Source of the DNA: Candidatus Methanorbis basalitermitum
GTDB lineage: Archaea > Halobacteriota > Methanomicrobia > Methanomicrobiales > Methanocorpusculaceae
Direction of reading: 5' to 3'
DNA: 39,445 nt
NCBI GenBank assembly: GCA_031287415.1
Contig: JAITSY010000009.1
Coordinates: 1 to 39,445, forward strand
Part shown: positions 1 to 39,445 of the stretch, piece by piece
Numbering within the stretch: the first letter of the stretch is position 1
Layout of the letters: the number at the start of each line of letters is the position of its first letter
Notes under the pieces: model-generated
Told to the model about the DNA's origin: nothing
The model's database searches: none
Seen by the model: only the letters and a program-made list of their open reading frames with translations
Position numbers and translations under genes: made by a program

Positions 1-196
1 AATGGAGAATGTTATACAAAGAATTTGAGGAGTTGTTCCCATCGGAACTATCTGCTATAGAGTACTTCATTAAAATTAGATACCCTGATGGTGTCATCTG
101 TCCGCATTGTGGTGGCCGATAACTGATCTACCGGAGAAAGAATCCGTATGGGCACTGATAAAAAGAGGCATTTATGGGCTGTATCACCATATTTCG
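1..196 (+). pseudogene. IS1595-like transposase, N-terminal remnant
   Basis: Reading from base 3 gives an acidic/aromatic stretch, then YFIKIRYPDGVICPHCGGR and an in-frame stop near base 120. The same frame continues after the stop with LIYRRKNPYGH, two more stops, and KEAFMGC. The R-x-PDG-x-x-CPHCG zinc-ribbon start followed by a YRRK...GH block is the usual beginning of IS1595/ISXO2-type transposases. At least three in-frame stops and the absence of any catalytic domain show it is dead. The true 5' end lies at or before the window edge. The remnant runs directly into the palindrome at 200-257. Confidence 0.6.
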
Positions 197-199
197 GTA

Positions 200-257
200 C
201 GGAATGATACCATAACTAACTAAGATGTATATCTTAGTTAGTTATGGTATCATTCCG
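200..257. repeat. 58-bp perfect palindrome, copy 1
   Basis: Two 27-bp arms, beginning CGGAATGATACCATAACTAA, are exactly complementary around a GTAT centre (227-230). A second copy lies at 21636-21693 and differs only by an A/T swap at 214 matched by the complementary swap at 243, so the pairing is kept. There is no T-tract, so a simple terminator is unlikely. It may be two transposon ends fused head to head, a minimal non-autonomous element, or a cruciform/RNA-hairpin signal. It sits just upstream of the start codon at 273. Confidence 0.9.
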
Positions 258-272
258 AAAATAATTATCGCA

Positions 273-995
273 ATGTACTCAATCTCTACCAACTGCCTGC
301 CCTCCGAGCCGCTTGCAGCAGCTCTTGACAAGCTCGTACCCCATACAGAACACGTTGAGATCATGAGCGACGGCCAACACCTCTTAACCGATACCAGCCT
401 TCTTGAATCCTACAATTTCCATTACAGTATCCATGCACCATCCCGTGGCGTCAACCTCGCATCCGTCCTTGAACCCATCCGCCGAGCCTCCGTAGAAGTA
501 ATCGCCGACACTTTTGCCCTTGCTGCTGAGGTCGATGCACCGGTTGTCATCCACCCTGGATACTTTGCGTGGGAGTACGAGTATGACCTCGCCAAACAGC
601 ACCTCTACACCTCCCTCACCCAAATCTGTGCTGAATCCCTCCAATACGGTGTCACCTACTTCATCGAAAACATGGGCAATTGGGGCTACTTCTTCCTCAA
701 AGAACCCAAGGACATGCCCTTTCTTGGCAGTGCCCCCCTCTGCCTTGATGTCGGCCACGCAAACGAGTGCGACAGCCTCAACCAGTTCCTTTCTTTTCCC
801 TTCGCCCATGTTCATCTTCATGACAACAGCGGCAAATATGGCATCCATGCATCGATAGGCAGAGGAAACATCGACTTTGACGCTGTTATGAAACGCGTCC
901 GCGAAAACAACATTCAGACCCCGGTCATTGAAGTGAAGTCTTTTGACGGGGCCCTTGAAACACTTGCCATCCTCATCAGACGATACGGCGTATAA
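273..995 (+). CDS. Sugar phosphate isomerase/epimerase-like TIM-barrel protein
   Basis: This 240-residue protein resembles the xylose isomerase-like/AP endonuclease 2 TIM-barrel superfamily. Metal-ligand-type motifs appear in the expected order: YSIHAP (about 52-57), VVIHPG (about 91-96), an ENMGNWG block, CLDVGHANE, and HVHLHDNSG followed by IGRGNIDF. The substrate cannot be read from sequence; members act as sugar epimerases or as DNA-repair endonucleases. An upstream ATG at 225 lies inside the palindrome, and its extra 16 residues look non-native. The ATG at 273 gives the usual N-terminus, MYSISTNC, and is preferred. The gene stands alone between eroded regions. Confidence 0.75.
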   Translation: MYSISTNCLPSEPLAAALDKLVPHTEHVEIMSDGQHLLTDTSLLESYNFHYSIHAPSRGVNLASVLEPIRRASVEVIADTFALAAEVDAPVVIHPGYFAWEYEYDLAKQHLYTSLTQICAESLQYGVTYFIENMGNWGYFFLKEPKDMPFLGSAPLCLDVGHANECDSLNQFLSFPFAHVHLHDNSGKYGIHASIGRGNIDFDAVMKRVRENNIQTPVIEVKSFDGALETLAILIRRYGV

Positions 996-1006
996 CGCGG
1001 TACCCC

Positions 1007-1168
1007 ATATGGGAACAGCGGCTCATCATCGCTCTCTGCATCTTGATTTTCATCTATGCAGGGGCTTCTTCGTGTTCAGTGACCAACAGAAAGGGCAGTA
1101 CATCTTCCGTCCCCCTCATCATCAACTGGCTACCAGCAAAGCAATGGAACCTTGCGGGGGCGTTCTGA
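1007..1168 (+). pseudogene. Possible lipoprotein N-terminus remnant
   Basis: An open frame without a normal start codon encodes a basic residue, a hydrophobic stretch (LIIALCILIFIYAGASSC) and then a polar tail, ending at a TGA at 1166. This resembles a signal peptide with a lipobox-type cysteine. The frame is short and coding potential past the stop is uncertain. I see no other gene in 996-1417. It may be the debris of a secreted binding protein, or chance. Confidence 0.25.
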
Positions 1169-1417
1169 GAACAAGCAGAGCTGTGCGACTCGTGGAAGAA
1201 CGGCCAGAGCTGCAAGTTGAAGTGTGGAACTGCGGTCAAATACGAGGCTCTGTAGCTCAAGTGATTTGGGTTTTCGAGCCTCTCCTTCCGCAGAGGACCC
1301 GACAAGGATTTGTGACCCTCTGGAAAAGTCCCCTTACCGCACACAACAATTGGGTCATTTGGGAGAAATTGATCAAAAAATCACGAATGTATCGATTTTA
1401 GTTGTAATATATAAATA

Positions 1418-2337
1418 CTATTTGTCCTGTTCTCCGGCAAACTCAATGCCCATCCTCTTGCATGCGCCGCGGATATCATCCTCAATACCCGTGAGATAGA
1501 GAATACCCGGTAACAGTGTTCGATGGCCCGTGCAGTGTGGCGTCACCTGCGGCACAAGCTCAAGCCCCCATGCCTTGCCTGCGGCACGGACCGTGGCAGA
1601 CTATTTTGTGGTGGGTGGAGATCGGTTTTCGAGCCTTTCTCCTCTTCAGGCTGTCTGCACGCCTCACATCTTCATGGAGTTCAGGTATGCGGACTTCTCT
1701 GCCTTCTTGAGATCAAGGTAGAACGGGCGGGTCTCGGAGAGAGTGATCCCATGCCCTCTGGGAAACAGAGACTGCAGCCAGTCCTGCCGGGCGGCAAGGT
1801 ACCTCGGGAACCGACGCTTGCAACGTCTGCGCCCTACTTGTCTGCCTCAATGACGTCGCCATCGATGGGGGTGATGGCCTCGAGGATAAAGAGCGCATCA
1901 TATTTGCACGCAATCTTTCCAATTTTTTCTGCAGGATTATGGATTGCAGCGGGGGTTTCGTTATGAACAAGAGTCGCAACCTCGGCACCATTTTCCAGAG
2001 CCTCTTTGAATCCCTCATGGTTTAAGGGAGAACCCCATTCAGACTCGATCCGGATGGACTCACCGTGGCCTGCGGATATCTGACCAAACCACTTGCCGAA
2101 CTTTTCATTTACGAGGGGGGCGACCATCTTGGCTTTTGCAAAGGAATCGGGTGCAACCACCTGCCCTGCTGTTCCCGAGCTGGAGAGGACAAGCATGTCA
2201 TTTTTGGTTCTGAACACCGGCTTCAAGCTGCGGATGATGTCTGCGTAACAATCGCCGAACTCGCGGCTCCGATGATTGTTTGCTTGTTTGGTCATGGCAT
2301 TTCTGATGGACTCTGGCATCGGGACCGGTCCCGGCAT
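1418..2337 (-). pseudogene. Class V (PLP) aminotransferase pseudogene
   Basis: The reverse strand reads MPGPVPMPESIRNAM..., MLVLSSSGTAG, and VTLVHNET-like and ITPIDGD-like blocks. These are the hallmarks of the alanine-glyoxylate/serine-pyruvate/aspartate class V aminotransferases. A TAG at 1834-1836 replaces the Trp codon before GAD. The segment that should hold the PLP lysine (GSQKCL in relatives) reads GSRGTL here. The frame then shifts to PAGLAAVSVSQRAWD, shifts again to RPFYLDLKKAEKSA, loses an internal block, and resumes as TVRAAGKAWGLELVPQVTP...GIEDDIRGACKRMGIEFAGEQDK before a stop at 1418. At least three lesions plus loss of the catalytic lysine make this a certain pseudogene. An upstream in-frame ATG at 2421 is a less likely start. 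Confidence 0.85.
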
Positions 2338-2419
2338 CAAGAGAAGCGTTTCCTCGTTTCCTTGTACATGGCTATCGGAACTGCTCGTACATATATGTGA
2401 GGAGACAATACTTCTATTC

Positions 2420-2812
2420 ATGGCAGATGTTGCAGTTATTGCCGGTTCGGCATCAGATCAAGGTATTATCGACAAGGTTACCAAGACTCTCGCGCAGTAT
2501 CAGATCAGCTACGACATGCAGATTCTCTCTGCACACCGCGATGTAGAAAAGCTGGATACCTATGTGAAGGCAAGCGATGCAAGGGTGTTCATCTGCATTG
2601 CCGGTATGTCTGCGGCACTTCCTGGAGTGGTCGCGGCACGTACGGCAAAACCGGTGATAGGTGTTCCTGTTTCGGGAACGATTGGGGGTGGACTTGATTC
2701 TCTGCTCTCTATTGTCCAGATGCCGAAAGGTGTTCCGGTTGCATGCATGGCCGTTGACGGCGGTGAAAACGCTGCCCACATGGCTCATCGAATTCTTGCC
2801 ATACTTATCTAA
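2420..2812 (+). CDS. purE: Phosphoribosylaminoimidazole carboxylase catalytic subunit (N5-CAIR mutase)
   Basis: This 130-residue protein matches PurE, which forms carboxyaminoimidazole ribonucleotide in purine synthesis in the cytoplasm. The phosphate-binding GSASD is at residues 9-13, ILSAHR follows, and then GMSAALPGVVA and a glycine-rich GVPVSGTIGGG loop. The length is near-complete for a PurE core. The ATG at 2420 is chosen because MADVAVIAGSASD is the family N-terminus; further upstream the frame overlaps the dead aminotransferase. Its usual partner purK is not in this window. purM lies about 24 kb away at 26383. Confidence 0.92.
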   Translation: MADVAVIAGSASDQGIIDKVTKTLAQYQISYDMQILSAHRDVEKLDTYVKASDARVFICIAGMSAALPGVVAARTAKPVIGVPVSGTIGGGLDSLLSIVQMPKGVPVACMAVDGGENAAHMAHRILAILI

Positions 2813-2882
2813 ATGTTCCCGCAGGAATTTCCCAATTATCCGCACGGCACATTACACCATTGCAGAGCCGAACCGAGGATAA

Positions 2883-2945
2883 GCTGCAAAGTCAAAGGAT
2901 TTGCAGCCCCGCCTGCTTGCTGCAGGCAGGTGCGGTTCCGTTGCC
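2883..2945 (+). repeat. Family B intergenic hairpin repeat
   Basis: The module starts GCTGCAAAGTCAAAGGATTT, continues with a perfect GCCTGC...GCAGGC hairpin over CTTGCT, and ends with GGTTCCGTTGCC. Related copies lie at 20161-20230, in inverted orientation at 28553-28652, and decayed at 38796-38857. It sits between purE and the gene at 3166. Confidence 0.7.
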
Positions 2946-3001
2946 TTAATCCGAAGATTGGGGGTTTATGGACAGTTTTTTCCATGCCGGCTGTAAGGGT
3001 A

Positions 3002-3008
3002 TTTTTTT
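3002..3008 (+). terminator. T-tract, possible archaeal terminator
   Basis: Seven consecutive T residues on the coding strand lie 190 bases after purE and follow the family B hairpin. Archaeal RNA polymerase terminates at T-tracts. This is an inference from base composition only. Confidence 0.35.
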
Positions 3009-3133
3009 AAAAGTTAGGCATAGTATTTGTCGAGCACCTCATTTTCGACTGCGTTATTGCTATCGTTGATCCGCACGCAGAAATCGCTGCAGCTCCACGG
3101 CAGGTTCATATACAATTGTTCATGTATAGGTAA

Positions 3134-3141
3134 CTTAATAT
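3134..3141 (+). promoter_or_regulatory. Probable TATA box for the gene at 3166 and fen
   Basis: CTTAATAT is centred about 28 bases before the ATG at 3166, the normal archaeal distance to the transcription start, so the message would have almost no leader. It would serve the two-gene unit 3166-4490. Confidence 0.5.
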
Positions 3142-3165
3142 TTCAGCGGTCTCCTTAGTTAAATT

Positions 3166-3486
3166 ATGAATATTCGTTGTAAATGCCTGCCGGAAATTCT
3201 ACTGGTAATTCTCATGGCAGTCTCTGGTCTTCTTGCAATCCGCCAGCTCTGCCAGACTGACATCTTTATTGCTATCGGTATCGAACTGTTGGTTCTCTCT
3301 GTAGGTGCGCTGCTCCTGCGGGCTTCTTTCCATCTCCACCGTCTTGAGGCGCAGAGTGTGAACCGTGAGAGGATTATGCGCGTTGACCTTGAGGATCTCG
3401 GGCGTCAGCTGGTTCAGAAGCAGGATGCGACGTCGCAAAAAGTCGTTGAGATTGTGGAGAGCATTAAAAGCAGAATGTACCGGTAA
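3166..3486 (+). CDS. Small two-helix membrane protein with coiled-coil tail
   Basis: I do not recognise this 106-residue protein as a named family. Residues about 8-26 ([16 protein letters not shown] region) and 32-51 ([18 protein letters not shown] region) are two hydrophobic spans. The remainder is charged and likely helical, with a heptad-like [13 protein letters not shown] stretch facing one side of the membrane. Its stop at 3486 is two bases before the fen start, so the two genes are almost certainly cotranscribed. A link with FEN-1 is suggested only by this pairing; no catalytic motif is visible. Confidence 0.7.
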
Positions 3487-3488
3487 TT

Positions 3489-4490
3489 ATGGGCGTTGCG
3501 CTGCGGCCACTTCTGGCGGATTATAAAACATCCCTTTCTTGGGATGAGCTTGGCGGTATTGCAGCCATCGATGCATACAATGCCCTGTATCAGTTTTTAA
3601 GCGGGATCCGCCAGCCGGACGGAACACCGCTGATGGATGGTGCAGGAAGGATAACCTCGCATTTAAGCGGCATTTTGTTCCGTACAGCAAATCTGGTGGA
3701 AAAAAACATCACGCCTGTGTATGTCTTCGACGGAAAGCCTCCGGTATTTAAGGAGGCTACTCTTGCTGCCCGATGGGTTGTCCGTGAAAATGCGAAGGAG
3801 TCTTGGGACCGCTCCATAAAAGAGGGAGATGTTGATGCCGCGCGAAAGTATGCGATGGCATCGTCGCGTGTTGATGCTTTTGTGAAAGACTCGTCAAAGG
3901 AGATTCTGACGGCTATGGGGATTCCTTGGATCCAGGCGCCTGAGGAAGGCGAAGCTCAGTCTGCATACATGGCTGTTGCAGGGGATGTTACCTATGCGGT
4001 ATCGCAGGATTACGACTCCCTGCTGTTTGGAACACCAAAACTTCTCCGCAATCTCACAATCTCTGGCAAGCGCCGCATTCATGGAAAGTATGTACTGACG
4101 CATCCGGAACTGTTGGTTCTGGATGAAGTTTTGTCGGGACAGGAGATGACACGGATCGAACTGATTGCCGCCGCCCTTCTGATTGGCACAGACTACAACA
4201 GTGGGGTGAAAGGTGTCGGACCGAAGACCGCGGTGAAGCTTGTCCACGAGGGAAAGTTTGCCGAGCGCATTGTGGAGTCTGAGAATGCCGCGGACCCAGA
4301 GGAGTTGATCCGTTACTTCCTGAACCCACCGGTTGAGAAGAATTACACGATTGTGAAGAGGGCACCGATGCAAGAAAAAGTGTTTGAGATTCTTTGTGAG
4401 GAACATGGATTTTCTGAGGAGAGAGTTTCTGCAGGGCTTGCGCGACTCGGCGCAAAGAAGGGCCAACTGACGCTCGATTCTTGGTTTTAA
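3489..4490 (+). CDS. fen: Flap endonuclease 1
   Basis: This 333-residue structure-specific nuclease removes 5' flaps during Okazaki fragment maturation and base excision repair. Acidic metal-binding residues of the XPG/FEN family are all in place: AIDAYN (D28), VFDGKPP (D81), [18 protein letters not shown] and GTDYN, followed by the helix-hairpin-helix [14 protein letters not shown]. The C-terminus QLTLDSWF is a canonical PCNA-interacting peptide, so it works with the sliding clamp. The length is normal for archaeal FEN-1. It is translated two bases after the membrane protein gene upstream. Confidence 0.97.
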
Positions 4491-4496
4491 TTTTTT
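4491..4496 (+). terminator. T-tract directly after fen
   Basis: Six T residues begin immediately after the fen stop codon and are the likely intrinsic archaeal termination signal for the 3166-4490 unit. Only the base run supports this. Confidence 0.45.
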
Positions 4497-4508
4497 GATG
4501 TTGTTCGG

Positions 4509-4694
4509 CAGCCATACAACGCTGCAAGCGGAACGCTTGCAGCTCTGGCAAGATATTTGCCCCGTAGCCGTTTGATGCAGGGAATCCACCACCCTGCAAT
4601 ACACGTGCACACCGCTGACGACGCAGGGCTTAGCCCTGCTTGCTGCTTGCGCAGATGTGCCGGCGGGCGTAACCTCTAATAAGAGGCGTGCAGC
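4509..4694 (+). repeat. Family A mosaic repeat, long copy
   Basis: This is a GC-rich mosaic between the convergent fen and idsA genes. It contains a perfect 10-bp hairpin GCTGCAAGCG-GAA-CGCTTGCAGC (4521-4543), a CTGCAATACACGTG block, a GCAGGGCTTAGCCCTGC hairpin, CTTGCTGCTTGCGCAGATGTG, and ends with ACCTCTAATAAGAGGCGTG then CAGC. The same ordered blocks occur at 21024-21178 and inverted at 27653-27777. Confidence 0.8.
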
Positions 4695-4708
4695 AATTGC
4701 TGGATCGG

Positions 4709-5680
4709 TTAATATCCTCGGGTGATGAAGAAGTCAACCATCTCAAATATCAGCTTTCGTTCCTCTGAATCCGGAACAACCGCCGCAAGACCTGTTTTTG
4801 CATCGGCAATCAGAGTTTCTGACATCCCGCGGACCTTGCCAAGCACTCCCGAGTCTTCCAGCAGCCGAATGGCTTTTGCAATCTCCGCTTTGGACAGATT
4901 CGCCTTGTGGTACTCCGACAGATCCACACCCATCCCGCGTGCCGTGATTACGAGAAGCGTCTGCTTGTTTTTACGAAGATCTGATGCCTGGTCTTTTCCG
5001 GAAACCTCTGAAGACATCATCAGATCAATGATGTCATCCTGAATCTGGAAGGCAACGCCTGTACTCTGGCCGAGCATATAGAAAGCGGAGATTTGTTTGA
5101 TGTTGCCTCCGGCAAGAGCGGCACCGATACCAGCTGCTGCTGCATAAAGAACGCCTGTCTTCTTTCTGACCATCTCAAGGTACTCGTCGATGGTTACATC
5201 GTTCCGCGTCTCAAAGGAAACATCCTCTTGCTGACCTTCACAGACCTCATAACAGGCATGCGCCAGCATCCGCACCGCTTCCCCCTTCGATTCAGGACTT
5301 GCGTTCTTCACCGAACACAGATACTCAAACGCCCTTGCATACAGCACGTCGCCTGCAAGAATTGCCGTCGGTTCATCCCACTGCACATGAACCGTCGGTC
5401 TTCCGCGGCGCAGTGAGTCTCCGTCCATAATATCATCGTGAACCAGCGTGAAAGTATGAGTCCACTCAAGGGCAAGTGCCGCAGAAAAAATATCTGCAGA
5501 CGCTCCTTTGTGTACGGCATCTGCTGCAAGCAGCACCATCGCCGGACGAAGGCGCTTGCCTCCCCCAAGCAGTAGGTGTGCAGATGCTTTCTGCAGTGTC
5601 GTGTCGGTCGCCTTGCTGTACACGTCTGCCTCATGATCAATTCTTGCGGCAACAGCTTTCAGATACTCGAATAACTCCAT
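4709..5680 (-). CDS. idsA: Polyprenyl diphosphate synthase (farnesyl/geranylgeranyl diphosphate synthase)
   Basis: This 323-residue trans-prenyltransferase condenses isopentenyl diphosphate with allylic diphosphates to make C15/C20 precursors of archaeal ether lipids. It carries the GGGKRLRP substrate loop (39-46), the first aspartate-rich motif DDIMD (82-86) followed by RRGRPTVH, and the second motif FQIQDDIID near residue 212. The length is typical. It is the last gene of the leftward isoprenoid cluster, 25 bases after the RNase J gene. Chain length cannot be fixed with certainty from sequence. Confidence 0.94.
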   Translation of the reverse strand: MELFEYLKAVAARIDHEADVYSKATDTTLQKASAHLLLGGGKRLRPAMVLLAADAVHKGASADIFSAALALEWTHTFTLVHDDIMDGDSLRRGRPTVHVQWDEPTAILAGDVLYARAFEYLCSVKNASPESKGEAVRMLAHACYEVCEGQQEDVSFETRNDVTIDEYLEMVRKKTGVLYAAAAGIGAALAGGNIKQISAFYMLGQSTGVAFQIQDDIIDLMMSSEVSGKDQASDLRKNKQTLLVITARGMGVDLSEYHKANLSKAEIAKAIRLLEDSGVLGKVRGMSETLIADAKTGLAAVVPDSEERKLIFEMVDFFITRGY

Positions 5681-5705
5681 AATCTATTCTCTCAGATTTC
5701 GGCAG

Positions 5706-7049
5706 CTATTTCGGAAGAACCAGACGGTCTCCGTTCTGCATGATGTGAAGGTCTTTATTTAATGTGTAACCGAACTCGCGGCCAAGCGTCACGTACCCGC
5801 CCTTCATCTCAAATGGACCGTGAGATGGGACGATATGTTCAGGGTTCAACATCGAAACAAGATCATAATGTTCTTGGTAAAAGGCATGACCGGTGACATG
5901 CAGTCCGTCGAAGATGCGGGCACCCTGGCGCAGTAATAGGCGATCAATCTCCGCACGTTGGGCATAGTTCACGGGATTTGGGATGACGTTTGCGGAAAAC
6001 ATGACCTTGTCCCCTTTTTCGATCTTAAACGGTGTGTCACCATTTGCCATTCGGGAAAGCATAGACCCTGGTTCTCCCTGATGACCGGTGACCACCAGAA
6101 GGAATTTGTCTTTTCCTTCCTTTGACACGCGACGGAGCATATGATCGGTCGTCTTGCGGTTGCCGTAGATGCTTGTTCCCTGAGGGAAGGCAACCTGTTT
6201 CATCATCTCAGCGGTACCGTTGTACCGCTCCATCGATCTGCCGAGAAGGACAGGGATGCGGTCAATCTCGCGGGCACACTCGGTGATGGTTTTGATACGT
6301 GCAATCTGCGACGCGAATGTCGAGACAATGAGCGCGTTCTTGTCGTCCTCGCATCGGGTGATAGCATCCCGGACGCGGAGTCGGGCAACCTGTTCGCTTG
6401 GCGCATAACCACGATCGTCAAGGTTCAGCGACTCAACGATTAGTACCCTCACCCCTTCTTTGCCGATTGTACGTAAGCGTGCAAAATCTGGTGCCTCGCC
6501 GATCACCGGTGTCACATCCAGCTTGAAATCGTTTGCATACACCACGCAACCTGCTGACGTGTGCAGAACCGCTATCACTGAGTCGATGATACTGTGCTGG
6601 ACACGAACGAACTCCAGTGCGATATGTTGTGAGATGGTGTACTTGCTCCCAGCCTTCAGAGCAAATGTTTTGTTCGTTACTGAGAACTTGCGTTCGCCTT
6701 CGATTTGCTGCTTTATTAGCTCGGTTGTGTACGGCGTTGCAATGATCGGGCAGTTGTACCGGTGGGCAAGTTTCTGGATAGCACCGATGTGGTCAAGGTG
6801 GCCGTGCGTACAAACGATCGCCTTCACTGTTCCCTCAACCGAGTTCATCACGGTATCGTCGGGAATTGCCCCAATCTGGATCAGATCCAGCGAGTGCATG
6901 TTCTCCATTTCTACATTGTTGTTTCCTGAGATAGGGTCAAGATACAGACCCATATCAAAGATAACTATCTCCTTGCCGACGCAGATCGCGGTCATGTTCC
7001 TTCCGACCTCGTTGTATCCACCAACGGCGATGACTTCCATGTCAACCAT
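5706..7049 (-). CDS. rnj: Archaeal ribonuclease J
   Basis: This 447-residue metallo-beta-lactamase/beta-CASP nuclease is a 5'-3' exoribonuclease of the RNase J type. HGHLDH (82-87) is the zinc-binding motif 2; IVSTFASQIARI and VTGHQGEPGSMLSRM are beta-CASP motifs; VPSHGPFE supplies a late histidine. The ATG at 7049 is preferred over a TTG at 7061 because a GGAG lies six bases before it. RNase J between fni and idsA is a recurrent arrangement in euryarchaeal isoprenoid clusters, so the RNA nuclease is cotranscribed with lipid genes. Confidence 0.93.
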   Translation of the reverse strand: MVDMEVIAVGGYNEVGRNMTAICVGKEIVIFDMGLYLDPISGNNNVEMENMHSLDLIQIGAIPDDTVMNSVEGTVKAIVCTHGHLDHIGAIQKLAHRYNCPIIATPYTTELIKQQIEGERKFSVTNKTFALKAGSKYTISQHIALEFVRVQHSIIDSVIAVLHTSAGCVVYANDFKLDVTPVIGEAPDFARLRTIGKEGVRVLIVESLNLDDRGYAPSEQVARLRVRDAITRCEDDKNALIVSTFASQIARIKTITECAREIDRIPVLLGRSMERYNGTAEMMKQVAFPQGTSIYGNRKTTDHMLRRVSKEGKDKFLLVVTGHQGEPGSMLSRMANGDTPFKIEKGDKVMFSANVIPNPVNYAQRAEIDRLLLRQGARIFDGLHVTGHAFYQEHYDLVSMLNPEHIVPSHGPFEMKGGYVTLGREFGYTLNKDLHIMQNGDRLVLPK

Positions 7050-7100
7050 ATTTTTCTCCAAAATACATTCAGACCAAAAAGGCAGAAACGTACAGCAACC

Positions 7101-8168
7101 TCAGGTCCTGATTATCTCCCGTAGTGTTCCGGTAATATATGTCCTCGTGGTCCGGAGAGAGGAGATATCCGCAGAACCCGTCAGAAACATTGCCGCACGC
7201 AACTGGTGATGGATCGACTCAATTGTTTTGTCTGTTTCTTCCTCGCCGCATAATGCGGAAGAAAGCAGGGGGAGCGCCATGCCCCCAAGGGTTGCGCCAA
7301 ACGCAATCGCTTTTGCAATGTCAAGACCGGATCGCAACCCACCGCTTGCGATCACGGGTCCTTTCCCGGTTCCAGCTACCTCAGAAACACTCACTGCTGT
7401 TGGAATGCCCCATGTGAGGAGGGATTTCCCAAGGTTTCGAAGTGCTTTATCACCGGGAGCTCCGCGTTCCAAGCACCGGATGCCTTCTATTTTCGCCCAT
7501 GAGGTTCCGCCGACACCTCCTGTGTCAATTGCAGCAACACCGGCATCCCAGAGCCGGGATGCAACCTCCCGAGAGATACCGTTTCCGGTCTCTTTGACGA
7601 TTACCGGGAATTTTACCTCTTGGCATAGCTGTCTGATCGCAGCAAGACAGCCTACTGCAGAGTGATCCCCCTCCGGTTGGACAGCTTCCTGCAGGAAGTT
7701 TAGGTGAATGCATATGGCATCTGCGTCAATCATCTCAACCGCGCGCTCGGCCCCATGCGTACCATACTCTGCAAGCTGGACCGCACCAAGATTTCCACAG
7801 ACAAATGCATGCGGAGCGGTTTCCCGGACGATCGAAAACGAGTCTGCAAGTTTTGGTTTTTCGAGAGCAGCACGCTGGGATCCGACACCGATGCCAAGCC
7901 CGTACTTTTCTGCTGCAGCAGCGAGGATGCGGTTTATCTCTGCCGTGCCCGAGTGACCGCCGGTCATAGCTGCAATGAAGAGCGGAGATCCCAGGCGTTT
8001 TCCGAGAAACTCAACCGAAAGATTAATTTTGTCCATGTCACATTCGGGCAAGGCGCAGTGGACCAGGTGCACATCGTCAAAGAGGGTTGTTCCTGTTTCG
8101 ATGTCTGCCTGGCTGCAGATACGCAGATGATCCATCTTGCGTGATGAGGTAAGTCTCTCTTTTGTCAT
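7101..8168 (-). CDS. fni: Type 2 isopentenyl-diphosphate delta-isomerase
   Basis: This 355-residue FMN- and NADPH-dependent enzyme interconverts isopentenyl and dimethylallyl diphosphate. The N-terminal SSRKMDHLRIC motif, the MTGG loop (FIAAMTGGHSGTAEIN), GVGSQRAAL, HLNFLQEAVQPEGD, VKETGNGIS, DTGGVGGTSWAKIE and the late ASGGLRSGLDIAKAIAFGA are all type 2 signatures. The ATG at 8168 starts six bases after the ipk stop; a TTG two codons earlier is less likely. Type 2 isomerase is the usual archaeal form. Confidence 0.96.
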   Translation of the reverse strand: MTKERLTSSRKMDHLRICSQADIETGTTLFDDVHLVHCALPECDMDKINLSVEFLGKRLGSPLFIAAMTGGHSGTAEINRILAAAAEKYGLGIGVGSQRAALEKPKLADSFSIVRETAPHAFVCGNLGAVQLAEYGTHGAERAVEMIDADAICIHLNFLQEAVQPEGDHSAVGCLAAIRQLCQEVKFPVIVKETGNGISREVASRLWDAGVAAIDTGGVGGTSWAKIEGIRCLERGAPGDKALRNLGKSLLTWGIPTAVSVSEVAGTGKGPVIASGGLRSGLDIAKAIAFGATLGGMALPLLSSALCGEEETDKTIESIHHQLRAAMFLTGSADISSLRTTRTYITGTLREIIRT

Positions 8169-8174
8169 AAGCAA

Positions 8175-9128
8175 TTACCGAACAATTGTTCCGCCGTGAT
8201 CACGTTCTTCAAGGAAGTCCACGACACGAGATATGTGAAAAAGATGGGACGAGATGCCCGCATCTGCAAGGAACAGCAGCTCCTCAATTTTTCCCCGCAT
8301 TCCTCCGGTGACATCCGTGTTTTTCGAATTGCCGAGATTGATTGCACCGACATTGCAGCGAGTGATCACCGGAACAACGGAGTTGCCGGAAAAAACGCCC
8401 GAAACATCGGTTGCAACGCCGACACGCACTGCACCAGCAGCAAAGCAGATGGAGCCGACGCCACGGGAGGCCAGGACACTGCTGAAAGCAGGGGGGTGCA
8501 CGGAGCAAACTCCCGTGTTTTGCAGATGAATGGAGTTCCCATGTAGGCGCGCGGCAAAACCATGCTCTGGAACATAGCTCCGCCGTGTGTCCTCCAACTG
8601 CCCTTTTACGCTGTCACACAACTTGGGGGTTGCAACAAGTGCCTTTGCCATCGCAGAAACAACCTGATCGCCAGAAACAATGCACGCTCCGCGAGCTGTG
8701 TCCATCACGACATCGCCGTGAAGCACTGGCACGATGCCGAGGTTGAGCATTGCTTTGACCTGTTTTTCCCCAGAATAGACGAGCCTGCCATTTTTTGCAA
8801 GGCTGTTACAGAACGGATGCATGCAAACGGCATCAACGCCGCAATTGCGGAGGACAGAAACAAACGCTTCATTGAGCCTTCGGACGGCAAAGTGTGTGAT
8901 CGCAGCACCTTCGGCATTTTCGCGTGAAACACCGTCCTGAATGTGGTAGGCCTTTGCCTCCGGATGCCCGCAGGACCCGGCGCCGTGAACGATGACAAGC
9001 GGCACGGATTTTGCAATCGGTGCAATTTGCGCGGCAAATTCGTGAATCCTTACTGTGTCGATGATACCTGCCTCGGACTTTCTTGTCACAACGCTTCCGC
9101 CGAGTTTGAGTACTATGATTTCATTCAC
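8175..9128 (-). CDS. ipk: Isopentenyl phosphate kinase with internal insertion
   Basis: This amino acid kinase-fold enzyme phosphorylates isopentenyl phosphate to isopentenyl diphosphate in the archaeal mevalonate pathway. It shows LKLGGSVVTRK (7-17), VIVHGAGSCGHP with the expected catalytic-region histidine, VPVLHGDVVMD, VSGDQVV, VGVATDVSGV and NTDVTGGMRGKIEELL. The start is a GTG at 9128 that overlaps the mvk stop by eight bases; further upstream the frame is only the shadow of mvk. At 317 residues it is about 55-65 longer than relatives. The excess lies at residues 165-232, between SGDQVVSAMAKAL and VRVGVATDV, with no stop or frame change. Confidence 0.93.
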   Translation of the reverse strand: MNEIIVLKLGGSVVTRKSEAGIIDTVRIHEFAAQIAPIAKSVPLVIVHGAGSCGHPEAKAYHIQDGVSRENAEGAAITHFAVRRLNEAFVSVLRNCGVDAVCMHPFCNSLAKNGRLVYSGEKQVKAMLNLGIVPVLHGDVVMDTARGACIVSGDQVVSAMAKALVATPKLCDSVKGQLEDTRRSYVPEHGFAARLHGNSIHLQNTGVCSVHPPAFSSVLASRGVGSICFAAGAVRVGVATDVSGVFSGNSVVPVITRCNVGAINLGNSKNTDVTGGMRGKIEELLFLADAGISSHLFHISRVVDFLEERDHGGTIVR

Positions 9129-9993
9129 TTTTTTCTTTCCGTGCCCCTTCGAGGTCGATGGAGGTGATGATGGGACGTGCATCACAGCCCTCAATTGCAT
9201 CAGCAACCCGGTTGCATGCATATTTGGAACAGATTGCATACATGCATCCACCGCCACCGGCTCCTGTGATCTTCGCGCCATGGGCTCCTGCAGAACGTGC
9301 AGCGAGAACAAGTTTGGAGAGCATCGGGTGGCCGACACCGAGTGCATCTAACAGGGCATTGTTCATGTTCATCAGGCTTCCGAGCTCTTTTTGATTGTCC
9401 AGATTGTGTACGGCCCGCATGGTGATAGCAGCAATGGAGTCAAGAATTGGTGTCGTAATCTCTGGTGATTGCCTGCATAGCTCGGCAACTTTTGCCACCA
9501 TCTCCGACGTGCTGTGTGAGACAAGTGTGTTGCCGATAACAAGCGAGAAGTTTTGCGGTGGAAGAAGCCGGCGCTTTTCGGTGCCGCGGACGAAAACCAT
9601 GCCGCCAAAGGCGGAGACATAGGTGTCAGTCGCACTGGCACGACCGTTCTGTGCTGACAGCTCCACCTGATGTGCAAGGTCCGCTATCTCGGCGCGGGTC
9701 TTTTCAAGACCGAACTCATCATTGATGGCGCAGAGGGTTGCAACAGTCACCGCCGCCGATGAACCGAGTCCCGAGGAGCTGGGCAACTGGGATTTGACGT
9801 AGACGCTCCCCTTTATTTCCATCAGCCGGAAGCATTCGGCAATGTAGGGGGAGTTCGGTTTTTGATGATAGCGGATCTCACGAACCGTCACCATCACGCG
9901 AGGCTTGATGGCCATAGCAATGCCAGGCTTTCCGTAGACAACGGCGTGTTCGCCAAAAAGAAAGACTTTGCCAGGCGCACTCCACGTTGCCAT
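9121..9993 (-). CDS. mvk: Mevalonate kinase
   Basis: This 290-residue GHMP kinase makes 5-phosphomevalonate, the entry to the archaeal modified mevalonate route. GEHAVVYGKPG (14-24), the ATP-binding LPSSSGLGSSAAV (about 71-83) and KITGAGGGGCMYAI near the C-terminus are the three GHMP motifs. The start ATG at 9993 follows the MEMO gene stop by one base and overlaps ipk at its end, so the three are translationally linked. The order MEMO-mvk-ipk-fni-rnj-idsA is a known euryarchaeal arrangement. Confidence 0.96.
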   Translation of the reverse strand: MATWSAPGKVFLFGEHAVVYGKPGIAMAIKPRVMVTVREIRYHQKPNSPYIAECFRLMEIKGSVYVKSQLPSSSGLGSSAAVTVATLCAINDEFGLEKTRAEIADLAHQVELSAQNGRASATDTYVSAFGGMVFVRGTEKRRLLPPQNFSLVIGNTLVSHSTSEMVAKVAELCRQSPEITTPILDSIAAITMRAVHNLDNQKELGSLMNMNNALLDALGVGHPMLSKLVLAARSAGAHGAKITGAGGGGCMYAICSKYACNRVADAIEGCDARPIITSIDLEGARKEKSE

Positions 9994-9994
9994 G

Positions 9995-10834
9995 TTAGAC
10001 AACCTCCATTGCGGCATAACTGACGACCTCACGATTGTCACCGGTGGTATTGCCAGAGGTCTGATACAGAATCAGCTTCGCCTTTGTTGCACCAAGATGT
10101 CTGCCTATCAGAAGCATCGTTGCAATACAGCCGTACCCGCACATCGATGGCTGGACTTTCCAGAGAACCTCATAGAACTTTGCCACGTCAAGTTCTGCTG
10201 CGGCGGCAAGAACTATCAGATCGTCGTGCTTGGCGGTTTTTGCCGGAACGTAGTGTGAACCGTCGCTCGAAGCGATGATAACGGGGCGGACGCCGCCCGT
10301 CTGATCGATTGCCTGCGAGATTGCAGCAGCAACGCGGCAAACCGCAGACAGTGACTGATCGCCAAGTAAAATCGGTGCAATTTTTGCATTCGGAAACCGG
10401 TAATGGATGAGGGGCATCTGTACTTCAAGAGAATTTTCCTGGATGCACATCATGTCTGGACGGTTTGGAATGCCAGCTTTTTCAAATGCGGCAACAAGCT
10501 TTCTGTCCGGCATAACCGGTCCGAGGTCTGTCTCCCAGATTAGGTCTGCGGTTGCGGTCATGCATCCCGCATGGCTTGGACCGATGACAATAAATGTTCC
10601 GGAAAAGGTTTCGGGGATTCTTGCATAAGCGCACGCGGCGGTTTTTCCCGAGTAGAGATAACCTGCGTGCGGAACCAACACACCGTACAGCGGGGTCACA
10701 GACGTAACCGTAGAGGAGAATAATGCGTCAAGCAGGGATTTTAGTTCCTCTGCATTACCAGGGTAAAACATACCAGCAAGTGTTGCCGGCCTGCAGTCCA
10801 TCTTACCGGCTGCAGGATTTTCCGCTATTTTCAT
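9995..10834 (-). CDS. MEMO1 family protein (AmmeMemoRadiSam system protein B)
   Basis: This 279-residue protein belongs to the MEMO family, a dioxygenase-like fold whose archaeal role is unsettled. RPATLAGMFYPG (17-28), LVPHAGYLYSG, IGPSHAG, IASSDGSHYVP and CGYGCIATMLL are family blocks; the His-His-Cys trio that can bind metal is present. In many relatives the SSD is followed by a bulkier residue (SSDMSHY or SSDFTHY); here it is Gly. It opens the isoprenoid operon and is one base from mvk, so it is likely coexpressed with lipid synthesis; that functional link is inference. Confidence 0.9.
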   Translation of the reverse strand: MKIAENPAAGKMDCRPATLAGMFYPGNAEELKSLLDALFSSTVTSVTPLYGVLVPHAGYLYSGKTAACAYARIPETFSGTFIVIGPSHAGCMTATADLIWETDLGPVMPDRKLVAAFEKAGIPNRPDMMCIQENSLEVQMPLIHYRFPNAKIAPILLGDQSLSAVCRVAAAISQAIDQTGGVRPVIIASSDGSHYVPAKTAKHDDLIVLAAAAELDVAKFYEVLWKVQPSMCGYGCIATMLLIGRHLGATKAKLILYQTSGNTTGDNREVVSYAAMEVV

Positions 10835-10974
10835 GTGTTATCCGACGAATGTTGTGCCGTGACCTGTGTTTTCGTTCACCAATCCGCGAAAATAAATATC
10901 TATGTTTTTGCGAGTTGGTGTGTGAAGGTGTTTATGTTTTGGTTTGATAGGGCTTTAATGATTGCGATTAGCTA

Positions 10975-11068
10975 GCTGCATGCCTTTGATAGAGGTTCCA
11001 CCGACACAACTGGCGGCATGCAATGGTTGCATGTGCAACGTTGCAAGCGTTCCGCTGCTATGCAACTT
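10975..11068 (-). repeat. Family A repeat, inverted and internally deleted
   Basis: It begins with GCTGCATGCC, then TTTGATAGAGGTTCCACCGA, and continues GCGGCATGCAATGGTTGCATG, GTTGCAAGCGTTCCGCTGCT and ATGCAACTTCC. This is the same block order as the 27653-27777 copy, with the middle removed. It lies in the gap between the MEMO gene and rpsB. Confidence 0.7.
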
Positions 11069-11085
11069 CCCAAGATATTTTTGTG

Positions 11086-11130
11086 TTTTTTCGGAATCAT
11101 CAGTTTGAATCGGAACTGTTCTTCAAATAG
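11086..11130. repeat. Family C AT-rich hairpin repeat, copy 1
   Basis: The core CAGTTTGAATCGGAACTG (11101-11118) is a 5-bp hairpin within a longer conserved string flanked by TCGGAATCAT and TTCTTCAAAT. Copies lie at 20513-20550, inverted at 21739-21772, and with a changed but still paired stem at 38396-38428. The following 80 bases are very AT-rich; nothing else is visible between 11131 and 11390. Confidence 0.65.
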
Positions 11131-11390
11131 TATCTATATATTATAATCTATATAAACAGATAATTATAAATTATTTGTTTCTTATAACTAATATTGACAA
11201 GTAAATATAACAGTATTCACTAATATTGGGCGGGATGGAATATAATACATCGTATGTTAGGGCATAATCCCATTTTTTCAGTGATTATCCGTGTTGCTCG
11301 GTACATTCCTGTGAAGGGTACGTAGATTGAGGGCATGGCATTCCATGATTCCCAAATACAATCGCAAAATTATATCCAGCAAAAACAACT

Positions 11391-11457
11391 AAGTTGTATG
11401 GTAGCGGAACCACCGCCCTACAATGCACGACACACCTCTATCAGAGGCGTGTGCAGC
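11391..11457 (+). repeat. Family A repeat, short copy
   Basis: The copy starts AAGTTGTATGGTAGCGGAAC, keeps the CCCTACAATGCACGA block, then the near-perfect hairpin CACACCTCTATCAGAGGCGTG (11431-11451) and TGCAGC. The internal CTTGCTGCTTG part of the long copies is missing. It ends about 26 bases downstream of the rpsB stop codon (rpsB is on the other strand). Confidence 0.7.
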
Positions 11458-11483
11458 CCCAAAGAAAGAGTGTGGGAGTGTGT

Positions 11484-12092
11484 TTAAAACTCGGATTCAA
11501 AGTCCTCAAAGGTCAGAGAGGACACGATGCCCTTCTGCTTTAAGATCTCGCGGGTAAGCAGGAAGTAGACCATTGAGAGAGCCTTGCGACCTTTATTGTT
11601 CGTTGGGATGACGAGGTCAACGTTGTTGGTCTGGTTGTTGATGTCACAGAGTGCAATGACTGGGATGCCGCACTGGACAGCCTCGGTAATAGCCTGTGAA
11701 TCTCCGATCGGGTCGGTAACCATAACAACCGACGGCTCAACGTACTTCGGGAGAACCGGATTGGTAAGCGTCCCGGGGATAAACCGGCCGACGTGGGACA
11801 TCGCACCAAGGGTCTCGGCAAATTTTTGTGCCGGGTACTGGCCGTACTGACGGGAGGTGACCACGAAGATCTTCGGGGATTCGTAACGTGCAAGGAATTT
11901 TGCCACCAGTTTGATACGCTCGTCGGTCTTTCTGATATCAATGATGTACAGGCCGTCGGCACGGACGCGGTAGATGAATTCCCTCATGTCGTCGTCTTTC
12001 TGCTGGGTTCCTATGTGGACCCCGGCTGCCAGATACTCTTCCACAGGTACTAACGGCTCGGTCAGTTCAATTCCAAATTCATTGTCGGTCAT
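11484..12092 (-). CDS. rpsB: 30S ribosomal protein uS2
   Basis: This is a 202-residue archaeal/eukaryotic-type S2 protein of the small subunit. The N-terminal half has [16 protein letters not shown] and [12 protein letters not shown]; the core has [10 protein letters not shown] and VMVTDPIGD, and the C-terminal part has [35 protein letters not shown]. The ATG at 12092 begins one base after the enolase stop and is preferred over an in-frame ATG 18 bases upstream inside eno. It is the last gene of the long leftward ribosomal/RNA polymerase operon before a repeat-filled gap. Confidence 0.97.
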
Positions 12093-12093
12093 T

Positions 12094-13299
12094 TTAGAAA
12101 TGCTCCTCAATTCTTATAAGTTCATTTAGTTTAGCAATTCGCTCGCCGCCAACAACGCCGCATTTTAAGAAGCAGCAGTTGAATGCTGTTCCTAGGTGTG
12201 CGATTGTGGTATCGGTTGTCTCACCAGACCGGTGGCTCATGACGGTTTCATATCTGTGTTCATGGGCGAGACTGATCGTCTCAAAGGTATCGGTTAGGGT
12301 TCCTATCTGATTCGGTTTGATCAGAATACAGTTTCCTGCCTCAAGAGCAATGCCTTCTTCCAGGCGCCGGGCGTTGGTGACGAAGAGATCGTCTCCGCAG
12401 ACAAGCGTGTCGCGACTGGAGACTTCTTCAGTCATCTGCGAAAATCCCTCAAAATCCTCTTCTTGAATCGGATCCTCGACATAAATCAGGTTGTACTGGT
12501 CAACTAGCTCAGCGAGATATGCGGTCTGTTCCTCAGTGGTGCGCTTTACATTCTTATACACATACCGCTCAAGATCAGCGTTCCACATCTTGGATGATGC
12601 GACGTCAAGACCCATGCGAACCTCGATTCCAATCTCATCCTGCACTTTGCTGGCTGCCTCGGCGACAATTTCAAGTGCTTCCGCATCAGAGATGTGCGGC
12701 GCCCAAGCACCCTCGTCACCCTTGCCACAGCCTTTTCCACGCTCGACAAGAATCTCCTTGACGGTCCTGTGGATTTTCGTGTTTGTGAAGATAGCTTCGG
12801 ATGCCGTTGTTGCGCCGGTCGGCACGATCAGGAACTCCTGAATGTCGGTTGCATCAACCGCATGAGCGCCACCGCCGATCACATTGCCGAGGGGAAGCGG
12901 CGTCTGGCCGATAAATGCCCCGCCAATGTACTGGAAAAGCTCCAAATTAAGTGAAGATGCCGCTGCCTTTGCATTTGCGAGGGACAAAGCAACCGCAACG
13001 TTTGCTCCGATACCCGAGAGATCATCAGTTGCATCCACGATGTGGAGAGTGTCATCAAAGGTGCGTTGGTCCTGTGCATCAAGATCGATCAGTTCTGGAA
13101 TCAGGCGCATTTGTGCATCGGCAACTGCTTCCGTACAGGGTCTGACCTTTGCCTCGTAGATACCGATCGATGCACCGCTCGGGGCGCATGCACGGCCGTA
13201 CCCGCCGTTTACCGTCAGGATTTCCGCTTCAACCGTTTCGTTACCGCGGCTGTCAAAAATTCTCCGAAGAGTAATTCCATCAATAGCTGTTATAGTCAT
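12094..13299 (-). CDS. eno: Enolase
   Basis: This 401-residue glycolytic/gluconeogenic enzyme interconverts 2-phosphoglycerate and phosphoenolpyruvate. [12 protein letters not shown] (about 16-27), the GASIGIYEA loop, GGGAHA, the metal ligands in [19 protein letters not shown] and CGDDLFVTN, the base-region [14 protein letters not shown], and [16 protein letters not shown] form the complete signature. Its ATG directly follows the rpoK stop. Enolase within the rpsM-rpsB operon is a conserved archaeal arrangement. Confidence 0.97.
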
Positions 13300-13488
13300 T
13301 TACAGAATCTCTACTTTATCACCAATGCGGCGTTTTACGGTGATGGGAATCACATTGTTTTCGTACTCAACCAGTGCGATCTCAAGTGGATCAATTTTTG
13401 TGGTTTTGACGAGAATGGGGGCGCCCATCGAAATCTGTAAAGCACGCGCACCGATGATCCGTGCACGTTCATAGCGAGTGTACTTCAT
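13300..13488 (-). CDS. rpoK: DNA-directed RNA polymerase subunit K (Rpb6 homologue)
   Basis: This 62-residue polymerase assembly subunit has the conserved [18 protein letters not shown]-like start, the [13 protein letters not shown] core and the [20 protein letters not shown]-terminus. The ATG at 13488 is used; a TTG two codons earlier is less likely. It is cotranscribed between tRNA-Pro and eno and abuts eno with no gap. Confidence 0.95.
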
Positions 13489-13530
13489 TGGCAATCACAT
13501 CCATAAAACAAATGATAAAGAATGAAAAAT

Positions 13531-13604
13531 GGGGTCGCTGAGATTCGAACTCAGGTCACTACGTCCCGAACGTAATAGGATGGTCCAGGCTACCCTACGA
13601 CCCC
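13531..13604 (-). tRNA. tRNA-Pro (CGG)
   Basis: The reverse strand folds as a 74-nt cloverleaf. The acceptor GGGGTCG pairs with CGACCCC, the anticodon stem TTACG/CGTAG encloses the loop TTCGGGA with anticodon CGG, and the T-arm reads CTGAG-TTCGAAT-CTCAG. No CCA is encoded and no intron is visible. It lies inside the operon between rpoN and rpoK, so it should be processed from the long mRNA. Confidence 0.95.
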
Positions 13605-13618
13605 GCGTCATTCATGCA

Positions 13619-13807
13619 TCACGTGTACGGATTCAGCTCATCAACAGTCTCTCTGTGCGAAAGAAGCATACGTCTGCAGCAATATCGCTTAAATTCGAAC
13701 GAATCGAGAATTTTTTTTGGATCTTCACCGGCAGCTTTGCGTTGTTGATATTCTTTCCATACGGTGGAAATTACTTTTCCACAGGTGAAACATCGGACTG
13801 GTATCAT
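13619..13807 (-). CDS. rpoN: DNA-directed RNA polymerase subunit N (Rpb10 homologue)
   Basis: This 62-residue zinc-binding polymerase subunit has the invariant MIPVRCFTCGKVI start and the KRYCCRRMLLSH motif, giving the C-x2-C...CC zinc site. It contacts RpoD and RpoL in assembly. It is positioned between rpsI and tRNA-Pro in the operon. Length and motifs are exactly those of archaeal RpoN. Confidence 0.97.
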   Translation of the reverse strand: MIPVRCFTCGKVISTVWKEYQQRKAAGEDPKKILDSFEFKRYCCRRMLLSHRETVDELNPYT

Positions 13808-13899
13808 AAATTATCCTTTTGAGATTATTAATCTGTTGTTTTGCAAATGGGGATGAGAATCTCACCCATTTCGCAGGTACATGTGATCTGAGAGCGAAT

Positions 13900-14298
13900 T
13901 CAACGGTACGACTTTTGGAACCGTGCACGTGCACCGCGTCCATGCGGCTTCTTTGCTTCCTTCTGACGGGAGTCGTTGACAAGAAGCGTACGGTCGTAGC
14001 TGAGGTAAACCTCTTTGATATGCGGGTCATTGGTCCAGTTTAGGATACCGCGGCCGAGGGCAGTGCGGACCGCCTCTGCCTGACCCATGATGCCGCCGCC
14101 GAAGACAGCAATGTCAACGTCAACGTTGTCAATTGCACCAGGTACGAGAGCGATTGCCTCGGCAATTTTCATGCGGATGATCTCGCTACCGTAAACCTCG
14201 AGCGGAACGGAGTTGATGCGGACTCTGCCCTTCCCCTCTCTGAGGGTAGCGCGTGCAATTGCCGTCTTTCTCTTACCACTGGTGTTAATGATCTTCAT
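13900..14298 (-). CDS. rpsI: 30S ribosomal protein uS9
   Basis: This 132-residue small-subunit protein has TSGKRKTAIARATLREGKG at the start, GGGIMGQAEAVRTALGRGIL in the middle and the basic KKPHGRGARARFQKSYR tail that reaches the decoding centre. Length is normal. It starts 13 bases after rplM. The 92-base spacer to rpoN downstream shows no gene. Confidence 0.97.
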   Translation of the reverse strand: MKIINTSGKRKTAIARATLREGKGRVRINSVPLEVYGSEIIRMKIAEAIALVPGAIDNVDVDIAVFGGGIMGQAEAVRTALGRGILNWTNDPHIKEVYLSYDRTLLVNDSRQKEAKKPHGRGARARFQKSYR

Positions 14299-14311
14299 CT
14301 TCTTTCACCTC

Positions 14312-14734
14312 TTAGTACTTTGCTCCAAGGTTGGTGCTGATTGCGCCAACAGTAACGTAGCGTGCGTTGCTTAATCGGTCGCGGTGTGCTGCCTCAAGCA
14401 CCTCTGCCTCTGCCTCTTTAAATTCGTAAGGAGTACCAACATAGATCTTGACACGGCGAAACGCTGCTGCTCCCGATCGCATCTTGTACGGAATCATGCC
14501 GCGGATCGTGCGCTTGACGATATGGTCCGGGCGTCTCGGATAGAATGGACCGCCCTCGACAGAACCGCGAGCGCGTTTTGTGTAGTACTCTTCTATGACC
14601 ATCGCACGAGATCCAGAGACGATTACTTTCTCGGCGTTGATGATAGCAATTTCTTCACCGGCAAGAATGCGCTGGGCAACAATGCTAGCCAATCTTCCAA
14701 GAAGAAGGTTCTCTCCATCAATAACTGTTACCAT
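14312..14734 (-). CDS. rplM: 50S ribosomal protein uL13
   Basis: This 140-residue large-subunit protein is recognised by [17 protein letters not shown], the [12 protein letters not shown] block, [21 protein letters not shown] and the C-terminal [18 protein letters not shown]. The ATG at 14734 has an AGGTGA ribosome-binding site about seven bases upstream. A GTG at 14746 would overlap rpl18e and sit inside that site, so it is rejected. Confidence 0.96.
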
Positions 14735-14742
14735 TTTTCCTT

Positions 14743-15096
14743 TCACCTCAGAATGCGGACATGGCTGCCCATCGGGTTTTCTGCAACAAGCTCCTCAATT
14801 GTCATGCAGGTGCCGTTGGCTTCCATGATTTTTTTACGCGCAGCGTCGGAAAAATTGAGTGCAGCAACCTTGACCGGCTGGGCAATCACACCTGCTGCCA
14901 GAACTTTGCCCGGAACCAAGATGATCTCATGCTCGTTTGCGTAGCGGCTAATCTTTCCTATATTAACCTCAGCGTAGTTTTTGCTGGACGTGCTCAGGCG
15001 TCCGGCAATCTCGCGCCAGATGCTGGCCTCGTTTTCCCGGGATGCCCGTTTAAGCATACCGATTAAAGATTCGAGGCGGGGGTTTGTCTTATTCAT
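14743..15096 (-). CDS. rpl18e: 50S ribosomal protein eL18
   Basis: This 117-residue archaeal/eukaryotic-specific large-subunit protein begins [20 protein letters not shown], has a central [23 protein letters not shown]-type region and ends [17 protein letters not shown]. It starts immediately after the rpoD stop and its end carries the ribosome-binding site of rplM, so translation is probably coupled. Confidence 0.95.
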
Positions 15097-15936
15097 TTAC
15101 AGTCCCTCCATGGATATGTCCTGTAATGCATCAGTCAGGTCTGTGGATCGTGACTTGATATGCAGCAGTGCTCTTTCGATGATCTCTTTGACCAGCAAGG
15201 AGCCATCGCTCTCGACAACGAAGATAAATTTCGTGTTGTCGGCACCGATGATAACTGCGGGATTTTCGCCGATACCGCTGTTCATGCATGCTATCTGGCA
15301 CAGACGGCACATGGAACAATCCCTCTCTTTGGTTTCTCCGTTTACTACACGGACGTGAACTTTATTCTCGGATATTTCGAGGATGTCACGAGCGCACTCA
15401 ACTATGCATTTGCCACATCCATCGCAGGTGTCGTGGATGGTGATTATCGGGAACTCTTTGTAACCGCAGGCAAGGGTCGGTTGCCATTTGGCATGTTCGT
15501 TGCCTGTGTTGAGTTCGGCAGTAGCCTCCAGAACGACCTTCTGGGTTTCCCAGAGCTTTACGATCGGGATGTTATTGTGCACCGGTGTTGTGCGCGGATC
15601 CATAGAGATCAGATCCCCAGAGATGACCGTCCCTGGACCTTCAACGCTTAAAGTAAAACTAATGGTACAGTGAGGACAGCCCCTGCCTTCGCAGCTGCAT
15701 TCACTGCGGCGGCCAAACTGGGACAGATCTGTTTTAATCGGAATCAGCCCGAGTCTGTGCGCAAGAATCTCATCAAAGAGAACACTGGTGTTGTCATAGA
15801 TGCGAACGTCTTCGATGGCAAGGGTTGGCACCTCGCCGATCATAGAGCGTCTGAGGGCGTTTGCAAATGCCGGAGTCGCTCCGCTGATAGTAAACCGTGC
15901 GACAGAGTCATCGAGCCTGCTGAACACAAGATCCAT
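15097..15936 (-). CDS. rpoD: DNA-directed RNA polymerase subunit D (Rpb3 homologue) with iron-sulphur domain
   Basis: This 279-residue subunit dimerises with RpoL to nucleate polymerase assembly. The alpha-like core includes ATPAFANALRRSMIGEVPTL and FDEILAHRLGLIPIKTD; a C-x-C-x4-C-x2-C cluster (C80, C82, C87, C90) resembles the eukaryotic Rpb3 zinc site. The inserted ferredoxin-like domain keeps two complete C-x2-C-x2-C-x3-C motifs: C171/174/177/181 and C207/210/213/217. Two intact 4Fe-4S motifs are the methanogen-type pattern; several other archaea have lost one or both. It abuts rpsK and rpl18e with no gaps. Confidence 0.97.
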   Translation of the reverse strand: MDLVFSRLDDSVARFTISGATPAFANALRRSMIGEVPTLAIEDVRIYDNTSVLFDEILAHRLGLIPIKTDLSQFGRRSECSCEGRGCPHCTISFTLSVEGPGTVISGDLISMDPRTTPVHNNIPIVKLWETQKVVLEATAELNTGNEHAKWQPTLACGYKEFPIITIHDTCDGCGKCIVECARDILEISENKVHVRVVNGETKERDCSMCRLCQIACMNSGIGENPAVIIGADNTKFIFVVESDGSLLVKEIIERALLHIKSRSTDLTDALQDISMEGL

Positions 15937-16332
15937 TCAGACTCTCCTGCCTCTTCTACCACCTGCCGGGCGGATACTGTCGTGTGGCACCGGGGTTACG
16001 TCTTCGATTCTGCCGATACGCATCCCTGCGCGGGACAGTGCCCGAATTGCGGCCTGTGCTCCCGGTCCTGGAGATAGTTGCTTTCCGCTTCCTGGTGCAC
16101 GGACACGGATGTGAAGTCCAGTGATTCCCTTTTCCTTTGCTGCTTGGGCAATGTTAATCGCCATCTGCATTGCTGCATAAGGAGAAGATTCATTGCGGGC
16201 TTGCTTGACGACCATACCCCCGCTGCTCTTGCAGATAGTTTCTGCACCGGACAGATCGGTGATGGTGATGATCGTGTTGTTGAAAGAGGCAAAGATGTGT
16301 GCAATGCCCCACTTTTCGCTGGCTTCTGCCAT
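15937..16332 (-). CDS. rpsK: 30S ribosomal protein uS11
   Basis: This 131-residue small-subunit platform protein has [65 protein letters not shown] and the C-terminal [19 protein letters not shown]. Length and motifs are normal. It starts two bases after rpsD. Confidence 0.97.
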
Positions 16333-16334
16333 GT

Positions 16335-16880
16335 TTATGACCTCACATTCATAATTCGCAGGCGTTCACCGTTTTTTTCGTCGGCAAGACTTGAAGTTGC
16401 ATAGTATGCAACACCTGCCTCCTCGGTAACAGAAACCATGTAATGCGGAATGGAGACGCGCTGACCATTGATAGCAATGTGGCCGTGGGTTATCAGCTGA
16501 CGCGCCTGTTTTGGACTGCGTGCAAGACCCTTGCGGTAGACAATAGTCTGCAGGCGGCGCTCAAGGATGTCTTCGATCTTTAAAGAGAGAATGTCATCCA
16601 TTGCAGCGTTTGCACCGATAATGCCGTAGCATTGAAGGGTATTTATCAGTTCATCGCGGCGTGCTATGGTTTTGGGGACTTCGCCGACAGCAGACATCAT
16701 TGCGAGCACTTCACGGGCCCCTCCACGGTGCTTGCGAAGGACGTTTGTGGCTCTCCAGATCTCACGCTTGTTACGAAGACCGTAGGTGATGGCGAGCACA
16801 CGCTCGCTCTCGATACGCGACTTTTCAAAGCGGCGTTTTGGGGATGAGTACTGTTTGGTGTTCTTTCCCGGATATCCCAT
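16335..16880 (-). CDS. rpsD: 30S ribosomal protein uS4
   Basis: This 181-residue small-subunit assembly protein starts [19 protein letters not shown] and contains the S4 RNA-binding domain [21 protein letters not shown] followed by [17 protein letters not shown]. This is the archaeal/eukaryotic form rather than the bacterial one. It lies 16 bases after rpsM. Confidence 0.97.
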
Positions 16881-16896
16881 TTTATTTCACCTCAGT

Positions 16897-17349
16897 TTAG
16901 TTCCGTTTCTTGGACACCCCGACAATCTTGCCGAACCGTCCGGTGGACTTGGTACATTGACCACGTACTTTTAGGCCGTTCTCATGACGAATGCCGCGGT
17001 AGCAGCGCATCTTCTTCATGAGGTTGATATCGTCGTCTTTTGCGAGTGTGAGGTCGCTGCCGTAGAGGTGCTTCGGAGCTCCAGAGTACACATCTACCGG
17101 GCGGTTGACCATCCACGCAGGAACTGAGGTCGAGTATGCAAGTACCTGTTCCTCAAGGCGCGCGACATCTTCGTCTGCGAGGAGGCCCATCGTTGTGTGG
17201 GTGTCGACGCCTGCATTGTGGGAGATGACGAGTGCGGCGTGGCGGCCGATGCCCTTAATTCCGGTCAGCGCAAGCTGCACCGGCTGGGTACCGTCCAGAT
17301 CATTGTTAATGATCCGCACAAAATATTTCAGTTCTGACTCTTCAACCAT
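16897..17349 (-). CDS. rpsM: 30S ribosomal protein uS13
   Basis: This 150-residue small-subunit head protein has the helix-hairpin-helix-like ALTGIKGIGRHAALVISHNAG, the central DDINLMKKMRCYRGIRHENGLKVRGQ and a basic C-terminus. The ATG at 17349 is used; it lies about 105 bases after tRNA-Ser, with which it is probably cotranscribed. It is the first protein gene of the leftward ribosomal operon. Confidence 0.97.
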   Translation of the reverse strand: MVEESELKYFVRIINNDLDGTQPVQLALTGIKGIGRHAALVISHNAGVDTHTTMGLLADEDVARLEEQVLAYSTSVPAWMVNRPVDVYSGAPKHLYGSDLTLAKDDDINLMKKMRCYRGIRHENGLKVRGQCTKSTGRFGKIVGVSKKRN

Positions 17350-17454
17350 GATAGTCTCCTCTCAGTGGAGAGATAAGTCTCATAAACCAGCAGCACAGCG
17401 GGACCTCGCACTTCTGAACGTTTCAGGGATGATGCGTTTTCCCCCTGGATAAAG

Positions 17455-17538
17455 CGCAGACGGAGGGATTTGAACCCTCGAGTCCCAAGGGACACAGGTT
17501 TAGCAAACCTGCGCCATACCAAGCTTGGCTACGTCTAC
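17455..17538 (-). tRNA. tRNA-Ser (GCT)
   Basis: The reverse strand folds into an 84-nt class II tRNA. The acceptor GTAGACG pairs with CGTCTGC, the anticodon stem CAGGT/ACCTG holds loop TTGCTAA (anticodon GCT), the long variable arm GTCCCTTGGGAC is typical of serine tRNA, and the T-arm is GAGGG-TTCAAAT-CCCTC. It heads the ribosomal operon, as in other euryarchaea. Confidence 0.95.
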
Positions 17539-17712
17539 AGAGAACTCCGCATCTTTATGCCTGCAGAGAGAGCTGCAAGCCGCACAAAATCCTTACGGTT
17601 TTTGCGCTTTCGACACTCGCGATGCCACATCACACAGGGTTGTTCTGTATGGATATTCGGGGGCAGGCCCAGCACATCGCTCCACTAAATTGAGTGCTTT
17701 GATAAATTAGGT

Positions 17713-17729
17713 GCGCGATAATATAATAC
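17713..17729 (-). promoter_or_regulatory. Possible TATA element for the tRNA-Ser/ribosomal operon
   Basis: The reverse strand reads GTATTATATTATCGCG. It is the strongest TATA-like stretch between the divergent tRNA-Ser and rpoL, but it is about 180 bases from the tRNA, so the assignment is tentative. No gene is visible in 17539-17907. Confidence 0.3.
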
Positions 17730-17872
17730 TTTTCCTGACGCAGACTTTGCATTTTCTATTTCTGACTGTCCCTGAAACTATGGCTGATGACGAGTGAGCC
17801 GGGTCAATAAACACATTAATCCAGCAAGGCAACGGTCTTCGGGTGAGATGTTTTGCGGATCATCTGACGTCA

Positions 17873-17881
17873 TCTATATAG
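17873..17881 (+). promoter_or_regulatory. TATA box of rpoL
   Basis: TCTATATAG lies 27-35 bases before the rpoL ATG. At the normal archaeal spacing, transcription would begin within a few bases of the start codon, giving a leaderless or nearly leaderless message. Confidence 0.65.
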
Positions 17882-17907
17882 GCTCGTCCACGAAATGGAT
17901 AATCCGC

Positions 17908-18180
17908 ATGAAACTGCAAATCATTGAGCTCGAGAAAGGTAAGATGCGGCTGAATCTTGAAGGGGAAGGACATACATTCATGAACACGCTAATCGAAGAG
18001 ATCCTCACGGATCCTGAGGTCGATATGGCAAAGTACGTGATTGAGTTCCAGTTCTCTGATCCAGAATTATTTATTACCATGAAGGAAGGGTCAAAGAAAG
18101 ATCCGGCTGCTACTGTCTGCGAGGCATGTATCCGCATTTCCGCAAAGTGTGATGATTTGCTGGGTTGCCTGAATAACTGA
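17908..18180 (+). CDS. rpoL: DNA-directed RNA polymerase subunit L (Rpb11 homologue)
   Basis: This 90-residue partner of RpoD starts MKLQIIELEKGKMRLNLEGE and has the GHTFMNTLIEEILTDPEVD alpha-like motif and a SDPELFI stretch. The ATG at 17908 is chosen from the family N-terminus and the TATA spacing; 38 residues further upstream have no family support. It is monocistronic and diverges from the operon that carries rpoD. Confidence 0.94.
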   Translation: MKLQIIELEKGKMRLNLEGEGHTFMNTLIEEILTDPEVDMAKYVIEFQFSDPELFITMKEGSKKDPAATVCEACIRISAKCDDLLGCLNN

Positions 18181-18187
18181 CAGGATG

Positions 18188-18333
18188 AGCTGCAACTGCT
18201 GCAAGCGTTCCGCTTGCAGCGTTGCATGGCAACGGATTCCCTGCATCAGGTGGCAACGGAGCAAGCATCTCGCCAGATGCGCAGTTGTTTCGCTGCCATG
18301 CAACTGCTGAATGCACTTGGCACGCAAGTGCGT
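18188..18333. repeat. Family A repeat, rearranged copy
   Basis: Directly after rpoL lies the perfect hairpin GCTGCAAGCG-TTC-CGCTTGCAGC (18198-18220), followed by GTTGCATGGCAACGGATTCC, a GCATCTCGCCAGATGC hairpin, GCTGCCATGCAACTG and GCACTTGGCACGCAAGTGC. The first hairpin is the reverse complement of the one at 4521-4543. The rest of the 324-base gap before thsA has only the promoter. Confidence 0.7.
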
Positions 18334-18430
18334 GAATGAAAAGATACACACGGCGCGCCTGATGGTTCGGAAACATCGCTGTGATAAATCTCCTATTTTT
18401 TGTCCATACCTTCGCTGCAACATAATTAAC

Positions 18431-18438
18431 TTTATATA
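18431..18438 (+). promoter_or_regulatory. TATA box of the thermosome gene
   Basis: TTTATATA lies 67-74 bases before the thsA ATG, preceded by purine-rich/AT context. The resulting leader of about 40 bases contains a GGAG ribosome-binding site at 18491-18494, ten bases before the start; this gene therefore has a leader, unlike several neighbours. Confidence 0.6.
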
Positions 18439-18504
18439 GAACCACAAAGCAACCTAATCAGCATACATTACTCTGCACGCCAGAGTATGTGGAGATAATT
18501 AATT

Positions 18505-20160
18505 ATGTCAGCACAACTTGGCGGACAGCCCATTCTTATTCTGAAGGAAGGCGGTTCCCGTACCCGTGGACGGGATGCCCAGAGCATGAACATCGCTGCA
18601 GCGAAAGCAGTTGCCGGTGCAGTAAGAACAACACTTGGACCGAAGGGCATGGACAAAATGCTCGTCGATACCATTGGTGACGTCGTTATCACCAACGATG
18701 GTGTGACTATCCTCAAAGAGATGGACATTGAGCACCCGGCTGCAAAAATGATGGTTGAGGTCGCAAAGACACAGGATGACGAAGTTGGAGACGGAACCAC
18801 CACTGCGGTCGTCATCGCCGGTGAACTTCTAAAGAAAGCCGAAGAGCTTCTTGAGCAGAACATTCACCCGACGGTCATCACCCAAGGATACCGTCAGGCA
18901 GCAGAAAAGGCCCAGGAGCTTCTCCAGACCATCGCAGTTGATGTAAAGGCAAAGGACAAGGCAATCCTTGCGAAGATTGCCGAAACTGCAATGACCGGAA
19001 AGAATGCTGAGGCATCCAAGAACAAACTCTGTGATTTAATCGTTCGCGCAATTACCCTTGTTGCAGATGCAGATGGAACCGTTGACACAGAGAACGTCAA
19101 AGTCGAGAAGCGTGTCGGCGGCGCAATTGAGGACTCCGAAATTGTCGAAGGCATGATCATCGACAAAGAGCGTGTCCACCCTGGTATGCCCAAGATTGTG
19201 AAGAATGCGAAGATTCTCCTCCTCAACGCAGCAGTCGAATACAAGAAGACCGAAGTTGATGCAGAGATCAGCATCACCAGTCCCGACCAGCTTCAGCTCT
19301 TCCTTGACGAGGAAGAGCGCATGATTAAGAGCATCGTCGAGAAGATCAAAGCATCCGGTGCAAATGTCCTCTTCTGTCAGAAGGGCATCGACGACATCGC
19401 ACAGCATTACCTGTCAAAAGCAGGCATTCTTGCAGCCCGTCGTGTCAAGAAGTCCGACATGGAGAAGCTCGCCCGTGCAACCAGCGGCGCACTGATATCT
19501 TCCATCGATGCGATCAGTGCCGATGAGCTTGGTATTGCAGGCCTTGTTGAGGAGCGCAAGGTCGGTGGTGAAGAGATGATCTTCGTTAAGGAGTGCAAGA
19601 ATCCGAAGGCAGTCTCTATCATCATCAAGGGCGGAACCGAGCACGTTGTTGATGAGCTTGGCCGTGCACTTGAGGACGCCCTCCGTGTGGTCGGTGTTGT
19701 TGTCGAAGACAAGAAGATTGTTGCCGGTGGAGGGGCACCGGAAGTTGAGCTTTCCCTCCGTCTCCGTGAGTACGCAGCAACCCAGGTTGGGCGCATCCAG
19801 CTTGCAATCGAGGCATTTGCATCCGCTCTTGAGGTCATCCCAAGAACCCTTGCCGAGAACGCAGGTCTTGACCCAATTGACAAGCTTGTTGAGCTCCGTG
19901 AAGCTCACGAGAAAGGTAAGAAGACCTTTGGTCTTGATGTCTTTGAAGGCAAGCCGGTCGACATGCTCGCAGCAGGCGTTGTTGAGCCGCTCCGCGTAAA
20001 AACCCAGGCAATTGCATCCGCAGCAGAAGCAGCTATCATGATTCTCAGAATCGATGATGTCATTGCATCTGCAAAGTCCGCAGGACCGTCTCCGGATGAG
20101 ATGGCAGCAATGGGCGGCGGAGCCGGTGGGATGGGCGGTATGCCACCCGGCATGATGTAA
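18505..20160 (+). CDS. thsA: Thermosome subunit (group II chaperonin)
   Basis: This 551-residue ATP-dependent chaperonin folds proteins in the cytosol. [16 protein letters not shown] (about 41-56), [20 protein letters not shown], the phosphate-binding [24 protein letters not shown] and [15 protein letters not shown] are the family signatures. The tail [15 protein letters not shown] is the flexible glycine/methionine terminus projecting into the cavity. Length is typical. It is monocistronic, with its own TATA box and ribosome-binding site, and ends one base before a family B repeat. Confidence 0.98.
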
Positions 20161-20230
20161 AGCTGCACCAAAGCCTTTGGCTTTGCAACCCAGCCTGCTT
20201 GCTACTGGTAGGTGAGGTTATGTTGCTTTG
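20161..20230 (+). repeat. Family B repeat adjoining the thermosome stop
   Basis: AGCTGCACCAAAGCCTTTGG and CTTTGCAACC form an AAAGCC/GGCTTT hairpin, then AGCCTGCTTGCTACTGGTAG and GTGAGGTT follow. It begins at the base after the thsA stop codon and could add a hairpin to the 3' end of the mRNA. Confidence 0.65.
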
Positions 20231-20248
20231 TTGGTTAGTACATCATCC

Positions 20249-20259
20249 CTTTTTTCTTT
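20249..20259 (+). terminator. T-rich tract after thermosome
   Basis: CTTTTTTCTTT about 90 bases past the thsA stop is a plausible archaeal T-tract terminator. Support is base composition and position only. Confidence 0.4.
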
Positions 20260-20382
20260 CGGACTTATCAGATTTAGGAGAGAGGTATATCCTCTCCGTA
20301 AACCTACTTTCTCTCTCAGATCGCTTGAAAAAATGTGATATAATTGTAAAAAATGTAATTATTCCTTAATATATTGTTTAAT

Positions 20383-20547
20383 TTATAATTTTAAATATAA
20401 TAACTTAGCTAGATCAAATGCTTGCTTTCCTGTACGGACGATAAGATCACAGTCGTCCTCCAATCCCTTTTTTACAATAGTTTTTGAAATCATTTTCAAT
20501 GTTTTTAGAGTTGGAATTATCAGTTTGAATGGGAACTGTTCTTCAAA
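20383..20547 (-). pseudogene. Unidentified short open frame spanning a family C repeat
   Basis: The reverse strand has a 54-codon open stretch reading FEEQFPFKLIIPTLKT and later DDCDLIVRTGKQAFDLAKLL, with a stop codon directly upstream and no good start. I do not recognise the protein. The first part overlaps the family C repeat. The copy at 11086-11130 reads FEEQFRFKLMIP and the 21739 copy reads SEELFPFKLII, so family C could be the residue of an old gene rather than a pure structural repeat. Both readings are open. Confidence 0.3.
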
Positions 20548-20550
20548 TCA
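20513..20550. repeat. Family C AT-rich hairpin repeat, copy 2
   Basis: CAGTTTGAATGGGAACTG (20521-20538) forms the 5-bp stem with the constant loop, flanked by GGAATTAT and TTCTTCAAATC as in copy 1. Similarity to copy 3 continues for about 30 further bases on the right. Confidence 0.7.
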
Positions 20551-20636
20551 GAAATATAACAATCTATTTCAATAGAGAACTACTAATCATTTATATATTT
20601 TCACCAAAATTGATAAGTCAAAAATGTTTTTTGGTG

Positions 20637-20952
20637 TCATCTGAGGGAGAGACAGCGTATTGCTTTTTCACCGGTTACACCGGATTTTGCCCCAAACAGA
20701 ACGGCAGCCGGTGTTGCCGCGGCGGACGGATCCTTTGAGACGAACTTCGAGGGCAGAGATTCCGGTAATTTTTGCTGCTGGGATACCCAGTCTCTCAAAG
20801 ACCACAAGATCAAAAAACCCGCATCCGACAAATCCTGCGAAGGTTTTTACAAAGATTCGATTGGCAGATCCGAGTTCTACGCAGTAGGCATCCGCAGAGA
20901 TACTTGGGTCGGTAATTGCCGCATGATCGGGTGAGAGGTACTCAATCTGCAT
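20637..20952 (-). pseudogene. DUF1805-family gene with a single frameshift
   Basis: The N-terminal frame reads MQIEYLSPD...RIFVKTFAGFVGCGFFDLVVFERLG and PAAKITGISALEVRL, matching the small DUF1805 proteins (a GCGxFD-type core). The expected C-terminal part is in the neighbouring frame: KDPSAAATPAAVLFGAKSG, then VTGEKAIRCLSLR before a TGA at 20637. Removing one A from the AAA run near 20741-20743 would rejoin them. This is a fresh pseudogene, a sequencing error, or less likely a programmed shift. Function of DUF1805 is unknown to me. Confidence 0.65.
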
Positions 20953-21023
20953 AGATTTCTGTATTACATCAATACCCTAAAGCAGTTGTGAAGTACAACA
21001 AACCATCGTAGTGATTCGGGAGA

Positions 21024-21178
21024 TGTTGCATGGTAGCGGAACGCTTGCAGGCTCTGGCGAGATGTTTGTCCCGTTGCCCTGCAATGCATGTGGCATGCCC
21101 ACACGCTGACGCAAGGTCCAGCCTTGCTTGCTGCTTGTGCAGATGTGTCGGTGTAACCTCTATCAGAGGTGTGCAGCT
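21024..21178 (+). repeat. Family A mosaic repeat, long copy
   Basis: The copy starts GTTGCATGGTAGCGGAACGC, continues through GCTCTGGCGAGATGTTTG, GTTGCCCTGCAATGCATGTG, ACACGCTGACGCAAGG, CCTTGCTTGCTGCTTGTGCA and GATGTGTCGGTG, and ends AACCTCTATCAGAGGTGTGC then AGC. It is the best full-length partner of 4509-4694. It ends 90 bases before the ferredoxin-thioredoxin reductase gene. Confidence 0.85.
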
Positions 21179-21267
21179 GATCCAAAAGAATCGGGAGCTA
21201 ATTGTCGAAAATTGGAGAGGCGGTTCACAAACCAAAACATGATATTCTGCGAAGAAAAATACATCAT

Positions 21268-21561
21268 ATGATCAGTTCCCCATCTTCCGAAGAGATCGCA
21301 GCACTTGTTTCAAAGATTCGTGCAGACTCTGAGAAGCTTGCAAAGAGGAGGGGCTGGGTGCTGAACCCCAATGCGCAGGTTGTCGACTCGGTGATGGAGG
21401 GGCTTGCCCGCAACAAACTGGTGCGGGGGCGGAGGTACTGTCCCTGCCGGCTTCCCAACGGCAATCCTGAGATTGACAAACGGTATATCTGCCCGTGTCG
21501 AGAGGCGGAGAAGGATGTGGAGGTAGCGGGGCACTGCCACTGCTACTTTTTTATGAAATAG
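21268..21561 (+). CDS. Ferredoxin-thioredoxin reductase catalytic chain
   Basis: This 97-residue iron-sulphur protein carries the three cysteine pairs of the FTR catalytic (beta) chain: YCPCRLP, YICPCREA and GHCHCYF. In the family they bind a 4Fe-4S cluster next to an active disulphide that passes electrons from ferredoxin to thioredoxin. Methanogens use such chains without the plant-type variable subunit. The ATG at 21268 fits the family N-terminus; 22 upstream codons overlap flanking sequence without support. No thioredoxin gene is adjacent; the nearest neighbours are repeats and a flavoredoxin-like gene. Confidence 0.9.
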   Translation: MISSPSSEEIAALVSKIRADSEKLAKRRGWVLNPNAQVVDSVMEGLARNKLVRGRRYCPCRLPNGNPEIDKRYICPCREAEKDVEVAGHCHCYFFMK

Positions 21562-21634
21562 CGCATTATGGCGGTATATTTCTGCGATTAGTTATCTGCA
21601 AATGATGATTTCATCAGTCCGGCAAAAAATCCGA

Positions 21635-21694
21635 ACGGAATGATACCATTACTAACTAAGATGTATATCTTAGTTAGTAATGGTATCATTCCGT
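21635..21694. repeat. 58-bp perfect palindrome, copy 2
   Basis: Two arms beginning CGGAATGATACCATTACTAA are exactly complementary around GTAT (21663-21666); one further A-T pair extends the copy here. It matches copy 1 (200-257) except for T at 21650 and A at 21679, a compensated pair. It lies 74 bases after the FTR gene, in front of a family C repeat. Confidence 0.9.
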
Positions 21695-21738
21695 AATTAT
21701 TTCGTAGTCTTTTGTTGATATGGACTATTAATATTTCT

Positions 21739-21772
21739 AATCTGAAGAACTGTTTCCATTCAAACTTATAAT
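21739..21772. repeat. Family C AT-rich hairpin repeat, copy 3 (inverted)
   Basis: GAAGAACTGTTTCCATTCAA and ACTTATAATTC is the reverse complement of the family C core, with stem GTTT/AAAC (21752-21765). Together with copy 2 it frames a 1.25-kb segment holding the DUF1805 and FTR genes in inverted-repeat fashion. The following stretch to 22078 has no convincing gene; it holds some family A-like fragments. Confidence 0.6.
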
Positions 21773-22078
21773 TCTGGTTTTCATTTGTTGTAACCCCCTA
21801 TTAGGGTTGCCCGTTGCCGAGGTGATCGCGGCAGCCGATTTATGGTGTGATGTGCTGGGCACATAGCAGTGGGCTATCATCCTTGCGGGGAGGATCATTG
21901 CAAGTCTTTCCACGGCCGTGAGAGCGGCACTCCGCGCTTCGACGTGCAACTCGTGCTGTGTTTCCCGAGTCACGCAAGCCTCGCTGTCTCGGCACGCCCC
22001 GTGAGGTTCCGCTGTCTTGCTGCTTGTGCGGCAAAGCTGTATGGAATGGAATGTTGCCAATTATAGCTTGCTGCAATG

Positions 22079-22657
22079 CTATCTACTTTTATGCAGTGTT
22101 TTTCCCGCGGAAAATGCTTTTCCGAGTACTGATCCCAGCCCGAGATACCAAAACTTTGCATGATCATAGGAAAGAGGTCGCATCGCCGTCACATTGATTT
22201 TGCCGTTCTCATCAAGAATCCGTTCATCCGCATGAACCGCCAGAATTTTTGCGATGAACATCGAGTGCGAACCTATATCCTGTCTTATCGTTACCTGGCA
22301 CTCAAGAGATAGCGGGCACTCCGCAATCATCGGTGCATGAACATGCATTGCAGGCACAGGTGTGAGACTGATATCAGCGAACTTGTCCGTCTTTCGTCCG
22401 CTGGTAATGCCGAAATAATCAGTTTCCTGCATCTGATTCTCAGACGGGATGTTCAGCGTAAATTCTCCTCGTCCGCACAGATCCGCGTGACTGTAGCGGC
22501 CAGGCCGCACCGCGATCATCACGTGCGGCGGGTCGGATACCGCAATACCGGTCCACGACACCGTAAGACCGTTCGGCTTTTCGTTCTCACCATACGTGTC
22601 GACAACCGTCACCTGGCACGGTGGTAGAACCGCATAGGCAGGCAACTCATGCTTCAT
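22079..22657 (-). CDS. Flavin reductase-like FMN-binding protein (flavoredoxin type)
   Basis: This 192-residue protein resembles the flavin reductase-like/flavoredoxin family that binds FMN and serves as a small electron carrier or reductase. NGLTVSWTGIAVSDPPHVMIAV (about 28-49) is the usual FMN-binding strand-loop; GEFTLNIPSENQMQETDYFG follows, then SLECQVTIRQDIGSHSMFIAKILAVHADE. The ATG at 22657 gives the family start MKHELPAYAVLPPCQV; further upstream codons run into a repeat. It converges on the palindrome region. Confidence 0.85.
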   Translation of the reverse strand: MKHELPAYAVLPPCQVTVVDTYGENEKPNGLTVSWTGIAVSDPPHVMIAVRPGRYSHADLCGRGEFTLNIPSENQMQETDYFGITSGRKTDKFADISLTPVPAMHVHAPMIAECPLSLECQVTIRQDIGSHSMFIAKILAVHADERILDENGKINVTAMRPLSYDHAKFWYLGLGSVLGKAFSAGKTLHKSR

Positions 22658-22689
22658 ACAAGTAGATATCTTTTCTTGGAGAATTATAT

Positions 22690-22760
22690 TCGTATGGCAA
22701 AGTTGCATGGCAACGAAACGACTGCACAAATGTACTGCAGCTTGCACCATGTGCAATACA
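22690..22760. repeat. Family A-like repeat fragment
   Basis: AGTTGCATGGCAACGAAACG followed by ACTGCAC...TACTGCAG and CTTGCACCATGTGCAAT resembles the GTTGCATGG end and GTGCA blocks of family A. It sits between the divergent flavoredoxin-like and IMPACT genes, where promoters must also lie. Confidence 0.5.
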
Positions 22761-22854
22761 GCCTGACTGCCTACCCGTTCCCGGGAGGCAACCTCTCAAT
22801 TCTGACGTATCTTGATGAGTTCATGACAGCATCCACCGCAATACAGGGGAACTG

Positions 22855-23232
22855 ATGGCATTTCGTGAGGTTTCCGTCGTCCGACTGGACGTGAAAGGGT
22901 CCCGGTTTTATGCCCATCTCTATGAGATAGACACCGTCAGCGACGTTGTAGGGGTTCGGGCCATTCACGGCAAAATTTACAAAAAAGCCGCCCATCACTG
23001 CTATGCAGTGATTTGTGGGAATACCACTGACAGCCGTTCTGACGGCGAAGTCGGCTCTCCGGGCCGGGTGCTTGCCGAGGTGATGGGGCGCAGCAATCTC
23101 GGGTCTCACGTTCTCATGGTCTCCCGTATTTTCGGAGGCATTAGGCTCGGACCTGCAGGAGTCATCCGTGCGTTCCGTGAGGTGGGTACCGGGGTGGTCG
23201 CCGAGTACATAAAGACAAGGAAGAGATTATAG
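22855..23232 (+). CDS. IMPACT/YigZ (UPF0029) N-terminal domain protein
   Basis: This 125-residue protein matches the N-terminal domain of the IMPACT/YigZ family: KGSRFYAHLYEID, KKAAHHCYAVICG, SDGEVGSPGRVLAEVM, VSRIFGGIRLGPAGVIRAFREVG. The family is linked to translation control in eukaryotes; the archaeal role is unknown. It lacks the C-terminal ferredoxin-like domain of bacterial YigZ and so is a single-domain version. Its stop overlaps the GTG preceding the next gene; with the Cys-rich gene and surE it forms a tight three-gene operon. Confidence 0.88.
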   Translation: MAFREVSVVRLDVKGSRFYAHLYEIDTVSDVVGVRAIHGKIYKKAAHHCYAVICGNTTDSRSDGEVGSPGRVLAEVMGRSNLGSHVLMVSRIFGGIRLGPAGVIRAFREVGTGVVAEYIKTRKRL

Positions 23233-23234
23233 TG

Positions 23235-23444
23235 ATGGAAAGGAAAGGTATGAACATGAATAAACTATGTGGGTGTCCGGTAAACGCCGGCACGCAGTGT
23301 ACGGCGGACAAATGCCAGTGGTGGAACAATGAGTGGAAGGACTGTGCGATGAACGTCATCGTCCGTTATCTCCGGGCACAGGATGTCAGGGCGACATTCA
23401 ACCATGCAGTTCCCGCAGAGTTCCTCGAAGGCGACCGGAAGTAA
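23235..23444 (+). CDS. Small Cys-rich protein of unknown function
   Basis: This 69-residue protein is not one I can name. It has LCGCPVNAGTQCTADKC and a later KDC, with a WW pair between, suggesting a small metal or disulphide site; the rest is MNVIVRYLRAQDVRATFNHA and an acidic end. Starts at 23235, 23250 or 23256 are all possible; 23256 has GGAAAGGT just upstream. It begins within three bases of the IMPACT stop and ends exactly where surE begins, so it is very likely translated and coupled to both. Confidence 0.7.
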   Translation: MERKGMNMNKLCGCPVNAGTQCTADKCQWWNNEWKDCAMNVIVRYLRAQDVRATFNHAVPAEFLEGDRK

Positions 23445-24236
23445 ATGCGGCCGAAGATTCTTCTGACCAATGACGACGGAGTGAACTCCGGTGGTCTCTG
23501 GGCTGCTTACGAGGCACTATCAGCATTTGCAGACGTGACGATAGTAGCTCCGGCAGTGCAGCAGAGCGCAGTCGGCAGATCGATTTCAATCTTTGAACCA
23601 CTCCGCATGAACGAGATGATAATTGGCGGCCTGCCTGCCCACATGGTTGAAGGGCGGCCGACTGATGCCTTGCTGCTCGGCCTCTACGGTCTGCATCTCA
23701 AACCTGATATGGTGGTGAGTGGCATCAATCTCGGGGAGAACATCTCCTATGAGTCTATCACGACCTCGGGAACCGTCGGCGCGGCGATGGAAGCGGCCAA
23801 TCAGGGCATTCCTGCACTTGCCTACTCGTTACAGATGAACGATCCTGGCAATAAGTTCACTGATCCGCGGTGCCATCAGATGGACTTCCTCCAGGCAAAA
23901 GATGTTGTGGCGAAACTGACCCAGATGTTTCTTGTAACTGGTCTTCCACAGGGAAGCCATCTCGTCAATATTAATATCCCAGCCTGCAGGATGGAAGGAT
24001 ATGCAGTCACGACACTGGGCACGCAGCTATTCAATACCTATGTGGAAGAACGGATTGATCCGCGAGGAAAGCCGTACTACTGGATCAGAGGGGATATGAT
24101 CTATACGCCCGAACCGCACTCCGATGTGACGGCCCTGCGAAACAACTATGTATCGATAACGCCGCTGACGCTGGACAATACCGCATTCGCTGCCTGCGGC
24201 GAACTGAAAAAAATGCTTGTGGATCAGGGGTTCTGA
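23445..24236 (+). CDS. surE: 5'/3'-nucleotidase SurE
   Basis: This 263-residue metal-dependent phosphatase removes phosphate from nucleoside monophosphates. LTNDDGVNSGG (7-17) provides the paired aspartates, APAVQQSAVGRSIS the serine ligand, and VSGINLGENI the asparagine ligand; TSGTVGAAMEA follows. All family metal ligands are visible. It starts on the base after the Cys-rich gene stop, last in the operon. Confidence 0.95.
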   Translation: MRPKILLTNDDGVNSGGLWAAYEALSAFADVTIVAPAVQQSAVGRSISIFEPLRMNEMIIGGLPAHMVEGRPTDALLLGLYGLHLKPDMVVSGINLGENISYESITTSGTVGAAMEAANQGIPALAYSLQMNDPGNKFTDPRCHQMDFLQAKDVVAKLTQMFLVTGLPQGSHLVNINIPACRMEGYAVTTLGTQLFNTYVEERIDPRGKPYYWIRGDMIYTPEPHSDVTALRNNYVSITPLTLDNTAFAACGELKKMLVDQGF

Positions 24237-24248
24237 TCTTCGCATATT

Positions 24249-24767
24249 TTACACGGCAGCAGCTTTTGTTTGATGGTTTCGGTCGTGCAGACCGATCGTG
24301 CTTGCCGCTGGTCCGCAGATTTTTGGCTTTGGCGCACCCATGAAAGCTGCGGCCGGTCGCTGCCCTCTCCAACAATGAGATTCGTTCCGCGGCTCCGATG
24401 TCGCCATCTGCATAGATGCACAGCGTAGATTGCAGTTCGCGCGTGGCAGGTTTGAGATGCCCGGCGATAGCATCATCTCCGGTAATACTCCAAAGCACGG
24501 TGGCGGGATGTGGGTTCAATGACGACGGTACATTTGCACAGAATGGCTTCGAGATATCCGGCAACAACCCAAATGATATACATTATAACAAGTAATGTGC
24601 GACTCCACTGTCGCGACAGGGATGGTGGCGTGCAGGTCGCCTACGCCAAAAGCTGGCAACCTCCCTCTTTCCTTCCCATCATCAGGCGAATACACCTCAT
24701 AATGACCAAACAAGGCAACGAAATCTCGCCAACCCATAACAGGCAGGCTACAAAACGAGATCTCCAT
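24249..24767 (-). pseudogene. Possible decayed gene, family unknown
   Basis: The 750 bases between surE and lysC hold no intact gene. On the reverse strand two frames give protein-like stretches in succession: GWRDFVALFGHYEVYSPDDG with LPAFGVGDLHATIPVATVES, then a shifted frame with WSITGDDAIAGHLKPATREL and STLCIYADGDIGA. I cannot assign a family. The switch of frames without a start or a common reading suggests erosion; chance open frames are the alternative. Confidence 0.3.
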
Positions 24768-24798
24768 AACCGTGTTGGTTTATCTTACTTGTGCTTTG

Positions 24799-24865
24799 GC
24801 TGCACACCTCTGATAGAGGTGTGCCGTACATTGCAGGGCAACGGGTTCCGCTGCCATGCAGCTTT
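24799..24865 (-). repeat. Family A repeat, short inverted copy
   Basis: GCTGCACACCTCTGATAGAG contains the perfect 9-bp hairpin CACACCTCT-GAT-AGAGGTGTG (24803-24823), followed by TACATTGCAGGGCAACGGGT and CCGCTGCCATGCAGC. This is the short form, as at 11391-11457, in the other orientation. It is 124 bases upstream of lysC. Confidence 0.75.
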
Positions 24866-24988
24866 TGACGATAACATCCGGGTAAATGGTGGGCGGGCAC
24901 AGATGACGGGGGGCGATCGTGGGGCAATCATTATATCTGCCAGCAACGCCTAATCGATGGACACAACATCAACACAGGTGCTAACCAG

Positions 24989-26386
24989 ATGCGACTCGTA
25001 ATGAAGTTTGGCGGAACATCCGTCGGTGATGAAAAATGCATCGCCAATGTGGTCAATATCATCAAGGAATTCCGCGACGCTGGCAATGAAATCGCAGTAG
25101 TGGTCTCGGCAATGACCCACGTGACCGATCAGCTGATCGCAATCACCGAAGAGGTCATCAACTGCAAGCAGAAACCTGCCCTTGACGCATTCATTGAATC
25201 GTTGCGCAGCCGCCACATGAGAGCTCTCATCGCAGTCGCCCCCGACTACGCGGATGAGATAGGCGAGCACCTCAACTCGCGGCTGACAAAATTATCCAAC
25301 ATTCTTCTTACTATCCGCAACCTCCACGAACTGACGCCCCGATCCAGGGACTACATAATCTCATTCGGTGAACGACTGTCTGCTCCGATCATCTCCGCAG
25401 CACTCCGTCAGGTTGGCGTTCCCTCCAGCTACGTGAGCGGTTGCGATGCGGGAATCCTCACCAATGGCGTGCACAACGGTGCAACGGCACTTCCGGAAAG
25501 CTACCCTCGCATTCAGGCACGAGTAGGCGCTCTTCTTGCCGAACAGGTGCCAGTTGTCATGGGATACATGGGATGCTCAACCGATGATGTGGTCACTACC
25601 CTCGGCCGCAGCGGTTCTGACTACTCGGGTGCAATCGTTGGTGCGGGAATTGATGCCGACGAAATCTTTATCTGGACAGATGTTGATGGTGTTATGACCA
25701 CCGATCCCCGCATCATCCCCAAAGCACGGGTTATTAATTCCATCTCGTTCCTTGAGATGAGGGAAATGTCCTATTTCGGCGCAAAGGTGATTCATCCACG
25801 GGCATTAGTGCCAATAATGCAGAAAAACATTCTGGTTCACGTCAAAAATACTTTCAACCCAAAACATCTAGGAACGATTGTCAGCCGCGAGCCGCATAGA
25901 GATAAGAGAATTGTGAAAGCTATTTCCCTGATACAAAACAGCTGCTTGGTCAAAGTTGGCGGTGCCATTATGGCAGGCCGTCCCGGTGTTGCGGGAGAAA
26001 TCTTTACCGCCCTTGGTAAGGCAGGAGTCAACGTCATGCTGATCTCTCAAGGATCGTCTGAGATGACCATCTCGATGATAATCAACGAAGAACACCTTGA
26101 TACAGCCATCGCCGCACTTGCAGACGTGAAAAGAAAGGGATTCATCCGGGAAATAGGTTTCGACCGCGATATTGCGGTTGTCTCGGTCGTTGGTGCAGGA
26201 ATGGCTGGAACTCCGGGTGCACTCGGCAGAATCTTCCTCTGTCTTGATGCGGCAGACATCGACGTGATAATGATTTCACAGGGTTCTGAGGTCAACGTCT
26301 CATTTGTAGTCCGGCAAGTGGACGGGGTAAACGCGGTCCGTGTCGTCCACGAGGAGTTTCATCTGGAAGAGGAGGAAGGTTCTTGA
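24989..26386 (+). CDS. lysC: Aspartate kinase
   Basis: This 465-residue enzyme makes aspartyl phosphate, the first step to Lys, Thr and Met. KFGGTSVGD (5-13), SFGERLSAPI, TTLGRSGSDYSGAIVGA and WTDVDGVMTTDPR define the kinase domain. Two ACT-type modules follow, containing VNVMLISQGSSEMTISMII and IDVIMISQGSEVNVSFVV, so allosteric feedback control is likely. It overlaps the purM start by four bases, pairing amino acid and purine synthesis. Confidence 0.96.
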   Translation: MRLVMKFGGTSVGDEKCIANVVNIIKEFRDAGNEIAVVVSAMTHVTDQLIAITEEVINCKQKPALDAFIESLRSRHMRALIAVAPDYADEIGEHLNSRLTKLSNILLTIRNLHELTPRSRDYIISFGERLSAPIISAALRQVGVPSSYVSGCDAGILTNGVHNGATALPESYPRIQARVGALLAEQVPVVMGYMGCSTDDVVTTLGRSGSDYSGAIVGAGIDADEIFIWTDVDGVMTTDPRIIPKARVINSISFLEMREMSYFGAKVIHPRALVPIMQKNILVHVKNTFNPKHLGTIVSREPHRDKRIVKAISLIQNSCLVKVGGAIMAGRPGVAGEIFTALGKAGVNVMLISQGSSEMTISMIINEEHLDTAIAALADVKRKGFIREIGFDRDIAVVSVVGAGMAGTPGALGRIFLCLDAADIDVIMISQGSEVNVSFVVRQVDGVNAVRVVHEEFHLEEEEGS

Positions 26387-27378
26387 GCCAAAGATATTCG
26401 TATAAAGAAGTGGGTGTGGACATAAATCTTGAGGCAGATGGTGTCAAGGGGCTCATTCGTCAGCTGAGCTACAAACGCTTAGGAGGTTACAGTATGGTCG
26501 GTGATATCGGCCATTTTGCCGGCCTGATCGATTTTGGGCCAAAGGTTTTGTCGCTCTGTACCGACGGTGTTGGAACCAAGATGCGCGTCGCCGACGATCT
26601 CCGTCAATGGATGACGATCGGTATCGACTGCATTGCGATGAACGTCAATGATATGTATGCGATGAATATCGAGCCGGTGGCGTTCGTCGACTACATCGCA
26701 ACTGAGGGGATTGACACCGAACAAATGATGCAGATCGGTATCGGTCTCAATGAAGGTGCGAAGCTTGCCAATATGAACATCGTGGGCGGCGAAACGGCGA
26801 CGCTGAAGGGTATGATCAACGGCCTGGATCTTGCCGGTACCTGCCTTGGTGTGCAGGACCGCGACAAAGTGGTTACCGGCGAGAAGGTTGCCCCGGGTGA
26901 TGTGATCATCGGCGTTGCAAGTACCGGCGTTCATGCAAATGGTTACACGCTTGCACGAAAGATCGCAAACGAAAACAGCGGTTATGAGGCAAAACTTCCA
27001 TCGGGAAAGATGGTCGGTGAGGCACTGATAACGCCGACCCGCATATATTCCGAGGTGCTGGATGTCTGCCGTGCTGTCGAGGTCCATGGCATGTGCCATG
27101 TAACGGGCGGCGGCCTTCTGAACCTTTTGCGGATCAGCAACTATGGTTTTTCTATCGAGGATCCGATGCAAATTCCCGAAATTCTGCAGTGGATTGCAGA
27201 AAAGGGAGAGCTTGAGACAAACGAGCTCTACCGAACGTTCAATATGGGCATGGGTTTTGTGTTCATCGTTCCCGAGGTGGATGGAGCAAAGATTTCTGCG
27301 ATGGTTGACGGTACCAAAGTGGTCGGTCATGTAATTGAGGATCACAAGGTCCTGCTGAAGGGCGTCGCGGTCAACTGA
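26383..27378 (+). CDS. purM: Phosphoribosylformylglycinamidine cyclo-ligase
   Basis: This 331-residue AIR synthetase carries out the fifth step of purine synthesis. YKEVGVDINLEADGV at the start, LCTDGVGTKMRVADDL, DCIAMNVNDMYAMNIEPVAF, VGGETATLKGMI, GVASTGVHANGYTLAR and HVTGGGLLNLLR are the full family pattern. The start is a TTG in the overlapping TTGA shared with the lysC stop; no ATG gives the complete N-terminus. Translation is therefore probably coupled to lysC. Confidence 0.95.
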   Translation: MSQRYSYKEVGVDINLEADGVKGLIRQLSYKRLGGYSMVGDIGHFAGLIDFGPKVLSLCTDGVGTKMRVADDLRQWMTIGIDCIAMNVNDMYAMNIEPVAFVDYIATEGIDTEQMMQIGIGLNEGAKLANMNIVGGETATLKGMINGLDLAGTCLGVQDRDKVVTGEKVAPGDVIIGVASTGVHANGYTLARKIANENSGYEAKLPSGKMVGEALITPTRIYSEVLDVCRAVEVHGMCHVTGGGLLNLLRISNYGFSIEDPMQIPEILQWIAEKGELETNELYRTFNMGMGFVFIVPEVDGAKISAMVDGTKVVGHVIEDHKVLLKGVAVN

Positions 27379-27457
27379 CTTGCTCTATTGCAATGTCTAT
27401 CTGCTTTCCTGCTGGTTATTTTATATGAAATCTCTACTTCTGTTTTCCGTGCCCCCG

Positions 27458-27669
27458 CTTAGTTGCCTGGTTTTTTCTGGCATTCCGTGTGTGACCTGGA
27501 GCGATCGGATCTATCCGGAGAATGCATGAGTGATCGAGGCTGTGTTGTCGTATGAGGCCCAGGCCGGTGCTATGAGGTTTGACACGGATAAGCCGTATGT
27601 GTACGGTGTTGTTGTGGTAGCATTGTCTGATCCAAAACCTGGTATTGCTGCAGCTGCACGCCTCTGATA
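27458..27669 (+). pseudogene. Unidentified gene remnant cut by a repeat
   Basis: One frame reads SGIPCVTWSDRIYPENA, a TGA, then VIEAVLSYEAQAGAMRFDTD, KPYVYGVVVVALSDPKPG and a run of Ala that is already repeat sequence. Codon use and amino-acid pattern look like real protein, but I cannot name it and there is no start. It seems to be the tail of a lost gene interrupted at 27653 by the family A element. Confidence 0.35.
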
Positions 27670-27777
27670 GAGGTTACGCCGACACATCAGCGCAAGCAGC
27701 AAGCAAGGCTTTGCCTTGCGCCGTCTGCGGCATGCACGTGTATTGCATGGCAATGGAACCCGTTTCCATGCAACTTC
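27653..27777 (-). repeat. Family A mosaic repeat, long inverted copy
   Basis: GCTGCACGCCTCTGATAGAG and GTTACGCCGACACATCAGCG lead to CAAGCAGCAAGCAAGG, the hairpin CAAGGCTTTGCCTTG, then GCATGCACGTGTATTGCATG and CCATGCAACTTCC. Read in reverse, this is the block order of 4509-4694 and 21024-21178. The only other content of 27379-27898 is the remnant above. Confidence 0.85.
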
Positions 27778-27898
27778 CCATGTGGGGCTGCAACCATACC
27801 CAATAAGAAGACGCGTTTATTTATGCCGTGCTGTCCTATTACTACCTAATAGTACCTGTTTTTACGGTATCTGATAAAATTGCGGAGGTCCAAAACAA

Positions 27899-28426
27899 AT
27901 GACGCTTGGCAGAAGCGGGGATTCCCCAAATGGGAAGGAGGGTAGTACATTTCCACCTTCAGAAAACAGCAGAGTCAAACAAATCATCTGTCCCGGCTGC
28001 TTTGAAGAGATGGAAAAAGAGGAACTGATCGGAAACAAATGTCCACTCTGCGGCTACCGCCTTGCGCCCGAGGACATGGACGAGGATATCACCGAATCCG
28101 AGGATGAGGAACTCGCATGGATGCTCAGGCAAAACCTCCAACGGACGCTTCTTGTTTGGTTGATGGATTTGGGTGCAGCACCTCTTGCGGCATATAGCAT
28201 TGCATCAAAAATCTGCGAACAGGAAATCATTCCCACAAAAAGAAGCAAGACAACTGCATTTTCTTTTGCCGCATGGATGACACCGGAGGAAAAAGCTGCA
28301 GAGAAACCGTGCAGAGTCTGCGGCAAAATCTTTGTCTCTGGCGGCCGCAAAATGGTCTCCGGCGATCTTTTCGAGCCGGAGCCGACAACTGAATATTTCT
28401 GTGATGACTGTCGCTCGCAAAACTAA
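27899..28426 (+). CDS. Two-zinc-ribbon protein of unknown function
   Basis: This 175-residue protein has one C-x2-C...C-x2-C ribbon near the start (C31, C34, C48, C51; CPGC...CPLCGYR) and a second at the end (C138, C141, C168, C171; CRVCG...CDDC). Between them lie an acidic patch and a helical, fairly hydrophobic segment. Residues 1-28 are Gly/Ser/Pro-rich and may be disordered or not translated. I do not recognise a named family; RNA or protein binding is plausible. It is monocistronic, preceded by GGAGG-like sequence 15 bases upstream. Confidence 0.75.
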   Translation: MTLGRSGDSPNGKEGSTFPPSENSRVKQIICPGCFEEMEKEELIGNKCPLCGYRLAPEDMDEDITESEDEELAWMLRQNLQRTLLVWLMDLGAAPLAAYSIASKICEQEIIPTKRSKTTAFSFAAWMTPEEKAAEKPCRVCGKIFVSGGRKMVSGDLFEPEPTTEYFCDDCRSQN

Positions 28427-28552
28427 CCACGTCTTCCTTACATTGGCCTACCGTGTCGACAGACAGGGTATTGTTTTTTCAGATGACGTTTGACAGGTAA
28501 CTGCTGTCTCGGCAAATGAAGCCAAGTTCAGTACGGTTGTGTTGCAAATGGT

Positions 28553-28652
28553 GCGGCTGCAACGTCGCTTGCAACATCAGCAAGGCAGCGGAACCTCGGG
28601 CACCTGCCTACACTGGCAGGCTGTGGGCTGCAAAGCCTTTGGCTTTGCGGCT
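28553..28652 (-). repeat. Family B repeat, inverted, with family A parts
   Basis: GGCTGCAACGTCGCTTGCAA and GGCAGCGGAACCTCGGGCAC lead to a CCTGCCTACACTGGCAGG hairpin, then GGGCTGCAAAGCCTTTGGCT and TTGCGGC. The end is the reverse of the thermosome-adjoining copy at 20161-20230. The rest of the 385-base gap before prf1 is featureless apart from the promoter. Confidence 0.65.
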
Positions 28653-28773
28653 ATTCATGTGTTCACCCAGGCGAACATCTTCAGGCTGATACACAGATTT
28701 GCGTACTGCTTTTTGGATTGGTGGGATGCCAACCGATCATTAATCATCCTGTCCGACCAATAATACACTATAT

Positions 28774-28781
28774 TCTATAAA
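28774..28781 (+). promoter_or_regulatory. TATA box of prf1-argS
   Basis: TCTATAAA lies 31-38 bases before the prf1 ATG, giving a leader of only about ten bases at normal archaeal spacing. It would drive prf1 and argS together. Confidence 0.6.
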
Positions 28782-28811
28782 CGAATAAAAGTTTGAGGAT
28801 TTGCATATACA

Positions 28812-30098
28812 ATGGCAGAGGAAGTACCCCAGGCACAAATCGAAAAGGATGAGGCGCGAAAGCGATACGAGTTCAAGAAGGCGCTGGAAAAGTTGGAAGA
28901 GAAGGAGGGATCTGGTACTGAGCTGATATCTCTCTATATTCCACCGGACAAGCAGATTTATGATGTGACGGCACAACTTCGTGATGAGTACGGCCAGTGT
29001 GCGAACATTAAGAGCAAGCAAACGAGGACAAATGTGCAGAGTGCGATTTCGTCGATTCTCGCCCGGCTGAAGTACTACAAGACTGCTCCGGAGAATGGTA
29101 TGGCGGTGTTCTGCGGTGCTATCAACGTGGGCGGGGACAAGACGGACCTTGCGTCGATTATTGTCGAGCCACCCGAGGCTATCCACACCTATAGCTACCG
29201 CTGCAGCTCGAATTTTGAGCTGGAGCCGCTAAAGGCGATGCTGGATGACAAGTTTGTGTACGGCCTCTTAGTTATTGACCGACGTGAGGCGTACTGGGGG
29301 TTTTTGCGCGGCACGCACATTGAGCCGATTAACGGTACGACATCGACAGTTCCCGGCAAGCAGCGGAAGGGTGGGCAGTCGAGTGCTCGTTTCGAGCGTC
29401 TGCGGCTGATTGCTATTCATGAGTTCTACAAAAAAGTTGGTGAACGGGCTTCCGAGGCGTTTATGGCAGAACCGAATTTCTTTGAGAAGTTCAAGGGTCT
29501 TTTAATTGGCGGACCGATGCCGACGAAAGAGGAGTTTGCGGAGGGCGATTTCCTGCATCATGAGGTGAGAAAGCGAACCATAGGTCTCTTTGATGCGTCC
29601 TATACGAATGAGTTCGGCCTGCGCGAGCTTGTGGATAATGCACAGGATGCACTGCGCGGCGTGGATATGATGGATGAGAAGAAGGAGATGTCGCACTTCT
29701 TTAAGGAACTCGTTCGAGAAAACGGCTGTGCGGCGTACGGTGAGGAAAGTGTGCGTGCAAATCTTGAGGCGGGGGCGGTTGATACGCTGCTGCTTTCGGA
29801 GGAGCTACGCAAGGCACGGCTGACGATTGAGTGCGGCAACTGCGGGTATCAGGAGATCAAGACGATGCAGGTTGAGGCGGGCAGGAAGTTTAAGGATCTG
29901 CCGTTCGGCCACTGCCCGCAGTGCCAGTCGCCGTTGTATCTGGCGGATGAAACGGATATTATCGAGGAGCTGACGAACCTTGCGGATCTGTCAAACACCT
30001 GCGTTGAGATCATTTCGAATGATTTCGAGGAGGGTTCAATGCTGTATAGTGCGTTCGGCGGTATTGCGGCGGTTCTGCGATATCAGACAGGGATGTGA
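28812..30098 (+). CDS. prf1: Peptide chain release factor aRF1
   Basis: This 428-residue factor reads all three stop codons and triggers peptide release. The NIKS stop-codon motif is at 65-68, the catalytic GGQ at 187-189 within GKQRKGGQSSARFERLR, and a zinc-type C-x2-C...C-x2-C lies near the C-terminus (ECGNCG...HCPQC). Length and domain order are typical. It is four bases upstream of argS, forming a two-gene translation operon. Confidence 0.97.
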   Translation: MAEEVPQAQIEKDEARKRYEFKKALEKLEEKEGSGTELISLYIPPDKQIYDVTAQLRDEYGQCANIKSKQTRTNVQSAISSILARLKYYKTAPENGMAVFCGAINVGGDKTDLASIIVEPPEAIHTYSYRCSSNFELEPLKAMLDDKFVYGLLVIDRREAYWGFLRGTHIEPINGTTSTVPGKQRKGGQSSARFERLRLIAIHEFYKKVGERASEAFMAEPNFFEKFKGLLIGGPMPTKEEFAEGDFLHHEVRKRTIGLFDASYTNEFGLRELVDNAQDALRGVDMMDEKKEMSHFFKELVRENGCAAYGEESVRANLEAGAVDTLLLSEELRKARLTIECGNCGYQEIKTMQVEAGRKFKDLPFGHCPQCQSPLYLADETDIIEELTNLADLSNTCVEIISNDFEEGSMLYSAFGGIAAVLRYQTGM

Positions 30099-30102
30099 AA
30101 TC

Positions 30103-31779
30103 ATGTATCGGGAGTATGTTCATAAGATTGAGGCGCTTCTCCGAGAAATTACAGGAGAAGAGGATGTGTTGATAACTGATGGCGGCGATCATGCGGATAT
30201 TGCATCGACGGTTGCGTTTTCTCTGGCGAAGAAGGAACGGAAGAATCCAGCGGCGATTGCAGCCAAAATTGCGGAGATGGCTGCCTCACTACCTGAGGCG
30301 AAGGGTGTTGAGGTGTCAGCCAAAGGTCCGTACGTTAACTTCGTGTTCGGCAGAGAGTATGCGGCGGAATCGGTGCGGGCGGCACTGTCCCCGAAATACG
30401 GCCAGCTTCCAGCGCGGACGGAACGGGTGATACTTGAGCACACGAGTGCGAATCCAAACGGTCCGCTGCACGTTGGCCATATCCGGAATTCCGTTATCGG
30501 CGATACACTGGTGCGGGCGTTCCGGAAGGCGGGGTATCCGGTTGAGGCGCAGTACTATCTGAATGATATGGGCCGCCAGATTGCAATCGTTGCATGGGGG
30601 GTGAAGCATCTTCATTATGATCGGTTGCCAGGTGAGAAGGGGGATGATTTTATTGTGCGCCACTATGTGGAGGCAAATAAGATTATGAAAGAAAAGCCGG
30701 AGATCGAGCCTGAGTTTGACGCGATGATGGAGATGATCGAGGCAGGTGATCTTGAGACAGTGAGGCTGTTCCACGACTCGGTGGATCTCTGTGTGGAGGG
30801 CATTCTGGAGACGCTGGCAGCGCTGAATGTGCACCATGATAGGTTTGTCCGCGAGACAATTTTCCTCTGGAACGGCGATATGCAGAAGGTGCTTGCCAGA
30901 GTCGGGATGCTACCGGAGGCGCAGCATGACGGGCAGCTGATGTTTTTGGATCTGTCGGGTAGGGGAATCGACAACCGGTATGTGCTTCGTCGGAGCAACG
31001 GTACTTCAGTGTATGCGGCCCGGGATCTGGCATTCCATTTGTGGAAAAACGCTCAGTGCGACCGAAGCATCGATGTGTTGGGTGCGGATCACAAGCTGAT
31101 CGGCTCCCAGTTGCAGACGACGCTTGCGATGATCGGTGAGCGGTCGCCGGAGATTGTGTATTTTGAGTTTGTGTCGCTGCTGGAGGGAGCGATGACAACA
31201 CGCGGCGGGGTGTTCATTACGGCAGATGAGCTCTTGGCGGAGACGAAGAAGCGTGCTTTAGAGGAGATTACGGTCCGCCGCCCGGAACTAAACATGGCCG
31301 ACCGGGAGAGGATTGCATCAGCTGTTGCTGTTGGTGCAGTGCGGTACGATATTGTGCAAGTGTCTGCGGAGAAGTCGACAGTGTTTGACTGGAAGGTGGC
31401 ACTGGATTTCGAGCGGCAGAGTGCGCCGTATGTGCAGTATGCGCATGCCAGGGCATGTTCGATCTTGGAGAAAGCAAAGGAAGAAGGCAGTTTTGCGGAA
31501 AATTATACGTTTTCGGATCCGTATGAACTTGCGCTGGCGAAGCATATCGCCCGGTTCCCGTACGTGATTGAGATGGTTGTGGTGGAGCTGCGGCCGCATT
31601 TGCTGGCGACGTATGTGCGGGATCTGGCAGATCTGTTTAATTCGTTTTACCGGTTTGCGCCGGTATTGAGAGCGGAAGGGTCGGTACGCGATGCACGGCT
31701 GACGCTTGTTGATGCAAGCCGGAATACACTTTCTGCAGCGCTTGATGTGCTGGGTATTGAGGCGCTTGAGTCGATGTGA
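30103..31779 (+). CDS. argS: Arginyl-tRNA synthetase
   Basis: This 558-residue class I synthetase charges tRNA-Arg. The HIGH signature appears as HTSANPNGPLHVGHIRNS (HVGH 123-126), with NDMGRQIA, DLSGRG, VYAARDLAFHLWK and ADHKLIGSQL downstream. The second signature is AMTTRGG rather than KMSKS, which is common in ArgRS. The DALR-type anticodon domain ends the protein (APYVQYAHAR...). The ATG at 30103 is chosen; upstream codons belong to the end of prf1. Confidence 0.96.
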   Translation: MYREYVHKIEALLREITGEEDVLITDGGDHADIASTVAFSLAKKERKNPAAIAAKIAEMAASLPEAKGVEVSAKGPYVNFVFGREYAAESVRAALSPKYGQLPARTERVILEHTSANPNGPLHVGHIRNSVIGDTLVRAFRKAGYPVEAQYYLNDMGRQIAIVAWGVKHLHYDRLPGEKGDDFIVRHYVEANKIMKEKPEIEPEFDAMMEMIEAGDLETVRLFHDSVDLCVEGILETLAALNVHHDRFVRETIFLWNGDMQKVLARVGMLPEAQHDGQLMFLDLSGRGIDNRYVLRRSNGTSVYAARDLAFHLWKNAQCDRSIDVLGADHKLIGSQLQTTLAMIGERSPEIVYFEFVSLLEGAMTTRGGVFITADELLAETKKRALEEITVRRPELNMADRERIASAVAVGAVRYDIVQVSAEKSTVFDWKVALDFERQSAPYVQYAHARACSILEKAKEEGSFAENYTFSDPYELALAKHIARFPYVIEMVVVELRPHLLATYVRDLADLFNSFYRFAPVLRAEGSVRDARLTLVDASRNTLSAALDVLGIEALESM

Positions 31780-31946
31780 GAGCCTTGAATAGGGTTTGTA
31801 GTGCGATGCCGCATAATATGTAGCAAGGGAGATTCAATGGTTCGCATTTACGAGAAATGATGGTTAAAGACGGACGAAAACAACATCCTTTGCCGACAAG
31901 ATGACACAAAACTGGGTCACGGGAGAGGATATACCATTTCGCAAAG

Positions 31947-33059
31947 TCATTCGAGAATATTGTACAGCGTATCGCGGCGGGCAAGCTTTCTACCCATATC
32001 GGCACAGAGATACAACATGTCTTTTGGATCGAAGTAGTCGGCCTCCTCGCCCGCACCCGCTGTCCTCGATAGCGAGTCCGCAAACATCGTCCCGCCGACA
32101 TCGTTACCGCCTGCCATAAGCCCGAGCTGCGTCATCTTCTGGCCGATCTTTGACCAAGGGACCTGGATATTTCTCATGTTATCAAGGAACAGGCGGGAGA
32201 CCGCAGTGAGCAGAATATCCTCGCGGCCGGTTGAACCGTAGATAACCCTGCCGTTTTTTTCCAGAGGTGTATTGCGGTGCAGAAATGCGAGTGGGACCAA
32301 CTCGGTAAACACTTGTGTCTCATCCTGCAGATCGCGAAGGATGGACAGATGATGGGCACGTTGTTCCGGCGTTTCAACCGACCCGTACATGATTGTTGAG
32401 GTTGCCCTAAACCCGATATCATGCGCCTCGCGGATGATCCTTAGCCACTCGCCGGCAGGGATCTTTTTTTCACAGATAACGCTGCGGACTGAGTCCACTA
32501 GAATTTCAGCAGCCGTTCCCTGCACAGATCCAAGGCCTGCGGCTTTCAGCCGCACAAGGGTTTCTTTGGTGGTGAGGCCACTCTGACTTGCGGCAAATGC
32601 AATCTCATCCGGACTGCAGCCATGGACGTGAACGCCGGGAATCTCCTCGCAGAGGGTCCGGATCATCTTCTCGTAGTTTTCAATGGTGAATCCAGGATGA
32701 ACACCTGCAAGATAACAGACCTCGCTAACCTCCTTTTTTGCTGCATCGCGAGCATGTTCGCGAAATTCTTCGTCCGTGAAGCAAAATGCATCCGGATCGG
32801 TCGGCTTTCTGCCGAACGCACATAAACTGCACCGATTTTTACAGATGTTGGTCATATGCAGGTTCATGTTCCGGACGTACGTGACCGTGTCGCCGACAAC
32901 CTCCGCGCGGCGTCCGTCCGCGGCGGCTGCCGCCTTCCATATCTCGTGGCCGGTCAGCTGGAGCAGGGCTGCCGCTTCACTCTCATGTATTCGGCTTCCC
33001 GCTGCTGCATCATCTAGGACTCTGCACAGCTCTGCGTGACTCAGTCTCAACACTGTCAT
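31947..33059 (-). CDS. cofH: FO synthase subunit 2 (5-amino-6-ribitylaminouracil--tyrosine transferase)
   Basis: This 370-residue radical SAM enzyme joins a tyrosine-derived hydroxybenzyl group to the ribitylaminouracil during synthesis of the F420 chromophore. The cluster ligands C73, C77 and C80 lie in NICKNRCSLCAFGRK. YLAGVHPGFTIENYEKMI, HGCSPDEIAFAA, GSVQGTAAEILVD and GNDVGGTMFADSLSRTAGA are CofH-type blocks. The ATG at 33059 overlaps the signal peptidase stop by four bases (ATGA). Its partner cofG is not in the window. Methanogens often have more than one CofH-like protein, so substrate is not proven. Confidence 0.9.
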   Translation of the reverse strand: MTVLRLSHAELCRVLDDAAAGSRIHESEAAALLQLTGHEIWKAAAAADGRRAEVVGDTVTYVRNMNLHMTNICKNRCSLCAFGRKPTDPDAFCFTDEEFREHARDAAKKEVSEVCYLAGVHPGFTIENYEKMIRTLCEEIPGVHVHGCSPDEIAFAASQSGLTTKETLVRLKAAGLGSVQGTAAEILVDSVRSVICEKKIPAGEWLRIIREAHDIGFRATSTIMYGSVETPEQRAHHLSILRDLQDETQVFTELVPLAFLHRNTPLEKNGRVIYGSTGREDILLTAVSRLFLDNMRNIQVPWSKIGQKMTQLGLMAGGNDVGGTMFADSLSRTAGAGEEADYFDPKDMLYLCADMGRKLARRDTLYNILE

Positions 33060-33736
33060 TTTCGTCCGCCTTTTCCTTTTTTCTGATATCTCATGGCTGC
33101 TTCTTTCTCCTTTTTTCTCATGCGGTTGTACAGTTCCCTGATCACCAGAATGACCCCCACTAGCAGGGCAGTCTCCCGGATGTGCAGTGGCAGGTAGCCG
33201 ACCAGTGGAATGGAAAAGAGAGCTTTTCCGACAATCCATTCCTTTTTGATCGGCTGAATGGGACCGACATCGTTCCGGAAGATGCTGCCCTGATCAATAG
33301 CACTGTTGTTATCACCTTTTGTGATGTATCCCGCATGCGCTGCATCACCGGTGAAGTGCATTGCAAGAGCCTCCGATTCATTGATCTCGCGGAGGGCACG
33401 GTGAATGATCGGAGTTACCTTCGGGTTGCCATTCGGCTGATAGATGATCACATCGCCATAATTGTTGATGGATTTCACTCCCGTCGCTTCCGCTTCGACC
33501 CCTGTCATCAACGGACCCGATCGGTTTTTCTCAATGACGAAGATCAGATCCCCAACATTTATATTTGGCACCATGCTTTCCGACTCCACAGCAACGATGG
33601 CTGGCCAGGTTCCCGACACACAGAACAGGCCGAGGCCTATCGCCGTGACGCCGAAAATGACCAATAGGATGTCATGGATAAGACTGATCTTCGACTCATC
33701 CGACTTCATTTTTTCAAGAAGGGAGAACGTTGACAT
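33056..33736 (-). CDS. Signal peptidase I (archaeal/eukaryotic S26B type)
   Basis: This 226-residue membrane peptidase removes signal peptides outside the cytoplasmic membrane. A hydrophobic N-terminal anchor spans about 22-44; VESESMVPNINVGDLI carries the catalytic Ser54; the histidine that replaces bacterial lysine is H112 in PIIHRALRE; ITKGDNNSAIDQG supplies aspartates D142 and D149. A second hydrophobic segment (ALLVGVILVIREL) and a basic tail end the protein. The ATG at 33736 is used; the open frame continues upstream but without family similarity. It is translationally coupled to cofH. Confidence 0.92.
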   Translation of the reverse strand: MSTFSLLEKMKSDESKISLIHDILLVIFGVTAIGLGLFCVSGTWPAIVAVESESMVPNINVGDLIFVIEKNRSGPLMTGVEAEATGVKSINNYGDVIIYQPNGNPKVTPIIHRALREINESEALAMHFTGDAAHAGYITKGDNNSAIDQGSIFRNDVGPIQPIKKEWIVGKALFSIPLVGYLPLHIRETALLVGVILVIRELYNRMRKKEKEAAMRYQKKGKGGRK

Positions 33737-33826
33737 AATATTGTATCTAACTACGTTATCGCCGGTATAGAAATTTTTGTCCCGTTCTGTAGCTTCTCCA
33801 CACCAACAAGATAGTACCAATAGTAT

Positions 33827-33861
33827 AGTTGCATGGTAGCGGATTCCACGGCCATGCAACT
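33827..33861. repeat. Minimal family A derivative: 10-bp inverted repeat
   Basis: AGTTGCATGG, 15 bases including the TAGCGGATTCCACGG block, and CCATGCAACT form a perfect 10-bp inverted repeat. It is the shortest element of the family here and shows that AGTTGCATGG can be a terminal repeat. It lies between the divergent signal peptidase and PUA genes. Confidence 0.75.
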
Positions 33862-33896
33862 TTTGGTGTGTACAAGGTGCCTGCCTGGACTGAACC

Positions 33897-33905
33897 CTTA
33901 AATAG
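33897..33905 (+). promoter_or_regulatory. TATA box of the PUA-domain gene
   Basis: CTTAAATAG is 28-36 bases before the ATG at 33933, so the mRNA should begin within a few bases of the start codon. Confidence 0.55.
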
Positions 33906-33932
33906 TATTTTGGAACAAACTGAATAGACAGA

Positions 33933-34430
33933 ATGGCAGGACTCACAATAAAAAAACGCCACGCGATCAAAAAAAGCCAGCTTATCGCTCTCATGAAAAA
34001 ACTTCAGACGGCTATCGGCGAAGATGCGGCTCTCTACAGTTCCCCGATAATTGAAATTGCCGAGTCCCCCTCTAAGTTTAACATCTACGTTATTGACAAA
34101 AAACCGCTCGTGATGGAGCAGGACGGATGGGCATTTCCGACACTTCGCGGTGCAGTGATGCGCCCGTTCTCCGGCCGCCGGATTGTTGTTGATATGGGTG
34201 CGGTTTCCTATCTGATCAACGGTGCAGACGTGATGCGGCCGGGAATCGTCTCGGTGACAGATGATGTCTGTGCGGGATCTCCTGCCCTTGTAGTGGATGA
34301 AAACCATGGCAAGCCGCTTGCCGTTGTTATTCCGTTCTATGACGCTGCGGGGATCACTGCGCTGGAGAAAGGCAAAGCCGCCAAGAATATGCATTACATT
34401 GGTGACGAACTCTGGAATCTTGAGCTTTGA
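33933..34430 (+). CDS. PUA-domain RNA-binding protein (MCT-1-like)
   Basis: This 165-residue protein resembles the archaeal relatives of MCT-1/the N-terminal half of eIF2D. The N-terminal half has basic KKRHAIKKSQ and FNIYVIDKKPLVMEQDGWAFPTLRGA. The PUA domain (about 85-155) reads VVDMGAVSYLINGADVMRPGI, VCAGSPALVVDENHGKPLAV and MHYIGDELWNL. A role in translation or ribosome recycling is an inference from the family. It has its own TATA box and lies 50 bases before sepF. Confidence 0.88.
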   Translation: MAGLTIKKRHAIKKSQLIALMKKLQTAIGEDAALYSSPIIEIAESPSKFNIYVIDKKPLVMEQDGWAFPTLRGAVMRPFSGRRIVVDMGAVSYLINGADVMRPGIVSVTDDVCAGSPALVVDENHGKPLAVVIPFYDAAGITALEKGKAAKNMHYIGDELWNLEL

Positions 34431-34448
34431 ACTGGAAATATACAAAGC

Positions 34449-34456
34449 ATTAAATA
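34449..34456 (+). promoter_or_regulatory. TATA box of sepF
   Basis: ATTAAATA lies 25-32 bases before the sepF ATG, implying a leaderless message covering sepF, the ZPR1 gene and probably the Rsm22-type gene. Confidence 0.5.
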
Positions 34457-34480
34457 AGCAACAAATAAACTACTTTTCAT

Positions 34481-34855
34481 ATGGGATTTCTTGACGGAGT
34501 TTTCGGATTAAAGAAGGATACCCCTTCCGAGGAAGAATACATGAAACTTGATCTCGCTTCTTACGAAGGCGCAGCGGGCGCCGAGGAGCCGGCGGTCATG
34601 TACGTGAAGGTCGCAAACATTGCTGACATCAAGGACTGTCCGCGTGTCAAAGACGAGGTTTATAATAACAATATTGTGATCGTTGATATTACTAAGCTCA
34701 AACTTGACAAGATCATGTTCGATCGTGTGATGGGCGATCTCCGCGCGGTTTCCAAAGATGTAAACGGCGATATCATTGGTCTTGGGGACCAGCGCTACGT
34801 CATTATCACGCCGACGGGTGTCCGCATCTCTCGCGAGAAGATTGGGGGCACGTAA
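34481..34855 (+). CDS. sepF: Archaeal SepF cell-division protein
   Basis: This 124-residue protein matches archaeal SepF, the membrane anchor of FtsZ. The start MGFLDGVFGLKK is an amphipathic membrane-targeting helix, followed by an acidic linker. The core VKVANIADIKDCPRVKDEVY, NNNIVIVDITKLKLDK and LGDQRYVIITPTGVRIS is the SepF fold. No ftsZ is in the window. The ZPR1 gene begins six bases later. Confidence 0.93.
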   Translation: MGFLDGVFGLKKDTPSEEEYMKLDLASYEGAAGAEEPAVMYVKVANIADIKDCPRVKDEVYNNNIVIVDITKLKLDKIMFDRVMGDLRAVSKDVNGDIIGLGDQRYVIITPTGVRISREKIGGT

Positions 34856-34861
34856 CCCCCG

Positions 34862-35416
34862 ATGTATCAGGTTGTTCCCGGACTATGTCCAGACTGCGGC
34901 AGAGAAATCGAGTATATTTATGATACGGAATATATTCCTTATTTTTCTGATATGCTCCTGCTAAGCGGGGTTTGCCCGGACTGCGGGTTCCGCATCACGG
35001 ACACGATGATCTTAAATGATCACGAGCCGTGTCGCTGGGAAATGAAGGCGTCCACGCCCGAGGATCTGGATGTCCGCGTGATTCGCAGTATGCAGGGAGA
35101 GGTTGATATTCCGGAATTCGGGATCAACATTTACCCAGGTCCTGCCTGCAGTGGTTTTGTGTCCAATATGGAAGGCGTGTTGATGCGTGCTGAGGATGCG
35201 GTCCGCCGTGTCCTCCTCTCTTGTGAGGGTGAAGAGGTTGCGGCGGCAAACGAGTTGCTGGAAAAAATTGATAAGGCTCGTCGATCGGAACATCAGTTTA
35301 CGGTAATCATCACGGATCCTTCGGGAAATTCAGGCATTGTCTCGCCGAAAGCGGTGAAAACAAAACCAGATGAGGAGCCGCAGCTGAATGACTGTACGAT
35401 GCGCTCGCTGGCATAA
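34862..35416 (+). CDS. ZPR1-type zinc finger protein
   Basis: This 184-residue protein contains one ZPR1 module: LCPDCGREIEYIYDTEYIPY, then GVCPDCGFRITDTMIL with the four zinc cysteines, and the beta domain with VIRSMQGEVDIPEFGINIYPG and SNMEGVLMRAEDAV. In eukaryotes ZPR1 helps fold elongation factor eEF1A; archaeal copies have a single module and an untested role. It is cotranscribed with sepF (six-base gap) and the Rsm22-type gene (14-base gap). Confidence 0.9.
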   Translation: MYQVVPGLCPDCGREIEYIYDTEYIPYFSDMLLLSGVCPDCGFRITDTMILNDHEPCRWEMKASTPEDLDVRVIRSMQGEVDIPEFGINIYPGPACSGFVSNMEGVLMRAEDAVRRVLLSCEGEEVAAANELLEKIDKARRSEHQFTVIITDPSGNSGIVSPKAVKTKPDEEPQLNDCTMRSLA

Positions 35417-35430
35417 ACTGTTTTGGATGT

Positions 35431-36837
35431 ATGGATTCTGTAACAGGGCGGCACGTGCTGACGGATGCTGAGGAGACGCGCCTGCAGAAGCTGATCGAAA
35501 ACCGGGCAACGGATCCGCGGCTTGATTCCTATATAGTTTCGTATATCGAAAAGATTTCGGGAAAAAAATGGGTGGAGGAGAGTGTTCTTGAGAAGATCCG
35601 CACTGAGATAACTGCACAGAAAGATTGTTACTGGAAGGAGGGCGGGCGCCGCATCGTTCAGTACAAAGGCGGTTACAGTGTTCTTGCTTATATGGCATAC
35701 CAGATGCCTGGTTATGCCGCGGAGCTTACCGAGTTTTTTTCCCGACTGATCCGCGACGGTCTGATGCGGGATCATATCCGCATTCTGGATGTGGGTGCAG
35801 GTCCTGGAACAGTGGCGGTTGCGGTAGCCAGAGTACTTGAGCAGTGCGACGCAGCAACCGCCGAGATTGTGGCGTTGGAACGGGCCGAGATATTCCGTGA
35901 GGCGTATCAGGCGATCGTACCCGCGTTTGTGAAGGAGGCTGGCGATCGTGTGACCGCACCGCGGCCGATTGCTGCAGATGTCACGAAGAGTATACCTGAT
36001 GGCGAGTTCGATCTGATCATTTGTTCGAATGTGATAAACGAGCTGGTTGGTGGTGACGATCTCCGTGCAGAGATTCTGATGCGGTTGTCGGGGCATCTGG
36101 TGCAGGATGGAACCCTGATCTTGATCGAACCGGCAGATCTTGCGAACGCGACGATGCTGAGGAACCTCTCCCGGGATCTGAAGCGTCGCGGACTGACGCT
36201 GTATGCACCGTGTAATGATATCCGCGGCGTTCATTGCCAGGTGTCACCCTGCTGGACGTTTGCGACGTACGCAGACATTAAACCGACGAAGCTGATGCTT
36301 GCATTGGGTGAGGGAAAGGAGAAATACCGGTTCGTGAACACGGATGTGAAGTTTTCCTATGCCGTGCTCCGCCGGGACGGTCACCGTCGCTGCAGCTATC
36401 GGGTACCGGCCGCAGCAAAACGGGCGAGGCTCTCCCAGCTGAAAAAACACGTAGGCAGACGGATTCACGTGACTGTATCTGTGATATCGGCCGATATTGG
36501 GGACGCGAAGAATTATCTGTATCTCATCTGCGATGGTACTGGCGGAATACCAGCGTACGTTGCCTTGCCGGCCCATCACAGGAATTCCGGGCATGAGGCA
36601 CTGCTTTCAGTGCAGTACGGTGCGGTTGTTGCGATTGATTCTGTTTTGGTGCGGTTCAACAAAAACCAGAACGCCTATAACCTGTTGATGGGGCCGAAGA
36701 GTTCCACGCGGATGATCGTTGGTGTGCCTGGATTTTCGGTACCGGATAAGATTGTGATGTTGAAGGAAAAGTACGGGCGGGGGAGCGGGAAAAAACCTGC
36801 TGGTACTTACTGTCAACGGCCGCAGAACAAAAAATAA
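35431..36837 (+). CDS. Rsm22-type SAM methyltransferase with C-terminal OB-fold-like domain
   Basis: This 468-residue protein belongs to the Rsm22/METTL17 group of ribosome-associated methyltransferase-like proteins. The N-terminal part includes YKGGYSVLAYMAYQMPGYAA; the SAM-binding loop is ILDVGAGPGTVAVA (GAGPG 122-126), and ICSNVINEL follows. A cysteine cluster C261, C269, C274 (APCNDIRGVHC...SPCW) matches the position of the proposed 4Fe-4S site of the family. Residues about 330-440 (VGRRIHVTVSVISA...YLICDGTGGIPAYVALPAHH...VVAIDSVLVRFNKNQNAYNLL) look like an added OB-fold. The catalytic activity of the family is uncertain. Confidence 0.85.
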   Translation: MDSVTGRHVLTDAEETRLQKLIENRATDPRLDSYIVSYIEKISGKKWVEESVLEKIRTEITAQKDCYWKEGGRRIVQYKGGYSVLAYMAYQMPGYAAELTEFFSRLIRDGLMRDHIRILDVGAGPGTVAVAVARVLEQCDAATAEIVALERAEIFREAYQAIVPAFVKEAGDRVTAPRPIAADVTKSIPDGEFDLIICSNVINELVGGDDLRAEILMRLSGHLVQDGTLILIEPADLANATMLRNLSRDLKRRGLTLYAPCNDIRGVHCQVSPCWTFATYADIKPTKLMLALGEGKEKYRFVNTDVKFSYAVLRRDGHRRCSYRVPAAAKRARLSQLKKHVGRRIHVTVSVISADIGDAKNYLYLICDGTGGIPAYVALPAHHRNSGHEALLSVQYGAVVAIDSVLVRFNKNQNAYNLLMGPKSSTRMIVGVPGFSVPDKIVMLKEKYGRGSGKKPAGTYCQRPQNKK

Positions 36838-36921
36838 GGGAACTGTGGGGAGATATGTTGCTTTTACAGCGATACGGGCAGATCGGGCGTGAGTACCACC
36901 CGCCAACGGTATAACTAAATG

Positions 36922-36930
36922 TATATATTA
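36922..36930 (+). promoter_or_regulatory. TATA box of the tandem zinc-ribbon gene
   Basis: TATATATTA lies 23-31 bases before the ATG at 36953, consistent with a leaderless message. Its 3' end overlaps the palindrome at 36926-36945. Confidence 0.6.
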
Positions 36931-36945
36931 TAGCTCGCTATAATA
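36926..36945. promoter_or_regulatory. Palindromic operator candidate
   Basis: TATTATAGC-TC-GCTATAATA is a perfect 9-bp inverted repeat overlapping the TATA box and ending seven bases before the start codon. A dimeric repressor bound here would block the promoter; autoregulation by the downstream zinc-ribbon protein is one possibility. Confidence 0.6.
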
Positions 36946-36952
36946 ATTAGAT

Positions 36953-37291
36953 ATGATTGATGAGTCAACCCCAGATCGACCGCAGCATGTGTGTCTGCAG
37001 TGCAACTACACGTGGATTGGGCGTAGGCGCCACAACGCGACTGCGGATGGATATGCGCGTCCCGCCATGTGCCCGTCGTGCCACACTAAATGGTGGGATA
37101 CGGCGCCTGATGATATGCGGGAGCGGCAGCATCACGAGTGCCTGCGATGCGGTAGGGTGTGGGAGAGTCGTCGGACTACGCCGTATCCCAAACGGTGTCC
37201 CAGCTGCAACAGTCCCTATTGGGACAAACCGCGTACCCGCAATCCGGAGTTATTGGCGCGGATTGCCGAGACGAGGCGGCAGTCCAGGTGA
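36953..37291 (+). CDS. Tandem zinc-ribbon protein of unknown function
   Basis: This 112-residue basic protein is an internal duplication. Each half has a C-x2-C, an aromatic/Arg strand, a CPSC pair and a Trp: VCLQCNYTWIGRRR...MCPSCHTKWWD (C14, C17, C40, C43), then ECLRCGRVWESRR...RCPSCNSPYWD (C63, C66, C82, C85). The basic Arg runs between the cysteine pairs suggest nucleic-acid binding. I know of similar short archaeal zinc-ribbon proteins but no function. The palindromic operator upstream suggests tight regulation. Confidence 0.75.
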   Translation: MIDESTPDRPQHVCLQCNYTWIGRRRHNATADGYARPAMCPSCHTKWWDTAPDDMRERQHHECLRCGRVWESRRTTPYPKRCPSCNSPYWDKPRTRNPELLARIAETRRQSR

Positions 37292-37695
37292 TCTGTTCAC
37301 TCATATACATATGTCTGCCACGTCCCGACGGTTTCCGGTAACGCGGTACTTGGAGCAACCGCTGCCGAGAGTCTTGAACCCCATTCCACCGTGCCCCGTA
37401 CAGAACATTGGTGCAGCCGCCTCTGACCAGTCTTCTTGCAACTGATCCCGCGTGCGTCCGCACGGCAACCCTGCTTCGTAGGGCCTGCTCTGTTGGCATC
37501 GGAAAATCCGCTGCTGCCTCCTTCGGAAGAACCGTTGTTTTTTGCTTCCCCAACCAAAAGAACTCTCAACTCAAAACCACCGGACGCTTGGTAGCCCGAA
37601 TGTCCGCAACAGGATACAGTCGTTTAGCATCAGGTTCTGATTTGGGATCCCAGAGAGACATCACCCCCCCTAAAAAATGTGCTGCCCGCAGACAC
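37292..37695. other. 404-base stretch without a recognisable gene
   Basis: No intact gene is evident. The reverse strand carries an open frame of 90 codons (37297-37569) rich in Gly, Ser and Arg with no family resemblance, and a short SEPDAKRLYPVADIRATKRP string near 37580-37650 that looks protein-like. A run of eight C residues occurs at 37663-37670. It may be a decayed gene or an unrecognised RNA. Confidence 0.4.
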
Positions 37696-38358
37696 TTACT
37701 TCCGTGGCAGCACCGCAACACCATCGCCCGGGCGGACCACAGCCACCTGCATCGACGTTGTCGATTCAATTGCCTGCCTAAACTCCATTAAATTCTGCTC
37801 TATCGCCCGGAATGTATTGTAATGCATTGGAATCACCAGCGGTGCCCCAATCCACTCCGCTGCAATCATCGCCTCTTCCGGCCCCATCGTATAATGACCT
37901 CCCACCGGCAACAGGGCAGCATCTGGATGATACAGATCACGAATGAGCTTCATATCCGAAAACAGTGCTGTATCTCCCGCATGGTACACCACAACACCGT
38001 CCATCTCCACCACAAAACCGGCAGAAGACCCCATATATAGATCTATGCCGTTTTCCTCCACCGACGATGAATGAACTGCCGGAACCATCGTGACCTTCAC
38101 CCCACCCACAGCAACCGTACCGCCAATACCCATCCCAATCGCTGGAACATCTTTGCGGGCAAGATACCTGGCAAGCTCATGAATTGCCACCGTCTGTTTC
38201 TTCAGATCTACCGTAATTCCCAAATGATCCCCATGTCCGTGCGTCACCAGCACCAGATCTGCATCCACATTCGCCGCCTCGGGTGGCATAGGATCAGTCA
38301 GAACCTTCCGGGCCCCTTCCAGCGAAAAGCAAGAATGCCCGATATATCGAATATACAT
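37696..38358 (-). CDS. UPF0173 metallo-beta-lactamase-fold hydrolase
   Basis: This 220-residue protein is a small metal-dependent hydrolase of the UPF0173 group. GHSCF at the start, VLVTHGHGDHLG (H40, H42, D44, H45), VPAVHSSS, VYHAGDTALFSDMK and PMHYNTF supply the metal ligands in the standard order. Physiological substrate is unknown. It is monocistronic, on the opposite strand to its left neighbour. Confidence 0.92.
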   Translation of the reverse strand: MYIRYIGHSCFSLEGARKVLTDPMPPEAANVDADLVLVTHGHGDHLGITVDLKKQTVAIHELARYLARKDVPAIGMGIGGTVAVGGVKVTMVPAVHSSSVEENGIDLYMGSSAGFVVEMDGVVVYHAGDTALFSDMKLIRDLYHPDAALLPVGGHYTMGPEEAMIAAEWIGAPLVIPMHYNTFRAIEQNLMEFRQAIESTTSMQVAVVRPGDGVAVLPRK

Positions 38359-38379
38359 GCAGTATACTCACTCTTACAT

Positions 38380-38389
38380 CTATAAATAG
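38380..38389 (-). promoter_or_regulatory. TATA box of the UPF0173 gene
   Basis: The reverse strand reads CTATTTATAG, 22-31 bases before the ATG at 38358, again implying a leaderless message. A family C hairpin lies just upstream of it. Confidence 0.55.
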
Positions 38390-38395
38390 AAACGG

Positions 38396-38428
38396 AATTG
38401 TCTATTTCCATTCAAATAGATAATCCCT
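38396..38428. repeat. Family C hairpin, divergent copy 4 with covarying stem
   Basis: CTATTTCCATTCAAATAG (38402-38419) is a 5-bp stem around the same loop as the other copies, but the stem CTATT/AATAG replaces CAGTT/AACTG. The tail ATAATCCC matches GATAATTCC of copy 2 in reverse. The rest of 38429-38795 shows no convincing gene. Confidence 0.5.
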
Positions 38429-38795
38429 TAACTTAATATTTACTGATGTCCCCTTCAAACGTTATCCTGTTTTTAATAAAATTTCATCACTTCATTTTCA
38501 AGTATTGTGTGAGAGAAAGTAGGTTTACTGAGAATATAAACATATATATGATTATATTCTCCTTTTACGGTATCGTTTCGATATATCATTTTTCCAAATA
38601 ATACTCAGGATGCAGAAGTGATCTTCAAAAATGAAGAGGCTGTCCGTTATTTCCCAGTCATTTTCGCCTTTGACTGGAATGGGGCTCCAGACAAATCCAA
38701 ATCATGGGGTTTTGTACTGGTTTGTGTTCGCTGCATTGCAGCTGCTGTTATCCTTGTGCTGCTGGTTGGTGTTTGGCTGCTACGGGCAAAACAAT

Positions 38796-38857
38796 GGCTG
38801 CAAAACCAAAGGCTCCGATCCTGCTGAGGTTGCTGCTTCCTGCGTGAGGGTTGCAGC
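38796..38857 (+). repeat. Decayed family B repeat
   Basis: GGCTGCAAAACCAAAGGCTC, CTGCTGAGGTTGCTGCTTCC and GGGTTGCAGC follow the order of the 2883-2945 copy but the hairpins are broken. It adjoins the end of the winged-helix gene. Confidence 0.4.
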
Positions 38858-38894
38858 ATTGGCATTGATTACCCTGGGCACTTCCAGAAACAAG

Positions 38895-39134
38895 CTATAC
38901 AGACGCATGATTTGTGGTGACGGCAAGTATCGGCTGGTAGATAGTCTGACGGGCATCGTGGAAATTGAACTTCTTAACGACAAATCCGTTCTCTTTCAGA
39001 CGTTTAAGTGCATATCGAACGGTACGCGGAGCAAGCCCGGTGCCAGCAATGATATCTTTGTGCGTCTGCGAACCAGTGCTCTCCAGAAGGCGGAGAATTG
39101 TGATACATGATTGGGGCATGTCTGTTCTTTGCAT
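38895..39134 (-). CDS. Small winged-helix DNA-binding regulator
   Basis: This 79-residue protein is essentially one winged-helix domain: SCITILRLLESTGSQTHKDI, then the recognition helix GLAPRTVRYALKRLKENGFV and a VVKKFNFHDARQTIYQPI wing. It resembles MarR/TrmB-like archaeal regulators lacking a ligand domain. The ATG at 39134 is used; 39119 is a possible later start. A TATA box lies 22 bases upstream and a palindrome between them, suggesting autorepression. Confidence 0.78.
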   Translation of the reverse strand: MQRTDMPQSCITILRLLESTGSQTHKDIIAGTGLAPRTVRYALKRLKENGFVVKKFNFHDARQTIYQPILAVTTNHASV

Positions 39135-39138
39135 ACAG

Positions 39139-39148
39139 AACAATTGTT
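39139..39148. promoter_or_regulatory. Operator candidate AACAATTGTT
   Basis: A perfect 10-base palindrome lies between the TATA box and the start codon of the winged-helix gene. A near copy, AACAATTTGTT, lies at 39192-39202, upstream of the TATA box. Two similar sites flanking one promoter fit binding of a dimeric regulator. Confidence 0.55.
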
Positions 39149-39155
39149 TTAACGG

Positions 39156-39163
39156 TATTTATA
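39156..39163 (-). promoter_or_regulatory. TATA box of the winged-helix gene
   Basis: The reverse strand reads TATAAATA, 22-29 bases before the ATG at 39134. Upstream to the window end (39203-39445) I see no gene; the stretch is AT-rich. Confidence 0.55.
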
Positions 39164-39445
39164 TTTTCTTAATTTTGTTTGTTTCTTCACGAACAATTTG
39201 TTTTTTGTATCTGATACATGTTGTTTTGAAGTAAAATAAAATGGAGTTATGTAGGTACACAGTAAGATATATGTAGGATGTAGCTGCGTTTATTCGCGAC
39301 CATAGGAATGATGATGTAGAATAACCGTTCAAACACGCCTTTTGGCGAGATTTAACGGGAGCCTTACATTCGGTCTATCATTTCAAAACAGAATACCGGA
39401 AAATCGACTTTTTTATACCTGGTCTTGTTCTTATCGAACACAAAA

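What the first reader, a model, noticed from the sequence alone, without database searches (positions are those of the whole stretch)
200..257. 58-bp perfect palindrome whose two copies differ by one compensated base pair
The arms are 27 bp and exactly complementary. The copies at 200-257 and 21636-21693 are identical except for A214/T243 versus T21650/A21679. A change in both arms that keeps pairing implies either selection on the hairpin/cruciform or a copying mechanism that uses one arm as template for the other. Neither copy is next to a T-tract or inside a coding region. This could be a minimal mobile element or a structural DNA signal.
Basis: seen in the sequence. Interest (0 to 1): 0.8.

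Follow-up and report, generated by a model that had tools for sequence, protein, structure and literature searches.

The report
Palindrome made from transposon ends
The 58-base palindrome is a mobile-DNA remnant, two mirror-image copies of one end of a local insertion sequence, and its "compensated" base difference comes from two versions of that end, not from selection on a hairpin.

Summary
Both palindromes are exact (27-bp arms, 4-nt centre) and differ only at the 15/44 pair. The genome (an unnamed archaeal MAG of 1.16 Mb) holds six such palindromes; none was found in the other 231 genomes of the order. Their source is clear. The outer 38 bp equal the right end (RE) of a multi-copy IS1595-family element in the same genome, with 8-bp target duplications, and the remaining 20 bp are the inverted copy of that RE's outer tip. 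The RE carries a short internal hairpin (CTAAGAT-GTAT-ATCTTAG), exactly where the mirror copy begins. The A and T palindromes match A-type REs (nine copies) and one T-type RE (beside a DNA methyltransferase gene), so each could inherit its base pair and no compensatory mutation is needed. Uncompensated arm mismatches occur in other copies (C9:29678, C27:83989). Two copies of one short element (C9:48382, window 200) have opposite centres (GTAT/ATAC), a spacer inversion. Arm copying plus spacer inversion is the known footprint of polymerase template switching. Best reading: a non-autonomous IS1595 derivative made by template switching at the RE hairpin. An unusual variant of ordinary MITE biology.

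The parts
200..257 (.). 58-bp palindrome, A-type: positions 1-38 read from the left tip are identical to the IS1595 element's right end, the rest is the inverted copy of its outer tip
21636..21693 (.). 58-bp palindrome, T-type: matches the T-type right end at C17:33680
1..199 (+). body of a short deletion derivative: left-end-proximal IS1595 transposase start (zinc ribbon, 6-119), internal deletion near 133-139, then the C-terminal transposase segment (..KRGIYGLYHHIS) that abuts the palindrome. The same body and palindrome occur at C9:48382-48638
21694..21777 (-). old, truncated copy of a ~115-bp MITE family (M2, left tip CGGAATTATC) that lies directly beside the second palindrome
20260..20335 (+). 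decayed IS1595-type right end: tip CGGACTTATC, hairpin GGAGAGAGGTATATCCTCTCC, then the conserved GTAAACCTACTTTCTCTCTC box
   Evidence: the hairpin is not more stable than shuffles
38488..38580 (-). decayed IS1595-type right end: tip CGAAACGATACC, hairpin GAGAATATAATCATATATATGTTTATATTCTC, then AGTAAACCTACTTTCTCTC

Best explanation
The palindrome is a non-autonomous derivative of an IS1595-family insertion sequence, made of two inverted copies of the element's right end (RE). SHOWN: the RE reads CGGAATGATACCATAACTAACTAAGATGTATATCTTAG|GTTAACC..., the palindrome is identical to it for 38 bp and then continues as the reverse complement of the RE's outer tip. INFERRED: during DNA synthesis a strand paused at the RE's internal quasi-palindrome CTAAGAT-GTAT-ATCTTAG, folded back or switched strand, and copied the outer tip, giving a perfect palindrome with an intact IS tip on both sides. 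INFERRED: each palindrome kept the allele (A or T at position 15) of the RE it was made from, and later template switching between the arms can invert the centre. INFERRED: because both tips look like intact transposase sites, a palindrome can serve as the end of a short element, as in 'left end - broken transposase - palindrome', which is present at two genomic sites.
For: Own-genome search finds about 10 REs, about 7 left ends and 6 palindromes with the same tip. Identity of palindrome and RE over 38 bp, diverging exactly after the inner arm of the RE hairpin. Perfect 8-bp target duplications in 4 left/right end pairs matched across contig ends: ATCTGAAA, AAGAAAAA, AAATCAAT, TTTTTGAA. The transposase is IS1595 family (NF033547, PF12762). 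The T allele of the second palindrome exists in an RE at C17:33680; the A allele is in nine others. C9:48382 and window 200 share the same 199-bp body with 2 SNPs, but their palindrome centres are reverse complements (GTAT/ATAC). Arm homogenisation plus spacer inversion is the published footprint of template switching (PMC8604942; PMC8794818).
Against: None of the palindromes has an 8-bp target duplication of its own (0-4 of 8 identical, null mean 3.1), so transposition of the 58-bp unit itself is not shown. The copy ends exactly at the IS tip on both sides, which template switching alone does not require. Only one T-type RE was found, so inheritance from RE alleles rests on a single copy. The four matched target duplications were picked from several unpaired left and right ends. 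The MAG is 74% complete and its IS copies are broken at contig ends.
Confidence: 0.7

Rival explanations
1. Deletion between two inverted IS copies. The RE core CTAAGATGTATATCTTAG is itself nearly palindromic, so two outward-facing REs in opposite orientation carry it as a direct repeat. Deletion between the two cores leaves tip-core-tip, i.e. the palindrome, with unrelated flanks.
For: Explains precise tips on both sides and the lack of target duplications. Explains 'left end - broken transposase - palindrome' as a nested insertion followed by deletion. The two tips of C27:83989 differ (CGG/TGG), and both tip alleles exist among the REs. A related 48-bp palindrome (C15:23222) has two different arm alleles.
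Against: Predicts mixed A/T arms more often than T/T arms when T-type REs are rare (1 of 10), yet the one T-bearing palindrome is T/T and none is A/T (few copies). Does not explain the centre inversion between two copies of the same element. Needs two neighbouring inverted copies each time.
Confidence: 0.2
2. Selection for a hairpin or cruciform (terminator, protein-binding site), with true compensatory mutation.
For: Arms are nearly perfect in all six copies and the fold is very stable.
Against: The A/T difference matches RE alleles. There are three uncompensated arm mismatches in two other copies. The palindrome is absent from 231 other genomes of the order. It sits beside mobile-element debris.
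Confidence: 0.04
3. Assembly artefact: palindromes or centre orientation mis-assembled from short reads.
For: MAG with many contigs that end inside the IS.
Against: Many contigs that break in the IS do so about 114-120 bp inside it, suggesting a k-mer of that size, longer than 58 bp (inference). Several palindromes lie deep inside contigs with unique flanks.
Confidence: 0.05

Closest known systems
MITEs derived from IS1595-family elements
   Same: Tips identical to the IS, no transposase gene, several copies, tips at both ends
   Different: Normal MITEs keep one left and one right end and duplicate the target; here both tips are right ends, almost nothing lies between them, and the 58-bp unit shows no target duplication
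Template-switch (quasi-palindrome) mutations (PMC8604942, PMC8794818)
   Same: Arm homogenisation, creation of perfect inverted repeats at imperfect ones, spacer inversion
   Different: Here the seed is the subterminal hairpin of a transposon end, and the product carries two transposase-type tips
PATEs of Haloquadratum walsbyi (PMC3119063)
   Same: Archaeal, transposase-free, palindromic, some formed as fused terminal sequences of an IS
   Different: PATEs have no terminal inverted repeats and derive from IS605-type elements; these end in IS1595 tips

Membership tests
IS1595-derived MITE | Termini identical to a resident autonomous element | tested here: met
   38 of 38 bp identical to the RE; transposase IS1595 family. 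No fully intact transposase copy was seen in this incomplete MAG
IS1595-derived MITE | 8-bp target-site duplication around the element | tested here: not met
   0-4 of 8 matches at palindromes, versus 8 of 8 at four IS copies. At C27:83989 a duplication of 7 of 8 (AAATGAAT/AAAGGAAT) fits palindrome + adjoining M2 MITE as one unit, found by eye among several groupings tried
IS1595-derived MITE | No transposase gene of its own | tested here: met
   58 bp; sequence read directly
IS1595-derived MITE | Multiple dispersed copies | tested here: met
   6 copies on 4 contigs
Template-switch product | Reverse-complement copy seeded at an existing inverted repeat | tested here: met
   Mirror copy begins right after the RE's CTAAGAT-GTAT-ATCTTAG
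Template-switch product | Spacer inversion between otherwise nearly identical copies | tested here: met
   C9:48382 versus window 200
PATE | IS605-type origin, no terminal inverted repeats | tested here: not met
   IS1595 transposase and IS1595-type tips at both ends

The most novel reading that the evidence does not exclude
The palindrome is a portable, two-faced transposon end. Once beside any DNA or related MITE it provides a working tip in either direction, so the IS1595 transposase can mobilise new composites ('left end - broken gene - palindrome', 'palindrome - M2'). New transposon ends would then be made by replication errors at the IS's own subterminal hairpin.
Probability: 0.3. Interest if true: 0.5.

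Novelty: new variant of a known kind. Interest (0 to 1): 0.3.

Why it matters
It shows how a 'compensated' base pair, often read as proof of selection on a structure, can arise with no compensatory mutation when both arms are copied from one allele. It also suggests a route by which insertion sequences make minimal palindromic derivatives and new ends.

Tried and rejected
Genome contigs and viral contigs pattern scans found no copies, though the window's own genome may be left out there. Empty-site comparison failed: relatives align only up to the neighbouring gene start, at about 67-76% identity, not across the intergenic region. Transposase relatives at E <= 1e-10 were absent from the other 32 genomes of the family, so REs could not be compared between species. 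Paper searches found no description of IS1595 palindromic derivatives in this library. Selection on the hairpin was rejected by the RE alleles and uncompensated mismatches. PATE membership was rejected on origin and tips.

Full report
OBSERVATION. Window 200-257 and 21636-21693 are 58-bp inverted repeats with 27 perfect pairs and a GTAT centre. They differ only at one pair, A/T versus T/A. Chance expectation is about 3e-12 per window, and the fold is far more stable than shuffles.

COPIES. The window is contig C32 of a 1.16-Mb archaeal MAG (74% complete). The genus is not named by the tools; gene content suggests a Methanomicrobiales-type methanogen (inference). The genome holds six palindromes: C9:29678, C9:48382, C14:5879, C27:83989, C32:200 and C32:21636. 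No copy was found in the 24 other genomes of the genus (arm, up to 3 mismatches), nor, as an exact-tip palindrome, in the other 231 genomes of the order.

SOURCE. The same tip begins two kinds of longer sequence. Left ends run CGGAATGATACCTTTACAAACGAAG... into a transposase start. Right ends run CGGAATGATACCATAACTAACTAAGATGTATATCTTAGGTTAACCTACTTTCTCTCTC.... The transposase is IS1595 family (PF12762, NF033547). Flanks of four left ends and four right ends on different contigs match as perfect 8-bp duplications, so these are ends of one IS with 8-bp target duplication. Each palindrome equals the RE for 38 bp from one tip (apart from the T allele and a few other changes) and then turns into the inverted tip. 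The turning point is the inner arm of a 7-bp hairpin that the RE already has.

THE COMPENSATED PAIR. Nine REs carry A at position 15 and one carries T (C17:33680). The T-type RE belongs to an element with an N6/N4 DNA methyltransferase gene beside the RE and an IS1595 transposase further in. The A and T palindromes thus match A and T right ends. Other copies have uncompensated arm mismatches: C9:29678 at pairs 3/56 and 27/32, C27:83989 at pair 1/58; C14:5879 has a rearranged centre.

COPYING SIGNATURE. C9:48382 and C32:200 are the same short element: left-end-proximal transposase, internal deletion, C-terminal transposase piece, palindrome. They differ by 2 SNPs over 199 bp, but their centres are reverse complements, GTAT versus ATAC. 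Two independent substitutions giving exactly this are unlikely, whereas spacer inversion is a known outcome of template switching between inverted-repeat arms (PMC8604942). Template switching also creates perfect stems and multibase compensatory changes (PMC8794818).

NEIGHBOURHOOD. Palindromes sit in mobile-element debris. Window 200 abuts a broken transposase. Window 21636 abuts an old copy of a ~115-bp MITE (M2). C27:83989 is 2 bp from an M2. C9:29678 is about 34 bp from an M2-type tip. At C27 the flanks of palindrome + M2 match at 7 of 8 bases (AAATGAAT/AAAGGAAT), which would fit mobilisation as one composite; this is one of several groupings examined by eye and is only suggestive.

WHAT IS NOT SHOWN. 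No palindrome has a target duplication of its own. So either the 58-bp unit does not transpose alone, or deletions have removed the duplications, or the palindromes form by deletion between inverted IS copies. The last is the main rival and may operate alongside template switching.

VERDICT. A real and well-explained feature: a right-end/right-end palindromic derivative of a resident IS1595-family element. Its identity is firm; the route of formation is inferred.

Noticed in passing
whole genome; window 11092, 20512-20617, 21694-21777: A ~115-bp MITE family (M2; tips CGGAATTATCNGTTTGAAT and CGGACTTATCGGTTTT). The tip pattern matches 142 times in 1.16 Mb (reversed-pattern control 5); no match in the 24 other genomes of the genus.
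   Followed up: partly
window 20260-20335 and 38488-38580; C11:55167, C13:28995, C26:11245: Right ends of several IS1595 lineages share a GTTAACCTACTTTCTCTC-like box preceded by a short hairpin whose sequence differs between lineages. Function unknown.
   Followed up: partly
C17:33680-36501 (L050): IS1595-type element with an N6/N4 DNA methyltransferase passenger gene; the transposase frame carries one stop.
   Followed up: partly
C13:21975-22025, C15:23222-23269, window 38393-38427: Similar small palindromes built from M2-type tips; in C15:23222 the centre resembles M2's own subterminal hairpin and the arms carry different alleles.
   Followed up: partly
window 4511-4665, 18191-18310, 21020-21180, 24788-24868, 27646-27780: Another interspersed repeat family (GTTGCATGGCAACGG / CACCTCTGATAGAGGTGTGC) with many inverted pairs.
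   Followed up: no
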